Shown one piece after another: positions 1-64,000 of a stretch of 64,000 bases of DNA. This DNA comes from Thermomonas sp. (GTDB taxonomy: Bacteria; Pseudomonadota; Gammaproteobacteria; Xanthomonadales; Xanthomonadaceae), in assembly GCF_023953935.1 (NCBI RefSeq), contig NZ_JAMLIW010000002.1, positions 186,001-250,000 of the forward strand, in the 5' to 3' direction. The notes beneath the pieces were generated by a model. It was not told the DNA's origin. It was given only the letters and a program-made list of their open reading frames with translations, and searched no databases. Each line of letters begins with the position of its first letter. Within the stretch, counting starts at the first letter, position 1. The translations under genes and the position numbers were made by a program.

Positions 1-688
1 CCCGCGGCGCCAGTGCGACCGGGACCACGACCGCGCCCTGCGCCGCCCTCACCGCCGCACTGAAACGCGCCCGCAGCGCTTCCGCGTCCGGCACCCGGCG
101 CTCCGGATACACCGTGGCATCGATCGCGTCGGGCGCAAGCGTGCTGGCAAATCCGCCCATGCGCCGCAGTTCCGAGCGCATGGCTTCCGCCGCGGCGGCG
201 CTGCCCGCGCCGTAGCCCAGCAGCAACAGCCGCTGCCCGTGCGCCGACGCGTCCCGCAGCCGCGCGGACAAGTCTTCAACCGCCAGATAGGAGGCCCCGT
301 AAGGCTTGGCATAGGCCATCGTCACGCCCTGCGCCTGACGCGCCTGCAACCAGCCCTGCGCCTGCTGCCAGCGTGCTTCCTGCGCGGAGACAAACAGCGG
401 CAGGACCGTCACCGTCCGCGCTCCGCGCGCGCGCAGCGCGGCCAAGCGGGTATCCAGCACCGCTTCGCTGCGGGCATCGGTGACATACAGCAACTCGGCA
501 TTGCGGCCCTGCGCGAAGGCTTGGAAGGCATCGCCAATCTCGGCATTGCCGAGGAAACCGCGGTCCGGGGTGATGACCAGCACGCCATTGGCCGGCACCT
601 GCGCGGCGGCAGGCAAAGCGACCACCGCGACAATCAAGAACAGGACGGCGACAAGCGAACGCAACCAGCGCGACTGGGACAGGACCAC
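1..688 (-). CDS. CbiX/SirB chelatase-like exported protein (3' end outside window)
   Basis: Not in the supplied frames as one open frame; I read it directly from the minus strand. A GTG start at 688 gives a protein beginning MVLSQSRWLRSLVAVLF, with a hydrophobic signal-peptide-like segment (about residues 8-25) ending ALPAAAQ. It is followed by an alpha/beta stretch (VLVITPDRGFLGNAEIGDAF, then RGARTVTVLPLFVSAQE) that resembles the conserved parts of CbiX/SirB-type chelatases. The reading frame stays open to the window edge, so the C-terminus is missing. The predicted export is odd for a cytoplasmic tetrapyrrole chelatase and suggests a periplasmic relative of unknown substrate. A good Fur-box match lies 82 bp upstream, which points to iron control. 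The family assignment rests on motif resemblance only. Confidence 0.55.
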   Translation of the reverse strand, partial: MVLSQSRWLRSLVAVLFLIVAVVALPAAAQVPANGVLVITPDRGFLGNAEIGDAFQAFAQGRNAELLYVTDARSEAVLDTRLAALRARGARTVTVLPLFVSAQEARWQQAQGWLQARQAQGVTMAYAKPYGASYLAVEDLSARLRDASAHGQRLLLLGYGAGSAAAAEAMRSELRRMGGFASTLAPDAIDATVYPERRVPDAEALRARFSAAVRAAQGAVVVPVALAPR

Positions 689-769
689 GGGCACTCCTCG
701 GCTTCCAGGGAAATCCCCGTCGCATAGGTGACGAGGGCGGGCGCAGTGTACCGGGAAATTCGCCTAAAT

Positions 770-788
770 GGTATTGATTCTCATTACC
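770..788 (-). promoter_or_regulatory. Putative Fur box
   Basis: On the minus strand the 19-mer GGTAATGAGAATCAATACC matches the classical Fur consensus GATAATGATAATCATTATC at 15 of 19 positions. It lies between the stop of manC and the start of the exported CbiX-like gene, 82 bp upstream of that start, so it most likely controls that gene. Confidence 0.65.
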
Positions 789-835
789 TGACACGGTACC
801 GTTCGGACCACCCCGCCTCGCCCGTTGGCAGGGCT

Positions 836-2239
836 TCAAGTCCGCCCGTACTGGTCCTCGTAGCGCACGATGTCGTCTTCACCCAGATAATCGCCGGACT
901 GGACTTCGATCAGTTCCAGCACGTCCGCACCTGGATTCTCCAGACGGTGCCGCGCCCCGATCGGGATGTAGGCAGACTGGTTGGCGTACAGCTCGAACAC
1001 GTCGTTGTCACGCGTCACCCGCGCGGTGCCGCGCACCACCACCCAGTGCTCGGCGCGGCGCTTGTGCGATTGCAACGACAGCCGCGCGCCCGGCTTGACC
1101 TTGATGCGCTTGACCTGGAAGCCATCGCCCACGTCCACCGAGTCGTAGCTGCCCCAGGGACGGTAAACCTCGCGGTGGAACACGACCTGGCTGCGCTGCG
1201 CGTCCTTCAGCTGCGCGACCACCTCCTTGACCTGCTGAACCCGATCCTTGCGCGCCACCAGCACGGCGTCGGCGGTTTCGACCACCACGATGTCATCCAC
1301 GCCCACCAGCGCCACCATCCGCTGCGCCCAGGCGTAGCTGTTGCGGGAATCAACCGTGATGACTTCGCCACGGCAGGCATTGCCAGAGGCGTCCTGGGCG
1401 CTCACGTCCCACAGCGACGACCACGAGCCGACGTCGTTCCAGCCGAAGTTCACCGGCAACACCATCGCGGCATCGGTGTGTTCCATCACCGCGTAGTCGA
1501 TCGAATCGGACGGGCAGTCGGCGAATGCGATCTTGTCCAGACGGATGAAATCGCCATCGCGCGCGGCGGTGGCATGGGCCGCGCGTACCGCTGCCGCGAT
1601 CGCGGGCCGGAAGCGCTGCAACTCCTCCAGGAAGCGCGAGGCGCGCAGCAGGAACATGCCGCTGTTCCAGAAGAAATCACCGCTCGCAAGATAGCCCTGT
1701 GCGGTGGCCGCATCGGGCTTCTCGACGAAGCGCAGCACCTTGCGCACGCCCTCGCCGGACGCCGCCTGGATGTATCCGAAGCCGGTTTCCGGCGCGGTCG
1801 GCACGATCCCGAAGGTCACCAGCGCGCCCGCTTCCGCCGCCGGGCTGGCCACGCGCACCGCCTCCCGGAACGCGGCCGGATCGCGCACCACATGATCCGA
1901 AGGCAGCACCAGCAACAACGGGTCCTCGCCGCCGGCCATCGCCTGCAACGCCGCAGCAGCGATGGCCGGCGCGGTATTGCGGCCCAGCGGCTCCAACAGG
2001 ATGGCCGGCACCGGCGCACCGATCTGGCGCAGTTGCTCGGCCACGAGGAAGCGGTGTTCTTCGCCGGCCACGACGATTGGTGCAACATCCGCAATCGCCG
2101 CGACCCGCTGCCAGGTCGCCTGCAGCATGGTCTCCTCGCCAGCCAGCGGCAGGAACTGCTTCGGATAGGCTTCCCGCGACAACGGCCACAGGCGGGTCCC
2201 CGACCCGCCGGACAGCAAGACCGGCTGCAATGTCATCAT
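836..2239 (-). CDS. manC: Mannose-1-phosphate guanylyltransferase / mannose-6-phosphate isomerase
   Basis: Bifunctional enzyme of 467 residues. The N-terminal nucleotidyltransferase makes GDP-mannose from mannose-1-phosphate and GTP. The C-terminal cupin domain interconverts mannose-6-phosphate and fructose-6-phosphate. The start region carries the signature LLSGGSGTRLWPLSRE, followed by LPSDHVV and FVEKP. The cupin part contains RPWGSYDSVD and SLQSHKRRAEHWVVV. Length and domain order match the ManC/AlgA/XanB family that feeds exopolysaccharide and LPS sugars. Two adjacent ATGs (2239, 2236) are possible starts, with AAAGGA upstream. It is divergent from amgK with only about 50 bp between. The frame is open far upstream, but the conserved N-terminus begins here. 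Confidence 0.95.
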   Translation of the reverse strand: MMTLQPVLLSGGSGTRLWPLSREAYPKQFLPLAGEETMLQATWQRVAAIADVAPIVVAGEEHRFLVAEQLRQIGAPVPAILLEPLGRNTAPAIAAAALQAMAGGEDPLLLVLPSDHVVRDPAAFREAVRVASPAAEAGALVTFGIVPTAPETGFGYIQAASGEGVRKVLRFVEKPDAATAQGYLASGDFFWNSGMFLLRASRFLEELQRFRPAIAAAVRAAHATAARDGDFIRLDKIAFADCPSDSIDYAVMEHTDAAMVLPVNFGWNDVGSWSSLWDVSAQDASGNACRGEVITVDSRNSYAWAQRMVALVGVDDIVVVETADAVLVARKDRVQQVKEVVAQLKDAQRSQVVFHREVYRPWGSYDSVDVGDGFQVKRIKVKPGARLSLQSHKRRAEHWVVVRGTARVTRDNDVFELYANQSAYIPIGARHRLENPGADVLELIEVQSGDYLGEDDIVRYEDQYGRT

Positions 2240-2290
2240 TTGCTCTGGATTCCTTTCGCTTGTGACTCCGCGCCAGTTTACCCTTGACCC

Positions 2291-4014
<1,724 letters not shown>

Positions 4015-4083
4015 GGGTGATCGAAACGATGCCTCACCTCGGCTCCCGCTAAGCGAACCGCAGTTTCGAAATTCCGCCGACCC

Positions 4084-6975
4084 TCATTGCAAGCGCGCCA
4101 GCCCGGCCTGGGCGCGCCGCAGCACCGGCAACTCAAGATCGGCCTCCTTCCAGAGCGCCAGCAGCTCAGAATAGGCGCGGGCGGCACCCGCGCGATCCCC
4201 GGCGCGTGCCAACGCTTCGGCCAAGCGCAAACGCGCCATCGGACCGACCGGCAGGTTCATGGCCAGCCCACGGTGCGCGAGGATGCGCTGGAACTCGGAG
4301 ATGGCCTTTTGCTCATTCCCGGCGGCCACATGGGCTTCGCCGCGCATGTAGATCGGGTACAGCGTGGTCCACCACAGCGGGCTGGAGCGTGTGACCCCCA
4401 ACTCGAATGGCGCAGCGGCGCGCAGCAGTGTGAGCGCCGCATCCGCATCACCGCGATTCAGTGCCAACCGGGCGCGCAATGTGGGCAGGTAGTTGAACTG
4501 GACGAAGGTATCCTCAGGATAATCGCGCGCCAGTTGCGCAACCAGCGGCGTGGCTTGCGCGGTATCGCCGATCACGGCATAGGCCAGTGCGGCGCCGTAC
4601 AGCACATCCCGCGACGGCACCCGCGCCAGTGCCGCCTTGGCGTCTTGCCTGGCCGCGTCCGGCTGTCCGTACAGGGCTTCGCGCACGGCAGACATCGCCA
4701 GATAAGTGGCGCTGGGTTCCTGCCCTCCTGTTCGCAGCGATGTGGCCATCGCCTGCTCCGACAGCCGCCGCGCATCCCGCAGCCGGCCGTGATACGCCGC
4801 GGTTTCGGCCTCGCTGGCCAGCAGTTGATCCTCGATGCCAGGCAATCCGCTGGCCGCGGCCACCTGCTGTGCCATGCCTGCCGTGTCCCCGCTCAGAAAG
4901 GCCAATTGGTAAAGATCAAGGATGAAAAAAGACGACGCTTGGAGCTGACGCTTGCGGGCGTTGGCGTAAGCCGCACGGGCCGCATCGAAGCGATCCAGCG
5001 CAATGTCGGCATCCATCAGGAAGGCGTAGGGGAAGGCGTTGGCGGGGGCCAGGCGAATCGCGTCGAGCGCCTGCATCCGGGCGCGTTCGTATTCACCGAG
5101 CACCGGATAGATCGAACCGGCCAGCAGGATGCGCGGCATCGTCGCGCGCGGATAGGCCTGGATCCAGGCCAGGCTGGCCTGCACGGCGCTGTTGATATCG
5201 CCATTGCCGCTGCGCCCGTAACGGGCAACGATGAAATAGCGCTCCGCTTCGCTGACGTTGCTGCGCAATGCATAGGCGCGGCGCGCGTAGTCGGCGGCGA
5301 TGCGCGATTCGCCCAGAGTGGTGTATTCGATCGTGAGCGCCCCGTACGCCAACGCAAAATCGGGGTCGAGTGCGATGGCCCGCTTGAACAGCGGGATGGC
5401 CTGGGTGGAATCACGGTGGGTCCACAGCACCCGCATGCCCTGGCTGTAGGCCTTGAGCGCGTCCAGCGACGGCGTGGTGGCCTGCTCCAGCGGTGTATCG
5501 AAACGGCGCACGCTGCTCAAAGCCTCGCCCAGGTGGCCACGCAGGCGGGATGCAAGGCTTCCCAGCGTGGCAAGCACGCGGCTCTTGCCTGCCGCTTCGC
5601 TCTCGGTGCTGGCGAGGGTTTCGCCGTTGGCGCAGTCTCGCGCCCGCAGGGTGAGCTGATAGGGGGCCCCGACTTGCGCGATCGTGCCTTCGATCACCGC
5701 CGCACCGCCCACGCGCTGGCACAGGTCCAGTGCGGTGGCGGCATCCAGCCGCGCATCGGACCTTCGGCCCATCATCACCAGCGCCTGCCGCACCCGGTCC
5801 TCGGTGACGATGCTCAAAAATGGAGATTGCTCGAGCTGGATCGACAGGCCCTGTCGCAGCGAGTCATCGAAAACCGGATCGCCGGTGCGATTGTCGAATT
5901 CGGCCAGCACGACCGTGTCACGGTCGGTCAGCGCGCGTGCCGGAGGACGCAGGAAACCCCAGGTCGCCACGCCGATGACTGCAAGCACCGCCACGGCCAA
6001 GGCGAACCGGCGGACCTGCGGCGACCGCCAGCCGGATGCCGGCGCGGCCTCCACCGCTGCCAGCGCTTGTGCCAGTTCGGTGGCCGTTTGCCAACGCTGG
6101 GCAGGATCCTCCTGCAGGCAGCGCGCGATGATGGTTGCGAGCGGCCGCGACGGAATCGGTGCGCCGGCCTGCCCCACCCGGCTTCCGGTCAGCATTTCAT
6201 GCAGGACGCAGCCGAAGGAATAGATGTCCGAGCGGGGGTCGGCTGGCTGGCCCTTGCGTTGCTCGGGCGAAGCGTAGGCCGGCGTGCCCATGACGTTGCC
6301 GATCGCGGTGGTGGATTCATCGGCATGAAACCGGGCCAGCCCGAAATCCAGAATCTTGATCCCGGACCCGGCCAGCATGATGTTGCCCGGCTTCAGGTCG
6401 CGATGCGTGATCCCCTTGGCGTGCGCCGCCGCCAGCCCGGCGAGGATCTGCGCGGCGCAGGCCAGCGCATCGTGCACCGACAGCGCACCCTGCAGCAGCC
6501 GCGCGGCCAGGGTGTCGCCCTCGATCAGCTCCATCACCATGTAATCCGGACCAACGTCATGCAACGCGCAGATGTTGGGATGGTTCAACGCCGCAATCGC
6601 CCGCTGCTCGTCGCGAAACCGGGCGCCAAACCGCTCCTGCACGCGCTTGATGGCGACGCTGCGGCCCAGGCGGGTGTCGGTGGCTCGATACACCTCGCCC
6701 ATCCCGCCTTTGCCCAGGCTGCCCTCGATGCGGTACGGCCCCAGCAGCGTGCCAACGGGCCACGCCGCCTGCGCGGGCCCAGAGGGCAGAGACAGCGCAT
6801 CCAATGCCGGCGGGCGATCCAGGAACACGGCGTCGGTGTCCTGCGCGAGCAGGGATTCCACTTCCCGCCGCAGCTCAGGTGTGGTCTGTTCCAGCAGCGC
6901 GGCGCGCGCCTCGGCGCCGGCCTCGCGGACCGCGTGGTAGAGCTCGGCGATCTGCTGGAAACGCCGCGGATCCAT
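4084..6975 (-). CDS. Transmembrane serine/threonine protein kinase with TPR-like C-terminus
   Basis: A 963-residue Hanks-type kinase. The glycine-rich loop is LGKGGMGEVYRATD (about 87-100), with Lys110, the catalytic loop THRDLKPGN (190-198), DFG (210-212) and YASPEQ. A single membrane helix near residue 330 is followed by a long helical region with TPR-like repeats, probably periplasmic. It lies directly downstream of an ECF sigma gene on the same strand, about 114 bp away. Sigma/kinase pairs of this type (ECF43-like, for example EcfK-PknS of Xanthomonas and EcfP-PknT of Vibrio) are known, and there the kinase phosphorylates and activates the sigma factor. I infer the same here, with the TPR region as a sensor. 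A long open frame on the opposite strand is a GC-driven shadow. Confidence 0.9.
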   Translation of the reverse strand: MDPRRFQQIAELYHAVREAGAEARAALLEQTTPELRREVESLLAQDTDAVFLDRPPALDALSLPSGPAQAAWPVGTLLGPYRIEGSLGKGGMGEVYRATDTRLGRSVAIKRVQERFGARFRDEQRAIAALNHPNICALHDVGPDYMVMELIEGDTLAARLLQGALSVHDALACAAQILAGLAAAHAKGITHRDLKPGNIMLAGSGIKILDFGLARFHADESTTAIGNVMGTPAYASPEQRKGQPADPRSDIYSFGCVLHEMLTGSRVGQAGAPIPSRPLATIIARCLQEDPAQRWQTATELAQALAAVEAAPASGWRSPQVRRFALAVAVLAVIGVATWGFLRPPARALTDRDTVVLAEFDNRTGDPVFDDSLRQGLSIQLEQSPFLSIVTEDRVRQALVMMGRRSDARLDAATALDLCQRVGGAAVIEGTIAQVGAPYQLTLRARDCANGETLASTESEAAGKSRVLATLGSLASRLRGHLGEALSSVRRFDTPLEQATTPSLDALKAYSQGMRVLWTHRDSTQAIPLFKRAIALDPDFALAYGALTIEYTTLGESRIAADYARRAYALRSNVSEAERYFIVARYGRSGNGDINSAVQASLAWIQAYPRATMPRILLAGSIYPVLGEYERARMQALDAIRLAPANAFPYAFLMDADIALDRFDAARAAYANARKRQLQASSFFILDLYQLAFLSGDTAGMAQQVAAASGLPGIEDQLLASEAETAAYHGRLRDARRLSEQAMATSLRTGGQEPSATYLAMSAVREALYGQPDAARQDAKAALARVPSRDVLYGAALAYAVIGDTAQATPLVAQLARDYPEDTFVQFNYLPTLRARLALNRGDADAALTLLRAAAPFELGVTRSSPLWWTTLYPIYMRGEAHVAAGNEQKAISEFQRILAHRGLAMNLPVGPMARLRLAEALARAGDRAGAARAYSELLALWKEADLELPVLRRAQAGLARLQ

Positions 6976-7089
6976 GGCGCGTCAATCCCTTGAAGAAAGG
7001 TCTGAACAGGTTGTTCCGGCGATCGTTCCGGCGCCGGCGGTCACGCTTGACCGGCCAAGGCAACGCTGATTTTCCAGCGCATCCCTGAA

Positions 7090-7659
7090 TCAAATCTCCC
7101 CGCGCAATTCCCGCAGCAGCCAGGCCTTGGCCAGATCCCAATCGCGCCGCACCGTGCGCGGCGACACCTCCAGCAGCGCGGCCACTTCGTCCTCGCCCAA
7201 GCCGCCAAAATAGCGCAACTCGACCACCTTGGCCTGGCGCGGCGCCACCTGTGCAAACGCGGTCAGCGCGTCATCCAGGGCCAGCAGGGTCGGATCCGGC
7301 GTTTCCGGCACCAGCGCCGCCTCGTCCAGCATCACGTGCACGACGCCCGCCCCGCGCTTGTCGGCGTCCCGGGCGCGTGCGGCGTCCACCAGGATCCGCC
7401 GCATCATCTGCGCGGCCACGGCGAAAAACTGCGCCCGGTCACGCCAGTCGACGGCCGCCGCATTGGTCAGCCGCAGGTAGGCTTCGTTGACCAATGCGGT
7501 GGTTTGCAGGGTGTCCGGCTTGCGCTCGGCGCGCATGTGGCGGTGGGCGATCCGGTGCAGTTCGGCGTACACCTGCTCGGTCAGCGCGGCCAGCGCCGCC
7601 TCGTCGCCGCCGGTCCAGGCTTTCAGCAACCCGGTGACGTCGGCCGCTGGATCAGCCAC
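7090..7659 (-). CDS. ECF-type RNA polymerase sigma factor (kinase-linked)
   Basis: Sigma-70 family ECF protein of 189 residues. Region 2 includes VNEAYLRL and RRILVDAAR. Region 4 includes ELRYFGGLGEDEVAALL and the recognition helix SPRTVRRDW. It fits the TIGR02999-type ECF sigma factors often encoded beside serine/threonine kinases. I chose the GTG at 7659 because it follows GGAGG-like sequence and gives the usual family length; the open frame continues well upstream without family character. No anti-sigma gene is nearby, which fits control by the adjacent kinase rather than by sequestration. The divergent neighbour, a GDSL autotransporter, is a possible target, but that is inference. Confidence 0.88.
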   Translation of the reverse strand: MADPAADVTGLLKAWTGGDEAALAALTEQVYAELHRIAHRHMRAERKPDTLQTTALVNEAYLRLTNAAAVDWRDRAQFFAVAAQMMRRILVDAARARDADKRGAGVVHVMLDEAALVPETPDPTLLALDDALTAFAQVAPRQAKVVELRYFGGLGEDEVAALLEVSPRTVRRDWDLAKAWLLRELRGEI

Positions 7660-7780
7660 GGCCTGCCTCCGCGGCGCGCCCACGGGAAATTTCACCGGCG
7701 ATGGCCACTTTCGGCCTCGGCTTGCGCCTTTGCCCTGTGAGGGAGGACACCCAAGTCGCCCCGCCATCGAGGAAATCACG

Positions 7781-9685
7781 ATGAAACACCGCAAAACCTC
7801 CATCGCCACGGCATTGGCGAGTATAGCCATCCCGACCGCACTGGCGATCGCCAGCCCCGCCGCGCAGGCGCAGTCCGCCACGCCGGCCAACTCGCCCTAT
7901 GCCGGCCTGTTCGACAACATGGTGGTGTATGGCGACAGTTTCAGCGATGGCGGCAATTTCTCGCTCGCCATGGGCTATCCGGAAGCATCGCGCTTCACCA
8001 CCAATCCGGGTCTGGTGGCGGTGGAATACTTCGCCCACTACTTCGGCATGCCGCTGGCGGCATCGGAACAAGGCGGCGGCAATTACGCGTTTGCCTTCGC
8101 CAGCGTTCGTGAACCCTCGCCCGGCGTGCCCTCGCTGCCCGAGCAGCTGGCGATGAGCCTGCAGGCCAACGGTGGCAAGGCCGACCCGAGGACGCTGTAC
8201 ACGATCGTCGGCGGCGCCAATGACGTGTTCACCAACTTCACCTCGGTGGGAATGGGGCTGCTGACCCCGGAAGAAGCCGCCGCCAATCTCAAGCTGGATG
8301 CGCAGGCCGAACTCGACATGCTCCACCAGCTGGAGCAGGCCGGCGCGCGCTACGTGATGGTGTTCAACCTGCCCGATCTAGGGCTGTCGCCCGACATCGT
8401 CGCGCTGGGCCCCGATGTGGCCGCACAGCTCACCGAAATGACCCGGATCTACAACGACGCGCTCAACGCCGGGCTGGGGAATACCGGGCTCAACGTGATT
8501 CCGGTCAATACGTTCGGGCTGTTCAGCGAATTCGTCGCCGACCCGTCGCGCTACGGCCTGGGCAATGTCACCGATGCAGCCTGCGGCGCTGGCTCGCTGG
8601 CGGTGGACTGCGGGCCGCAAGGCTCCGGCATGCCCTACACCTATGCGTTGGGCACCGAGATGACGTATCTGTTCGCGGATTTCGGCCACCCCGGCACCGC
8701 CGCGCACAAGATGCTGGCGCAGTACGCACAATCCATAGTGATAGCGCCCGGACAGATGTCGCTGCTGGGCGAGGCGCCGCTGCAATTCGGCAACGACGTG
8801 CAACATGGGGCACTGGATCAGGCCCTGCTCCGGACTGCGGATGCCTCCTCCGGGTGGCGTCCGTGGATCCGTTTCAGCCATATGCGCGATCGCTTCGATG
8901 CACAGGTGAATTCGCCGGCCAACCGCGCCGAATCCAATACCCTGAGCATCGGTGCCGACATCCAGGCCAGCCCGACGCTGACGGCCGGCCTGGCCGTGAG
9001 CCTGGGCCGGCAGCGCGATGCGTTTGCCGGCAATGCCGGCGGCTTCCGGCTCGATGACACCCTCGGCACCGGCTATCTGGCCTGGCGTTCGGAACACGCA
9101 TTTGCGGGCATCGCCGCCAGCTATGGCCAGCTGCGCTTCCGCGACATCCATCGCAATGTCGCGATCGGCCCGGATCTGCGGCGCGAGCGCGGTGACACCT
9201 CCGGCACCCAGGCGGCGCTGACGTTGACCGGCGGTTGGTGGTTCGACATGGGGACGTGGAAAACCGGACCGTTCGCCGATCTGAGCTGGCAGCGCATCCG
9301 CATCGACGGTCATGCGGAAGCGGGCAACGCATCCACCGCCATGTGGTTCGGCCGCCAGCAGCGCCAGGCGATGATCGGCAGTCTCGGCTGGCAGTTGGCG
9401 GCGCGCCTGCCCTCCGGCAGCAAGACCCTGTATCCCTACGCACGCATCGCCTGGCACCACGATGCCAAGGCGGATCCGCGCCTGGTCAGCGCCGGTCTGG
9501 TCAGCATGGCGGGCAGTTTCGCATTGCAGGGCTACAGCCCGGATCGCAACTGGGCCAGCGTGGACCTCGGGCTGGGCTGCGACTTCAGCCCCAACCTGTC
9601 GGGATGGATCGGCTACAGCGGCCGGTTTGCCGACGCCAGCCAGCGTCGGGACAGCGTGAATCTGGGTCTGCGCTTCCAGTTCTGA
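7781..9685 (+). CDS. GDSL-family esterase/lipase autotransporter
   Basis: A 634-residue outer-membrane esterase. A signal peptide ends at about residue 30 (AQA-QS). The passenger is a GDSL hydrolase with VVYGDSFSDGGN (nucleophile Ser53), the GGAND oxyanion block and FGHPGTAAH carrying the Asp/His pair. From about residue 370 the sequence alternates aromatic and small residues as in a type Va autotransporter barrel, and ends in the aromatic-terminated strand LGLRFQF. This is the EstA/ApeE architecture. I chose the ATG at 7781 because GAGGAAA precedes it and the signal peptide follows immediately. It is transcribed away from the ECF sigma gene, with about 120 bp between the two starts. Confidence 0.93.
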   Translation: MKHRKTSIATALASIAIPTALAIASPAAQAQSATPANSPYAGLFDNMVVYGDSFSDGGNFSLAMGYPEASRFTTNPGLVAVEYFAHYFGMPLAASEQGGGNYAFAFASVREPSPGVPSLPEQLAMSLQANGGKADPRTLYTIVGGANDVFTNFTSVGMGLLTPEEAAANLKLDAQAELDMLHQLEQAGARYVMVFNLPDLGLSPDIVALGPDVAAQLTEMTRIYNDALNAGLGNTGLNVIPVNTFGLFSEFVADPSRYGLGNVTDAACGAGSLAVDCGPQGSGMPYTYALGTEMTYLFADFGHPGTAAHKMLAQYAQSIVIAPGQMSLLGEAPLQFGNDVQHGALDQALLRTADASSGWRPWIRFSHMRDRFDAQVNSPANRAESNTLSIGADIQASPTLTAGLAVSLGRQRDAFAGNAGGFRLDDTLGTGYLAWRSEHAFAGIAASYGQLRFRDIHRNVAIGPDLRRERGDTSGTQAALTLTGGWWFDMGTWKTGPFADLSWQRIRIDGHAEAGNASTAMWFGRQQRQAMIGSLGWQLAARLPSGSKTLYPYARIAWHHDAKADPRLVSAGLVSMAGSFALQGYSPDRNWASVDLGLGCDFSPNLSGWIGYSGRFADASQRRDSVNLGLRFQF

Positions 9686-9733
9686 GCGCAGGCAGCGGAG
9701 AGCCTGGGGAGGGCCGGCTTCAACGGCATTCCA

Positions 9734-9753
9734 GCGCGCCAGGGAAGGCGCGC
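9734..9753. terminator. Hairpin between convergent estA-like and hda genes
   Basis: Perfect 7-bp inverted repeat GCGCGCC / GGCGCGC with a 6-base loop, lying between two convergent stop codons. There is no clear T-run on either side, so function as a terminator is only likely from its position. Confidence 0.35.
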
Positions 9754-10473
9754 CTACCCCAGTTCCGGCCCCAGCACCTGGCGCAAAAACGGCACCGTCA
9801 GCCGCCGCTTGGCCACCAGCGATGCGTGATCGAGCCGCTCGAACAGGGCGGCGAGGCTGCCCGGATCGCGGCTGCAGCGTTGCAGCATCCAGTCCAGTGC
9901 GGCGGCGTCGAAATCCAGCCCGCGGGCGGTGGCGCGTGCGCGCAGCATCCGCGCGCGGCCGGCATCGTCCAGCGTCGGCAACTGCCAGCGGGCGCACTGC
10001 GCCAACCGCGAGCGCAGGTCGGGCAGTGCCAGTGGCAGCGCGTCAGGCGCCTCGATCGCGGCGTACAGGCTGCCGCGCCCGGCATCACGCTGGGCGTTGT
10101 GGTGATCGAACAGGGCGATTTCGTCGATGCGCTCCCCGGCTACCGCATCCAGATCGTCCAGCGCCACCAGCTCGGCCGCGACGTCTTGCAGCGCCTCGCC
10201 CACGCGTCCGCGCAAACCGCGCAGGGACAGATAGACCGTGCGCCGGCCGGCCGCCTCGGCTTCTGCGCAGGCCGCCAGCAGCAGGTGGGTCTTGCCGCTG
10301 GAATGCGGGCCGGACAGGAAGATCGGGTCGACATGGCGCCCGAGCGCCAGCGCGCGCAGCTGGTCAAGCAACCCCGTCGGCGCCGCGACGAAGCGCTCGA
10401 AGCGCTGGTCAGGCGGCGCGCGCAGCGCCAGCGGGAGCTGCGAACCGATCGCTTCCACGTCAGGAGGCGTCAT
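9754..10473 (-). CDS. hda: DnaA regulatory inactivator Hda
   Basis: AAA+ protein of 239 residues, homologous to DnaA domain III. With the beta clamp, Hda stimulates ATP hydrolysis on DnaA and prevents over-initiation of replication. Visible features are a clamp-binding-like N-terminus (SQLPLALR), the P-loop LSGPHSSGKTHLL, the Walker B region ALDDLD, and the arginine-rich C-terminal lid. The ATG at 10473 matches the family N-terminus and overlaps the 3' end of the upstream permease gene by 14 bp, so the two are probably co-transcribed. Confidence 0.92.
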   Translation of the reverse strand: MTPPDVEAIGSQLPLALRAPPDQRFERFVAAPTGLLDQLRALALGRHVDPIFLSGPHSSGKTHLLLAACAEAEAAGRRTVYLSLRGLRGRVGEALQDVAAELVALDDLDAVAGERIDEIALFDHHNAQRDAGRGSLYAAIEAPDALPLALPDLRSRLAQCARWQLPTLDDAGRARMLRARATARGLDFDAAALDWMLQRCSRDPGSLAALFERLDHASLVAKRRLTVPFLRQVLGPELG

Positions 10474-11680
10474 TTTCACCTTGGCGCTGATCCGGACCGG
10501 GCTCACGATCACCCGCAGCGACGCTCGCAGCCTCCGGGGCGGCTTCGTCCGGCACGCCGACGAAGCCTTCGGCATCCAGCAGGATCACCGGCGTATCGCC
10601 CGCATACAGCCCGCTGCGGCGATAGCGTTCCTGGGCGTAGCGCAGCAGCACGTTGGCCACCGCCGCCACCGGCAGCGCCAGCAGCATGCCGAGGAAACCG
10701 AACAGCACGCCGCCGGCCATCACCGCGAAGATCACCGCCATCGGGTGCAGGCCGATCCGGTCGCCGACCAGCTTCGGCGTCAGGATGTAGCTTTCGATGA
10801 TCTGGCCGATGCTGAACACCACCGCGACCCCGGCCAGATGCTGCCAATCGCCGAACTGGACCAGCGCGGCCAGTCCACCCAGCACGATGATCGACGCCGG
10901 GCCCAGATACGGCACGAAGGTCAGCACCCCGCCGACCAGGCCGATCAGGATGCCGAGGTCGAGCCCGACGGCCCACAGCCCGACGCCGTACAGGATGCCG
11001 AGGATCAGCATGACCAGCAGCTGGCCGCGCAGGAAGCCGCCCAGCACCGCATCCGATTCGAGCGCCAGCCGCTTGACGGTGGCGTAGTGGTCGCGCGGCA
11101 CCAGCGAACCCACGCGGCCGACGATCAGATCCCAGTCGCGCAGGAAGAAGAAGGTCAGCACCGGCAGCAGCACGATGTTCACCAGCCAGCCGATCAGGGC
11201 GAAGCTGGACTTCGACACATAGCCCAGCGCCACCGCGGCGAACCCACCGGCGCTCTGCCAGTGCTCGCGCAGCAGGGCAAGCAGGTGCTCGGTGTCCAGC
11301 CAGACGTGCAACTGCATGCCGGTGCGCTTTTCGAACCAGGGCACGAGGGTGCCGAGGAACCAGTCGCGATAGCTGGGCACCGAGACGAACAGGGTCGTGA
11401 TCTGCTGTTCAAGGATAGGAATGAGCAACAGGAGGACGAGCACCAGGATCAGGATGATGGCGGCAAACACCAGGATCACGGCGGTATTGCGACCGACTTT
11501 GCGACGCTCGAGACGGTCCACCATCGGATCGCCCATCCAGGCGAGCAAGGCCGCGAACGCGAACGGGACCAGCACCGGGGTCAACAGCCAGATCACCCAG
11601 ACCAGGCCGACAGCCAGCGCGCCCCACTGCAAGCGCCGGAAAAAGCCCGCGATCGTTGCCAGGTCATCTTCCTTCGACAT
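10460..11680 (-). CDS. AI-2E family (PerM-type) membrane transporter
   Basis: A 406-residue integral membrane protein with about eight hydrophobic helices. Two lie near the N-terminus (LVWVIWLLTPVLVPFAFAAL and a Val/Leu/Ile-rich stretch). A cytoplasmic/periplasmic loop with GTLVPWFEKRTG follows, then the conserved C-terminal block with FVPYLGPASIIVLGG, ESYILTPKLVGDRIGLHP and GFLGMLLALPVAA. These are the PF01594 signatures. Members include AI-2 exporters, Na+/H+ antiporters and PerM permeases, so the substrate cannot be named. It sits between a DUF2066 gene (3-bp gap) and hda (14-bp overlap). Confidence 0.9.
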   Translation of the reverse strand: MSKEDDLATIAGFFRRLQWGALAVGLVWVIWLLTPVLVPFAFAALLAWMGDPMVDRLERRKVGRNTAVILVFAAIILILVLVLLLLIPILEQQITTLFVSVPSYRDWFLGTLVPWFEKRTGMQLHVWLDTEHLLALLREHWQSAGGFAAVALGYVSKSSFALIGWLVNIVLLPVLTFFFLRDWDLIVGRVGSLVPRDHYATVKRLALESDAVLGGFLRGQLLVMLILGILYGVGLWAVGLDLGILIGLVGGVLTFVPYLGPASIIVLGGLAALVQFGDWQHLAGVAVVFSIGQIIESYILTPKLVGDRIGLHPMAVIFAVMAGGVLFGFLGMLLALPVAAVANVLLRYAQERYRRSGLYAGDTPVILLDAEGFVGVPDEAAPEAASVAAGDREPGPDQRQGENDAS

Positions 11681-11683
11681 GCT

Positions 11684-12799
11684 TCAACCTCCGGCCAGCC
11701 GAAAACGCGTCGACCCGCCGGTATCACCCGTCGACGGGTCGGCGGGAACCGCGACCAGCACGCTGCCACGCCCGACATAGCGGGAGAAATTGGCGATCCC
11801 GGTGCTCAACTCGAGCTCGAGGTCGAGTTGATCCGGGGTGGCCAGCACCGGGGAAATTCGCCTGACGATCGAGATGCCACCCAGATAACCGGCCACCCGC
11901 AGGTAGTCGTCGGCATCGCGCAGGCCGGCAATCTGCACCCGGAAGGTGCCGCCGCTCCCGCCGCTGCCGGCCCGCGCATAGCGCCGATACAGCGCATCGG
12001 CGGCCCCGTCGGCGCCGCCGGCCATGGCCCGGCGCGCGTCGGCACTGCTGGTCTGCCAGCGGTTCAGGACCTTGCCGCCATCCACGAGGATCCAGTCCAC
12101 CTGCCACTGCCCGGGGGTCTTGCGCATTTTCCCGAGCAGCTGGATCGGCGGGCTGTAGCGCCGCGACAGTGCGGCCACCGCCGTGGTGTCGCCGCGCCAG
12201 ATCGCGCCCACCGCCGCCTGTTCGGCGGCATCGCCGGACGGCAGGCCAAGGGCATAACCGCGGGCGCGGGCCTGGTCCAGCACCGAACGTGCGGCGTTGG
12301 CCTGTCCCAGCCCCACCAGCCGCGGCCCGCTGCCATCGTCGATCGCCAGCCACAGCACCGGCTTGGGCCGGGGCTGCGGCCAACTCGGCAAGCCCAGCAG
12401 GTCGATCAGATCGTTCACCGCATCCTGCTTGAACCGCACTACCAGCTTGGTCTGGTAGCTCGGCGCGCCGGCCGAGCCGACGCCTTCGTCCTGCCGGTAG
12501 TCGTAGCTTTCGACGTAGCTGTCGGCGTCAGCCAGTTCTTCGCGCACGCCGCCGCGCGCGAGCGCCGCGCGATCGCCGGTCATGTTGACCAGCACCTGCG
12601 CCAACGCTGCCGCCAGGCCTTTCTTGCGCTCCGCGTCGGTCTGATTGCGCACCGGAACCTCGGCCTCGTAGGCGCCCTGCGCCACCGCACGATCGCCCTC
12701 GGTGCGCTGCGCCAGCGCGCTGCCGGCCCACAGCAGGCCCAGCGCCGCCACCAGCAGGCCCAGCCACCACCGATTCACCGTTTGCGACCTCGCGTGCAT
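11684..12799 (-). CDS. DUF2066 domain-containing exported protein
   Basis: A 371-residue protein with a signal peptide (residues 1-28, ending GSALAQR), followed by the DUF2066 region (VPVRNQTDAERKKGLAAALA, DRAALARGG). Function is unknown. The family is conserved in gammaproteobacteria and commonly sits upstream of an AI-2E transporter and hda, as here. The ATG at 12799 follows a GGGAG ribosome-binding site and begins the signal peptide; the frame is open further upstream but without a signal sequence. The stop lies three bases before the transporter start. Confidence 0.85.
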   Translation of the reverse strand: MHARSQTVNRWWLGLLVAALGLLWAGSALAQRTEGDRAVAQGAYEAEVPVRNQTDAERKKGLAAALAQVLVNMTGDRAALARGGVREELADADSYVESYDYRQDEGVGSAGAPSYQTKLVVRFKQDAVNDLIDLLGLPSWPQPRPKPVLWLAIDDGSGPRLVGLGQANAARSVLDQARARGYALGLPSGDAAEQAAVGAIWRGDTTAVAALSRRYSPPIQLLGKMRKTPGQWQVDWILVDGGKVLNRWQTSSADARRAMAGGADGAADALYRRYARAGSGGSGGTFRVQIAGLRDADDYLRVAGYLGGISIVRRISPVLATPDQLDLELELSTGIANFSRYVGRGSVLVAVPADPSTGDTGGSTRFRLAGG

Positions 12800-12911
12800 C
12801 ACCGCTCCCTGCCAAAACCTGCGACCAATCGGCAAATGGTGCCGCAGGCGGGCGGTGGCGTCCATCGGCAGGCAGTTGTCGCCTCTCCATGCGTGCCTTA
12901 CAGTGAACCTC

Positions 12912-13274
12912 ATGGTTCAGTATCAAGCCCACCTCGATTCCACCTTCGCGGCGCTCTCGGATGGCACCCGCCGCGGCGTGCTGGAGCAGCTCGGCAGGTC
13001 GGATGCCTCGATCAGCGAGCTCGCGCAACGCTTCCAGATGACCCTCACCGGCATGAAGAAGCACGTCAGCGTGCTGGAGCAGGCGGGACTGGTGGCCACC
13101 CGGAAAGTCGGGCGCGTCCGCACCTGCACGCTCGGGCAACGCCGATTGCAGGACGAAGCCGCCTGGATCGCGCGCCACCAACAACTCTGGAGCACACGCT
13201 TCGATGCCCTCGACGCATTGGTCGAGCAACTGAAACGCAAGGAGAAGGCAGATGCAACGCGAACCCGAATTTAG
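12912..13274 (+). CDS. ArsR-family winged-helix regulator
   Basis: A 120-residue transcription factor. The winged helix is visible in FAALSDGTRRGVLEQLG, then ISELAQRFQMTLTGMKKHVS (recognition helix) and VLEQAGLVATRKVGR (wing). No ArsR-type Cys metal box is present. The stop lies inside the next gene, an AHSA1/SRPBCC protein (23-bp overlap). ArsR-AHSA1 pairs are common, and the regulator typically represses its own operon; that is family knowledge, not shown by a site here. Confidence 0.9.
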   Translation: MVQYQAHLDSTFAALSDGTRRGVLEQLGRSDASISELAQRFQMTLTGMKKHVSVLEQAGLVATRKVGRVRTCTLGQRRLQDEAAWIARHQQLWSTRFDALDALVEQLKRKEKADATRTRI

Positions 13275-13746
13275 CGCCAGCGCCGGCAACCCCACCGCCG
13301 TGGCGCGCAAGTCCGACTGCGAGCTGGTGGTGACGCGCACCTTCAATGCCCCGCTGCACATCGTGTTCGACGCCTGGAGCAAGCCGGAACTGTTCCAGCG
13401 CTGGTGGGTCCCGGCGTCGGCCGGCCTGCGCCTGATCTCCTGCGAGATGGACATCCGCACCGGTGGTCGTTATCGCCTCGTCTTCCAGCATCCAATATTC
13501 GAACAGCCGATGGCGTTCTTCGGCAGCTATGTCGAAGTGACCCCGAACCTGCGCCTGGTCTGGACCAACGAGGAAAGCGACCAGGGCGCGGTGACCACGG
13601 TGAGCTTCGAAGCCGACGGCGAGCAAACCCGGGTCACCCTGCACGAGCGCTACCCCAGCAAGGAGGCCCTCGACCAAGCCCTCGCCGGCTCGGCCGAAGC
13701 CCTGCCCGAGCAATTCAAGCAACTGGATGCGTTGCTGGCGGGATGA
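13252..13746 (+). CDS. SRPBCC / AHSA1-type ligand-binding protein
   Basis: A 164-residue START-like (SRPBCC) protein with the AHSA1 pattern: VVTRTFNAPLHIVFDAWSKP, then FQRWWVPASAG, MDIRTGGRY, and EVTPNLRLVWTNEE. The fold forms a hydrophobic ligand cavity. No enzymatic activity can be assigned. It overlaps the upstream ArsR gene by 23 bp. A clear intrinsic terminator follows 40 bp after the stop, closing this two-gene operon. Confidence 0.88.
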   Translation: MQREPEFSASAGNPTAVARKSDCELVVTRTFNAPLHIVFDAWSKPELFQRWWVPASAGLRLISCEMDIRTGGRYRLVFQHPIFEQPMAFFGSYVEVTPNLRLVWTNEESDQGAVTTVSFEADGEQTRVTLHERYPSKEALDQALAGSAEALPEQFKQLDALLAG

Positions 13747-13784
13747 TCGTGCGAGCGCGACTGACCTCGTGGCCAACCGCAATG

Positions 13785-13804
13785 CCCGCAGTGATGCGGG
13801 TTTT
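13785..13804 (+). terminator. Intrinsic terminator after ArsR/AHSA1 operon
   Basis: Stem CCCGCA / TGCGGG with a 4-base loop (GTGA), followed at once by TTTT. It lies 39 bp past the AHSA1 stop codon. Confidence 0.75.
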
Positions 13805-13966
13805 GTGGGTCGCAGGCTGTCGGGACGCAAGGCTGATCCTGTATTCGAACCCGACTCCATTGTTCGGTGGTGAGTTTTCCCCGTTCGGGGATTGAATGGC
13901 AGCGACGACCGGCGATGGCAGCGTTCCGTCAAAGGCACTGATCGGGCAACGCCGGCGCCCGGCTGT

Positions 13967-13972
13967 TAGAAT
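13967..13972 (+). promoter_or_regulatory. Candidate -10 element of purM
   Basis: TAGAAT, 34 bp before the purM GTG. The same hexamer precedes pyrG (31774-31779, minus strand) and the lysA/aspartate kinase fusion (62890-62895, minus strand), which supports it as the local -10 form. No convincing -35 is visible. Confidence 0.45.
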
Positions 13973-14005
13973 TGCAGCCCTTTGCTCGCACGCAGCGGAA
14001 TCGCC

Positions 14006-15118
14006 GTGACGCTTCCTTCGACGCCATCCACGACCGGCCTCACCTACCGCGATGCCGGTGTCGACATCGATGCCGGCAACGCCGTCGTCGAGCGCATCAA
14101 GCCCCTGGTGCGGCGTACGCTGCGCCCGGAAGTGCTGGGCGGGGTGGGCTTGTTTGGCGGGCTGTTCGACCTGTCCGGCCGCTACCGGGAACCGGTGCTG
14201 GTGTCCGGCACCGATGGCGTGGGCACCAAGCTCATTCTTGCCAAGCAACTGAATCGCCATGACAGCATCGGCCAGGACCTGGTCGCGATGTGCGTCAACG
14301 ACGTGCTGGTGCAGGGCGCCGAGCCGCTGTTCTTCCTCGATTATTTCGCCACCGGCAAGCTCGACGTCGAGACCACGGTGAACGTGGTCGGCGGGATTGC
14401 CAAGGGCTGCGAGATCGCCGGCTGCGCGCTGATCGGCGGCGAAACCGCCGAGATGCCGGACATGTACCCGCCGGGCGAGTACGACCTCGCCGGCTTCACC
14501 GTCGGTGCGGTGGAAAAATCGAAGCTCATCGATTCGTCCATGCTGCGCGCCGGTGACGTGCTGATCGGGATTGCGTCCAGTGGCCCACATTCCAACGGCT
14601 ATTCGCTGATCCGCAAGATCCTCGCGCGCGCCGGTGCCAGCGCCGACAACGGCGGGCTCGACCTCGATCTCGGCGGCGTGACCCTGGCCGATGCGCTGAT
14701 GGCGCCCACCCGGATCTACGTCAAACCGGTGCTCGAGCTCCTCGCCAAATACAATCATGCGAATCCCTCGCAAGAGCCCGCACATCCCTGTGCGGACTTT
14801 CCAATCCACGCCATGGCCCACGTCACCGGCGGCGCGCTGGTCGAGAAAATCATCCGCGTGGTGCCGGCGCCGCTTGGCCTCGACATCGATACCTCGGCGT
14901 GGCCGCTGCCACCGGTGTTCGACTGGCTGCAACGCGAAGGCGGCGTCGCCCGCGAGGAAATGTGGCGCACCTTCAACTGCGGCATTGGCTATGTGTTGAT
15001 GGTCGATCCGGCAGCGGCCTCCGCCATCTCGGCTGACCTGAGCCGACTCGGCCTCGCGCACTGGCAGATCGGCCAGGTGACGCCCGCGCGCGATGGCGAG
15101 CGCCTGCGGATCCGCTGA
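14006..15118 (+). CDS. purM: Phosphoribosylformylglycinamidine cyclo-ligase (AIR synthetase)
   Basis: A 370-residue enzyme that closes the imidazole ring, making AIR from FGAM with ATP. Conserved segments are [64 protein letters not shown] and the C-terminal [13 protein letters not shown]. The GTG at 14006 follows GCGGAA and gives the family N-terminus; an in-frame TTG at 13982 is less likely. Oddity: between LLAKY and [11 protein letters not shown] there are about 17 extra residues ([16 protein letters not shown]) that the family lacks. They coincide with a DNA palindrome at 14778-14795 in frame. The catalytic motifs on both sides are intact. The stop overlaps the purN start (TGATG). Confidence 0.95.
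14778..14795. repeat. Palindromic element inserted in frame in purM
   Basis: Perfect 7-bp inverted repeat CCGCACA-TCCC-TGTGCGG within an extra stretch of the purM coding sequence (about 14757-14803). The core CATCCCTG resembles the CATCCTTG core of a hairpin in the enolase gene, suggesting one repeat family. Confidence 0.65.
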
Positions 15119-15762
15119 TGACGCTGCGCCTCGCCATCCTCGCCTCGGGGCGTGGCAGCAACCTGCAAGCCATCCTCGATGCGATTGCCGTCGGCACGCT
15201 GGATGCGCAGGTGGTCGGCGTGTTTTCCGACCAGCCCGCTGCGCAGGCGCTGCACCGCGTCCCCGCCCCGCTGCGCTGGTCGCGCCGGGTCAAGGACTTC
15301 GCCAATCGCGAGGCCTTCGATACCGCGCTGGCCGATGCCATCGCCACCGTCGCACCGGACTGGATCGTCTGCGCCGGCTACATGCGCATCCTCGGCGCGG
15401 CCTTCGTCGAACGCTTCCCGGCGCGCATCCTCAACATCCATCCCTCCTTGCTGCCGAAGTACAAGGGCCTGCACACCCACCAGCGCGCCCTCGAGGCCGG
15501 TGACGGCGAGCACGGCGCCAGCGTGCATCTGGTCAATGCCGAGCTGGACGGCGGCGCGGTACTCGCGCAGGCGCGGGTGCCGGTGCTGCCGGGAGACGAT
15601 GCAGAATCCCTCGCCGCGCGCGTGCTGAAGGTCGAACACCCCCTGTATGTGGAGGTCCTGCGCATGCTGGCCGCGGGCCGACTCGGCGAACAGGACGGTC
15701 AGCCGCTGCTGGACGGTCATCCCGCGTACACCCCGCTGCGGCTAGAGTTCGCCCATTCATGA
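15118..15762 (+). CDS. purN: Phosphoribosylglycinamide formyltransferase
   Basis: A 214-residue enzyme that transfers the formyl group from 10-formyl-tetrahydrofolate to GAR. Seen are the phosphate loop ASGRGSNLQAIL, CAGYMRILGAAFV, the catalytic NIHPSLLPKYKGLHTHQRAL (Asn/His) and HLVNAELDGGAVLAQ with the conserved Asp. The ATG overlaps the purM stop codon, so purM and purN form one operon, the usual arrangement. The C-terminus extends slightly past the last conserved helix (LLDGHPAYTPLRLE). Confidence 0.95.
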   Translation: MTLRLAILASGRGSNLQAILDAIAVGTLDAQVVGVFSDQPAAQALHRVPAPLRWSRRVKDFANREAFDTALADAIATVAPDWIVCAGYMRILGAAFVERFPARILNIHPSLLPKYKGLHTHQRALEAGDGEHGASVHLVNAELDGGAVLAQARVPVLPGDDAESLAARVLKVEHPLYVEVLRMLAAGRLGEQDGQPLLDGHPAYTPLRLEFAHS

Positions 15763-15805
15763 CGGCGCTCCGCGCCCATTCGTCACGCATCGAAGCCCAT
15801 TCCCG

Positions 15806-16477
15806 ATGAAATCCTTTCGCATCACCGCCGCCCTCCTGCTGTTGCTCGCCTGCCTGCCTGCCTGGGCGATCCAGCCATTCAGCGCCGACTACGACGCCAG
15901 TTGGAAGGGCGTGCAGGCCGACGCCAAGATCACCCTGAGCAGCGCCGGTGGCGACCGCTGGCGCTACGAGCTGAGCATCAGCAACCGGCTCGGCAGCGCG
16001 CGCCAGATGACCCTGTTCGATGAGCGCGACGGCAGCTTTCGCCCGCTGTCGGGCGTGGATACGGTGCAGGTGTTGTTCAAGAAATCGCGGATCGAAACGA
16101 CCTACGACTGGACTCGGCTGGAAGCGCGTTGGAGCGGCAACGTGAAGCCCGACCGCGCCGGCCCGGTCCCGCTGCGTGACGGCGACATGGACGGGATGCT
16201 GCTGAATCTGGCGATCGTGCGCGATGTGACGGCCAACCGGCCACTGAACTACCGGCTGGTGGACAACGGCTCGGCGCGCGCTCAGAGCTACCGCGTGCTG
16301 GGCACCGAGCAGATCACCGTCGCCGGCCAGCCGCGCACCGCCACCAAGGTCATGCGCGGCGACGACCGCAAGCAGGTCATCGTCTGGATCGTGGCCGGGC
16401 TGCCCACCCCGGCGCGGATCCTGCAGCGCAAGGACGGCAAGGACGAGATGGAGTTGACCCTGCGCGCGGTGCGCTGA
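15806..16477 (+). CDS. DUF3108 domain-containing exported protein
   Basis: A 223-residue protein with a clear signal peptide (MKSFRITAALLLLLACLPAWA) and a beta-rich mature part: FSADYDASWKGVQADAKITL, RWRYELSISNRLGSARQM, and VWIVAGLPTPARILQRKDGK near the end. This matches DUF3108, a conserved periplasmic protein of unknown role. It lies 43 bp after purN on the same strand and may be read through from that operon. It converges with the TPM protein gene, with only 25 bp between the stops. Confidence 0.85.
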   Translation: MKSFRITAALLLLLACLPAWAIQPFSADYDASWKGVQADAKITLSSAGGDRWRYELSISNRLGSARQMTLFDERDGSFRPLSGVDTVQVLFKKSRIETTYDWTRLEARWSGNVKPDRAGPVPLRDGDMDGMLLNLAIVRDVTANRPLNYRLVDNGSARAQSYRVLGTEQITVAGQPRTATKVMRGDDRKQVIVWIVAGLPTPARILQRKDGKDEMELTLRAVR

Positions 16478-16502
16478 GTCCAGCGCACCATCGCGTTCCA
16501 CG

Positions 16503-17771
16503 CTACCAGTCGGAACCGCCGCTGGAGCCGGAGTCGAAGTCGCCGCCGCCGTAGGAGCTGCCGCTATCGCTGCTGCTACTGCTGCTATCGCTGCTGCTGT
16601 AACTGCTGCTGTCGCTGCTGCTTGAGCAGAAATCGCCGGGAACGATGCGACTGCTCAATGCCACCTTGCGCCAATCGACGGTCTCGTAAGTGGTGTAGTA
16701 CTCCTGGCTGCACGTGCTGGAGGTCAGTTCCTCGTGCTCGCAGTTGCCGGCCGGAACCACCGTCTTCGACGCCAGCCGGTGGGTTTTCGATTCTTCGTTG
16801 TAAACGTAGTAGTGATCGACGCAAGCCAAGGCCTGCGCGGTCACCTTGGTGTACTTGTGGTACGGCTGCTTGTCGAGCCAGCTTACGAGTCCAAAGCAGC
16901 CGCCGATGATGGACACCAGCACGGCCAGCACGATCATGCAGCCAGTCTTGCCTACCGTTTTTTTTGGCTCCATCGCTGCGTGCATGGCACGCGGCCCCAT
17001 CGGCAACGTGTAAAGCCGCAGGATCTCCGCCACCCCGGCCTTGAGCCCTGCCTTGTAGTCGGCCCGCTTGAATTTCGGGGCGATGAACTGGCTGGAAACG
17101 GCATTGAGATTGCCCGAACTCACCTTGCGCGCGACGCCATTGCCGGCGACGATCTGGATCCGGCGCGGATTCAGCACGACCAGGATGAAGAGGCCGTTGT
17201 CGATGTCATCGCGACCGACGCCGAGTTCCTGGGCACGGCGACGGGCGTAATACTCGACGTTCTCGGTGATGGTATTGACGGTCTCCACCGCGACCACGAT
17301 CTTCGACTCGATCGAGCGGAAATACGCCAGCAGATCGGCTTCTTGCGCATCGTTCATCAAATTCGCGGTATCGATGACGAGATCGTTCTTGCGAACCACG
17401 GCGGCGGAATCGACGACCACCATCCGCGCATCGACATCGAGGAATTCGTTGCGGCAGTCCTGGCACATCCATTTGCCGGTATAGCCGTCCTGCTTGAGCT
17501 GGGTGCCGCCGCAGTTCGGGCAGACGAACACCCGGCCCTCGGCGATATCGTCCCCGCGCGCGGCGTTTTCGTCATCGACCGAGACCACCGGAGTCTGGGT
17601 GGCGGTCCACTTGGCACGGCAATACTGGCACGTCCACTCGCCGGTCACCGGATGCTGCACGACCTGCGACGAGCCGCATTTCGGGCAGGTGGTTTCGGCC
17701 AGCCCGTCCCTGGACTTCTCCGCATAGCCGGTCGGGCTGGCCGATTGCTTGGGGTCATCGCCGCTGGTCAT
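16503..17771 (-). CDS. TPM-domain membrane protein with N-terminal zinc ribbons
   Basis: A 422-residue protein. The N-terminus has two Cys4 zinc ribbons (CPKCGSSQVVQ...CQYC and CPNCGGTQLK...CQDC). A TPM domain follows, with the typical VIDTANLMNDAQEADLLAYF, GRDDIDNGLFILVVLNPRRI and QIVAGNGV. A membrane helix lies near residue 280 (TGCMIVLAVLVSIIGGCFG). The C-terminus is a Ser/Asp/Gly-rich tail ending GGSDW, as in other TPM proteins. TPM domains occur in the Psb32 and MOLO-1 families; an enzymatic role is uncertain. I chose the ATG at 17771; the frame extends only two codons to a TTG. The tail is encoded by near-perfect CTG/CTA triplet runs (about 16560-16625), a possible slippage site. Confidence 0.82.
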   Translation of the reverse strand: MTSGDDPKQSASPTGYAEKSRDGLAETTCPKCGSSQVVQHPVTGEWTCQYCRAKWTATQTPVVSVDDENAARGDDIAEGRVFVCPNCGGTQLKQDGYTGKWMCQDCRNEFLDVDARMVVVDSAAVVRKNDLVIDTANLMNDAQEADLLAYFRSIESKIVVAVETVNTITENVEYYARRRAQELGVGRDDIDNGLFILVVLNPRRIQIVAGNGVARKVSSGNLNAVSSQFIAPKFKRADYKAGLKAGVAEILRLYTLPMGPRAMHAAMEPKKTVGKTGCMIVLAVLVSIIGGCFGLVSWLDKQPYHKYTKVTAQALACVDHYYVYNEESKTHRLASKTVVPAGNCEHEELTSSTCSQEYYTTYETVDWRKVALSSRIVPGDFCSSSSDSSSYSSSDSSSSSSDSGSSYGGGDFDSGSSGGSDW

Positions 17772-17834
17772 GGGCAAATGGTAGCAGCGCCCGCGCCGCG
17801 ATTTGCGGGCGGCGTGCAGGCTGGCCCGCAGGCC

Positions 17835-18620
17835 TCAGCGGCGCGGCAGATAGGCCTGCGGGTCGACCGGTTTGCCGTCGTAGCGGATTTCGAAATGCAG
17901 CATGTCGCGGGCCGCGCCGCTGTGGCCCATTTCGGCGATCGGGTCGCCCGCCTTCACCCGCGTCCCCTCGTTCACCAATCGGGCGCGGTTGTGGCCGTAA
18001 GCGGTCAGCCACTGGTCATTGTGCTTGATGATCACCAGTTCGCCATAGCCGACCAGGCCCGAGCCCGAATACACCACCACGCCGTCGGCGGCGGCGCGCA
18101 CCGGCTGGCCTTCGCGACCGCCGATATCCACGCCCTGGCGGGTCGGGTCGCCCGCCGCAAAGCCCGACAGCACGCTGCCGTCAGTGGGCCAGCGCCAGGC
18201 GGGAGCACCGGCGATCGGCGCCTCGGGTGCGCGGGTCGACGCGGGCGCTGGAGTCGTCCTCGATGCCGGTGGGTGTGGCGCGGACGCGCGGCTGCTGCGC
18301 GGCGCAGCGTTCGCCCGACCATCGCGTGGATACAGGCGCAGGCGCTGGCCGGGGTAGATCGTGTACGGCGGCGCGATGTCGTTCCACAACGCGAGATCGA
18401 GCGCGGTGATGCCGTTCTCGGTGGCGATCCGGTACACGGTCTGCCCCGGCTTCACCACGGCGGTGGCGCCATAGCGCGGCTGCGAGACCCGCACCGGCCC
18501 CGACCCGACCCGCGACGATCCGTGGCGCGGTTCACGCACCACCCGGCTGTGGCCGCACGCCACCAGCAGGCCCACCAGCAGCACAACCAGAATCCCGCGC
18601 AGGTGCATGCCCGCCATCAT
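17835..18620 (-). CDS. nlpD: NlpD-like lipoprotein activator of murein amidase (LysM + LytM)
   Basis: A 261-residue lipoprotein: signal sequence with lipobox LLVGLLVACG, a LysM domain (VKPGQTVYRIATENGIT to YPGQRLRLYP), a Pro/Ala/Arg-rich linker, and a C-terminal LytM domain. The LytM metal site is degenerate: GVDIGG stands where active peptidases have an HxxxD. This matches E. coli NlpD, which activates AmiC instead of cutting itself. The first ATG at 18620 overlaps the yqaA stop (ATGA). It is the last gene of a surE-pcm-yqaA-nlpD cluster. Confidence 0.9.
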   Translation of the reverse strand: MMAGMHLRGILVVLLVGLLVACGHSRVVREPRHGSSRVGSGPVRVSQPRYGATAVVKPGQTVYRIATENGITALDLALWNDIAPPYTIYPGQRLRLYPRDGRANAAPRSSRASAPHPPASRTTPAPASTRAPEAPIAGAPAWRWPTDGSVLSGFAAGDPTRQGVDIGGREGQPVRAAADGVVVYSGSGLVGYGELVIIKHNDQWLTAYGHNRARLVNEGTRVKAGDPIAEMGHSGAARDMLHFEIRYDGKPVDPQAYLPRR

Positions 18621-19231
18621 GCCGCAGCTCCGGGCAACAGCAACCAAACGACGATCCCGACCAGCAACAACAGCGCCACCCAGCCGATCGGTTCGATCCA
18701 GCGCTGCAAGGCGCGCTCGGCGCGCTCGCCGCCAAGCCGGATCGCCAGTGCCAGCAGGTACACGCGCTTGCCGCGGCCGATCGCCATGCTCAGCAGGAAT
18801 GGCAGCATCGGCACCCCGACCACGCCGCTGGCCCAGGTGAACACCTTCATCGGGATCGGCGCGAAACCGCCGATCACCAGCAGCCAGAACGCCTTCCAAG
18901 GCGACTGCGCGGTGATCTCGCGCAGGCGCATCACTTCGGCATCGATGTGTTCGAGCCAACCCAAACCGTCCAGCGCGGGCCGGACCAGTTCATAGGCATA
19001 GTGGCCAAGCAGATAGCCAATCACTGCGCCGAGCAGGGAAGAAGCCAGGCTGATGCTGGCGAAGCGGAAGCCGCGCTTGGGCTGCGCCAGGCACATCGGC
19101 GCCAGCATGATCTCGGGCATGATCGGGAAAATGATCGCCTCGGCGAAACTGAGAACGCCGAGCAGGGTCGGCGCGCGCTTGTGCCGCGACCAGGCGATGG
19201 CGCGGGCATACAGCGGCGCGAACAGCTTCAC
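18617..19231 (-). CDS. YqaA family VTT-domain membrane protein
   Basis: A 204-residue DedA/VTT-related membrane protein with about five hydrophobic segments and the motifs [18 protein letters not shown] and [17 protein letters not shown]. The latter (PxP then a conserved G) is the VTT signature. Transport or lipid-scramblase roles are known for distant relatives, but YqaA itself has no defined function. The GTG start at 19231 overlaps the pcm stop (GTGA), and the stop overlaps the nlpD start. Confidence 0.87.
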
Positions 19232-19908
19232 CGATCCACCACGCCCGACAGCAGCGGCACGAAGCTGACCGCGCCCAGATCTTCGCTGGCGACATCACCC
19301 TCGGCATCCTTGCGCAGGCACAGCAAGGCCTGGCCGCTGGATGCACCGACGGGTGCCACCAATACCCCGCCCGGCGCAAGCTGCGCCAACAGCGCATCGA
19401 CGAGGGCGGGGCCGGCCGCGGTGACGATGATGGCGTCGAACGGGGCTTCCTCCGGCCAGCCGATCCGGCCATCGTCGTGCTTGCTGCGCACGTGCAGGCC
19501 CAGGGCACGGAAGCGCTTGCGCGCGCTGCGCAGCAAATCGCCGATCCGTTCGACGGTGAACACATCCAGCCCCAGCGCCGCCAGGATCGCGGCCTGGTAG
19601 CCGGAGCCGGTGCCCACCTCCAGCACCCGCCTGGGTGCGTTTTTCAGCAGCGCTTCGGTCATCTTCGCCACCACCCAGGGTTGCGAAATGGTCTGGCCGT
19701 GGCCGATCGGCAGGGCGTTGTTCTCATAGGCGCGCGAGGCCAGCGCCTCCTCCACGAACCGATGCCGCGGCACGGTGCGGATCGCGTTGAGGACGCGCTC
19801 GTCGGCAATCCCGCTGCCGCGCAGGTCGTCGATCAGGCGGTCGCGGGCGCGCTGCCCGGTCATCCCGATGCCGACGTCAGCCGGGCGCAGCCGCAGCGGC
19901 ACGATCAT
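19228..19908 (-). CDS. pcm: Protein-L-isoaspartate O-methyltransferase
   Basis: A 226-residue SAM-dependent enzyme that methylates L-isoaspartyl residues to start repair of aged proteins. Motifs are [20 protein letters not shown] (substrate region), [18 protein letters not shown] (SAM motif I) and [20 protein letters not shown]. The ATG at 19908 overlaps the surE stop (ATGA). SurE and Pcm are paired in most gammaproteobacteria. Confidence 0.94.
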
Positions 19909-20702
19909 GCCTGCCGCTCCGGGACGGGCGCAGTCGCGAGGCCGTCCACCCACTTCGCCACCTGTTCCAGCGCCTGATAACGGGTGAGATCCACGTGGAT
20001 CGGCGTGATCGCGATCTGGCCGCTGCGGACCGCGTGGAAATCGGTGCCAGGCCCCGCGTCCAGCTCATCGCCGGCAAACCCAATCCACCACCATTGGCGC
20101 CCGCGCGGGTCCTGCTGCGGGGTGCACGGGCCGGCCCGATTCCGATGCCCCAGCCGGCTGGTGGCGAAACCACGAATCGCGTCCCAGGGCAGGTCCGGCA
20201 CATTGACGTTGAGGATGGTGCTGGCCGGCAGCGGGTCACGCCGCAGCAGTTCGATGATGGCCACGGCCGCGCGTGCCGCGCTGGCATAGTGACGGCCGCG
20301 CCCGCCGTGCTCCGGCGCCAGCGACACCGCGACCGCCGGCAGGCCGAGGAAGCGCCCCTCCATCGCCGCCGCCACGGTCCCCGAATAGATCACGTCGTCG
20401 CCAAGGTTGGCGGCATCGTTGATCCCGGAGACCACGATATCCGGCTCCAGTCCGAGGGTTTCCAGCATCCCCGAGATCGCCACGTGGACGCAGTCGGTGG
20501 GCGTGCCGTAGACCTTCCAGGTGCACGGGTCGCACTGCACGACCCGGATCGGGGCATCCAGGGTCAGGGAATTGCTGGCGCCGCTGCGGTCGCGGTCCGG
20601 TGCCACCACCACGACCTCGTGCCCGGCGTCGCGCAGGCCTTGGGCAAGGACCTGGATGCCGGGGGCGTCGACGCCGTCGTCGTTGCTGACGAGTACCCGC
20701 AT
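19905..20702 (-). CDS. surE: 5'/3'-nucleotidase SurE
   Basis: A 265-residue survival protein. SurE dephosphorylates nucleoside monophosphates and short polyphosphates in stationary phase. The metal site [17 protein letters not shown] (two Asp) is at the N-terminus, followed by [42 protein letters not shown] (Asn metal ligand) and TILNVNVPD. It is the first gene of the surE-pcm-yqaA-nlpD run and starts 76 bp from a divergent Smr-like gene. Confidence 0.95.
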
Positions 20703-20778
20703 GGCGCCTAGCAACCCGAAAATCTGTGCATGTGCCCATGATACCGGATGCGCCGCTGGATCGCGGTAGGCTGTGGCC

Positions 20779-21315
20779 ATGCCAGAGCACGACGACAGTG
20801 ATGGCGGCCGGCTGTTCCGCGAAGCGATCGGAGCCGATCGCGGCGAGGTGCGCCGGTTGCCCGCAACCGGGCTGCCGCCGTCGCCGCCGCGACCCGCTCC
20901 GGCGGCGAAGATGGCGGCACGCGATGCGCAGCTGGCGCGTGCGGAATTCCGGGAATTGGCCGCGTCCGCGCAGCCCGACGGCCGCCTCTGGCGACGCGAC
21001 GGGGTTCCGCCCCGGCTGCTGGAACAACTCGCCCACGGCGCGTTCGCGGTTCAAGCCGAGTTCCGCACCGACCCGCGATTGCGCGCGTCCGTACAGCGAC
21101 AAATCACCGGGTTCCTGCACGACTGCCGAACCCGATCGCTGGGCTGCGTGCGGATCGTGCTGCCAATTCCGGCGCACGAAGACGACCCGGCGACGGACAA
21201 CGCCGATCCGATCGAACGGGCGCTAGAAAAACGCGATGCCGTGATTGCATACCAGGCTGTGCGCGGCAGCGGCGCGTTGGTTCTGACCGTGTTGCTCGCC
21301 GGCCGACGCGCCTGA
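20779..21315 (+). CDS. Degenerate Smr/MutS2-type domain protein
   Basis: A 178-residue protein occupying the place, next to surE, where related genomes carry an Smr-domain gene. The C-terminal half keeps the frame of an Smr fold: [39 protein letters not shown] and [11 protein letters not shown]. The two hallmark motifs are gone, however. LDLHG is replaced by AVQAEFRTD, and HGKG is replaced by LPIPAHED. It is therefore probably not an active nuclease. I chose the ATG at 20779; a GTG two codons earlier is possible. Family assignment is by residual similarity and position. Confidence 0.6.
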
Positions 21316-21349
21316 GAGTGCTTCTCACTCTGCCCCAACAGGCGATCGC

Positions 21350-21363
21350 TTGACCTGCGTCAA
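21350..21363 (+). promoter_or_regulatory. FNR/Anr/Dnr-type site upstream of nor operon
   Basis: Perfect dyad TTGACCTGCGTCAA (TTGAC-N4-GTCAA). A TGTTAG-like -10 at 21384-21389 would place the start of transcription near 21396, putting the dyad centre at about -40, the class II activator position. This fits oxygen or NO control of the nor genes. Confidence 0.7.
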
Positions 21364-21465
21364 TCATCTGAACGCCGGCTGACTGTTAGGGTTGCACGTC
21401 CTTGCAGCAAGGCCTCTTCGGGGCGCTTGCCGCAACGGCTTTCTCAACCCATACGGGAGCAGGGC

Positions 21466-21732
21466 ATGCGCAAACGCGCCGTCGATTTCTGGCTGTCCGT
21501 CATTGCCAGTGTGGCCGCCACGGCCTTGTCGTGGCCGTTCTGGCGCGACTTCAATTACTGGGCCGTGACCAGGGAAATGTGGCTGGTCTACTTCATCGGC
21601 GGCTTCCTGCTGTCGATCTACGTCTTCTATGCCTTCCTCGGCGCGCTCCACACCCTGTTCGAGCATGACGCGATCGAGCACGCCGAGGCGGCCGCCAAGG
21701 CCGCCAATACCACGTCGGAGGGGCAGCCATGA
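21466..21732 (+). CDS. Small membrane protein leading the nor operon
   Basis: An 88-residue protein with two membrane helices (FWLSVIASVAATALSWPFW and WLVYFIGGFLLSIYVFYAFL) and an Ala/Glu-rich polar tail. I do not recognise a named family. The ATG at 21466 follows GGAGCAGGGC. Its stop overlaps the norC start (ATGA), and it lies just behind the FNR-type site, so it belongs to the nitric oxide reductase operon. An assembly or accessory role is inference. Confidence 0.75.
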   Translation: MRKRAVDFWLSVIASVAATALSWPFWRDFNYWAVTREMWLVYFIGGFLLSIYVFYAFLGALHTLFEHDAIEHAEAAAKAANTTSEGQP

Positions 21733-22703
21733 CCTGCACACCCGGCCAACCCTGCGAAGAGGGTAAGAAGCGCGGCCGCGCGCTCGGCGCGCTGCTGCTG
21801 ATGGCGGTGATCTTCGTGCTGCTGTCGTTTGCCTCGTTCGTCAAATCGCGCAACCAGGTGACGCCCGACCAGGTGCACTACGCCGGCTTCGACGCCGTCC
21901 AGGGCAAGCGCGTGTTCCAGGCCTACAACTGCATGGGCTGCCACACCCTGCTCGGCAACGGCGCCTACTTCGGCCCCGACCTGACCAACGTCTACGAGCA
22001 CGCCGGTCCGGCGTGGCTGGCGGCATTCCTGCCGTCGGCCGGCGGCTGGCCCACCCGGCCCGCCGTCCAGGTCCATCTGGCCGACGCCGCCCAGCAGGCC
22101 GACACCGGCATCAAGGACATGGACGCCTACCTCAAGCAGTTCCCGGGCGCGGCCGAGCGCATCACCCGCCGCGGTGGCCATGACACCTACATGCCGAACC
22201 TGCCGATCAACGGCACCGAGGTCAAGCAGCTGATCGCCTTCCTCAAGTACACCTCGGCGATGAACACCATGGGTTGGCCGCCGAAGCCGCAGGTCGACGG
22301 CCTGAGCTTCCCGCAGGCCAAGCCGTTCCCGCAGGCGGCGGGGACGTCCGCCGCGGCCGCCACGCCAGCAGCAGGCGCGCCGGCCGCCGCCGCCGATCCG
22401 GCAGCGCAGGGCAAGGAGCTTGCCACCCAGATGGGCTGCACCGCCTGCCACGCGATGGACGGGGCGAAGAAGGTCGGGCCCGGCTGGGGCGGCCTGTTCG
22501 GTCATCCGGTCAAGCTCGCTGATGGCAGCACCGTCACCGCGGATGAGGCCTATCTGGCCGAATCGATCCGCAATCCGAACGCCCGCGTGCCCGCAGGCTA
22601 CACCGCAGGCCTGATGCCGACCTACGACGCCGCAACGATTCCCGACGACCAGGTCGCCGCCATCGTGGCCTATATCCGCACTCTGCAGGGAGGTGGACAG
22701 TGA
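21729..22703 (+). CDS. norC: Nitric oxide reductase cytochrome c subunit, diheme (NorC-like fusion)
   Basis: A 324-residue protein, about twice the usual NorC length. One N-terminal membrane anchor (about 19-38) precedes a classic NorC domain: QGKRVFQAYNCMGCHTLL (CxxCH at 68-72), NGAYFGPDLTNVYEH, and axial Met near TYMPNLP (155). A low-complexity Ala/Pro linker (about 200-225) then leads to a second cytochrome c domain with CTACH (237-241) and LMPTY (Met296), similar to the c domain fused to some cytochrome oxidase subunits II. It delivers electrons to NorB for reducing NO to N2O at the periplasmic face. The extra heme domain may replace an external cytochrome. Confidence 0.9.
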   Translation: MTCTPGQPCEEGKKRGRALGALLLMAVIFVLLSFASFVKSRNQVTPDQVHYAGFDAVQGKRVFQAYNCMGCHTLLGNGAYFGPDLTNVYEHAGPAWLAAFLPSAGGWPTRPAVQVHLADAAQQADTGIKDMDAYLKQFPGAAERITRRGGHDTYMPNLPINGTEVKQLIAFLKYTSAMNTMGWPPKPQVDGLSFPQAKPFPQAAGTSAAAATPAAGAPAAAADPAAQGKELATQMGCTACHAMDGAKKVGPGWGGLFGHPVKLADGSTVTADEAYLAESIRNPNARVPAGYTAGLMPTYDAATIPDDQVAAIVAYIRTLQGGGQ

Positions 22704-24409
22704 TGCAGATCCAGTACCAGACGCAGCGTCTGAGCATGCGCTTCTTCATGCTCATGGCGGTGCTGTTCATCATCCAGGTCGGCTTCGGCCTGCTCCTGGC
22801 CATGCAGCACGTTGATCCGACCCTGCTGGCCGGGACCCTCAACTTCAACATCGCCCGCGCCGAGCACCTCAATCTCGGCATCCTGTGGATCCTTGCCGGC
22901 TTCATCGGCACGATCCTGTTCGTCGGTCCGCTGATGTCCAAGCGCGAGCTGGCCGCGCCGGCGCTGATCAAGTTCCTGTTCTATGCGCTGTGCGCGGTGA
23001 CGATCTGGAACTTCATCTCGCAGGGCTTCGCCGCCGATGGCGTCGCCGGCTGGTGGATGGGGCAGCCGTGGATCCAGGAAGGTCTGGAATACCTCGAAGC
23101 CGGGCGCGCCGCCGACGTGGTGATCCTGATCGGCTTCTCGATCCTCGCCTACGTGGTCTGGCGGACCTTCCCGCCGCGCAAGGACTGGAACGAGATCCAC
23201 TGGGGCCTCGCCATCGGCGTGCTTGCGCTCACCTTCGTCTGGCTGTTCGGCATGTTCTTCGTCGAGCGCCAGGACCTGAGCGAGTACTTCCGCTGGTACG
23301 TGGTGCACTACTGGGTCGAAGGCGTGTGGGAAGTCATCCACATCAGCCTGATCGGCTTCCTGCTGGTGCTGCTGTTCGACGCCAACGTCAAGAGCGTGGG
23401 CTATGCGGTGTTCTGGGGCGTGGTGCTGGTGTGGTTGTCCGGCCTGATCGGCAACGCCCACCACTACTTCTGGATCGGCACGCCGGAGTTCTGGCAGTTC
23501 TGGGGCTCGCTGTTCAGCGCGCTGGAGCCATTGCCGCTGGTGTTCTGCTTCTGGCACATCTATCTGGACGCCCACCACGACCGCAAGCCGTTGAAGAATG
23601 CCCCGGCGTTCTACTTCATCCTCGGTTCGGTGGTGCTCGAACAGGTGGGCGCCGGCATCCTCGGCTTCACCATGACCTTCGCCCTGACCAACGTGTGGTC
23701 GCACGGCACCTGGATCACCCCGGCGCACGGCCACCTGGCCCTGTTCGGCACCTTCGGCATGCTCGGCATCGCCGCCGCCTACTTCGCCGTTCCGGTGATG
23801 CGCGGGATCAAGGAGTTCGACCAGCGCCTGGGCAAGACCGCGTTCTGGCTGGTGTTCACCGGGATGCTGGGGATCGCGTTCGCCTTCGCGATGGGCGGCA
23901 CCGCGCAGATCTTCATCTACCGCACCCTGAGCCTGGACTGGTTCGGCGGTGACGTCTACCCGGCGATGAATTTCTTCAAGGCCCTGGTTCCGGTCTTCGG
24001 CGCCGTGTTCCTGTTCGGCACCGGCATCATCGTCTATGACCTGATGACCATGGGCAAGCGCGCACCGGCACAAAGCACGGCTGCCGCCCCGGACGTGCAT
24101 GCCGGCCCGCTGGCCGTCGCCCATGCGCCGGGCCGCTGGAGCCGCTATCTGGAAGGCTACGAGGCCGGGCTGTGGCTGATGGGCATGTGGATTTTCGGTG
24201 CGATCATCACGTTCGGCCTGCTCAGCTTCAACCTGGCATCCGTGCGTGCCGGCGACCCGACCCTGCCCTACATCCTGGCTTGGATCGGCTACCCGGGGCT
24301 GCTGCTGATCACCCTGCTGTTCGTCTGGCGCTTCCTTGCCTCGCTGGATGCGCGGGCGAAGGACCCGGCCAACGTCGCGCTTCCGCAGGTGCTGGCACAG
24401 CCGGCCTGA
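22703..24409 (+). CDS. norB: Nitric oxide reductase catalytic subunit, extended
   Basis: A 568-residue heme-copper-superfamily protein. Ligands and key acids follow cNOR spacing: His55 (low-spin heme), His202, Glu206 and Glu210 in VHYWVEGVWE, His253/His254 in NAHHYFWIG, Glu275 in ALEPLP, and His342/His344 in PAHGHLALFG. These place heme b, heme b3 and the FeB site. The usual cNOR NorB is about 465 residues. Here roughly 100 C-terminal residues add a polar segment and two further helices (MGMWIFGAIITFGLLSF and GYPGLLLITLLFVWRF). I chose the ATG at 22703, which overlaps the norC stop (TGATG) after GGAGGTG. Confidence 0.93.
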   Translation: MQIQYQTQRLSMRFFMLMAVLFIIQVGFGLLLAMQHVDPTLLAGTLNFNIARAEHLNLGILWILAGFIGTILFVGPLMSKRELAAPALIKFLFYALCAVTIWNFISQGFAADGVAGWWMGQPWIQEGLEYLEAGRAADVVILIGFSILAYVVWRTFPPRKDWNEIHWGLAIGVLALTFVWLFGMFFVERQDLSEYFRWYVVHYWVEGVWEVIHISLIGFLLVLLFDANVKSVGYAVFWGVVLVWLSGLIGNAHHYFWIGTPEFWQFWGSLFSALEPLPLVFCFWHIYLDAHHDRKPLKNAPAFYFILGSVVLEQVGAGILGFTMTFALTNVWSHGTWITPAHGHLALFGTFGMLGIAAAYFAVPVMRGIKEFDQRLGKTAFWLVFTGMLGIAFAFAMGGTAQIFIYRTLSLDWFGGDVYPAMNFFKALVPVFGAVFLFGTGIIVYDLMTMGKRAPAQSTAAAPDVHAGPLAVAHAPGRWSRYLEGYEAGLWLMGMWIFGAIITFGLLSFNLASVRAGDPTLPYILAWIGYPGLLLITLLFVWRFLASLDARAKDPANVALPQVLAQPA

Positions 24410-24415
24410 TCGGCA

Positions 24416-24452
24416 AACCAAACGCAGCGGAGCCGGTTCCGCTGCGCTGGTT
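24416..24452 (+). terminator. Hairpin after norB
   Basis: Inverted repeat CGCAGCGGA / TCCGCTGCG (9 bp, 6-base loop), extended by AACCA / TGGTT arms after a short bulge. It lies between the convergent norB and truD stops. There is no long T-run. Confidence 0.4.
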
Positions 24453-25597
24453 CAAGGCGCCGGGGTTCCGCAAGGGGCCCCGGCGTTTTCGTCAGGCCGT
24501 TCGCGCTGACTGGCCACGTCGGCCACCTCGCCCAACTCCGCCAGCACCACGGTAGCGTAGCTGCCCGCCGGCAGGCTGAAGCCAAGCTCCAGCACGTCCG
24601 CCGCCGGCCAGCGCCAGCGCAACGTTTCAGGGCGCAGCCGCAGCGCACGTCGATCCTGCTTCAAGTCGGCGCGCTCCAGACCGTCGCGCAGACGGCTGGC
24701 GGTATCCCCCTGCAACGCGGCCCACTCCATCTCGCGTACCGCCGCGGCGCTGCGCAGCTCGCCGCAGCCCCACAGCGGGCCGGTTGGATGGATGTCGAAG
24801 GCGTCCAGCCGCGTGCACAGCTCCGGCGTCAGCGGCTCCGGCCCGAACACGCTGTGGCTGCCGTCCAGCATCCACACCTCGCCGTCCTGCGCCGCGTCCC
24901 ATCGCCCTGATTCGACCCGCGCGGCCAGCACCCGGTTGAACAATTCCGAACGCGCCGCCGACAGCAGCAGGCTGCGCTCCTCGCGCCGCACCCGGCGACC
25001 GGCGAACATTGCCAGCGCCTTGCGCAGATTGCCGGCATCGCGGCCGAAGCGCTGCTCGCCGAAATAATTGGGCACCCCGCGCGCCGCGATCGCCGCCAGC
25101 CGCGCTTCGATCCGCGCACGCTCGCCTGCCACGTTGCGCAGCGTCAGCACGAAGCGATTGCCGGCCAGCGCACCGCGCGGCAATTTGCGCGCGTGCCAGG
25201 AGTGCTCAAGCACGCGCAGTTCCTCCGATTCGAGCTGCGCAATCTCGGGCGCGATTTTTTTCGGAATCCACACCGAAAACCGCTGGCGCGTGACGGCATG
25301 GCGATCCTTCAGGCCGGCATAGCCAATCGCCGATTCCGCCACGCCGGCCCATTCGGCGATGCGCTTTGCTGCAAATGCGGTATTCATGCCACGTTTTTCG
25401 ACCGTCAGCAGCAGGTGCTCGCCGGCGCCGCTGGCGTCAAAGCCCGGCAGTTCCTCGACGAAAAAATCCGTATCACTGCTGCGCATGTCGGCCGCCAAGA
25501 CCGGCGCGCCGTGGGCGCGCGGCAGTTCAACACCCCTCTCACCTCGGGAGAGGGGTTGGGGTGAGGGTTGGGTGACATCGCAATGATTCATCAACAT
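24452..25597 (-). CDS. truD: tRNA pseudouridine(13) synthase TruD
   Basis: A 381-residue enzyme that makes pseudouridine 13 in tRNA-Glu. Signatures are [34 protein letters not shown], the catalytic [19 protein letters not shown] (Asp), [18 protein letters not shown] and [15 protein letters not shown]. The first 25 residues are unusual. They read NHCDVT, then [13 protein letters not shown], then VELPRAHG, and the middle block is encoded by a palindromic repeat element at 25532-25574. The native family start lies just before PRAHG, so the repeat appears to have replaced the original N-terminus and start codon. It is downstream of ispF by 25 bp. Confidence 0.93.
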
Positions 25598-25656
25598 CGC
25601 TACTCCGTACCCTCATCCGGCGCTACGCGCCACCTTCTCCCGGAGGGAGAAGGTGC
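25531..25656. repeat. MITE-like inverted pair of palindromic repeats at ispF/truD junction
   Basis: Two related palindromes in opposite orientation. One, at 25532-25574, has the CCTCTC...GAGAGG core followed by GGGGTTGGGGTGAGGG. The other, at 25610-25655, has CCCTCATCCGG... then CCTTCTCCCGGAGGGAGAAGG. They flank a short core containing the truD start. The left copy encodes part of the TruD N-terminus; the right copy encodes the last residues of IspF. A closely similar inverted pair lies inside murL at 59712-59829. Confidence 0.7.
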
Positions 25657-26126
25657 CTCAACAGGCACACCGCCTGCGCCGCGATGCCTTCACCACGGCC
25701 GGTGAAACCGAGGCGTTCGCTGGTGGTGGCCTTGACGCTGACGGCATCCACATCGATGCCAAGCATGGTGGAAATCGTTTCCCGGATGGCCGCAACGTGC
25801 GGCCCGATCTTCGGCGCCTCGCAGATCACCGTGACGTCGCAATTGCCTACCTGCCAGCCCTGTGCGCGGATCAGGTCATCGCAATGACGCAGGAAGGCGC
25901 GGCTGTCGGCGCCCTTCCAGCGCGAATCGGAAGGCGGAAAATGCTGGCCGATGTCGCCCAGCGCCAGCGCCCCGAGCAGGGCGTCGCACAGAGCATGCAG
26001 CACCACGTCGCCGTCGCTGTGGGCCATGACCCCGCGCGCGTGCGCAACCCGCACCCCGCCGAGCATCACGTGGTCGCCGGTGCCGAAAGCGTGGACGTCG
26101 AATCCCTGACCGATCCTGATTTGCAT
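25623..26126 (-). CDS. ispF: 2-C-methyl-D-erythritol 2,4-cyclodiphosphate synthase
   Basis: A 167-residue MEP-pathway enzyme of isoprenoid synthesis. Motifs are [12 protein letters not shown] (metal Asp/His), [30 protein letters not shown] and the C-terminal [20 protein letters not shown]. The last residues, LLPPGEGGA, come from a palindromic repeat that also supplies the stop codon, so the natural C-terminus has probably been altered slightly. The order ispD-ispF-truD is standard for this group. A REP-like sequence separates it from ispD upstream. Confidence 0.95.
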
Positions 26127-26146
26127 ACGCCTGTCTCCTGTCCTGC

Positions 26147-26214
26147 CCCTGCAGGAGCGCCCCGCAGGGGTGCGATGCTTCCTGCGCGCCTGCTGTCGCG
26201 CCCCTGCGGTGCGA
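26147..26214. repeat. REP-like inverted pair between ispD and ispF
   Basis: CCCCTGCAGGAGCGCCCCGC, AGGGG and TGCGATGC, followed by a second copy in inverse orientation (GTCGCGCCCCTGCGGTGCGAC). The GCAGGAGCG...GCGATGC form matches the general REP pattern of Pseudomonas and Xanthomonadaceae. It sits inside the operon and would form a stable mRNA hairpin. Confidence 0.7.
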
Positions 26215-26244
26215 CTTCAGACAATGCGCCCCCGCGTTGAGCGC

Positions 26245-26931
26245 CTACAGATTCCTGGATATTAGAAACTCCACCAGCGCCAGATCCGCCGGGGTCGTTA
26301 CCTTGATGTTGTCTTCCCGGCCTTCGACCAGTTGCGGATGCCGGCCCAGGCGTTCGACCGCCATCGCCTCGTCGGTGACGGCGATGCCGTCGTCCTGCGC
26401 GGCTCCCAGCGCAAGCTGCAGCAGGTCACGGCAAAACGCCTGCGGCGTCAATGCCCGCCAAAGACCGTCACGCGGCGCGGTGGCGACGATATGGCCTTCG
26501 CCATCGCCACGCTTGAGGGTGTCGCGCACCGGCGCGGCGAGGATGGCGCCATCGGCACACAGATGCGCGGCGGCGAGCAGGCGGTCGATGTCGTTGCGAT
26601 GCAGGTTCGGACGCGCGGCGTCGTGCACCAGCAACAGGGTGTCCGCCTCCACGGCTTCAGGCAATGCCTGCACAGCGGCCAGCACCGAATCGGCGCGTTC
26701 GGCGCCACCGACGCAGGTCAGCACCGGTTTGCCGCACAGCCACGTCCAGCCCGGCCAGCGGTGGTCGCCTTCGGCCAGCGCCACCACGACGCCTTCGATG
26801 TCGGGATGCGCCAGCAGCGCCTCCAGCGCGTGCTGGATCAGCGGTTTGCCCACCGCGTGCAGATATTGCTTGGGAATCCCGCCACCAAAGCGGCGCCCGC
26901 TGCCCGCTGCCGGCACCAGTGCCCAACTCAC
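26245..26931 (-). CDS. ispD: 2-C-methyl-D-erythritol 4-phosphate cytidylyltransferase
   Basis: A 228-residue MEP-pathway enzyme that couples CTP to MEP. The CTP-binding N-terminus is LVPAAGSGRRFGGGIPKQYL. Further motifs are VGGAERADSVLAAVQAL, LLVHDAARPNL, APVRDTLK, TPQAF and VTDEAMAVERLG. I chose the GTG at 26931 because it overlaps the ftsB stop (GTGA) and gives the conserved N-terminus. The reading frame continues upstream inside ftsB but is not family-like there. Confidence 0.95.
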   Translation of the reverse strand: MSWALVPAAGSGRRFGGGIPKQYLHAVGKPLIQHALEALLAHPDIEGVVVALAEGDHRWPGWTWLCGKPVLTCVGGAERADSVLAAVQALPEAVEADTLLLVHDAARPNLHRNDIDRLLAAAHLCADGAILAAPVRDTLKRGDGEGHIVATAPRDGLWRALTPQAFCRDLLQLALGAAQDDGIAVTDEAMAVERLGRHPQLVEGREDNIKVTTPADLALVEFLISRNL

Positions 26932-27293
26932 GGAACGGGCTCGCCCGTGGCGGTGGCGCGAGCGGCGGCGGTAGCAGCGGTGGCGGCCTCGGGCTGCACC
27001 GGTGCGGCGGTATCGCCATCGATCACGCGATAAAAGGTCTCGCCCGGTTTCACCAAGCCCAGCTCGCTGCGCGCGCGCTCCTCGACCGCTTCGCCGCCCG
27101 ATTTCAGGTCGGCCACTTCGGCCACCAGGGCATCGTTGCGCGCCTGCAACCTGGCGTTTTCGGTGCGCTGCGCCTCGACCTGGGCGTTCAAGGCCGCGAC
27201 TTCCGCCTGCCCACCATCGCCGTACCACAGTTTGTACTGCAAGCCTGCCAACAACAGCAGCAACAGCAGCACCAGGGCGGCAAAGGCCTTCAT
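26928..27293 (-). CDS. ftsB: Cell division protein FtsB
   Basis: A 121-residue bitopic membrane protein. One N-terminal helix (FAALVLLLLLLLAGLQYKLW) is followed by a coiled coil (AEVAALNAQVEAQRTENARL...) and the family block VEERARSELGLVKPGETFYRVI. FtsB joins FtsL and FtsQ to activate septal peptidoglycan synthesis. The C-terminus carries an extra Ala/Thr-rich tail of about 25 residues. It lies 12 bp after eno and overlaps ispD. Confidence 0.93.
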   Translation of the reverse strand: MKAFAALVLLLLLLLAGLQYKLWYGDGGQAEVAALNAQVEAQRTENARLQARNDALVAEVADLKSGGEAVEERARSELGLVKPGETFYRVIDGDTAAPVQPEAATAATAAARATATGEPVP

Positions 27294-27305
27294 GTACTCG
27301 CCCGA

Positions 27306-28745
<1,440 letters not shown>

Positions 28746-28761
28746 TCATCGGGTGGTACGT

Positions 28762-28993
28762 CGTTCATGGTTCGACAAGCTCACCACGAACGGGAATGTG
28801 CTCACCACGAACGGGAATGTGCTCACCACGAACGGGAATGTGCTCACCACGAACGATGGTGGGTGTGAGGCTCTGCGGATTCCATATGTACCCGTTCGTC
28901 CTGAGCCTGTCGAAGGATGAACGGGTTGTGACGGATTCCGTTCATGGTTCGACAAGCTCACCACGAACGGGAATGCGCTCACCGCGAACGGGA
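28762..28993. repeat. 21-bp tandem array and GTTCG-type palindromes between eno and kdsA
   Basis: This 330-bp gap (28698-29027) holds repeats and no gene that I can see. Unit GCTCACCACGAACGGGAAT+GT (21 bp) occurs nearly four times at 28779-28860. It is followed by a palindrome-type copy at 28891-28925 (CCCGTTCGTCCTGAGCCTGT, CGAAGGATGAACGGG) and another at 28936-28993. The motif TTCGACAAGCTCACCACGAA is a form of a repeat widespread in proteobacterial intergenic regions. Confidence 0.8.
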
Positions 28994-29027
28994 GCAGGTT
29001 CGCAACGAACTGTTTCGGTGCTCGCGG

Positions 29028-29861
29028 TCAAAGAGATTGCTCCAGCAGGCCGTGGCGCTTGGTTGCGTGATCCAGTTCAAGCAGGGTTTCCAGCAGCGCT
29101 TCCATCTTGCCCAGCGGCCAGGCGTTGGGGCCGTCGGACAGCGCCTTGCTCGGGTCGGGGTGGGTTTCCATGAAGATCCCGGCCACGCCCACGGCGATCG
29201 CGGCGCGCGCCAGCACCGGCACGAACTCGCGCTGGCCGCCACTGGAACTGCCCTGCCCGCCCGGCAGTTGCACCGAATGGGTGGCGTCGAATACCACCGG
29301 GCAGCCGGTCTGCCGCATCACCGCGAGGCTACGCATGTCGCTGACGAGATTGTTGTAGCCAAAGCTGGCGCCGCGCTCGCAGACCATGATCTGCTGGTTG
29401 CCGGTGGACTTGGCTTTCTCCACCACCGGCTGCATGTCCCACGGCGACAGGAACTGGCCCTTCTTGATGTTGACCGGCTTGCCGGTGGCGCAGACCTTGG
29501 TGATGAAATCGGTCTGGCGCACCAGGAAGGCCGGGGTCTGCAGCACGTCGACCACCGCCGCCACCTCGTCCATCGGCGTGTATTCGTGGACGTCGGTCAA
29601 CAGCGGCACGCCGAGCTGGCGCTTGACCTCACTCAACACCCGCAAACCCTCTTCCATGCCGGGGCCGCGGAAGCTGTGGACCGAGGTGCGGTTGGCCTTG
29701 TCGAAACTGGATTTGAAGATGAAGGGAATCCCGAGCCGACCGGTGATTTCCTTGAGCGTGCCAGCGGTATCGACCTGCAACTGCTCGGATTCGACCACGC
29801 AGGGCCCGGCGATCAGGAACAGGGGCTGGTCGAGCCCGACTTCGAAGCCGCACAGTTTCAT
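29028..29861 (-). CDS. kdsA: 3-deoxy-8-phosphooctulonate synthase
   Basis: A 277-residue class I aldolase-type enzyme that condenses PEP and arabinose-5-phosphate to Kdo-8-phosphate for LPS. Motifs are [84 protein letters not shown] and [17 protein letters not shown]. In this group kdsA normally lies between pyrG and eno, as here. It is unusual in being flanked on both sides by related 21-bp repeat arrays in opposite orientation. Confidence 0.96.
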
Positions 29862-29889
29862 GCCGCCATCTCCATGGGTAGGGTGCTCA

Positions 29890-30036
29890 TTGCCGTTTGT
29901 CGTGCACCCGACTCCGTTCGTGGTGAGTCCAACTCCGTTCGTGGTGCACCCAACTCCGTTCGTGGTGAGCCTGTCGAACCATGAACGGCACCCGCCGCAA
30001 CCCGTTCATCCTTCGCCGGGCTCAGGACGAACGGGG
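29890..30036. repeat. 21-bp tandem array and palindrome between kdsA and pyrG
   Basis: Three clear 21-bp units begin ACTCCGTTCGTGGTG (29911, 29932, 29953), with a degenerate unit before them, running into TCGAACCATGAACGG. A related palindrome lies at 30001-30036. The core CCGTTCGTGGTGAG is the reverse complement of the core in the eno-kdsA array. Confidence 0.8.
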
Positions 30037-30060
30037 GGGAAAATCCAAGACCGTCCCGGG

Positions 30061-31776
<1,716 letters not shown>

Positions 31777-31943
31777 CTAACGGCAAGCGCCCAACTGCGC
31801 CTGTCCGCCGGATGCAGCGCAGCAAGTTTTCCCACCGTCGTCCTCCATGCCATTCACCCGAACAATCAGATACTTGCAAGCACCTCGCCGCAACCGCCCC
31901 GGTTCGATCGCAGCGCTGACCCAAGCCAGGCGAGCGCCTTGCG

Positions 31944-31949
31944 TACAAT
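31944..31949 (+). promoter_or_regulatory. Candidate -10 element of parE
   Basis: TACAAT at 49 bp upstream of the parE ATG within the pyrG-parE divergent gap (31747-31997). The -35 is not clear. Confidence 0.4.
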
Positions 31950-31997
31950 TTCCCCCAATTTCGCGCGCCGCGCGCGCCGCCACTGCCAAGCCACTGA

Positions 31998-33887
31998 ATG
32001 AACGCACGCTACAACGCCGCCGACATCGAAGTCCTCACCGGCCTGGACCCGGTCAAGCGCCGCCCCGGCATGTACACCGACACCAGCCGGCCGAACCACC
32101 TCGCCCAGGAGGTGGTCGACAACGCGGTGGACGAAGCGCTGGCCGGCCATGCCCACCAGATCGACGTTATCGTGTTCGCCGACGGCAGCTGCGAGGTCGC
32201 CGATGATGGCCGCGGCATGCCGGTGGACATCCATCCCGAAGAGAAGATCCCCGGCGTCGAATTGATCCTCACCCGCCTGCATGCCGGCGGCAAATTCAGC
32301 GACAAGAACTACACCTTCAGCGGCGGCCTGCACGGGGTCGGCGTCAGCGTGGTCAACGCGCTGTCGACCCGGGTCGACGTCCACATCAAACGCGACGGCA
32401 GCGAATACCGCATGGCCTTCGCCCACGGCGATCGCGCCAGCAAACTGGAAACCCTCGGCAGCGTCGGCAGGAAGAACACCGGCACCCGCCTTCGCTTCTG
32501 GCCCGACCCGAAATATTTCGACACCCCCAAATTCAACCTGCGCGCGCTCAAGCACCTGCTGCGCGCCAAGGCCGTGCTCTGCCCCGGACTGACCGTGAGC
32601 CTGTTCGACGAGGCCAGCGGCGAGCGCGTGCAGTGGTACTACGAGGACGGCCTGCGCGACTACCTCAAGAGCGCGCTGGAAAGCCGCGAATTGCTGCCGC
32701 CGGAGATCTTCATCGGCAGCCAGCAGCGCGATGGCCAGATCGTGGACTGGGCCGCGGCCTGGATCCCCGAAGGCGAGCTGGTGCAGGAAAGCTACGTCAA
32801 TCTGATCCCGACCGTGCAACACGGCACCCACGTCAACGGCCTGCGCACCGGTTTCACTGACGCGCTGCGCGAGTTCTGCGATTTCCGCAACCTGCTGCCG
32901 CGCGGGGTGAAGCTGGCCCCGGAAGACGTCTGGGACCGGATCGCTTTCGTGCTCTCACTGAAAATGACCGACCCGCAGTTTTCCGGCCAGACCAAGGAAC
33001 GCCTGTCCTCGCGACAGGCGGCGGGCTTCGTCGAAGGCGCCGCGCACGACGCCTTCAGCCTGTGGCTGAACACCAACACCGCGCTGGGCGAGCGCATCGC
33101 GCAACTGGCCATCGAACGCGCCAGCGCCCGCCTGAAGACCGAAAAACAGATCGTCCGCAAGAAGGTGACCCAAGGCCCGGCCCTGCCCGGCAAACTGGCC
33201 GATTGCATCTCGCAGGATCTGTCGCGCACCGAGCTGTTCCTGGTCGAGGGCGACTCCGCCGGCGGCAGCGCGCGGCAGGCGCGCGACAAGGATTTCCAGG
33301 CCATCCTGCCGCTGCGCGGCAAGATCCTGAACACCTGGGAAGTCGCTTCCGGGCAGGTGCTGGCCTCGCAGGAAGTGCACGATCTGGCGGTCGCCATCGG
33401 CTGCGACCCTGGCAAGGACGACATCAGCGGCCTGCGCTACGGCAAGGTGATCGTGCTGGCCGACGCCGATTCCGACGGCCTGCACATCGCCACCCTGCTC
33501 TCGGCCCTGTTCCTGCGCCACTTCCCGGAACTGGTGCGCGGCGGCCACGTGTTCGTGGCGATGCCGCCGTTGTTCCGGATCGACGTCGGCAAGCAGGTGT
33601 TCTACGCACTCGACGAAGACGAGAAGCGCCTGCTGCTGGAGAAGATCGAACGCGAGAAGATCCGCGGCCAGGTCCATGTGACGCGCTTCAAGGGCCTGGG
33701 CGAAATGAACCCGGCGCAGCTGCGCGAATCAACCATGCACGTCGACACCCGCCGCCTGGTCCAGCTCACCGTCGACGACGCCGACGCCACCCGTGGTCTA
33801 ATGGACATGCTGCTGGCGAAAAAGCGCGCCGGCGACCGCCGCAGCTGGCTGGAACAGAAAGGCGACCTGGCGACGCTCGAGGTTTGA
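31998..33887 (+). CDS. parE: DNA topoisomerase IV subunit B
   Basis: A 629-residue GHKL ATPase subunit that pairs with ParC to decatenate chromosomes. Motifs are PVKRRPGMYTDTSRPNHLAQ, EVVDNAVDEALAG (Mg-binding Asn), DDGRGMPVD, HAGGKFSDKNYTFSGGLHGV (ATP lid), then the TOPRIM elements LFLVEGDSAGGSARQ and VLADADSDGLHI, and RFKGLGEMNP. The short form without a GyrB-type insertion, and the SGQTKERLSSR segment, mark it as ParE rather than GyrB. Confidence 0.95.
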   Translation: MNARYNAADIEVLTGLDPVKRRPGMYTDTSRPNHLAQEVVDNAVDEALAGHAHQIDVIVFADGSCEVADDGRGMPVDIHPEEKIPGVELILTRLHAGGKFSDKNYTFSGGLHGVGVSVVNALSTRVDVHIKRDGSEYRMAFAHGDRASKLETLGSVGRKNTGTRLRFWPDPKYFDTPKFNLRALKHLLRAKAVLCPGLTVSLFDEASGERVQWYYEDGLRDYLKSALESRELLPPEIFIGSQQRDGQIVDWAAAWIPEGELVQESYVNLIPTVQHGTHVNGLRTGFTDALREFCDFRNLLPRGVKLAPEDVWDRIAFVLSLKMTDPQFSGQTKERLSSRQAAGFVEGAAHDAFSLWLNTNTALGERIAQLAIERASARLKTEKQIVRKKVTQGPALPGKLADCISQDLSRTELFLVEGDSAGGSARQARDKDFQAILPLRGKILNTWEVASGQVLASQEVHDLAVAIGCDPGKDDISGLRYGKVIVLADADSDGLHIATLLSALFLRHFPELVRGGHVFVAMPPLFRIDVGKQVFYALDEDEKRLLLEKIEREKIRGQVHVTRFKGLGEMNPAQLRESTMHVDTRRLVQLTVDDADATRGLMDMLLAKKRAGDRRSWLEQKGDLATLEV

Positions 33888-33919
33888 ATTTTCGGCCCCT
33901 CCACGAGAAGGAGACGCCC

Positions 33920-34195
33920 ATGATCGATTCAGCAAACCCCAAGCCCCTGTGGCTCTGGCTTTCGGTGGCGGCAACGGCGCTGTTCCTGCCACTGTGGTCG
34001 CTGCTGGACCGGTTTTCCGGACCATGCGCGGACGGCATGTGCAGCTACGCATCGGGCGTGCTGCTGGCCGCCGGCTGCGCACTGGCAACCCTGGTGTTCG
34101 CGGTGGTCGGGCTGGTTCGCAAGGAACGCCCGCGCTGGATCCTGCTGCTCATCCTGCCGATATCGGCGGGCCTGATCGTCGTGCTTGCCCTGTAG
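33920..34195 (+). CDS. Small three-helix membrane protein
   Basis: A 91-residue protein with three hydrophobic helices (WLWLSVAATALFLPLW; a middle one around GVLLAAGCALATLVFAVVGL; and WILLLILPISAGLIVVL). Two cysteines lie in the first loop (PCADGMC). I do not recognise the family. The ATG at 33920 has a strong AGAAGGAGA ribosome-binding site 6 bp upstream. It lies 32 bp past parE, so it is probably expressed with it. Confidence 0.7.
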   Translation: MIDSANPKPLWLWLSVAATALFLPLWSLLDRFSGPCADGMCSYASGVLLAAGCALATLVFAVVGLVRKERPRWILLLILPISAGLIVVLAL

Positions 34196-34281
34196 GCGGT
34201 TGGCGAGCCCTGCCTGCGCCGGAAACACTGCAATCACCAAGAGCCCCCGATAGTCACTGCTTCCTACTATTGTTGCATCGA

Positions 34282-34289
34282 TATAAAAT
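34282..34289 (+). promoter_or_regulatory. AT-rich -10 region within CATCGA/TCGATG dyad, S9 peptidase gene
   Basis: TATAAAAT, 28 bp upstream of the peptidase ATG, is flanked by CATCGA and TCGATG (34276-34296), so a regulator could bind across the -10. The -35 is unclear. Confidence 0.4.
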
Positions 34290-34316
34290 TTCGATGTCAA
34301 CTCGCAGGGGGTTCAA

Positions 34317-36296
34317 ATGCCGCGTTCAAGCCAGTCACGCCAATCGCCACGCCGCGCTCTTTCTTTGCTGCTGGCAGCCGTCTTTCTGCTGCCGTTCGGC
34401 CAATGCCTCGCGCAACAGCCACCGTCCGCATCGGACTTCACGCGCAGGCCCAATGCGTGGGAAGTCTCGCTGTCCCCTTCCGGTGAATTCGTCGCACTCG
34501 CCATCCCTTCGCAGGACGGGCTCGAGACGCAGCTGGAGGTGACCAACCTGACCAACGGCAATACGCAAGTCCTGCGGTTTGGCCAGAGATTCCATGTGTC
34601 CGACGTCGTGTGGACGGCAGATGATCAAGTCGTCGTGGCGAAGGCGGAGTTGGAACCCCTCAAGGCACGCCCGGTCTCGATGGGCCATCTGTACACATCC
34701 GACATCCAGGGCAAGAATCGCGATGTCCTGTTCGGCTACATCCGCGATGACGGCAACCGTCGCGGGCGCCGCAAGGATGAGGGTTGGTCCAGCGTGGTCA
34801 AGGTACTCGACAACGAACCCGGCATGGCTCTGGTCCGTTTCACTTGCTGGAATTGCGGTGAGAACCCGGACACCGTCATCTTCAAAGTCGATACGCGCAC
34901 CGGAAACCGCAAGGAAGTCGAGCGCGGGAACAACCGGGCCAGCTTCCAGTTCGACCAGACCGGCGTGGCGAGATTCCGCACGACCTTCGACGAGGACGAC
35001 GAACCCGTCTTGTCCTACCGCCGCAACCCGGGCGACGCTTGGACTCCGCTGCCAAAATCCATCGCCGGAAGGCTCCTCTTCGGGGCGCGTTTCGCCGCTG
35101 ACAACAACACCGTCTACGCACTGGTGAGTGACGCGCTGGAACCCGCCCAGGCGTATCGCATCGACCTGCAAGCCGGTACCCGCACCAAGCTCGCAGGCTC
35201 CCCGACCGTCGCCGTCACCGGTTTCATGTACGAAGGAAGGGGCGGGATTCCATTCGCGGTCACCTTCGACGAGGCAAAACCCAGCCTGCAATACTTCGAT
35301 CCGAACTCCGCGTGGGCACAACTGCACGCCGGGCTGATGCGATCCTTCCCCGGGCACATGCTCGATTTCACCGGCTTCAGCCGCGACGGCAACAAGATCC
35401 TGTTCAAGGTCTGGTCCGACCGCGACATCGGAAGCTACTACGTCTATGACAGGACGACCAAACAAGCGCAGAAGATCATCGACGACAAGCCCTGGCTCGC
35501 GCCCGAATCGATGGCGCAAATGCGGTCGATCGAATTCGTCAACCGCTCGGGGCAGACCATCCACGGCTTCTATACCGCGATCGGAACGGGGCCCAAACCG
35601 CTGGTCGTCATGGCCCACGGCGGGCCGTTCAGCGTGTACGACAGCTGGGGCTTTGATGACGAAGTCCAGTACCTCGCCACCCACGGCTATGCCGTCTTGC
35701 AGGTGAACTACCGCGGTTCCGGCGGGCGCGGAGAGGCATTCCAACGATCCGGGTGGTTGGGCTGGGGCACGACGATCCAGGACGACATCAGCGATGGTGT
35801 TCGCTGGGCCATACAACAAAATCTGGCCGACCCGCAGCGCATCTGCACCTTCGGTGGAAGCTTCGGTGGATACACCGCGTTGATCCAACCGATCCTCAAT
35901 CCCGGCATGTACAAATGCGCGATCGGTTATGTCGGCGTCTATGACCTTCCGCTCATGCGCAGAACCGATGCGAACAGTGGCGTTTCCGAACGAACCGAAC
36001 GATTCTTCAACCGCACGCTTGGAACCGACATGGCCGCGCTTGCGCAAATCTCGCCAACGACGCGGGTCGCCGACCTTCGGGTACCGGTCATGCTGGCCCA
36101 CGGCAAGGATGACCACACGGCCAACTTCAACCAATACAAGGCAATGGTTGCGGCGCTGGACGCGCAAGGACGGCCGGCAGAGTTGTTCGCCGTTCCCGGC
36201 GAAGGGCACGGCTTCGTCAATCCTGACAACCGGGCCGAGTTGTTCCGGAGGGTGCAGGCCTTCCTCGACAAATACATCGGCCCGGGATCGCACTGA
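34317..36296 (+). CDS. S9 family (prolyl oligopeptidase-type) exported peptidase
   Basis: A 659-residue serine peptidase. A signal peptide (RALSLLLAAVFLLPFGQCLA) is followed by a beta-propeller-like domain (about 40-400) and a C-terminal alpha/beta hydrolase domain. Catalytic elements are VMAHGGPFSVYDSWGFD (oxyanion), CTFGGSFGGYTAL (nucleophile Ser), LAHGKDDHT (Asp) and PGEGHGF (His). This is the dipeptidyl/acylaminoacyl-peptidase group common in Xanthomonadaceae, acting on short peptides in the periplasm. The exact specificity is unknown. A GCAGGGGG site precedes the ATG. Confidence 0.92.
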   Translation: MPRSSQSRQSPRRALSLLLAAVFLLPFGQCLAQQPPSASDFTRRPNAWEVSLSPSGEFVALAIPSQDGLETQLEVTNLTNGNTQVLRFGQRFHVSDVVWTADDQVVVAKAELEPLKARPVSMGHLYTSDIQGKNRDVLFGYIRDDGNRRGRRKDEGWSSVVKVLDNEPGMALVRFTCWNCGENPDTVIFKVDTRTGNRKEVERGNNRASFQFDQTGVARFRTTFDEDDEPVLSYRRNPGDAWTPLPKSIAGRLLFGARFAADNNTVYALVSDALEPAQAYRIDLQAGTRTKLAGSPTVAVTGFMYEGRGGIPFAVTFDEAKPSLQYFDPNSAWAQLHAGLMRSFPGHMLDFTGFSRDGNKILFKVWSDRDIGSYYVYDRTTKQAQKIIDDKPWLAPESMAQMRSIEFVNRSGQTIHGFYTAIGTGPKPLVVMAHGGPFSVYDSWGFDDEVQYLATHGYAVLQVNYRGSGGRGEAFQRSGWLGWGTTIQDDISDGVRWAIQQNLADPQRICTFGGSFGGYTALIQPILNPGMYKCAIGYVGVYDLPLMRRTDANSGVSERTERFFNRTLGTDMAALAQISPTTRVADLRVPVMLAHGKDDHTANFNQYKAMVAALDAQGRPAELFAVPGEGHGFVNPDNRAELFRRVQAFLDKYIGPGSH

Positions 36297-36332
36297 ACCG
36301 GCCACCCTGAGGTCCGCGAAGGTTCCTGCAAG

Positions 36333-36488
36333 TCAGGCGTCAGATCGCTGCTGACGCCGTTTCTGCAATCTGTGGAAATGCGGAAACCCGTGCGCAGCGG
36401 AAGCGTGATTTCGCCAAGCCAGCGCAGCATGGCCGCGGCAGACCGGCAGGCACGCGCCGCAGGCCAGGCAATTCGACTGGGTGCTCAT
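36333..36488 (-). CDS. Small Cys-rich ORF coupled to FAD oxidoreductase
   Basis: A 51-residue frame whose ATG overlaps the stop of the upstream oxidoreductase (ATGA). It begins MSTQSNCLACGACLPVCRGH, a CxxCxxCxxxC cluster that resembles either an iron-sulfur motif or the N-terminus of YkgJ-type cysteine-cluster proteins. The rest shows no family character, so it could be a remnant after a frameshift. Support is the coupled start and the cysteines only. Confidence 0.35.
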   Translation of the reverse strand: MSTQSNCLACGACLPVCRGHAALAWRNHASAAHGFPHFHRLQKRRQQRSDA

Positions 36489-37756
36489 GCGAATCGTGCC
36501 GGGTCGAACGGCCCCGGATCCACGGTGGGCGCACGGTCGCAGAGCAAATCCGCCAGCAGCTGGCCGGTGCCGGCGCTCATGCCCACGCCCATCATGCCGT
36601 GGCCGACTGCCAGCCACAGGTGGGCATGCCCGGGGGCACGGCCAATCAGCGGCACGTCATCGCGGCTCATCGGCCGCCAGCCGCACCAGCGTTCCCGTTC
36701 CTGCGGGCCAACGGGTTCGTGCAGGAACGCACGCGCGCCGCGTTCCAGCGCAGCCAGCCGGCGCGGGTTGAGACTGGCATCGAAGCCGGAAAACTCCATC
36801 GTGCTGCCGAGGCGATAACCATCGCTCCAGGACGTCACGCAAACCGAGGGTTCAAACAGGATCGACGGCCGCTTGGGCAACTGCGTTGGCCGGCTGTAGG
36901 TGATCGAATAGCCCTTGCCGGGCTGGATCGCCTTGCGCAGCCAGCGCAGGCCGACGGCAGCGGCAATCTTCGGCGTCCAGGCGCCGGTGGCGAGGATCGC
37001 GTCGCGCGCCGAGAATGCGCCTTGTGCGGTTTGCACGCGGACGCCCCGCCCCTCCTCCGTCAGACCGAGCAAAGGGCAGCTTTCCAGAATGTGACCGCCG
37101 CGCTCGCGCACGACGCGCGCCAGTTCGGCCACGTAGCGATCCGGCCGCAGCGCGGCATCGCCACGAAAGCGCATCGCGCCCACGACCCCGGATCTGAAGG
37201 CGGGATCACTGGCTTCAAACGCGGCGCCATCGACGATCTCGACGGCGATGCCCAACTCGCGCAGCAGCGGCAGGTCGCGCAGTTCGTGGTCGAGCGCGCG
37301 ACGGGTGCGGAAGACGTAGTCCTCGCCGGTTTCGGCAAATTCGCAGCACAGCCCGTAGCGGCTCACCCAGTCCTGGATGCGGCGCCGCGAGTCTTCCAGC
37401 AGCAGCGACTTGGCCTGCGCGCTGGCGCGGTAGTCCTTCGCGTTGCAGCGGCGCGCAAAGCCGAGGAACCAGCCCAGCCGCAGCGGATCGAGGCTTGGCT
37501 TGATGTACAGCGGCGCGTCCGGGGTGAACATCCAGCGCGCCGCCCGCCACAGCGTCCCCGGCCCGGCCAGCGGCGGTGCGTGGCTGGGCGTCAGGGTGCC
37601 GCAGTTGCCGTGCGAGGCGCCGCTGCCGACGGTGTTGGCATCAATGACCGTGACGGAACGCCCGGCTTCCAGCAGCGCCAGCGCGGTCGCCAGTCCGGAC
37701 ACGCCGGCACCAATGATCAGGCAATCAGCGGACAACGCGGGCGCGGCTGCATTCAC
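36485..37756 (-). CDS. FAD-dependent D-amino acid dehydrogenase-like oxidoreductase
   Basis: A 423-residue DAO-fold flavoprotein. The Rossmann motif ADCLIIGAGVSGLATALALLEAG is at the N-terminus, followed by HGNCGTLTPSHAPPLAGPGT and the C-terminal FAD block WLAVGHGMMGVGMSAGTGQL. It resembles DadA and D-hydroxyproline dehydrogenase, which oxidise D-amino acids and pass electrons to the respiratory chain. No alanine racemase or hydroxyproline genes are adjacent, so the substrate stays open. The start is GTG at 37756, giving the family N-terminus. Confidence 0.85.
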   Translation of the reverse strand: MNAAAPALSADCLIIGAGVSGLATALALLEAGRSVTVIDANTVGSGASHGNCGTLTPSHAPPLAGPGTLWRAARWMFTPDAPLYIKPSLDPLRLGWFLGFARRCNAKDYRASAQAKSLLLEDSRRRIQDWVSRYGLCCEFAETGEDYVFRTRRALDHELRDLPLLRELGIAVEIVDGAAFEASDPAFRSGVVGAMRFRGDAALRPDRYVAELARVVRERGGHILESCPLLGLTEEGRGVRVQTAQGAFSARDAILATGAWTPKIAAAVGLRWLRKAIQPGKGYSITYSRPTQLPKRPSILFEPSVCVTSWSDGYRLGSTMEFSGFDASLNPRRLAALERGARAFLHEPVGPQERERWCGWRPMSRDDVPLIGRAPGHAHLWLAVGHGMMGVGMSAGTGQLLADLLCDRAPTVDPGPFDPARFA

Positions 37757-37904
37757 GTGGGCCGACCTTGTCTGATGAGACGCGTCATTATGGACGCTCT
37801 GTGCGACTCATCCGCGCGCGGTCCGATGGGAACTGGATCGGCACGCGCTCGCACGGGCCCAACCGGGTCGAGCAGGGGCCTCTCGGCTCTGGCGCACCCA
37901 ACGG

Positions 37905-39359
37905 TCAGGGTCCGGCAATCGCGGCCTGCACCTCGACGCGCATGGCGGGCCGAGCCCCATAGGTCATCCAACGCCACAGCCACTCCAGCGGACCGAAGCG
38001 GAATCGCGCCAACCACCAACGGCTCAGCAGCACCTGCAGCACAAACATCCCCAGCACGAACAGCACCTGCTGCGCCCGCGGCATGCCCCAGAAGCCCAGG
38101 CCATAGCCAAAGAAGAACAGCGAACAGAGCACTGACTGGCCGATGTAATTGGTCAGCGCCATGCGTCCCGCGGGCGCCAGCCACCCCAAACCGCGACGCC
38201 ACGATTGCCGCTGCAATGCCAGCAACAGCAGGGCGACATAGCCCAGCGCCATCGGCAGGCTGCCGATCAGTTGCAAGCCGCCGGCAGTCATCCAACGCGC
38301 CTGACCGGAGCCGGGATCGGTTGCGATCATTGCGCTCGCCAGGGTCGTCAGCAAACCTGCCGGCAACGCGATCCACGCCCATGCACGCAGCAGCCCGAGG
38401 TGCTGCAGGGGCTCATTGACCGCTCCTGAACGCAACAACCACGCCCCGATCATGAACAACCCCATCGCCATCGGAACAAAGAAGATGGCTCGGGTAAAGT
38501 CCGCGATGAAATGCGGGGCCCTGAATTTCACCGCATCCGCGTAGCTGCCCCGGGTCATCACCGAAGCCTCCATCGCTGCCTGTTGCGCCTGCTGGCGAAG
38601 CGCTTCTTTCATCCGTCTTTCGCCTTCCGCCCGCGCCCTCGTTTCTTCCGTGGACATCTGGGCGACGGGACCCACCGCCCTCGCCGCCTCCGCACGCCAT
38701 TGGATTCCCCCCAGCAACGCCAACAACACGGCCGGCAGCAGGTACAAGGTCAGGCCAGCCTTCATCAGGTTGCGGCCCTGCAAAGCCAGCGAACCCGCCG
38801 CCGCACCGCGCCTGAACCAGGTCAATACCAGTGCATCGATCAACAGGAGGAATGCCGTGAACCCCGCGTCTTCGGGCAAGTTGAAGGCAAACCCCACTGC
38901 AATCAGCAGTGCGAAGGCCACCCACATCATCCAGCCACGCCCCAACAACACCGCCAGCAAAACCGCGGCCGCCGAGGCATAGCTGAGCAGGATGTCGCCG
39001 GCCCAGATCAGCATTCCATGCACCAAGCCGAACAATGCCAACGCCACCGTCCGGCGCAGGTAGGGCGTCGTGAAGTGGCGGCCTGCCGCCTGTGCACGCG
39101 CCAGCATCAGCGCGAACCCCATGCCGAACAGGATCGAGAAAATGGTGAAGAACTTGTCGCGAACGAACAGGTGGATCGCCAGAGCAGCCCAAGCATCGGC
39201 CCCCTCCAGGCCCGTCGGCAGGCCATCGCCCAGCGCAGCCAGCGGCCGGTTGAAGAATTCGACATTCATCAACGCGATGCCGAGCAGGGCGAAACCGCGG
39301 ATCACGTCCATCGCCTGGATGCGGTCGCGACTGGAAACCGGAGAGAACCCGACAGTCAT
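37905..39359 (-). CDS. DUF418 domain-containing membrane protein
   Basis: A 484-residue protein with about ten membrane helices. The N-terminus RIQAMDVIRGFALLGIALMN is the acyltransferase-3/HGSNAT-like start, and the C-terminus (MALTNYIGQSVLCSLFFFGY, then FRFGPLEWLWRWMTYG) is the DUF418 block. Transport of an acyl or small compound is suspected for the family but unproven. A charged helical loop (about 230-260) interrupts the helices. It is monocistronic by position. Confidence 0.88.
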   Translation of the reverse strand: MTVGFSPVSSRDRIQAMDVIRGFALLGIALMNVEFFNRPLAALGDGLPTGLEGADAWAALAIHLFVRDKFFTIFSILFGMGFALMLARAQAAGRHFTTPYLRRTVALALFGLVHGMLIWAGDILLSYASAAAVLLAVLLGRGWMMWVAFALLIAVGFAFNLPEDAGFTAFLLLIDALVLTWFRRGAAAGSLALQGRNLMKAGLTLYLLPAVLLALLGGIQWRAEAARAVGPVAQMSTEETRARAEGERRMKEALRQQAQQAAMEASVMTRGSYADAVKFRAPHFIADFTRAIFFVPMAMGLFMIGAWLLRSGAVNEPLQHLGLLRAWAWIALPAGLLTTLASAMIATDPGSGQARWMTAGGLQLIGSLPMALGYVALLLLALQRQSWRRGLGWLAPAGRMALTNYIGQSVLCSLFFFGYGLGFWGMPRAQQVLFVLGMFVLQVLLSRWWLARFRFGPLEWLWRWMTYGARPAMRVEVQAAIAGP

Positions 39360-39470
39360 GCAGCAACCCCCGACCCTGATTGGCCTCTACTCGCCCTGTT
39401 TGGACCCTAATGCTGCGCCTGTGGGGCATGCATGTGCAGGATGTCACGCCGACTTCTTGCCCGGCAAAGC

Positions 39471-39495
39471 AAACGGCCCGCAACGCGGGCCGTTT
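39471..39495 (-). terminator. Intrinsic terminator after slyD
   Basis: Perfect 11-bp stem AAACGGCCCGC / GCGGGCCGTTT with a 3-base loop, 50 bp past the slyD stop. On the minus strand it is followed by GCTTTGCC, which is only moderately T-rich. Confidence 0.7.
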
Positions 39496-39545
39496 CGTCA
39501 TCCACGGTCAGGGGAACCCCGGGCCGATCGCCCGCCCACGTTGGA

Positions 39546-40028
39546 TCAGTGGTGGTGCCCACCCGCACCGTGCACATGGCCGTGCGCCAGCTCTTCCGCG
39601 CTGGCCTCGCGCACGTCGACGATCTCGATGTCGAACTCCAGGTCCTTGCCGGCCATCGGATGGTTGAGATCCACATCAACCACGCTCATGCCGACCTTTT
39701 CGATCACCACCGCACGCGGCCCGTGGTTGGTGTTGAGCACGATCTGCATGCCGGGATGCAACCGCTGCGCGCCAAAATGCTTCTTGGGGATCCGCTGGGT
39801 CAGCCCGTCGCGGCGCTCGCCATAGGCTTCGGCCGCCGTCACCGCGGCCTTGAAGCTGTCGCCGGCTTCATGGCCCTCCATCGCCTTCTCCAGGCCCGGG
39901 ATGATCTGACCGCGCCCGAACAGCACCGCCATCGGCTCGCCGGCGTCCTTCGAGCTCTCGAGCGCCTCCTTGCCGGCTTCGGCAACGCTGTAATGGAAAC
40001 TCACGACCCGGTCTTTTTCGATCTTCAT
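39546..40028 (-). CDS. slyD: FKBP-type peptidyl-prolyl isomerase SlyD
   Basis: A 160-residue protein combining an FKBP domain with an IF (insert-in-flap) chaperone domain. Seen are VVSFHYSVAEAGKEALESS, LFGRGQIIPGLEKAMEGHEAGD, NHPMAGKDLEFDIEIVDVRE and a His-rich metal-binding tail (HGHVHGAGGHHH). SlyD catalyses proline isomerisation and can hold nickel for hydrogenase maturation. The ATG at 40028 gives the standard MKIEKDRVV start. Confidence 0.94.
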   Translation of the reverse strand: MKIEKDRVVSFHYSVAEAGKEALESSKDAGEPMAVLFGRGQIIPGLEKAMEGHEAGDSFKAAVTAAEAYGERRDGLTQRIPKKHFGAQRLHPGMQIVLNTNHGPRAVVIEKVGMSVVDVDLNHPMAGKDLEFDIEIVDVREASAEELAHGHVHGAGGHHH

Positions 40029-40089
40029 GAAACTCCTGCCATCGGTTGGGCGCTTGCCGGCGCGCCATATTGGGCCGACACTGCGCGGG

Positions 40090-40638
40090 ATGAGACCAGC
40101 CGACTGCAATCAGCGACCGGATGCGCATTATCGACGCTGCGCGCTGCTGTTGCCATCGCTGCTCCTGCTGGCCGGCTGCTTTGGTGGCAAGCAGGTTGTC
40201 GAGGCGCCGCGCCCGGCGGCCGGCCGACACGCCTGGCCGGTGGTTGCCCCGGCCGATCCGGCCAAGGCCAACGCGGTGCTGATCCGCGCCATCAGCCTCG
40301 TCGGCACGCCCTACAAATGGGGCGGCAACACGCCCGAAGGCGGCTTCGATTGCAGCGGGCTGGTCAACTACGTGTACCGGGACATGCTCAACATGCGCCT
40401 GCCGCGCACCACCTCGGAACTGATCAAGCTGCAGGGCCCGCGGATCCAGCCCGGGCAGCTGGCCGGCGGCGACCTGGTGTTCTTCGGCGCGGGCGGGAAG
40501 GTCAGCCACGTCGGCATCTACGTGGGCGAAGGCCGCTTCGTCCATGCGCCCAGCAGCGGCGGCACGGTTCGGCTGGACCGCTTGGACGACACCTGGTGGC
40601 GCGATCACTACAGCGGTGCGCGGCGGCTGCTGTTCTGA
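40090..40638 (+). CDS. NlpC/P60 cell-wall peptidase, lipoprotein
   Basis: A 182-residue C40 peptidase that would cut the D-gamma-glutamyl-DAP bond. A lipoprotein signal (ALLLPSLLLLAGC) gives an outer-membrane or periplasmic anchor. The catalytic Cys is in GGFDCSGLVNYVY, His in KVSHVGIYVGEGRFVHAP, with YKWGGNTPEGG before the Cys. I placed the start at the ATG at 40090, which begins just before the signal sequence; the frame extends back into the slyD promoter region. It is paralogous to the next gene, 255 bp downstream. Confidence 0.87.
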   Translation: MRPADCNQRPDAHYRRCALLLPSLLLLAGCFGGKQVVEAPRPAAGRHAWPVVAPADPAKANAVLIRAISLVGTPYKWGGNTPEGGFDCSGLVNYVYRDMLNMRLPRTTSELIKLQGPRIQPGQLAGGDLVFFGAGGKVSHVGIYVGEGRFVHAPSSGGTVRLDRLDDTWWRDHYSGARRLLF

Positions 40639-40754
40639 ACGGTGCGAGCACGCGGCAGAAACGCTGCGCACGCATGGAGCTGCGCCTTCGATCACAAACC
40701 CGCCATCTGGTAGGAACGCAAGTTCAGTCCGGTTCCGGCCAAGCTCAGGGCAAG

Positions 40755-40790
40755 AATTTCGCCCATTCATATAAATGAATTGGTGAAATT
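40755..40790. promoter_or_regulatory. AT-rich imperfect palindrome upstream of second NlpC/P60 gene
   Basis: The 16-bp arms AATTTCGCCCATTCAT and ATGAATTGGTGAAATT pair with two or three mismatches around ATAA. The site stands out in a GC-rich genome and lies 103 bp before the GTG start. It could be an operator or an RNA hairpin. Confidence 0.4.
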
Positions 40791-40892
40791 CGCAATCCAA
40801 CCCATTCATACTTCTATGAAATAACGAAATCTGAACCCTTTGCCCGGCGCAGGTCGGCATAGTGCAGCCTGATTTTTCATCGTGATGACTGC

Positions 40893-41639
40893 GTGAAGAC
40901 AGACCCACTGCCACACCACCATCCCGCTCACCCCGCCAGGGGGGCAGTCCGCTTGCTTTCAGCCTTGCTGCTCGCTGCCGCAGGGCTCCCGGCGATAGCC
41001 AGCCAGCCGCCGTCCGCCGCATCGACCAGCGCCACCGAGCCGGCGGCGGCCGAAACCGTGACGCTGGCAGTCACCGCCATCCCGCCCGCGCTGGCCCAGC
41101 GGCCAGCCGAGGCCGCCACCGTGACCCCGGCCCAGCCCACTCCCGCCGTCCCTTCGCTGTCTTCCGAACTGGCCGTCCCGCGCTTGGCCGCGATCACGCC
41201 GGAAGCGGCACGCACGGTCCAACCCGCACGTGCGCAGGCCGCCGCCAGCAACGACCGCTCGCTGGTGCGCACGGTCATGCAGCGCGCCTTCACCCTGCTC
41301 GGCACCCCGTATCGCTGGGGTGGCACCTCGCCGGAAAGCGGCTTCGACTGCAGTGGCCTCGTCGGCTACGTGTTCCGCACCATCGGCATCGATCTGCCGC
41401 GGGTGTCGCGGGCGATGGCCGGTGAAGGGACCCCGGTGTCCGATCGCAGCGCGCTGGCCGAGGGCGATCTGGTGTTCTTCGGTCGCCGCGGCCACATCGA
41501 CCACGTCGGCATCTACATCGGCAACGGCATGTTCCTGCACGCCCCGCGCACCGGCCGCGATGTCACCGTGTCCAGCCTGGCCTCGGGCTACTGGTCGCAG
41601 AAATTCCTCGAAGCCCGGCGTCTGGCGGTCGGCAGCTGA
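40893..41639 (+). CDS. NlpC/P60 cell-wall peptidase
   Basis: A 248-residue C40 peptidase: an N-terminal signal-like segment (LLSALLLAAAGLPAIAS), a low-complexity Ala/Pro/Thr linker to about residue 120, then the catalytic domain with RWGGTSPESGFDCSGLVGYV (Cys), GDLVFFGRRGHIDHVGIYIG (His) and MFLHAPRTG. It is close to the gene 255 bp upstream and probably arose by duplication. The difference is a long linker and no lipobox, so it may be soluble in the periplasm. The start is GTG at 40893; no strong ribosome-binding site is visible. An intrinsic terminator follows. Confidence 0.87.
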   Translation: MKTDPLPHHHPAHPARGAVRLLSALLLAAAGLPAIASQPPSAASTSATEPAAAETVTLAVTAIPPALAQRPAEAATVTPAQPTPAVPSLSSELAVPRLAAITPEAARTVQPARAQAAASNDRSLVRTVMQRAFTLLGTPYRWGGTSPESGFDCSGLVGYVFRTIGIDLPRVSRAMAGEGTPVSDRSALAEGDLVFFGRRGHIDHVGIYIGNGMFLHAPRTGRDVTVSSLASGYWSQKFLEARRLAVGS

Positions 41640-41663
41640 GGCAGCAAGCCTGTTCCATGCACC

Positions 41664-41689
41664 AAAACGCCGCCGTCGGGCGGCGTTTT
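41664..41689. terminator. Bidirectional intrinsic terminator
   Basis: AAAACGCCGCC / GGCGGCGTTTT with a 4-base loop. T-runs lie on both strands. It serves the convergent NlpC/P60 gene and the thioesterase gene. Confidence 0.85.
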
Positions 41690-41743
41690 CGTCTCCGGCA
41701 TTCCAGCACTTGGCACGCGCCTCCCGGACGCCCGCCCGGCTGC

Positions 41744-42226
41744 CTAGCGATAGCGCGCCACGGTTTTCTCGACATCCTTGCCCAGCGCCATGACCTGCTG
41801 GGCGTACTCGGAAAGACGCCGATCCTCGTCCGTTTGCGGGGTCCACGGCGGCACGGCCGTCGAGGCACCCTCCGGACCGGCCAGTGCCACGAACACGATC
41901 ACGCAGTGGGTGCACAGTCGGGCGCTGCCGGCATCGCCGCGCGGATCACGGGCGCGCACATCCACGGCAAAGTGCATCGACGTGGTGCCGGTGAAGATCA
42001 AAGTGGCATGGACGCTGACCAGGTCACCGATACGGATCGGCGCGACGAAGCGGATGCCGCCCACTGCCACCGTCACGCTGTAGCAGCCGCTCCAGCCGAC
42101 CGCCGCCGCGTAGCCGGCCTGGTCGATCCAGCGCATCACCTGCCCGCCGTGGACCTTGCCGCCGAAGTTCACGTCCGACGGCTCGGCGAGGAAACTCAGG
42201 GTCAACTGGCGCTGCTGCCCGCTCAT
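41744..42226 (-). CDS. Acyl-CoA thioesterase, hotdog fold
   Basis: A 160-residue single-hotdog thioesterase of the YciA/BACH group. The signature is VNFGGKVHGGQVMRWIDQAG (GG and catalytic Asp region), followed by VAVGGIRFVAPIRIGDLVSV and an Ala/Pro-rich C-terminal half. It hydrolyses acyl-CoAs in the cytoplasm. The ATG at 42226 follows AAGGAGTG. An in-frame ATG ten codons earlier lacks this site. Confidence 0.88.
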   Translation of the reverse strand: MSGQQRQLTLSFLAEPSDVNFGGKVHGGQVMRWIDQAGYAAAVGWSGCYSVTVAVGGIRFVAPIRIGDLVSVHATLIFTGTTSMHFAVDVRARDPRGDAGSARLCTHCVIVFVALAGPEGASTAVPPWTPQTDEDRRLSEYAQQVMALGKDVEKTVARYR

Positions 42227-42514
42227 GCCCACTCCTTGTTCCGCCCAAAGCCGCAAGCGCGGGCCGCGCCCTGCGCGCTGGATGGTGCGCTGGATAGTGT
42301 CTCAGAACGGTTGTGCACACATACTCAGCTCTCGATCACCAAACCTGACGCGCAAGCACCTGAATGTGCATCTATTTTCCAAAGACTTTCTCACCCCCAC
42401 CCTCTCTTTTGGTAGAGAACCCGACGACATCTCTAAGCACTGTACCTTTTGCTCAACCATCTCGGTTAGTCCGACGCCCCCTCCTTAGCATCCGTGGAAA
42501 GCAAGCGAGGCCAC

Positions 42515-43240
42515 TCAGGGGATGTGCCTTGCGTAAGCTCGAACATCGAGCATCGGAACCGTCGCCATAGCCTGCAGCCGTGCAATGAGCTCGAACAGGA
42601 ATCGGGTCGCTGGACGAGTTGCGGCCTGCAGGCTGTAGGAGCTTGAGGTCTCATCGAACGTAAAGAGTCCACCTTCAGCTACACAGCCCAGATCCAGCCG
42701 GCCATCACCTAGATCGCTCCTTAGATGCTTTTCCATCGTGTCGCCGAACTGCGGTGACCACGAACAGTTCAGCGTCAAGAGGCCGCCAAGTATGTGAGGG
42801 GGTGCCTTGGGACTCTTGGGGCCATCGACGGTGGGGACCGGCATGCTGGTCCGGTGTAGACGACGTACGCTCAAGACCTTCTGCTGGGCATACTGAATGT
42901 GCCCGGCGGTCATCTCTTGCTTGGCTTCAAACACCGCGTAGATGCTTTCGGCCGGCACCACCAAACTGCCCTTGAAGTCGAAGACTAGCGGCGAGTACTG
43001 GCGATCGTGAATGACAACATCGATCTGCTCGCTGAACGAGCCCTCGCTGTCGACGACGTGGGCCTTGGTGGCTCTGTAGCGGAGAGGTAGGTGCTTGTTC
43101 AGGACCTCGATCCACACGGACTCGCTCGCATCTCCCACCTCCGTGGGATGGCCTATAGCTGTGCGTGCGCGTCGAAGGTCATCCTCTACCGACTGGTGAA
43201 GATGATCAAACAGTCCTGGGAGTGACCATGAACCACTCAT
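42515..43240 (-). CDS. DUF6602-like protein, possible PD-(D/E)XK nuclease
   Basis: A 241-residue protein resembling DUF6602. Residue pattern: Glu45 in SVWIEVL on a helix, Asp74 in EQIDVVIHD, and Glu105-x-Lys107 in YAVFEAKQEM. This E...D...ExK spacing is that of PD-(D/E)XK nucleases. No transmembrane or signal segment is seen. The C-terminal half (about 140-241) is a second region I do not recognise. The ATG at 43240 overlaps the nucleotidyltransferase stop (ATGA). It ends the restriction-modification operon. Nuclease activity is inferred from residues only. Confidence 0.6.
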   Translation of the reverse strand: MSGSWSLPGLFDHLHQSVEDDLRRARTAIGHPTEVGDASESVWIEVLNKHLPLRYRATKAHVVDSEGSFSEQIDVVIHDRQYSPLVFDFKGSLVVPAESIYAVFEAKQEMTAGHIQYAQQKVLSVRRLHRTSMPVPTVDGPKSPKAPPHILGGLLTLNCSWSPQFGDTMEKHLRSDLGDGRLDLGCVAEGGLFTFDETSSSYSLQAATRPATRFLFELIARLQAMATVPMLDVRAYARHIP

Positions 43241-43992
43241 GCGAACTCGGCCCCCCAACTACTCTGTAGCGCTGCTCGTGCCGCACTGGCGATGCTGCGC
43301 TTTTCGTTCGCCGTTAGGTCATCCGAGATGATGTTGTTGGTATTGGAAGGATCGACGAACCTTGCGCCTTCGAGGCTATCGCGGAGGAACTCAAGAGCGA
43401 CCACCACATTGCTAGACAGGTTGCCGGTCAAGCGCCCATGAAGTGCACGGATGGCAGCAAGCTCCAAGTAGAAGGACGGAAAGGTGAGGCCTCTACGGTT
43501 GCGCCAGATCTTGAGCAGGCGGATCTCGTCAGTCCTCCCAGACTGAGATACAGCGGCGATGTGGCGAGAGACGTTTGTTTGCAGGTGGCTCTGCCGCTTG
43601 TTGCTGTAGAGCCAGTGATCGTTGCCGTAGGCGCTTTGTCTGCGACCCGGCACGACATCCACGTCATAGGACCCAATACGCATCCCGATAGATACGTTTT
43701 GCTTCCTTGGCTTGAAGCCTGCTCCATCAAGCGCGTTGAAGAGTGTCTGGTAGATATTGGATAGGGTGTGCTCGGTAGTTGAGGACAACGAAACGAACAG
43801 ATCAATGTCTGTACCGGACCGAATGGCCGTGCCTTTCGCGAACGAACCACTTGGCTCGACGCACAGGACCAGTTGCCCACCCCACTTATTGATCGTCGGC
43901 TCGAGCAACCCCTGCACCTGGCGGACGGCAGAGTAGGGCCCGGCATCAACAGCGTACTGGGCGAGAACCTGTCGTAGATAGTCGTCGCTCAT
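43237..43992 (-). CDS. CD-NTase-like nucleotidyltransferase
   Basis: A 251-residue protein with a polymerase-beta-type nucleotidyltransferase core. The GS motif is at Gly49-Ser50 (PSGSFAKGTAIRSGTDIDLF), the two metal Asp are at 62 and 64, and the third acidic residue is Asp110 or Asp112 in YDVDVVPG. RLLKIWRNRRG and FPSFYLELAA, near residues 158-180, match the helical half of OAS/CD-NTase proteins. All three metal ligands are intact. It could make a cyclic or linear oligonucleotide, or modify RNA. It is coupled by ATGA overlaps to hsdR upstream and the DUF6602-like gene downstream. The defence role is inferred from this context. Confidence 0.75.
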   Translation of the reverse strand: MSDDYLRQVLAQYAVDAGPYSAVRQVQGLLEPTINKWGGQLVLCVEPSGSFAKGTAIRSGTDIDLFVSLSSTTEHTLSNIYQTLFNALDGAGFKPRKQNVSIGMRIGSYDVDVVPGRRQSAYGNDHWLYSNKRQSHLQTNVSRHIAAVSQSGRTDEIRLLKIWRNRRGLTFPSFYLELAAIRALHGRLTGNLSSNVVVALEFLRDSLEGARFVDPSNTNNIISDDLTANEKRSIASAARAALQSSWGAEFA

Positions 43993-46340
43993 GGCACGGC
44001 ACCTTCCTGGCCATACAGATGCCGCTGGAACCCGACGAACACCTGGCGCACCTGCTCCGGCTTTCCAAGCTCGGCGAAGGCATCATTCAGCGCCTTGTAC
44101 CGAAGCCGCAGCAGCGGTGAGAGCTTCTCCGCGTCGAGTTCGTCGACTCCCTGCTTGACGTACTGCGCGAGCACGAAGTCGATGAAGGCCTGCTGCTTGT
44201 CGGTGAACTCGCCGGCGGACGCGGCACGTGCCGCTTCGGCTCTGGCCTCGCGCGTCAGCGGATCTCGTGCGTACGCCACGTAGGCGAGCACATCGAAGAG
44301 GTCGCTCTTCTCGGCTTCGATGATCTTCTGCATCTCGGCCAGCGGCTCTTTGCCGAAGCCACGATCCGCTAGATCAGCCAGCAGCTTCTTGCGGGTCTCT
44401 GGCGCGCTCCAGATGCGGCGCAGCTCGTCCTCGTCCTTGAAGAACTCGGGCAGGGTGCCGAACAAGGCTTCGAGGAATTGGGCCGCAGACATGGGCCGCC
44501 CATCCGCACTCCAGAACGTCGTCGCGCTCATGCTCTGGATTGCGCGAGCCTTGCCGTCGGCCAGCTTGACCTGGACCTTCTGCTTCGGCGCCTCTGGCTC
44601 GCCTGGCGGCAGAGGATCGGGCTCGCCGGGCTCTCCCGGCTCGCGCGGCCCCCTGGGCTCTCCGGGCTCTCCGAGCTCCGGTTCCTGCGGCTCTCCGTCC
44701 CACTCCGGGTCGTTGAAATGGTGGTGCGCCTTCACGAAGTCATAGATCGTGAAGTGGTCCTTGCCGTCGTACAGGCGGGTGCCGCGGCCGACGATCTGCT
44801 TGAACTCGATCATCGATCCCACCGGGCGCATCAGCACGATGTTGCGCACGTTGCGCGCATCCACCCCGGTTGAGAGCTTTTGCGAGGTGGTCAGGATCGT
44901 CGGGATGGTCTTCTCGTTGTCCTGGAAGTCGCGCAGCGCCTGCTCACCCCGTGCACCGTCATCGGCCGTGACGCGCACGCAGTAGTCGGGATCCTTGCTC
45001 GCCTTCAGCTGATTGATCAGGTCACGCACCATCAGCGCATGCGGCTGTGTCGCGCAGAAGACGATGGTCTTCTCGCGCTGATCAATCATCTCCATGAAGA
45101 GCTTGACCCGGTATTCCTCGCGCTCGGGGATAATGATCACGCGGTTGAAGTCGCCCTCGACGTAGCGCTTTCCGGGGACAACCTCGCCCTCGACGATCGC
45201 ATCGTCCGGCGTGTAGGTGTAGTCGTCGATCGTCGTGGCGATCTGCTTGACCTTGAAGGGCGTCAAGTAGCCGTCGTTGATGCCCTCCTTCAGCGAGTAG
45301 GTGTAAACCGGCTCGCCGAAGTAGGCATAGGTGTCGGTGTTGCCCCGGCGCTTGGGCGTGGCGGTGAGGCCGAGCTGCACGGCCGGGGCGAAGTAGTTCA
45401 GGATCGCGTGCCACTGGCCTTCGTCGTTGGCGCCGCCCCGGTGGCACTCGTCGATGACGATGAAGTCGAAGAAGTCCGGCGGGTATTCGCCGAAGTAGGG
45501 CGAGGGCTGGCCATCTTTGGGCGGGCCGCTCATGAAGGTTTGGAAGATCGTGAAGAAGATGCTGCCGTTCTTTGGCACTCTCCCCTTCTTCTTGATCTCG
45601 TCGGGCGCTATGCGCACCAAAGCATCGTCGGGGAAGGCTGAGAAGGCGTTGTAAGCCTGGTCGGCCAGGATGTTCCGATCGGCCAAAAACAGAATACGGG
45701 GCCGGCGTGAAGGCTCGCCATCCCCTTTCCAGTCGGTCAGGTTCCAGCGGCTCTGGAAAAGCTTCCAGGCAAGCTGGAAGGCGATCGCCGTCTTGCCGGT
45801 GCCAGTGGCCAGGGTAAGCAGGATCCGCTCGCGCCCCTCGGCGATGGCTTCGAGCACGCGTCGGATCGCGATCTCCTGGTAGTAGCGGCTCTCCCAGGCG
45901 CCGCCCTTGTCCTCGTAGGGCACGGCGGCGAAGCGGTCGCGCCAGGCGTTGGCCTCGGCAAAGGACTTGGCCCAGAGCTCGTCGGGGGTCGGGTAGGCGG
46001 CGACATCGCCCTCCTCGCCCGTGGCCATGTCCACGCCGTAGATGGCTTGGCCATTGGTGGCATAGGTGAAGCGCACGGCCAGTTTCCTGGCGTACTGCTT
46101 GGCCTGCGCCAGACCCTCCGTGTAGGGCTTGTCCCAGGCCTTAGCCTCGATAACCGCGAGCTTGGTGTTCCGATAGATCAGCACGTAGTCGGCGATCTCC
46201 GCCCTTGCGCGCTGGCCCTTGCCCTGCAAGCGGCCGGGCGCGATGACCTCTCGGCGGATGCGGCTGCCTTCGACCACGCCCCATCCGGCCGCCTGAAGCG
46301 CGGGGTCGATATGTTCGGCGCGGGTGTCGGCTTCGTTCAT
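43989..46340 (-). CDS. hsdR: Type I restriction enzyme, R subunit
   Basis: A 783-residue HsdR of the EcoEI size class. The N-terminal nuclease has AEIADYVLIYRNTKLAVIEAK (Asp and ExK). The SF2 translocase has LATGTGKTAIAFQLA (Walker A), IVIDECHRGG (DECH) and LTATPKRRG, and the second lobe has VGRGTRLYDGKDHF. Between the motor and C-terminal domains is a striking GEP-rich collagen-like linker (about 540-580), followed by a helical C-terminus that contacts HsdM. The ATG overlaps the hsdS stop (ATGA). Confidence 0.93.
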   Translation of the reverse strand: MNEADTRAEHIDPALQAAGWGVVEGSRIRREVIAPGRLQGKGQRARAEIADYVLIYRNTKLAVIEAKAWDKPYTEGLAQAKQYARKLAVRFTYATNGQAIYGVDMATGEEGDVAAYPTPDELWAKSFAEANAWRDRFAAVPYEDKGGAWESRYYQEIAIRRVLEAIAEGRERILLTLATGTGKTAIAFQLAWKLFQSRWNLTDWKGDGEPSRRPRILFLADRNILADQAYNAFSAFPDDALVRIAPDEIKKKGRVPKNGSIFFTIFQTFMSGPPKDGQPSPYFGEYPPDFFDFIVIDECHRGGANDEGQWHAILNYFAPAVQLGLTATPKRRGNTDTYAYFGEPVYTYSLKEGINDGYLTPFKVKQIATTIDDYTYTPDDAIVEGEVVPGKRYVEGDFNRVIIIPEREEYRVKLFMEMIDQREKTIVFCATQPHALMVRDLINQLKASKDPDYCVRVTADDGARGEQALRDFQDNEKTIPTILTTSQKLSTGVDARNVRNIVLMRPVGSMIEFKQIVGRGTRLYDGKDHFTIYDFVKAHHHFNDPEWDGEPQEPELGEPGEPRGPREPGEPGEPDPLPPGEPEAPKQKVQVKLADGKARAIQSMSATTFWSADGRPMSAAQFLEALFGTLPEFFKDEDELRRIWSAPETRKKLLADLADRGFGKEPLAEMQKIIEAEKSDLFDVLAYVAYARDPLTREARAEAARAASAGEFTDKQQAFIDFVLAQYVKQGVDELDAEKLSPLLRLRYKALNDAFAELGKPEQVRQVFVGFQRHLYGQEGAVP

Positions 46341-47545
46341 GCCACTGCTTCCAGTTGCCGGTCGGTTGCCTTGCCCGTGAGCTTGCCGGTGAAGGCCTGG
46401 TGCAGCAGGGACTTCTTGAGCTCGTCAAGGGCGGCAGTCTTGCGATCAGCGAGATCGGCCAGATCACGGGTCGCAGTTGTCAGAGCCTCGATCCTGGCGA
46501 CACACTGCTCTTGGGTATCACGCGGCGGTAACGGGACAGCGACCTCAGCCAGCATGCCTTGATTGAGGCTCTTGATGTTGAGCCCATTCCCGCCGTCAAT
46601 CAGTTTGCGGCGCACAACACGCGACCTCAGAAACTGACAGACATATGGCGGAACTGCTCTGCCGCGATCGACACTGATCCGAATAGTGAATCCGGAGTGC
46701 GTGACAGGCTCTCTCAAGCCTCCCACAACCATGCAACGCCCAATCAACTCCGGATTGCCGTTGGATCGAACGGTCAAGATGTCGCCCTCGGATACCGCGT
46801 CGTTGGGACTCAGATCACCGTCGAGCGTCACCACGTCTAGGTCATCAAGTGGGGCCCAGAAGTGGCTCTGGAAGTCCTTGACACCGATAATCCTGATGGA
46901 GCAGCCGTTGCTTCGCTTGGTGAAATTGACACCATTCCGGAAAGTCGCCAGTTCGCCAAGATGAATAGGCTCCGCACTGTTCGCGAGGTCTGCGAAGATC
47001 GCATCGTGCTGCTGCTCGAACACCTCCCGCGCGTTCTGCAGGTTCTTCTCGGTGTTGGCCTTGGCCGTGGCGATGGCCTCAAAGGCCTCGTCGAGGATGG
47101 CGACTATGCGGCGCTGCTCGGGGAGGGGTGGCGCCACGATCGGCAACGCCTCTATTTCCGCCTTGTTGATTGATGCAAAGACCGCCCCTTCCTTCCCTGC
47201 GATCCGGTCTTGCATACCGAGCAACTGGTAGAAGAGGAAGTCGGCGTCCATGCTGTTCCGGCACCGAATGGCCGCAAGCCCGCGGCCGATGCAGACCTTC
47301 TCTCGAGTGAAGTTGACTGGGCCGACAGGCGCCCGAACCGACATGAGGATGTCGCCGGGCAAGGCCTCCTTGGTGACTTGAGTGGTCCACTTCGTAGGCG
47401 GCTGAAGTTCCGAGGCACCAAAGTCCTTCTTGCCTTGATAGAACGGCAAGCCGTTGCCGTCTTGGTTATAGAACCGGCCATCCGGTGATTGCCCTGCAAT
47501 CACTTGCGCATGCGCTCCCAAGGGAACAGCTTCCGTCCACCCCAT
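46337..47545 (-). CDS. hsdS: Type I restriction-modification specificity subunit
   Basis: A 402-residue HsdS with two target-recognition domains joined by helical spacers. The first spacer block is ALPIVAPPLPEQRRIVAILDEAFEAI; the second is LNQGMLAEVAVPLPPRDTQEQCVARIEAL. Each TRD recognises one half of a bipartite DNA site. The site cannot be read from sequence. The ATG at 47545 overlaps the hsdM stop (TGATG); a GTG one codon earlier gives a GTGA overlap instead. Confidence 0.92.
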   Translation of the reverse strand: MGWTEAVPLGAHAQVIAGQSPDGRFYNQDGNGLPFYQGKKDFGASELQPPTKWTTQVTKEALPGDILMSVRAPVGPVNFTREKVCIGRGLAAIRCRNSMDADFLFYQLLGMQDRIAGKEGAVFASINKAEIEALPIVAPPLPEQRRIVAILDEAFEAIATAKANTEKNLQNAREVFEQQHDAIFADLANSAEPIHLGELATFRNGVNFTKRSNGCSIRIIGVKDFQSHFWAPLDDLDVVTLDGDLSPNDAVSEGDILTVRSNGNPELIGRCMVVGGLREPVTHSGFTIRISVDRGRAVPPYVCQFLRSRVVRRKLIDGGNGLNIKSLNQGMLAEVAVPLPPRDTQEQCVARIEALTTATRDLADLADRKTAALDELKKSLLHQAFTGKLTGKATDRQLEAVA

Positions 47546-49002
47546 CACGCCACCAGCTCCCGGATCGTGGCCAGGGCCTCAGCACTCTCAGCATCGAGCG
47601 CGGCGATCTCGTCGAGGATTTCCTGCGGGCTGCGCAGCGTGACCACTTCGCCGGCATTCGGGTTCTTGACCGACAGGTCATATGTGGTCGTGTCGATACT
47701 GGCCGCGTCCAGCGTCCAGCTCTTTGGCGAGGCCGCGAAGCTCTTCTGCAGATCGACGAACTCCACCAGATCGGCGTCGTTAAGCGCTGTGGTCTTGCCT
47801 AGGCTGCGGCCCGGATCGAGCTGGTAGTACCAGACCTGGCGCGTCTTGGTGCCCTTCTCAAAGAACAGCACGACGGTCTTCACGCCGGCGCCCTGGAAGG
47901 TGCCGCCGGGGCAGTCGAGGATGGTGTGCAGGTTGCAGCTCTCCAGTAGCAGCTTGCGCAGGCTGGTCGAGGCGTTGTCGGTGTTCGAAAGGAATGTGTT
48001 CTTGATGACGATCGCACCCCGGCCCCCAGCCTTCAGCGTCTTGATGAAGTGCTGCAGGAACAGGAAGGCCGTCTCGCCGGTCTTGATGGGGAAGTTCTGC
48101 TGGACCTCCTTGCGCTCCTTGCCGCCGAAGGGCGGGTTGGCCAGGATCACGTCGAAGCGGTCCTTGTCCTGAATGTCGGCGATGTTCTCGGCCAGCGTGT
48201 TGGCGTGGATGACGTTGGGCGCCTCGATGCCGTGCAGGATCATGTTCATGATCGCGATCACGTAGGCGAGGCTCTTCTTCTCCTTGCCGTAGAACGTGCT
48301 CGTCTGCAGGGTCTTGAGGTCGGCCGTGGTCAGGCTCGGCCGGCTGGAGAGGTACTCAAAGGCCTCGCACAGAAAGCCGGCCGAGCCACAGGCGCCGTCA
48401 TAGATCCGCTCGCCGATCTTGGGCTTGACCACCTTGATCATGGCGCGGATCAGCGGCCGGGGCGTGTAGTACTCGCCGCCGTTCCGGCCGGCGTTGCCCA
48501 TGTTCTTGATCTTGGCTTCGTAGAGGTGCGAGAGCTCGTGCTTCTCGCTCTGCGAACCGAAGCGCAGCTCGTCGACGTGCTCGATCACGTCGCGCAGGTT
48601 GTAGCCGCTCTGGATCTTGTTCTTGATCTCGCCAAACACCTCACCGATCTTGTACTCGATGGTGTTCGGGCCGCTGGCGCGCTGCTTGAAGCCTGCGAGA
48701 TACGGGAAGAGCCTGCCGTTGACGAAATCGCGCAGGTCGTCGCCCGTGAGCGCCGCGTTGTGGTCGAGCTTGCCGTCCGGCCCCTTGGGTGCGGCCCAGC
48801 TCTCCCAGCGGTAGGCCGGCTCGATGATGTAGCGGTAGGGCTTGCCTTCAAGCGCGGCCTCGCTCGCCTTGTCGGCTTCAAGCGCGTCGAGGTACTTCAG
48901 GAACAGAAGCCACGAGGACTGCTCGGTGTAGTCGAGCTCGCTGGTACAGCCGGCATCCTTGTGAAGGATGTCGTCGATATTCTTGAAGGTCTGTTCAAAC
49001 AT
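47545..49002 (-). CDS. hsdM: Type I restriction-modification methyltransferase
   Basis: A 485-residue adenine methyltransferase. An N-terminal helical domain (FKNIDDILHKDAGCTSELDY) precedes the SAM-binding core: GEYYTPRPLIRAMIKVV, YDGACGSAGFLCEAF (motif I) and FDVILANPPFGGKE (catalytic NPPF). A C-terminal helix ends the protein. It is first of the five overlapped genes hsdM-hsdS-hsdR-NTase-DUF6602-like. It begins 69 bp after the small coiled-coil gene of the recombinase module. Confidence 0.94.
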   Translation of the reverse strand: MFEQTFKNIDDILHKDAGCTSELDYTEQSSWLLFLKYLDALEADKASEAALEGKPYRYIIEPAYRWESWAAPKGPDGKLDHNAALTGDDLRDFVNGRLFPYLAGFKQRASGPNTIEYKIGEVFGEIKNKIQSGYNLRDVIEHVDELRFGSQSEKHELSHLYEAKIKNMGNAGRNGGEYYTPRPLIRAMIKVVKPKIGERIYDGACGSAGFLCEAFEYLSSRPSLTTADLKTLQTSTFYGKEKKSLAYVIAIMNMILHGIEAPNVIHANTLAENIADIQDKDRFDVILANPPFGGKERKEVQQNFPIKTGETAFLFLQHFIKTLKAGGRGAIVIKNTFLSNTDNASTSLRKLLLESCNLHTILDCPGGTFQGAGVKTVVLFFEKGTKTRQVWYYQLDPGRSLGKTTALNDADLVEFVDLQKSFAASPKSWTLDAASIDTTTYDLSVKNPNAGEVVTLRSPQEILDEIAALDAESAEALATIRELVA

Positions 49003-49071
49003 GGTGGATCGATTCCGTGATCAACACTCGGCGCCCAATATCTTCCATCTTCCACAAATTCATCTGTCCAC

Positions 49072-49524
49072 TCACGACTTCTTCGCTTCCTTCGACTTCT
49101 TCTTCCCGCGCTTCCGTCCTGCTCGGTTCATTTCGGGCAGGGGCTTATCCCAAGCCAACAGGTCCATTCTGACGTTATTGGCGTAGGCGTTGTATTGCCA
49201 CCGCCGAAACTGGTCGAGGAGCCTATTGTTGGTCTCCTCGAGCCGCTTGACCTGCGCCTCAAGGTCGGAAATACGCCGGGTGGCCGCCTCCAAGGTGAAA
49301 TCCCTTGGCAGTGCCTGCTTTACCTCCCGCAAGTCCTTCTGGCGCTGCTGAAATCGCTCTTTGATCGCGGGATACAGGTACATGGTGTGCTTGGACACCG
49401 AGCCAACATCGAGGATCTTTGCGATGCGCTCGCAGAATAGCGGCCATGTGAGCTTGCCCTCCCAGCGATCCAGCTCGCGCATGACCTTGGGCAGAGTCGC
49501 CTTGGTAATGATCTTCTTAGGCAT
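49072..49524 (-). CDS. Small coiled-coil protein of the recombinase module
   Basis: A 150-residue basic protein. A predicted helix-turn-helix-like N-terminus (SVSKHTMYLYPAIKERFQQR) is followed by a coiled coil (ISDLEAQVKRLEETNNRL) and a Lys/Arg-rich tail (RAGRKRGKKKSKEAKKS). Size, position six bases after the third recombinase, and coiled coil resemble TnpC of Tn554, a helper of orientation or efficiency. Sequence relationship is not shown, so the function is inference from place. Confidence 0.65.
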   Translation of the reverse strand: MPKKIITKATLPKVMRELDRWEGKLTWPLFCERIAKILDVGSVSKHTMYLYPAIKERFQQRQKDLREVKQALPRDFTLEAATRRISDLEAQVKRLEETNNRLLDQFRRWQYNAYANNVRMDLLAWDKPLPEMNRAGRKRGKKKSKEAKKS

Positions 49525-49530
49525 AGGGAA

Positions 49531-51378
49531 TCAGGCCAGAACCAACGGGATTGCCTTCGGACTTAGGGCCTCCAAGGAGGGCACCTCAATCACGCCAAGG
49601 TCCATGAGTGCGCGCCGCACTGGCGAGGGGTCGTGCTCGTCAGGTATCCGCAGCACCGCCCCCTCTGGAACGCTCGGGTGCTCAAGCGCCATTCGCATGG
49701 CCCTGACATGCGCAAGCTTCCATTTGTGGTTGTCCACCCAGCGGTCTGCCCCAAAATCGCCGTCTTCATGGGCCTTCTGAGCACACTCAAGCAAGAGCTC
49801 GGTCTGCGCTTCCAGCAGGAGGATGCGTTCCAGTGTGACGTAATCACCTTTGATGCAGACATGCTCCTTGCAGGTCATGCACTCGCGATGTTTCTGACAC
49901 GGCGCCATGGCGTAGTCGTGAACGCACATGCCGTAGAGCGTGGCCTTGGCCGTACCCAATCGATCCACACCAAGTTCCTGGTAGGCGACTGGCTGGCGAT
50001 GCTTGATGCGCTCCAGCAGTGGGGTCGGCTGAATGGGTAGCAGCTTCTTTGCTTCCTCAAGGCGCTCCTCGGGGGTGCGGTGGTCGTAGTGCCGATTGTC
50101 AGCGACTCGCGCGCGACCTGCCCATTGAGCAAGGGTGTAGTCATCCATCCCGGCCCGCTCTGACATGGTGCTCAGCCAGTGGCGAAGTTGGTGCGACGTT
50201 AGCTTGATGGGAGAGCCATCAGCACGCTGCAGGCTATAACGCTGAAAGAGTGATTCGATCAATCCAGAGCCCAAGCGTCTGTTTACCTCGTTGGCATCGG
50301 GAACTCGCCAGGAGTCCTCCCGGATGGCCCGATCCCGACTAAACTCGTTCTTCCGATGGAGACACAGCGCGTCCCAAGTCTTTAGGGTCTTCTCTTCGTC
50401 CAGGTAGGGCCAGTAAATGCCCCCAAACTCTTCGACACTGGCCAGTGCGCCTGCCTCCGGCGACCCATCTGCGTGCTTGAATGCCTGACGTGCTGCTTCA
50501 CGCGCGGGCCCGCTAATCTCAACCAGCCTTCGCACAGCCTCCTGAACGACCTCATGCATAGCGGGCACGACCCACTTCTTGGTTGTCCCCTTACCCTTGG
50601 CCGCACGCCAGCGCATGAACATTTGAGGCTGTCCACGTTCGTCGCTCTCCCACTGAACACAGTCGATAGGAAGCTTCAAGACCTCTGAAATGCGACTGGG
50701 CGCGACCATCAGGAGGATGAAGATAGACGAATAGAATCGACTTTCCGTGTCGTCCGCGAGCGCAAAAAGGTCAGCGACGGCAAGCATGTCGTCATTCGTC
50801 GGAAGCTTTGCCGCGCGATGTGCCTGTCCCGCCTCACCCAAATCCTCAGTGAGGATAACTGGCTTCTTGAATGGTGACTTCCAAGCCGGAAGCGACGGAA
50901 CTAGGCGCTTCTCCCGCATAAAGTCAAAGATCGCTTGGATCTTCCTTCCTGTATTGCACTGAACCTCCGCGCTGAAATAGAACGCCCTACACTTATCGGC
51001 ACACACATCCATGACAGCCGCGCTTAGAAGTGAAATTTCCGCACGGCCACATGCAGACAATAGGCCGGCCTCCACACAACGGAGAGCCTGCACTGTACTG
51101 CTAAGGTCTTTGACTGGATTTTGGCTGTAGCTGTACCGAACGTAGGCTTTGGCGAATTGCTTGAATGGATCCGCCAGAGGCGTAAAGGAATAGCTGTCGA
51201 GCGGAGCCGTTTTCGTGGCGAAGACAACGGCGGTCTCGTTGTGCTTCCACTTGTCCTTATCCCAAGCCCCCCCGCTAGCGAAGGCGGTCAGATCTTCCCT
51301 CGCCAGCCGGATGAACTCAGCGAGATTGGCGCTGGCATCTCGGTCGGCGCGAGGCACGAACTGAACGATCTCACCCAT
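49531..51378 (-). CDS. Tyrosine recombinase, third of trio
   Basis: A 615-residue integrase-like protein. Catalytic pattern: Arg in MVAPSRISEVLKLP, HQLRH in LTSHQLRHWLSTM, and the terminal Arg/Tyr region QWAGRARVADNRHYDH. A Cys-rich stretch after the core (MAPCQKHRECMTCKEHVC) may bind zinc. Length exceeds phage integrases and fits TnpB-size proteins of recombinase trios. The start overlaps the second recombinase by 8 bp. Confidence 0.85.
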   Translation of the reverse strand: MGEIVQFVPRADRDASANLAEFIRLAREDLTAFASGGAWDKDKWKHNETAVVFATKTAPLDSYSFTPLADPFKQFAKAYVRYSYSQNPVKDLSSTVQALRCVEAGLLSACGRAEISLLSAAVMDVCADKCRAFYFSAEVQCNTGRKIQAIFDFMREKRLVPSLPAWKSPFKKPVILTEDLGEAGQAHRAAKLPTNDDMLAVADLFALADDTESRFYSSIFILLMVAPSRISEVLKLPIDCVQWESDERGQPQMFMRWRAAKGKGTTKKWVVPAMHEVVQEAVRRLVEISGPAREAARQAFKHADGSPEAGALASVEEFGGIYWPYLDEEKTLKTWDALCLHRKNEFSRDRAIREDSWRVPDANEVNRRLGSGLIESLFQRYSLQRADGSPIKLTSHQLRHWLSTMSERAGMDDYTLAQWAGRARVADNRHYDHRTPEERLEEAKKLLPIQPTPLLERIKHRQPVAYQELGVDRLGTAKATLYGMCVHDYAMAPCQKHRECMTCKEHVCIKGDYVTLERILLLEAQTELLLECAQKAHEDGDFGADRWVDNHKWKLAHVRAMRMALEHPSVPEGAVLRIPDEHDPSPVRRALMDLGVIEVPSLEALSPKAIPLVLA

Positions 51379-52951
51379 TGCAGTCAGCCTCCAAAAGGCG
51401 CACGTCGATCAAGCGCGTCTTAGCCTCCTTGCACATCGAGACGCAGTGCTCGACAGCCAAGATCAACTGGTCGTTGGCATTGACCACGACCTCCGGACAG
51501 CCTGCCGCCCTGACACGGTCTTTCTCAGCATAGAGGTCTGCCAATACTTCCTCATGCGGGCCATCGACCCATGGCTGGAAGTGGTAGCAGGTGTAGCAGG
51601 CGCGGAACCCGCTGGCGCAGAAACCGTAGTTCCCGCAGTTGCCTACGGGGTGCTGCCGATCATTGGGCACGCGGCTTCGCGGATCGTCACCTCGGATTGC
51701 CTCACGCTCCGAGTACACCAACTTGCCGAGGCAGGCCTGCGCAAAGGGAGCGAGCTGAGCCCCCACCAGCTCATTGATGACCACGGCTTCTTGCGCCGTG
51801 TTCTCGGTATATACCCCCACGTTCTGGATGTCGGAGTGATCCAACAACTCGGCAATGATGAAGGCACTGAAGCCTTCGCGCCGGAGCTTGGTCCCGCGCG
51901 TGTGCCGGAATCGGGTTGCCGACAGGCGAATGAACTCACCGGTGCGCTCTGAACGTGCTGTAGAGGCTTTGGCACAACGCTGCAGGGCCTGCCTAAGCTG
52001 TGCCGTTGTCGCGTGCAGCAGGTCCGGGGCGCGCCCGGCCAGGCAATCCTGAAGCTCATCGACACGGTGGATGTCTTTGAGGCTGTTCCGGTTGATGAAT
52101 ATTGGCACCTCGTCCGCCAATTCCGGGGCGAGTGCCATTCCGATGGCTTCTGAGACTGCGGCAACGGACTGTTGGTGCTGGGCCCTCAGGACCAGAAAGA
52201 GGTCTTCAAGGATGGCCAAGGACCGAAAGGTCCCGCGAAATCTCCCACCTCGCTGCTTGGCTCGCGGGATATTCAACCTGTAGAGAGGTGCCCCCTCGCC
52301 AGCCACTTGACCCAGATCCCGTCCCCTGAGCGCTGCGATCTGAACGGGGCGTCGCGCCGTCATCACTAGAGAAAGCAGGTACGCGTAGTCTTCGAATGCA
52401 ATGTGCTTGCGAACCACCGCCATGTTTGCCCAATCCAGCAAGGCCGCCATTTCAAGGTCGGTCAAGGGTCCCGTCTCGGGGCATCCACCGGCAACGGCAG
52501 CGCCCTTCTCGTTACCCTTGATTCGCCAGCCTTCGAGCAGGTCAACGACCTCCTTGGAAACCCCTTCAAACCCATAGTCGGCCCAGGCAAGGAGGAATCC
52601 CTTCAATCCACCCAGTTGCCACTGCTCATCAGTGCCCAAGCTGGCGCGCCAGTTGATGAGATCGACCGAGGTCACTCTCACAGTCCCAGTGTCCCTAAGA
52701 AATCGCTTGAATCGCGTCTCCATGTTGCGTGCGTGACGCGCCGAAGCCTCTTCGGCGTAGCGCCGCAAGGTGGCGCGGAATCCCGCCTCGGTTTCAGGCT
52801 CTACCGCTGTTGGAAACACCAGTGAGAGCTGCACGTCTTTGTTCAGTCGCCAATGATCGGCGGATGCGTCGAACGAGTACCCGTCCTTGGACACCGAAGG
52901 TGCGGGCAGCCTCTTCCCGACACTTGGCGGCGCAGCCTTAACGCGACTCAT
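51371..52951 (-). CDS. Tyrosine recombinase, second of trio
   Basis: A 526-residue integrase-like protein. Core residues: Arg in VMTARRPVQIAALR, RFRHT in SATRFRHTRGTK, and LDHSDIQNVGVYTENT (His...Tyr). A cysteine cluster near the C-terminus (CGNYGFCASGFRACYTCYHF) suggests a zinc-binding knuckle. The first about 100 residues form a SAM-like DNA-binding region. It overlaps the first recombinase by 14 bp and the third by 8 bp, so the three are read in series. Confidence 0.85.
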   Translation of the reverse strand: MSRVKAAPPSVGKRLPAPSVSKDGYSFDASADHWRLNKDVQLSLVFPTAVEPETEAGFRATLRRYAEEASARHARNMETRFKRFLRDTGTVRVTSVDLINWRASLGTDEQWQLGGLKGFLLAWADYGFEGVSKEVVDLLEGWRIKGNEKGAAVAGGCPETGPLTDLEMAALLDWANMAVVRKHIAFEDYAYLLSLVMTARRPVQIAALRGRDLGQVAGEGAPLYRLNIPRAKQRGGRFRGTFRSLAILEDLFLVLRAQHQQSVAAVSEAIGMALAPELADEVPIFINRNSLKDIHRVDELQDCLAGRAPDLLHATTAQLRQALQRCAKASTARSERTGEFIRLSATRFRHTRGTKLRREGFSAFIIAELLDHSDIQNVGVYTENTAQEAVVINELVGAQLAPFAQACLGKLVYSEREAIRGDDPRSRVPNDRQHPVGNCGNYGFCASGFRACYTCYHFQPWVDGPHEEVLADLYAEKDRVRAAGCPEVVVNANDQLILAVEHCVSMCKEAKTRLIDVRLLEADCNG

Positions 52952-54263
52952 CGCCGTCCTCCCCTAGGTCCTTACCGCACTCGATCCCTGCCTGCACCAT
53001 CCGTGCCGCCTTGTCGCTGGCTTCACGGATGTGACGTCGGTTATACCTTGTCCCCGAAGCCTTGCTCCGATGGCCATTCAGGAAGGCGCGCACGTCCAGC
53101 TCCCGGGCCTCACTGATTGGCGACGAATCAGATCCAGTTTCCTTCGCCCGCGCCTTGGCATTGTTCTCATCAATACTGACGGACAGCTCATAGTTGAAAT
53201 GGTGTCGGAAAGCATGGGTGTGGATAGCCGCAAAGGCCGGATCGACCTTCCTCATCCGATCGAACATTTGGTTTAGCGCAGAGATTGACAGCGGTTTTCC
53301 CCAGCCCCTGCTCTTGTGATGGGACACAAATAGGTATGGGTGCTTTCTGGCCGGGCCAATCTTGGCTCGGACCTGAAAGATGTATCGATCAATCTGGTTT
53401 GTCAGTGACTCTGACAACGGCAGCGGCCGCTCTTTGGTCTTGGCTACCGGCTGATAACGTCGCGAGTCATGCGCGTCGTCCTGGTTGCGCCGAACCCAAA
53501 CATGCGGTTCGTGCCCCAGATCGAACTGATCAATGCGAAGGCTGAGCAACTCCCCTCGCCGCATGCCGGTAAGCCGGGCCATGCCGAAGATGATTGCGTT
53601 GCGTAGTTGGACGCTGGGATCCCGGAAAGGATTGCGTGGATCACCTTCCGCCCCTACCGCCATGAAGCGGTCAACCAGCTCCGTCGGTGGCGATCTGAGT
53701 TCCTTATCCTCATCAAGTTGCTTAGCCAGCCCTTTGGGCCGGTGTTTGCGAATGGTCTTTGCCATCCGCGCGATTTCCTGCGCAACCTTGGGTGAATTCT
53801 GGTGCTGCGTGACGACGGAAGCCGTAAATTCCAGGTAATCCGCGAAGGTACTGAGGCGATTGAAGTGCTGCTGACCACCAATTGTGGGTTGAGTCTGCTT
53901 CCGTGCAACCCTGGCCTCGATAAAGTCGATGACTCCATCAGACTGTGGTGATGCCCTTTCTCCATCGGACTGCCAATGCCGCATGTCGAGCTTGGCGAAG
54001 TCGCGTAGCGAGTCCACATCCGCGACGGTGAGGAAGCGACTGCTGCGAAACTCCGCGATCAAGTCCCGCCCGTGTGTCTGTTCCCAGCGCATGAGCACGA
54101 CGAGATCAGACAGCTTGTTGCGGATTGTGTTGACGGCAGCTCCAGCATTCCGGAGTTGGCTTGTCGCGAACAGCGTCGGATAGAAGAGGGGCACGCCCTG
54201 CTCATCGTGGAGCATCGGGACTCGCTCACCCTCGCCAAGCACATGAACTGACAGCGTAGGCAT
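52938..54263 (-). CDS. Tyrosine recombinase, first of trio
   Basis: A 441-residue integrase-like protein with an intact active site: Arg in LTGMRRGELLSLR, HAFRH in THAFRHHFNYELS, and GHRSKASGTRYNRRH (His and the nucleophile Tyr). It would cut and rejoin the element's ends. The ATG at 54263 is my choice; a GTG at 54275 in the same frame is possible and neither has a strong ribosome-binding site. The promoter must lie in the about 65-bp AT-rich gap before the ssb terminator. Confidence 0.87.
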   Translation of the reverse strand: MPTLSVHVLGEGERVPMLHDEQGVPLFYPTLFATSQLRNAGAAVNTIRNKLSDLVVLMRWEQTHGRDLIAEFRSSRFLTVADVDSLRDFAKLDMRHWQSDGERASPQSDGVIDFIEARVARKQTQPTIGGQQHFNRLSTFADYLEFTASVVTQHQNSPKVAQEIARMAKTIRKHRPKGLAKQLDEDKELRSPPTELVDRFMAVGAEGDPRNPFRDPSVQLRNAIIFGMARLTGMRRGELLSLRIDQFDLGHEPHVWVRRNQDDAHDSRRYQPVAKTKERPLPLSESLTNQIDRYIFQVRAKIGPARKHPYLFVSHHKSRGWGKPLSISALNQMFDRMRKVDPAFAAIHTHAFRHHFNYELSVSIDENNAKARAKETGSDSSPISEARELDVRAFLNGHRSKASGTRYNRRHIREASDKAARMVQAGIECGKDLGEDGDESR

Positions 54264-54339
54264 TGCTTTATTCACCGATTAAAGCATATGTACGACTATA
54301 CAGTTCTTTTTCGACTCCGCAAGATGCTCATGAAACAGA

Positions 54340-54365
54340 AAAGGCCCCGTAGTGACGGGGCCTTT
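54340..54365 (-). terminator. Intrinsic terminator of ssb
   Basis: AAAGGCCCCG / CGGGGCCTTT with a 6-base loop, 36 bp past the ssb stop. On the ssb strand it is followed by TCTGTTTC. The element's leading end begins just beyond it. Confidence 0.8.
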
Positions 54366-54400
54366 CTGACTCTTTATCAACGCCTCTACGGATGTGTTCG

Positions 54401-54913
54401 CTAGAACGGGATATCGTCATCGGCAAACGGCACATCGTTGCCGAACTCGGCCGGCTTCGACGGAGCCGCGCCGGATTCGCCGCGCGGCGCCGGAGCGCTG
54501 CGCTGCGGGCGCTCGCCGCCGCCACGCGAGTAGCCACCCTCTTGCGAGCCGCCGCCACGTGCGTAGCCGCCGCCTTCACCGCCACGGCCGCCCAGCATCT
54601 GCATTTCGTCGCAGATGATGTCGGAGGTGAAGTGCTTGACACCTTCTTTTTCGTAGGAGCCGTACTCAAGGTGCCCCTCGATGTAGACCTGCCCGCCCTT
54701 GGTCAGGTATTTGCCGGCGGTCTCGGCGGTCTTGCCGAACACCTTGACCCGGTGCCATTCGGTTTTTTCCTGCCAGTTCCCGTCGCGATCCTTGCGCGAT
54801 GAGGTGGTGGCAATGCTCAACGTGGTCATCGCCGCACCGCTTTGGGTATAGCGGACCTCTGGATCGCCGCCCAGATTGCCAATCAAGATGACCTTGTTCA
54901 CGCCGCGTGCCAT
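54401..54913 (-). CDS. ssb: Single-stranded DNA-binding protein
   Basis: A 170-residue SSB. The OB fold contains NKVILIGNLGGDPEVRYTQS, TSSRKDRDGNWQEKTEWHRV, VFGKTAETAGKYLTKGGQVY and IEGHLEYGSYEKEG. A Gly/Ser/Pro-rich linker leads to the acidic tip DDDIPF that recruits partner proteins. Length is normal. An upstream TTGCCG/TATACT pair suggests its promoter, and it is divergent from ispB. Confidence 0.96.
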   Translation of the reverse strand: MARGVNKVILIGNLGGDPEVRYTQSGAAMTTLSIATTSSRKDRDGNWQEKTEWHRVKVFGKTAETAGKYLTKGGQVYIEGHLEYGSYEKEGVKHFTSDIICDEMQMLGGRGGEGGGYARGGGSQEGGYSRGGGERPQRSAPAPRGESGAAPSKPAEFGNDVPFADDDIPF

Positions 54914-54958
54914 GGCTCTTCCTTGTCTCGTATCGCCCCGATCGGGCGTGACCATTGA

Positions 54959-54989
54959 AGTATAGCCGGGCGGCCCGCGCAGCCGGCAA
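54959..54989 (-). promoter_or_regulatory. Candidate ssb promoter
   Basis: TATACT (54959-54964) with TTGCCG (54984-54989) at a 19-base spacing on the minus strand, about 46 bp before the ssb ATG. A second TATACT for ispB lies at 55026-55031 on the plus strand. Confidence 0.45.
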
Positions 54990-55055
54990 AACCCGCGAAT
55001 CGGGGTCGGAAAATGCCGCATTCCTTATACTGGGCGGTCGAATTCGAGTCTGCCC

Positions 55056-56045
55056 ATGCCTGCCTCCCCCGCCGCACCCGACCTGAAGACGATCCAGGCC
55101 CTGACCGCGCCCGACATGGCGGCGCTGGACGCGCTGATCCGCAAGCGCCTGGATTCGGACGTTGTCCTCATCCGGCAGGTGGCCGAATACATCATCGGTG
55201 CCGGCGGCAAACGTCTGCGGCCGATGCTGCTGCTGCTGTCCGCACGCGCGCTCGGCCACGGCGGCGCGGACGTGCACCAGCTTGCGGCGGTGGTCGAGTT
55301 CATCCATACCGCCACCTTGCTGCACGATGATGTGGTCGATGAATCCGACCTCCGCCGCGGACACCAGACCGCCAATGCCGTCTGGGGCAACGCCGCCTCG
55401 GTGCTGGTCGGGGATTTCCTGTATTCGCGCAGCTTCCAGCTGATGGTCGAACTGGACCGGATGCCGGTGATGAAACTGCTGGCCGACACCACCAACACGA
55501 TCGCCGAAGGTGAGGTGCTGCAGCTGCTGCACGTCCACAACCCGGACACCGACGAGGCCGCCTACCTGCGGGTGATCGAGCGCAAGACCGCGATCCTGTT
55601 CGCGGCGGCGGCGGAATTGGGCGGCCACCTGGCCGGCGCCGATGCCGCGACCTGCACCGCCCTGCGCGGCTACGGCCTGAATCTCGGCTACGCCTTCCAG
55701 ATCGCCGACGATGTGCTGGACTACGCCTCGGATGCGGCCACGCTGGGCAAGAACCTCGGCGATGACCTCGCCGAAGGCAAGGCCACCCTGCCGCTGATCC
55801 ACGCAATGGCGCATGCGGACGCCGACACGCGCACCGCACTGCGCGGCATCATCGAACGCGGCCACCGCGACGGTCTGGCGGTGGCGCAGGCCGCGATCCA
55901 GCGCTGCGCCAGCCTCGACTACAGCCGGCAGCGGGCACAGGCCTACGCGGACGCGGCGGAAAACGCGCTGGGCGCGCTCCCGGACACCCCGTTCACGGAC
56001 GCCTTGCGCGGGCTGGCGCGTTACGCACTCGGGCGCGATCACTGA
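55056..56045 (+). CDS. ispB: Octaprenyl diphosphate synthase
   Basis: A 329-residue trans-prenyltransferase that extends FPP with IPP to the side chain of ubiquinone. The two aspartate-rich motifs are LLHDDVVDESDLRRG and QIADDVLDYASD. GGKRLRPMLLLLSARALG (IPP binding) and KTAILFAAAAELG are also present. The residue before the first motif is small, allowing long chains, so octaprenyl is likely, but chain length cannot be fixed from sequence. Confidence 0.94.
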   Translation: MPASPAAPDLKTIQALTAPDMAALDALIRKRLDSDVVLIRQVAEYIIGAGGKRLRPMLLLLSARALGHGGADVHQLAAVVEFIHTATLLHDDVVDESDLRRGHQTANAVWGNAASVLVGDFLYSRSFQLMVELDRMPVMKLLADTTNTIAEGEVLQLLHVHNPDTDEAAYLRVIERKTAILFAAAAELGGHLAGADAATCTALRGYGLNLGYAFQIADDVLDYASDAATLGKNLGDDLAEGKATLPLIHAMAHADADTRTALRGIIERGHRDGLAVAQAAIQRCASLDYSRQRAQAYADAAENALGALPDTPFTDALRGLARYALGRDH

Positions 56046-56054
56046 GCGCCATGT

Positions 56055-56363
56055 TCAAAACCCCGGTGTCTGCCAATAAGCCCAGCTCACCCACGCCATC
56101 GACGCCAGCAGCAGGAACGCCCACACGCGCAGGAACGTGGCCATTCCGGCCAGCGGCGCATAGCGGCCATCGGCAAGATCGTGGCGCCGCATCAGGTTGA
56201 CCAGATGGCTGTGGCCGTTGAACGCGGTCCAGAACAAGGACGGCTTGCCGATCTCCCGCGACAGCGCGGGGTCGGCCTTTTCCAGTGCCAGGTGGAACCG
56301 GAACAGGGCGAAGAACCAGACCACAAACACCAGCGCCATGACAATGACTGCCACTTCCAGCAT
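56055..56363 (-). CDS. Conserved small membrane protein
   Basis: A 102-residue protein with two membrane helices (VAVIVMALVFVVWFFALFRF and FLRVWAFLLLASMAWVSWAY) separated by a soluble loop with SLFWTAFNGHSHLVNLM. I do not recognise the family name. The ATG at 56363 overlaps the stop of an upstream mini-ORF; a GTG one codon before is possible. Its stop lies 9 bp from that of ispB. Confidence 0.7.
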   Translation of the reverse strand: MLEVAVIVMALVFVVWFFALFRFHLALEKADPALSREIGKPSLFWTAFNGHSHLVNLMRRHDLADGRYAPLAGMATFLRVWAFLLLASMAWVSWAYWQTPGF

Positions 56364-56458
56364 CACGCCACCGCCTGTGCATACGGGAAGTCGGCGCTGC
56401 CCGACCGTTCGGGTGCGGGCGATGTGGCGAGGATCGTCATCTGCCGCGTGCTGTCCAT
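56363..56458 (-). CDS. Possible 31-residue mini-ORF
   Basis: ATG at 56458 opens MDSTRQMTILATSPAPERSG and 11 further residues, ending TGATG on the start of the next gene. There is no family match or clear ribosome-binding site. It could couple translation or be chance. Confidence 0.2.
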   Translation of the reverse strand: MDSTRQMTILATSPAPERSGSADFPYAQAVA

Positions 56459-56467
56459 GCCATCACC

Positions 56468-57250
56468 TCACCTGTTCGACGCGAACCGCTCGGCAAAGAA
56501 TGCGTGCATCATCGCGTAGGCCCGCTTGGCCGCACGCGGGTCGTATTTGCAGCCGGGGCGGTTGGCGATTTCCAGCGCGAAGCAGTGCACCGCGCCGCCG
56601 AAATTGACGAACTGCCAGTCGGCGCCGGCTGCCGTCATTTCGTCTTCGAACGGCTGCACAGCTGACCTCTGGGTCAGGTCGGAGGCGCCGTTGAGTATCA
56701 GCAGCGGGGTCTTGACGGCCCCGGGCAGTGCCGGCGACCGTGTCTGCAAGCCCCCGTGGAAGGTGACGATCCCGGCCAATTGCGCGCCACTGCGCGCCAG
56801 TTCCAGCACCGACGAACCGCCAAAGCAGAAGCCGAATGCGCCAATCCGGCTGGTATCCAGCGGCACCCGCCCGGCCTGCGCCTTGAAGGCCGCCAGTGCT
56901 GCCTGCATGCGTGTCCGCATCTGCTCGGGCTGCGACAGCAAGGGCAACACCAAGCCCTGGGCCTGGCCGTCGCTTTGCGGCCGCACGCCCTTGCCGTACA
57001 TGTCAACCACGAACACCACGTACTCGCGCCCGGCCAGCTGGCGCGCCTTGTCCAGCGCCGACGCCGTCACGCCATACCAGTCCGGCACCATCAGCAGGCC
57101 CGGCCGCTTGGCGGTGATGGCATCGTCGTAGACCACGTAGCCCTGGAACTGCGTCTGGCCCGACGTCCAGGCCACGGCTTTGGTCTGCATCTTCGCCAAC
57201 CCCGGCAACGAACACAGCAGCAGGATAACGACGGCAAGCAAGCGGCGCAT
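56468..57250 (-). CDS. Dienelactone hydrolase family protein, exported
   Basis: A 260-residue alpha/beta hydrolase with signal peptide (LLAVVILLLCSLPGLA). The nucleophile is Cys in GAFGFCFGGSSVLEL, with FGGAVHCFALE near the catalytic His, and NGASDLTQ at the Asp. These mark the DLH group. The periplasmic form acts on unknown esters or lactones. The ATG at 57250 starts the signal peptide. An upstream frame is long but unrelated. Confidence 0.87.
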   Translation of the reverse strand: MRRLLAVVILLLCSLPGLAKMQTKAVAWTSGQTQFQGYVVYDDAITAKRPGLLMVPDWYGVTASALDKARQLAGREYVVFVVDMYGKGVRPQSDGQAQGLVLPLLSQPEQMRTRMQAALAAFKAQAGRVPLDTSRIGAFGFCFGGSSVLELARSGAQLAGIVTFHGGLQTRSPALPGAVKTPLLILNGASDLTQRSAVQPFEDEMTAAGADWQFVNFGGAVHCFALEIANRPGCKYDPRAAKRAYAMMHAFFAERFASNR

Positions 57251-57348
57251 GGAAGTTCCCCGCGAAGATCCCGATACGCTAACCGAGCGGGATTCAGCGC
57301 GCGTGAAGTCCGCGGCGGCGGAAGGCGCGCCGCCGTCCGCCGGGAATC

Positions 57349-58767
57349 TCAAGCAATCCCCATGCCGGCAATGCCGGCAATCGCGTCCGGGTCGAAGCCG
57401 GCCAGCCGTGCGAAATGGCGTCCACGCTCGACGTAATTGCGGTACGGGCCGAAGCTGGGCGCACCGGGCGACAACAGGATTACCCCACCTGCGGGCAGCG
57501 CTGCACGCGCCGTTGCCACCGCGTCGGCAAGATCGTTCGCGGCTTGCAGCACGAAGCCCGAGGCCGAAGCGATGGGTGCGAGCAGAGAATGAATTCGCGG
57601 CCCGTTCTGACCCATCGTGACGATGGCCTTCGGCGCACGCACGCGCATCGCCTCGGCGAATTCGTCCCACGGCAGGCCGCGATCGTGGCCGCCGACCAGC
57701 ACCGCCACCGGGCGCTGCGCGTACAACTCCAACGCCGCCAGCGTCGCCATCGGCGTGGTGCTGATGGAATCGTTGACGTAGAGGATGCCGTCGCGTTCGC
57801 CCAGCGGCTGCAGGCGGTGCGGCAGCGGGCGGAAGTCCAGCGCGTGCGGCGCCAGCGCCACCGCATCCAACCCGAAGGCTTCCAGCGCGGTGAGCACGGC
57901 GCACAGGTTGCTGCGATTGTGCTGGCCGGGCAGCGGCAGCGCGCCGGTGTCCATCACGAGGCGGTCACCGCGAAAAAGCGCATCTTCACGCAGATGCCAG
58001 CCCTGCGCATTGCCATACCAGCGGATCTCGCTGTCCGGCAGGCGCAACTGCGCCAGCAGTGGATCGGCGGCGTTGAGCACGGCGAACCGCGGCTTCGCTT
58101 CCGTCACCAATGCCAGCTTGTCGGCGTAATAGCGCGCCTCGCTGCCATGCCAATCCAGATGCTCGGGATGCAGGTTGGTGACGATGGCGATGTGCGGATG
58201 CGCACCCGATGCGGCCACGTCGCGGGTCTGGTAGCTGGAGAGTTCAATTGCCCAGGCATCGGCCTGTGCACCCAGCAATTCCAGCAGCGGCACGCCGATA
58301 TTGCCGGCCAGGGCCGTGCGCAGCCCCGCTGAACGCAGCAGGTGCGCCAGCAGCGCGGTGGTGGTGCTCTTGCCCTTGGTGCCGGTGACGCAGAAGGTGC
58401 GCGCCATGGTGCCGTCTTGCGCATGCTCGGCAAACCACAGCGCGGTGCCGCCGAGGAAGCGCGTCCCGTGCTGCGCGGCCTGGATGGCTTCCGGCTTGTT
58501 CGGACTGATCCCCGGGGATTTGATGACCACATCGAACGCCGACAAGGCCTCGCCCGTTGCCTCGGTTTCGACCTGCAACGCCGCATCGCCCAGCGCCGCC
58601 GCTTCGGCCGCCTCGGCGTCGCTGCACAGAAGGGTCAGCGGCTGCTGCGGCAGGCGCGTGCGCAGCGCATGGTAAACCGCATGGCCCTCGTGGCCCCAGC
58701 CCCACAGCGCCAGCCGACGCCCGGCCAGGTCGCCAAAGCGCAAATGCTCAGGCAGCGAAGCGGTCAC
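57349..58767 (-). CDS. murD2: UDP-MurNAc-L-alanine--L-glutamate ligase (MurD2 type)
   Basis: A 472-residue Mur ligase. The ATP motif is [20 protein letters not shown]. Other blocks are [22 protein letters not shown] and [17 protein letters not shown]. Its start overlaps the MurL-type epimerase gene by 20 bp. In Xanthomonas oryzae MurD2 adds L-glutamate to UDP-MurNAc-L-Ala, and MurL then inverts it to D-Glu. The pairing here, not the ligase itself, is what argues for MurD2 over ordinary MurD. The GTG at 58767 gives the family N-terminus. Confidence 0.88.
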
Positions 58768-60214
58768 GCAGGCGCTCCCACAGCGCGGCGGGAATGCGGC
58801 GTTCGTCGTGCAGCGCCAACAGCGGTTCGACCGCCAGTTCCGCAGGATCGAGCTGCGGCGCGATCAGCTTGGCGAAACGCTTGATCACGGCGTCCTCGCG
58901 CCATTCCGGGCGCTGTGCCAGCGCCGCCATCGCCGCGCGCGATTCGCGGCCTTCGCCCACGCATTCAAACGGCTTGTGGTTGCCGAATTCAAGCAAGGCG
59001 TCATAGCCGGGGATCAGGTCCGGATCATCCAGCAGGTTGCGGCCGACAATCCCGACCAGCCGCAGCTTGGGCAGGAACGGCGCCAGCGCGAGGAACACGA
59101 ACAGGCACTTCGGACAGACCCCGCACCAGCGCGAGGTCGGGCGTTCGCCAAGGATGTGGAAATTGCGGTTGCAGCTGGAAAAGCAATCGTCATAGCGGTC
59201 GCTTTTCGCGAACTGGCGCGCCACCGCCAGCTCGGAGAGCGGCCGCAGCAGCGAGTAATAGTCCAAGTCGGCGGCGACATGGCGTTGCAGGTGCTCGCCG
59301 AACGCGGCCTCGAACGCCCAGCCCTTCGACCATTGGTGGTTCACCTCGCCGGTGCCGGGAATCAGCGAACCGTAGCTGGCCGAACGCTCGTTGGAGAACA
59401 CCACCTGATTCACGCCCAGCAGCACGGCGGCGAATGCCAGGATCGCCGAATTCACCGCGGTCACCGGGATGTGCCCATTCCAGGCACCCCGGCGGTTGAA
59501 GTCGAACAGCTGCGGCGCCAGCTGGCGGCCGATGTTGAGGGTGGGCAGGCCGGTGCGCGCCGCGCAGGCGGCGATCAGCTGCGAGCCGCCGATCCAGGTG
59601 ACGGTTTGTTCGACGCCCGCGCCGCGCAGCGCTTCGATACTGACCAGCGAGTCCTTGCCGCCGCCGATGGCGACCAAGGCATGCGGGCGCAAGCCGAGCG
59701 CGGCTGGCAAGCCCCTCTCCCCCCGGGAGAGGGGTTGGGGTGAGGGTTCGGACTCGACCGATACTGCATCGGAGACAGCGCTATCACCCCTACCCTCACC
59801 CCCAGCCCCTCTCCCGGGGGGAGAGGGGAGCAGAGCGGGGAAGCGAATCCTGTCACGCAACTCCAGCCCGTTGCGGTAGGCGAATTCGCCCAGGCCGTTG
59901 CGATAAATCAGCTCCAGCAGCGCGGCGGTGGCGGCATCGATGCCCTCGTCTTCGATGCGGATTTCGGCCGGCACCGCCGCCTTGTAATAGCTCACTCCCG
60001 CGATCAGATGCAGCAGGCGCAGCGCGCGCTGCGCGGCGGCGGCGCGGGCGTCGTCCATGACAAAGGGCGCACCCGGCACGGTGACGGTTTCGACCAGCTC
60101 CGGGCCGTCGTCGAAGACATAGATCAGCTGCGCAACGCCGGTGCGCGCATCGAAGCGGCTGCGCACGAAGCGGAACGTGCGGATCTGATCGCGGTGGAAA
60201 GTCCAGTCGGTCAT
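58748..60214 (-). CDS. murL: UDP-MurNAc-L-Ala-L-Glu epimerase, with in-frame repeat insertion
   Basis: A 488-residue protein of the MurL type, which converts the terminal L-Glu of UDP-MurNAc-L-Ala-L-Glu to D-Glu. The ATP-binding loop is [16 protein letters not shown]. Further blocks are [53 protein letters not shown] and the Cys pair [13 protein letters not shown]. An insertion of about 39 residues lies between RIRFPALL and [11 protein letters not shown]. It starts [14 protein letters not shown] and ends [12 protein letters not shown], and is encoded by an inverted pair of palindromic repeats (59712-59829). It sits just before the ATP loop. Confidence 0.88.
59712..59829. repeat. MITE-like inverted repeat pair inside murL
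   Basis: Two near-identical inverted copies (59712-59747 and 59789-59829), each with CCCCTCTC, GGGAGAGGGG and the TGAGGG/CCCTCA arm, flank a unique core of about 41 bp. The whole is about 118 bp and keeps the murL frame. The relative at 25531-25656 has the same layout. Confidence 0.8.
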
Positions 60215-60238
60215 GGCGTCTCGTGCGGCCCGGCCCCG

Positions 60239-62842
60239 TTACAGGATGTCTTCCGCCGGCAGCGTCCGCAGATTGTAGGCGCTGGCCATGGTGAAACCGT
60301 AGGCGCCGGCGTCGGCGATCAGCAGCACGTCGTCGGGCGCGGTGGCGGCCGGCAGCTTGACCCGATGGCCGAACACGTCGCTGGATTCACAGATCGGCCC
60401 GACCACGTCGAAGTCTGCGTGTGCGTCCGCCTCCAGTCGCGACAGGTTGGCGATGTCGTGCCAGGCGTCGTACAGCGCCGGGCGAATCAGTGCGTTCATG
60501 CCCGCGTCCAGCCCCACCCGCACCACGTCGTCTTTCTCGACCACCTGGGTGCAGCGCGCCAGCAGCACGCCGGCCTCGGCGACGAGGAAGCGGCCCGGTT
60601 CGATCGCAAGCGCAAACTCCGGATGCACGGCCTTGATCTCGGCCAAGCCGGCGGCCCAGCCAACGAGATCGAAAGGTTCGTCATCATCGGTGTAGGGAAT
60701 CGGCAGGCCGCCGCCGATGTCGAGCACTTCGACGCTGCCGATCCGGCGCGCGAAGCCTGCCAGCTCGTCGACGACTTCCTGCCAATGGCCCACGGTTTCG
60801 ATGCCGCTGCCCAGATGCGCGTGCAATCCAGTGATGCGCACGCCCAGTGCGCGCGCGGTTTCGGCGAATTCGTCCACCCGCTGCGCCGACAGGCCGAACT
60901 TGGCCTCCTTGCCGCCGGTGTTGACCTTCTCGTGGTGGCCATCGCCATGACCGAGGTCGATCCGCAGCCACAGCGCGTGGTTGCGAAACACCTCGGGCCA
61001 GCGCCACAACAGCTCGACGTTGTCGACCGTCACCGTCACGCCCTGCGCGAGCGCGGCGATGTATTCGTCGATCGGCGCAAAACTCGGGGTGAACAATACC
61101 CGCTCCGGCGTCAGCGTCGGCACGGCGGCGAACGCGCGCTCCACCTCGCCCAGCGACACGCATTCCAGCCCAAAGCCTTCCTCGACCAGCGCCCGCAGGA
61201 TCGCCGGATGGGAATTGGCCTTGATCGCGTAATAGCGGCGATCCACCGCCGCCACTGCAGCCAGATCACGCGCGCGCTGGCGCACCAGCGGCAAGTGGTA
61301 GACATAGCGCGGAGTGCCGGCGGCAGCGCGGTCCAACAGGGCATGACGCTGTTCCGGAGATCTCCACCACGGTACCGGCCGCGCCCGGAACGTGCCTTCG
61401 ATCTCGCGCCAGCGCGGGCCGAACACATCGCTCTCGTGCACCGGCATTGCGCCGGAATCGATCAGCGCCGCGTGCAGCTTGGGCAGCATGCCGTCGGCCA
61501 TCGCCTCATCGACCACGAAGGTCAGGTTGAGGTCGTTGGACGATTGCGAAATCAGGTGCACGCGCTCGCGCCCGAACATCGCCCAAACATCCTGCAGTTT
61601 GTGCAAGAGCGAGCGAATGCCGCGGCCGACCAGGGTGATCGCGGCGCACGGTGCAATCACCTTGACCCGGCAGACCTGCGCCAGATCTTCCGACAGCCGC
61701 GCCAACACGTCGGTGCTGATCAGGTTCTCGAACGGATCCAGCGAGACCGTGACGTTGGTTTCGGCCGAACCGATCAGGTCCACCGACAGGCCGTGGCGTT
61801 TGAAGCGCTCGAATACGTCGGCAAGAAAGCCGACCTGTTGCCACATCGCCACGCCCTCCATCGACACCAGCACGATGCCGTTGCGGCGGCTGATCGCCTT
61901 GACCCCGGGCACAGGTTCGGCGGCATCATCGATGCTTGTGCCCGGCAGCTGCGGGCGGCCGGTATCGAGGATGGCCATCGGCACACCGGCGTTGCGGCAG
62001 GGCCGCAGCGAGCGCGGGTGCAGCACCTTGGCGCCGGTGGTGGCGATTTCCTGCGCTTCGTAATAGTCCAGCCGGGTCAGCAGGCGGGCGTCCGGCACCT
62101 CACGCGGGTTGGCGCTGAACATGCCGGGCACGTCGGTCCAGATCTCCACCCGCTGCGCGCCGAGCAGGGCGCCGAAATAGGCGGCGGAGGTATCGGAACC
62201 GCCGCGCCCGAGGATCGCGGTGCCGCCCTCGCCGTGGCGGGCGATGAAGCCCTGGGTGATCAGCAGCTGCGTTGGCTGCATCGCGAAGCGTACGCGCCAG
62301 TCGCCTTCAGCCTGCCACTGGCAGTTCACCGACAGCCGCTGCGCCCAGGCGCTCTGGTTGGGCTGCGGCGGCAGCGCGGCGAGCCAGTCGCGCGCATCCA
62401 GCCAACCGATGTCGAGGCCACGCGCGCGCAGGTAGGCAGCACCAATCGTCGAAGACAGGAGTTCGCCCTGCCCCAGCACTTCGGCCTGCCAGTCCAGTGG
62501 TCGCGACTCGGCGCGCGGGTCGGTCAGCAGTCCACGCAGTGCGGCCAAGCGTTCACCCAGTACGGCATCGGCGTCCAATTCAAGGTCGGCGAGGAAGTCG
62601 CGGTGGCGCTGCTCCAGCGTTGCCACCCGCTGCGCGCTGTCAGCGGCGCCATCGGCAATTGCGGTCAGTGCATTGGTGACACCCGACAGCGCCGACACCA
62701 CGACCAGCACCCGCGCGTCATGGTCACGGGCGCGACCGGCGGCAAGCGCGCCGATATTGTCCCAACGCGCGCGCGCGGACACCGAGGTGCCGCCGAACTT
62801 GAGCACCAGCCAGCGCGGCGCGGGAGCGGTGGAAATGGACAT
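60239..62842 (-). CDS. Fused aspartate kinase / diaminopimelate decarboxylase
   Basis: An 867-residue bifunctional enzyme of lysine synthesis. Residues about 1-470 are aspartate kinase: LVLKFGGTSVSARARW, GQGELLSS, LGRGGSDTSAAYFGALLGA, TDVPGMFSANPRE and two ACT-like segments. The rest is a PLP decarboxylase (LysA): the pyridoxal Lys is in YYAIKANSHP, with LHAHLGSGIE, LDIGGGLPIPY, EPGRF, CESSDVF and the C-terminal DAGAYGF. It catalyses the first and last steps of the pathway, an arrangement known in Xanthomonas and Xylella. Motifs for both activities are intact. Lysine inhibition through the ACT part is likely by family. Confidence 0.95.
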   Translation of the reverse strand: MSISTAPAPRWLVLKFGGTSVSARARWDNIGALAAGRARDHDARVLVVVSALSGVTNALTAIADGAADSAQRVATLEQRHRDFLADLELDADAVLGERLAALRGLLTDPRAESRPLDWQAEVLGQGELLSSTIGAAYLRARGLDIGWLDARDWLAALPPQPNQSAWAQRLSVNCQWQAEGDWRVRFAMQPTQLLITQGFIARHGEGGTAILGRGGSDTSAAYFGALLGAQRVEIWTDVPGMFSANPREVPDARLLTRLDYYEAQEIATTGAKVLHPRSLRPCRNAGVPMAILDTGRPQLPGTSIDDAAEPVPGVKAISRRNGIVLVSMEGVAMWQQVGFLADVFERFKRHGLSVDLIGSAETNVTVSLDPFENLISTDVLARLSEDLAQVCRVKVIAPCAAITLVGRGIRSLLHKLQDVWAMFGRERVHLISQSSNDLNLTFVVDEAMADGMLPKLHAALIDSGAMPVHESDVFGPRWREIEGTFRARPVPWWRSPEQRHALLDRAAAGTPRYVYHLPLVRQRARDLAAVAAVDRRYYAIKANSHPAILRALVEEGFGLECVSLGEVERAFAAVPTLTPERVLFTPSFAPIDEYIAALAQGVTVTVDNVELLWRWPEVFRNHALWLRIDLGHGDGHHEKVNTGGKEAKFGLSAQRVDEFAETARALGVRITGLHAHLGSGIETVGHWQEVVDELAGFARRIGSVEVLDIGGGLPIPYTDDDEPFDLVGWAAGLAEIKAVHPEFALAIEPGRFLVAEAGVLLARCTQVVEKDDVVRVGLDAGMNALIRPALYDAWHDIANLSRLEADAHADFDVVGPICESSDVFGHRVKLPAATAPDDVLLIADAGAYGFTMASAYNLRTLPAEDIL

Positions 62843-62865
62843 CGGTCGATGCAGGGCGAAAGAAG

Positions 62866-62881
62866 GCCCGCGAGCGCGGGC
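62866..62881 (-). promoter_or_regulatory. Leader hairpin before fused lysA/aspartate kinase
   Basis: GCCCGC / GCGGGC with a 4-base loop lies between a TAGAAT -10-like hexamer (62890-62895) and the ATG. On the minus strand the stem is followed by CTTCTTTC, like a weak terminator. The leader would be only about 40 nt long, too short for a lysine riboswitch. Confidence 0.35.
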
Positions 62882-62993
62882 GATGGCTCATTCTAGCGGG
62901 CGCACGCCATCGCGTGCGGCATCGCAACATGGCGTTTGTTCATGGTCGCCTTCGCTCGGCCTTGGTTCGCCTTGGCTTCACCACCCATCCGGC

Positions 62994-63611
62994 TCAGCCC
63001 GGCGCTGGCGGACCGGCGCCCGATCCTGTGAGCGCTCCACCGAGCCGACGCAGGCCGCGCCACAACCGCCGCCACAGCACCCACACGCCCAGCGCCAGCA
63101 GCAGGCTCAGCCCCACCCCGAACCCCAGCGCCAGCCAAGGATGGGCGATGGCCAGCGCCAGCGCGCCCACCACCAGCCCGTCTTCGATCAGCGAGACGAC
63201 GCCGTTGCTGAACGGCTCGGGCGAGGTGTTGAGCATCGCCCGCACGCCGGACTTCAGGCCATGGCTGGCCAAGGCCGCGCCGCCGCCCAGCACCAGCAGG
63301 CCTGCGCCCAGGTTTCCGTCCGGCGACAGCGTTGCGGCGGCCAGAAACGCGCCAGCCGGGATCCGGGCCAGCGTTTGCAGCAGATCCCAGACCGAGTCCA
63401 CACCGGGAATCTTGTCGGCGAAAAACTCCGCAACCGCCAGCACGCCGCAGGTGCCCAGCACCCACGGCGATTGCGTGACGTGCAGCGCAGACGGCAGGTC
63501 CACCCAGCCCAACGCGCCAGCCAGGCCCACGCCGAACACCGTCAGGTACGCGCGGATCCCCGCCAGCCACGCCAGCAGCAGGCCGATCACGAACAGATGC
63601 GCTTCGCTCAT
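62994..63611 (-). CDS. DUF4126 domain-containing membrane protein
   Basis: A 205-residue protein with about five membrane segments and the DUF4126 pattern: GIRAYLTVFGVGLAGALGWV, CGVLAVAEFFADKIPGVDSV, and VSLIEDGLVVGALALAIAHP. Function is unknown. Its ATG lies 12 bp from the YbjQ stop and it is likely co-transcribed with it. Confidence 0.85.
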   Translation of the reverse strand: MSEAHLFVIGLLLAWLAGIRAYLTVFGVGLAGALGWVDLPSALHVTQSPWVLGTCGVLAVAEFFADKIPGVDSVWDLLQTLARIPAGAFLAAATLSPDGNLGAGLLVLGGGAALASHGLKSGVRAMLNTSPEPFSNGVVSLIEDGLVVGALALAIAHPWLALGFGVGLSLLLALGVWVLWRRLWRGLRRLGGALTGSGAGPPAPG

Positions 63612-63623
63612 GGCCGCATCTTG

Positions 63624-63947
63624 CTACGGCTGCTGTGGCTCGACCACCACCGCCGTTCCATAGCACAGCACCTCGGTCAGGCCGGTCATGATCTCGGTGG
63701 CATCGTAGCGGACCGCGACCACGGCATTGGCGCCCTGACGGCGCGCGTGCTGCACCATGTCGCGATAGGTCTCGTGGCGCGCCTGCTCGCACAGCTCGGT
63801 GTAGATCGTGATGTTGCCGCCGAACAGTGATTGCAGCCCGCCGAGGAAATTGCCGACCACCGAGCGCGAACGCACGACGATCCCGCGCACCAGACCCAGG
63901 TTGCGGACGATGCGATACCCCGGAAGTTCCAGCGCCGTCGTCACCAT
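63624..63947 (-). CDS. YbjQ/UPF0145 family protein
   Basis: A 107-residue protein of the YbjQ (UPF0145) family: [36 protein letters not shown] and [14 protein letters not shown]. It forms pentameric rings in known structures; function is unknown. I used the ATG at 63947, but no ribosome-binding site precedes it and the frame stays open to the window edge (ILPLDDT before the Met), so the true start may lie outside the window. Confidence 0.82.
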
Positions 63948-64000
63948 CGTGTCGTCCAGCGGAAGGATGCCGGGCTGGAGGGAACCGGAATTGTAGGGAT

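Follow-up and report, generated by a model that had tools for sequence, protein, structure and literature searches.

A CD-NTase and NucC Gene Pair at the Tail of a Type I Restriction-Modification Operon on an Apparently Mobile Island of Thermomonas sp.

Sequence, family and structure comparisons support the reading that a CD-NTase and a D...ExK nuclease share one operon with a complete type I restriction-modification (R-M) system in Thermomonas sp. The operon lies in a 64,000-nucleotide stretch of DNA (here called the window), and we read its last two genes, with a probability of about 0.77, as a minimal two-gene CBASS that a mobile type I R-M operon carries as its last cargo and that works on its own. 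The parts are known, and the arrangement is uncommon but recurrent. A preliminary description of the same DNA knew of no system with this make-up, which does not hold for the parts: the coupling to R-M is the less usual feature, and the combination of a CdnC/CdnD-like cyclase and NucC is a classic form of CBASS.

Five co-directional genes on the minus strand form the operon: hsdM (47545..49002; type I methyltransferase subunit; Pfam N6_Mtase and HsdM_N; PADLOC MTase_I, E 7.3e-160), hsdS (46337..47548, GTG start; specificity subunit; Pfam Methylase_S; PADLOC Specificity_I), hsdR (43989..46340), the CD-NTase gene (43237..43992), and nucC (42515..43240). The restriction subunit is of the EcoAI/EcoEI type (NCBIfam NF046051, E 1.6e-245, over the cut-off) and has the Pfam domains HSDR_N, ResIII, and EcoEI_R_C, so that all three subunits are present with the domains expected from Pfam and NCBIfam. 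The stop/start overlaps reported in the preliminary description were found at all four junctions, each of 4 nt (GTGA at hsdM/hsdS, ATGA at the other three). GC content is 57 to 59% in the CBASS genes and 62 to 65% in hsdR and hsdM. Open reading frames were called mechanically in six frames, and some starts and neighboring genes are unsure; for nucC, the start is most likely the ATG at 43240 (giving 241 aa) rather than the upstream TTG at 43258.

The nucC product carries a Pfam DUF6602 match and was matched by PADLOC PDLC00745, "Endonuclease (NucC)" (E 1.9e-97), and by five distinct PDB sequences (6q1h, 6p7o, 6p7p, 6uxf, and 7zgv) that bear the name NucC or, for 6q1h, "ORF C62." The best of these, 6q1h (E 3.6e-81), covers residues 4 to 238 of the 241-residue query, i.e., full-length homology. 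A D...ExK nuclease site is present, with D74, E105, and K107 invariant in a nine-sequence alignment; we take these to be the NucC catalytic residues D73, E104, and K106, with the offset given by the alignment to solved NucC. Of the nuclease-like residues picked out earlier, these three thus stand, and E45, which is not invariant, does not. The preliminary description was wrong to find no standard CBASS effector, because the DUF6602 protein is NucC; the same identity rules out an undescribed nuclease and corrects the reading "DUF6602, function unknown" for this gene. In PMC10419184 and PMC8682760, NucC is described as a DNA endonuclease of CBASS and of some type III CRISPR systems that is activated by cyclic tri-AMP (cAAA) and switches from trimer to hexamer on binding it.

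The adjoining gene encodes a 251-aa CdnC/CdnD-like oligonucleotide cyclase of a small family. A CBASS cyclase model matched it over its full length (E 5e-90), the Pfam SMODS match was below the cut-off, and structure matches, led by CdnD, CdnC, and CdnB, place it in the CD-NTase fold. G49, S50, D62, D64, and D112 do not vary in either of two alignments (20 and 25 rows), and the GS motif and Asp triad noticed earlier are therefore real, with D112, not D110, as the third carboxylate. In one relative (L028), which is without NucC, two carboxylates of the cyclase are changed. A second-messenger branch within the R-M operon, as first suggested, is supported; family and fold are well founded, and the predicted product is a cyclic trinucleotide, cAAA. 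That prediction is drawn from the known ligand of NucC and not from the cyclase, because the latter is short, divergent, and below the SMODS cut-off.

By analogy with known NucC and CBASS biology, the operon would provide two layers of defense. R-M would cut unmethylated phage DNA as a first, non-suicidal layer. If infection continued, a phage cue would lead the CD-NTase to make the cyclic trinucleotide, on which NucC trimers would become active hexamers that cut DNA; destruction of the DNA would end the infected cell without phage release, as a second, suicidal layer. The 4-nt overlaps would tie CBASS synthesis to R-M synthesis, the operon serving for joint delivery and expression, with the CBASS itself presumably autonomous of R-M. 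Such a mobile unit would combine a first layer that spares the cell with a second that kills it, and hsdMSR-cyclase-nucC on one 12.1-kb island offers a clean system in which to ask whether defense layers co-travel or communicate.

The NucC CBASS of Escherichia coli MS115-1 has the order CdnC-HORMA-TRIP13-NucC and is a type III CBASS. The window resembles it in having a NucC with full-length homology and a CD-NTase related to CdnC with the same fold, but differs in its shorter cyclase, in the joined hsdMSR genes, and in that neither operon nor island has a HORMA or TRIP13 gene. The operon consists of hsdM, hsdS, hsdR, cyclase, and nucC only, which is not the composition of a type III CBASS; neither HORMA/TRIP13 nor Cap2/Cap3 was found among the genes of the operon or the island. 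A genome-wide search with bacHORMA_1 and bacHORMA_2 gave no match, and all 14 control genomes were equally silent. Type I CBASS, as set out in PMC10419184, consists of one cyclase and one effector. The operon of the window likewise has a cyclase followed by one effector, with no further CBASS gene among those of the operon and island, but here the pair ends a type I R-M operon.

The operon is carried on an insert of 12.1 kb (approximately 42304-54402), together with a 150-aa gene and three tyrosine recombinase-like genes, all on the minus strand. Gene 1 (49531..51378, 615 aa) matched Phage_integrase below the cut-off (E 1.8e-4) and has a homolog, 75% identical, in a genome of another genus (G286); gene 2 (51371..52951, 526 aa) matched it just over the cut-off (E 1.7e-6), and gene 3 (52938..54275, 445 aa) matched it at E 4e-13. 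The 150-aa accessory gene of this integration module (49072..49524) gave no Pfam family over the curated cut-off; its homolog stands beside the same recombinases in two further loci (L244, from G286, and L245, from G002). The insert is flanked by a thioesterase gene and ssb, matches to which were examined in 24 other genomes of the genus: the two lie within about 250 bp of each other in 11; in 10 they are separated, by anything from about 1 kb to location on different contigs; and in 3 at least one of them was not found. Ten of the 11 close loci were inspected, and since the two genes are adjacent in all ten (0 to about 230 bp apart), the insertion site is empty there. The closest relative, G483, is among these ten (84% identical on one side and 80% on the other).

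A repeat search over the island found no convincing terminal repeats; a 7-bp direct repeat, AGAACGG, emerged only from comparing the island ends, at 42304..42310 on the left and at 54403..54409 on the right, where it forms part of the last codons of ssb and marks the presumed integration site. By itself this repeat is weak, because one more copy lies inside the island at 47440. Adjoining the left copy, the sequence TATGTGTGCACAAC (minus strand, 42310-42323) is common to the far end of the related island of G286. There, the same recombinase set lies beside ssb and carries another type I operon than the window's, ordered hsdR-hsdM-hsdS, with a PtuA-like/PDC-M01 pair behind it; the copy of the set in G002 has methylase and helicase genes in its vicinity. 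Because of the empty sites, the recombinases, and the island end shared with G286, the whole defense set most likely arrived on a site-specific element, and the integration module looks like a site-specific mobile defense platform. As a separate observation, the four-gene module (49072-54275) stands at the 3' end of ssb in both the window and G286, with different defense cargo in each. By eye, the G002 copy also follows an apparent ssb 3' end; tblastn with ssb gave no match in that short stretch. A phmmer search with the window's recombinases gave no match in the loci of cyclase relatives.

Relatives of the cyclase were sought with a single peptide motif from the cyclase alignment in one genome per species (84,980 species); 100 were confirmed and 80 were kept. 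NucC directly adjoins the cyclase in 68 of these 80 loci (the others being L054, L088, L091, L092, L093, L099, L102, L103, L105, L106, L107, and L109), and the first 8 plasmid loci to be annotated include 6 with the pair; hsd genes were not found in 4 further plasmid loci, which were searched for hsd only. With 16 hsd queries, hsd genes or remnants were found within 3 kb in 6 of the 80 loci, a figure that is a minimum because 3 kb is present on both sides in 57 loci only. The pair stands alone, since NucC adjoins the cyclase and does so mostly without hsd genes, which is the distribution that the preliminary description had set against its own proposal of joint action. An obligate five-gene R-M/CBASS system is rejected on the same counts. 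Close relatives are rare: a phylum-wide sample of 349 genomes contained 3 carriers at E 1e-30, the window's own genome included. A phage-borne origin was considered and rejected: 50,697 phage records gave no match (E 1e-5), and none of 15 pattern matches in viral contigs was confirmed.

In all six linked loci, the hsd genes or remnants are on the strand of the cyclase. A Paenibacillus locus (L085) repeats the order of the window (hsdM-hsdS-hsdR-57 bp-cyclase-NucC); a metagenome-assembled genome labeled Bacteroides (L083) has hsdR-55 bp-cyclase-NucC on a contig that begins just before hsdR; L081 has two genes between hsdM-hsdS-hsdR and cyclase-NucC; and in L090 the order is cyclase-NucC-8 bp-hsdM-hsdS-hsdR. 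The hsd genes of L075 start 1.6 kb downstream, and L062 has hsdM-like fragments. The count leaves out an Eco57I-type methylase gene in L034, which lies 56 bp upstream of the cyclase there. Pfam confirmed the HsdRs of L081, L083, and L085; those of the window, L081, L083, L085, and L090 are at most about 35% identical to one another, and the L075 HsdR is similar to that of the window (E 1.5e-96). On a 90-row cyclase tree, the hsd label (window, L075, L081, L083, L085, and L090) needs six changes for six rows, the well-supported branches alone force six, and its clustering does not exceed that of shuffled labels (mean, 5.9). L081 and L083 stand close together on this tree, separated by a partial row (L108), so a single gain with a loss may account for both, even though their HsdRs share just 28% identity. 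The coupling to R-M is not a one-off, because it recurs in several phyla. Set against random genome placement alone, the linkage is plainly high, a comparison weighed by argument only.

CBASS cyclases of other families occupy type I operons as well. In the window's taxonomic order, the cyclase model matched 18 of 299 genomes in 20 places (E 0.001). Since the control gave matches in 4 of 14 known genomes as well, a weak match need not be CBASS, and the four embedded cyclases were for that reason checked with PADLOC (E 1e-100 or better). Five of the 18 genomes have a cyclase inside a type I operon or at its end: the window, L222 (hsdM-hsdS-cyclase PDLC00796-SLATT 2TM effector-two Schlafen-type genes-hsdR), L223 (hsdM-339-aa gene-hsdS-2TM effector-cyclase PDLC00769-hsdR), L225 (hsdM-hsdS-cyclase PDLC00769-HEC-07-hsdR), and, loosely, L227, in which hsdS and hsdR are about 8 kb apart, with genes on both strands in between. 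Unlike the window's cyclase, those of L222, L223, and L225 belong to PDLC00796 or PDLC00769 and stand upstream of hsdR, and in place of NucC there are 2TM effectors in L222 and L223 and a HEC-07 neighbor in L225; HEC-07 we take to come, like HEC-05 and HEC-06, from Payne et al. Two genomes of the 18 were not counted, one with hsd-like genes on the other strand (G264) and one with an N6-methylase-like gene about 5 kb off (L226); in the rest, no hsd match was found in the stretch examined around the cyclase. Embedding of CBASS in R-M, as in L222, L223, L225, and L227, looks like a recurring pattern. That CBASS of several families stands in or at the tail of R-M operons suggests that such operons are favored carriers of suicide modules.

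Relatives of the window's HsdR occur in 24 of 247 genomes of the same family, the window's included, and in their operons hsdS and hsdR are separated by other genes. We sampled 15 loci, and 10 cargo proteins from 8 of them were scanned for families: Abi_2 was found in L142, L145, L146, and L148, Fic in L136, GmrSD in L134, and DUF3800 in L144, and three proteins gave no match. Neither cyclase nor NucC was found in any of the 15 loci. In L146, a 220-aa gene without an assigned family overlaps the end of hsdR.

Second defenses in or beside hsd genes are on record. DarTG2 is embedded in a type I R-M operon of EPEC (PMC12255303), PrrC is found in Pseudomonas R-M loci (PMC12629846), and TgvAB, embedded in a Vibrio cholerae type I operon, protects on its own, at 10- to 100-fold below the whole cluster against several phages (PMC11411939). 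The window is like these loci in carrying a second defense with its hsd genes, but its module is a CBASS and follows hsdR instead of lying between hsdS and hsdR. PMC11411939 attributes HEC-05 and HEC-06 to Payne et al. 2024, whose preprint on embedded defenses it cites. Our searches of open-licence PMC articles turned up no description of CBASS within type I R-M operons, although that preprint may cover it.

The varied cargo of related hsdMSR operons and of the G286 island, and the ability of TgvAB to protect alone, speak for an autonomous CBASS carried and co-expressed by R-M. Against it, hsd linkage has turned up repeatedly in unrelated settings, something that passive carriage by itself would not call for, and 12 of the 80 relatives lack NucC beside the cyclase. 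The closest competing explanation, possible though considerably less probable, is pure hitch-hiking, in which CBASS merely settled at a tolerant site at the tail of the operon or of the island, is functionally unconnected with R-M, and may be little expressed; it overlaps with the preferred reading and denies only the layered, co-expressed use. Defense genes do cluster, related islands do differ in cargo, and the GC content of the CBASS genes departs from that of hsdR and hsdM; hsd-like genes about 1 kb off on the opposite strand, as on plasmid L022 and in G264 (L149), look like ordinary clustering of this kind. Overlaps and co-orientation at every junction, however, need more than a nearby landing; the reading frames are intact and the active sites kept, and the linked hsd genes all share the cyclase's strand.

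Doubtful is a guard that depends on R-M, in which the HsdR/HsdMS complex would restrain or trigger the cyclase in place of HORMA/TRIP13. Phage inhibition of restriction, or the DNA ends that restriction makes, would then set off NucC, much as PrrC guards EcoprrI. The cyclase and NucC genes are indeed encoded beside hsd genes, with overlaps at every junction of the five; the window's order recurs in Paenibacillus, and hsdR-cyclase-NucC in L083, with other HsdR families; hsd-linked loci are scattered over the cyclase tree; and other CBASS cyclases lie inside type I operons in the same order. Yet a PrrC-like guard should rarely occur without R-M, whereas most cyclase-NucC pairs have no nearby hsd genes (a measure of occurrence, not of function), and the nearest cyclase relative (L030, Luteimonas; 65% identical) has no hsd match in its 20.7-kb locus. 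One conserved HsdR-cyclase contact surface is also unlikely because of the low identity among the compared HsdRs. It is improbable that the type I complex sets off or holds back a cyclic-nucleotide suicide pathway, with HsdR-tailed CBASS as a recurrent arrangement. If it were, this would be signaling restriction, in which the state of R-M (bound to unmethylated DNA or disabled by anti-restriction) sets cyclase output, and R-M control might then extend to operons with other CBASS types between hsdS and hsdR. An RNA-modifying or toxin-type nucleotidyltransferase with a nuclease partner is rejected as very improbable: the motif is common to nucleotidyltransferases generally and an archaeal CCA-adding family matches weakly (E 1.2e-6, far below the cut-off), but the full-length CBASS cyclase match, the leading CdnD, CdnC, and CdnB structures, and the pairing with NucC all point to a cyclase.

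Among the relatives without adjacent NucC, two candidate-phylum genomes have a 1TM CBASS effector beside the cyclase (9484-9990 in each; PADLOC E 6.4e-65 in L106 and 1.1e-60 in L109). Because 1TM replaces NucC there, the cyclase behaves as an exchangeable CBASS signal module. An exonuclease-like gene follows the 1TM effector in L109. Devosia and other Hyphomicrobiales (L088, L091, L092, L105, and L107) form a cyclase clade without NucC, with a MarR-like gene downstream of the cyclase in L092 and L105 and neighboring proteins without a family match in L091 and L107. A tandem CBASS was seen in L003/L149 (G264:C14, approximately 21.7 to 24.9 kb), where a longer cyclase and its NucC are directly followed by the small cyclase and a second NucC. 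In L228 (G657:C1:6969-7718), from one of the two further carriers in the phylum-wide sample, a TAG interrupts the cyclase frame, either in a decaying copy or through an assembly error, and NucC still follows.
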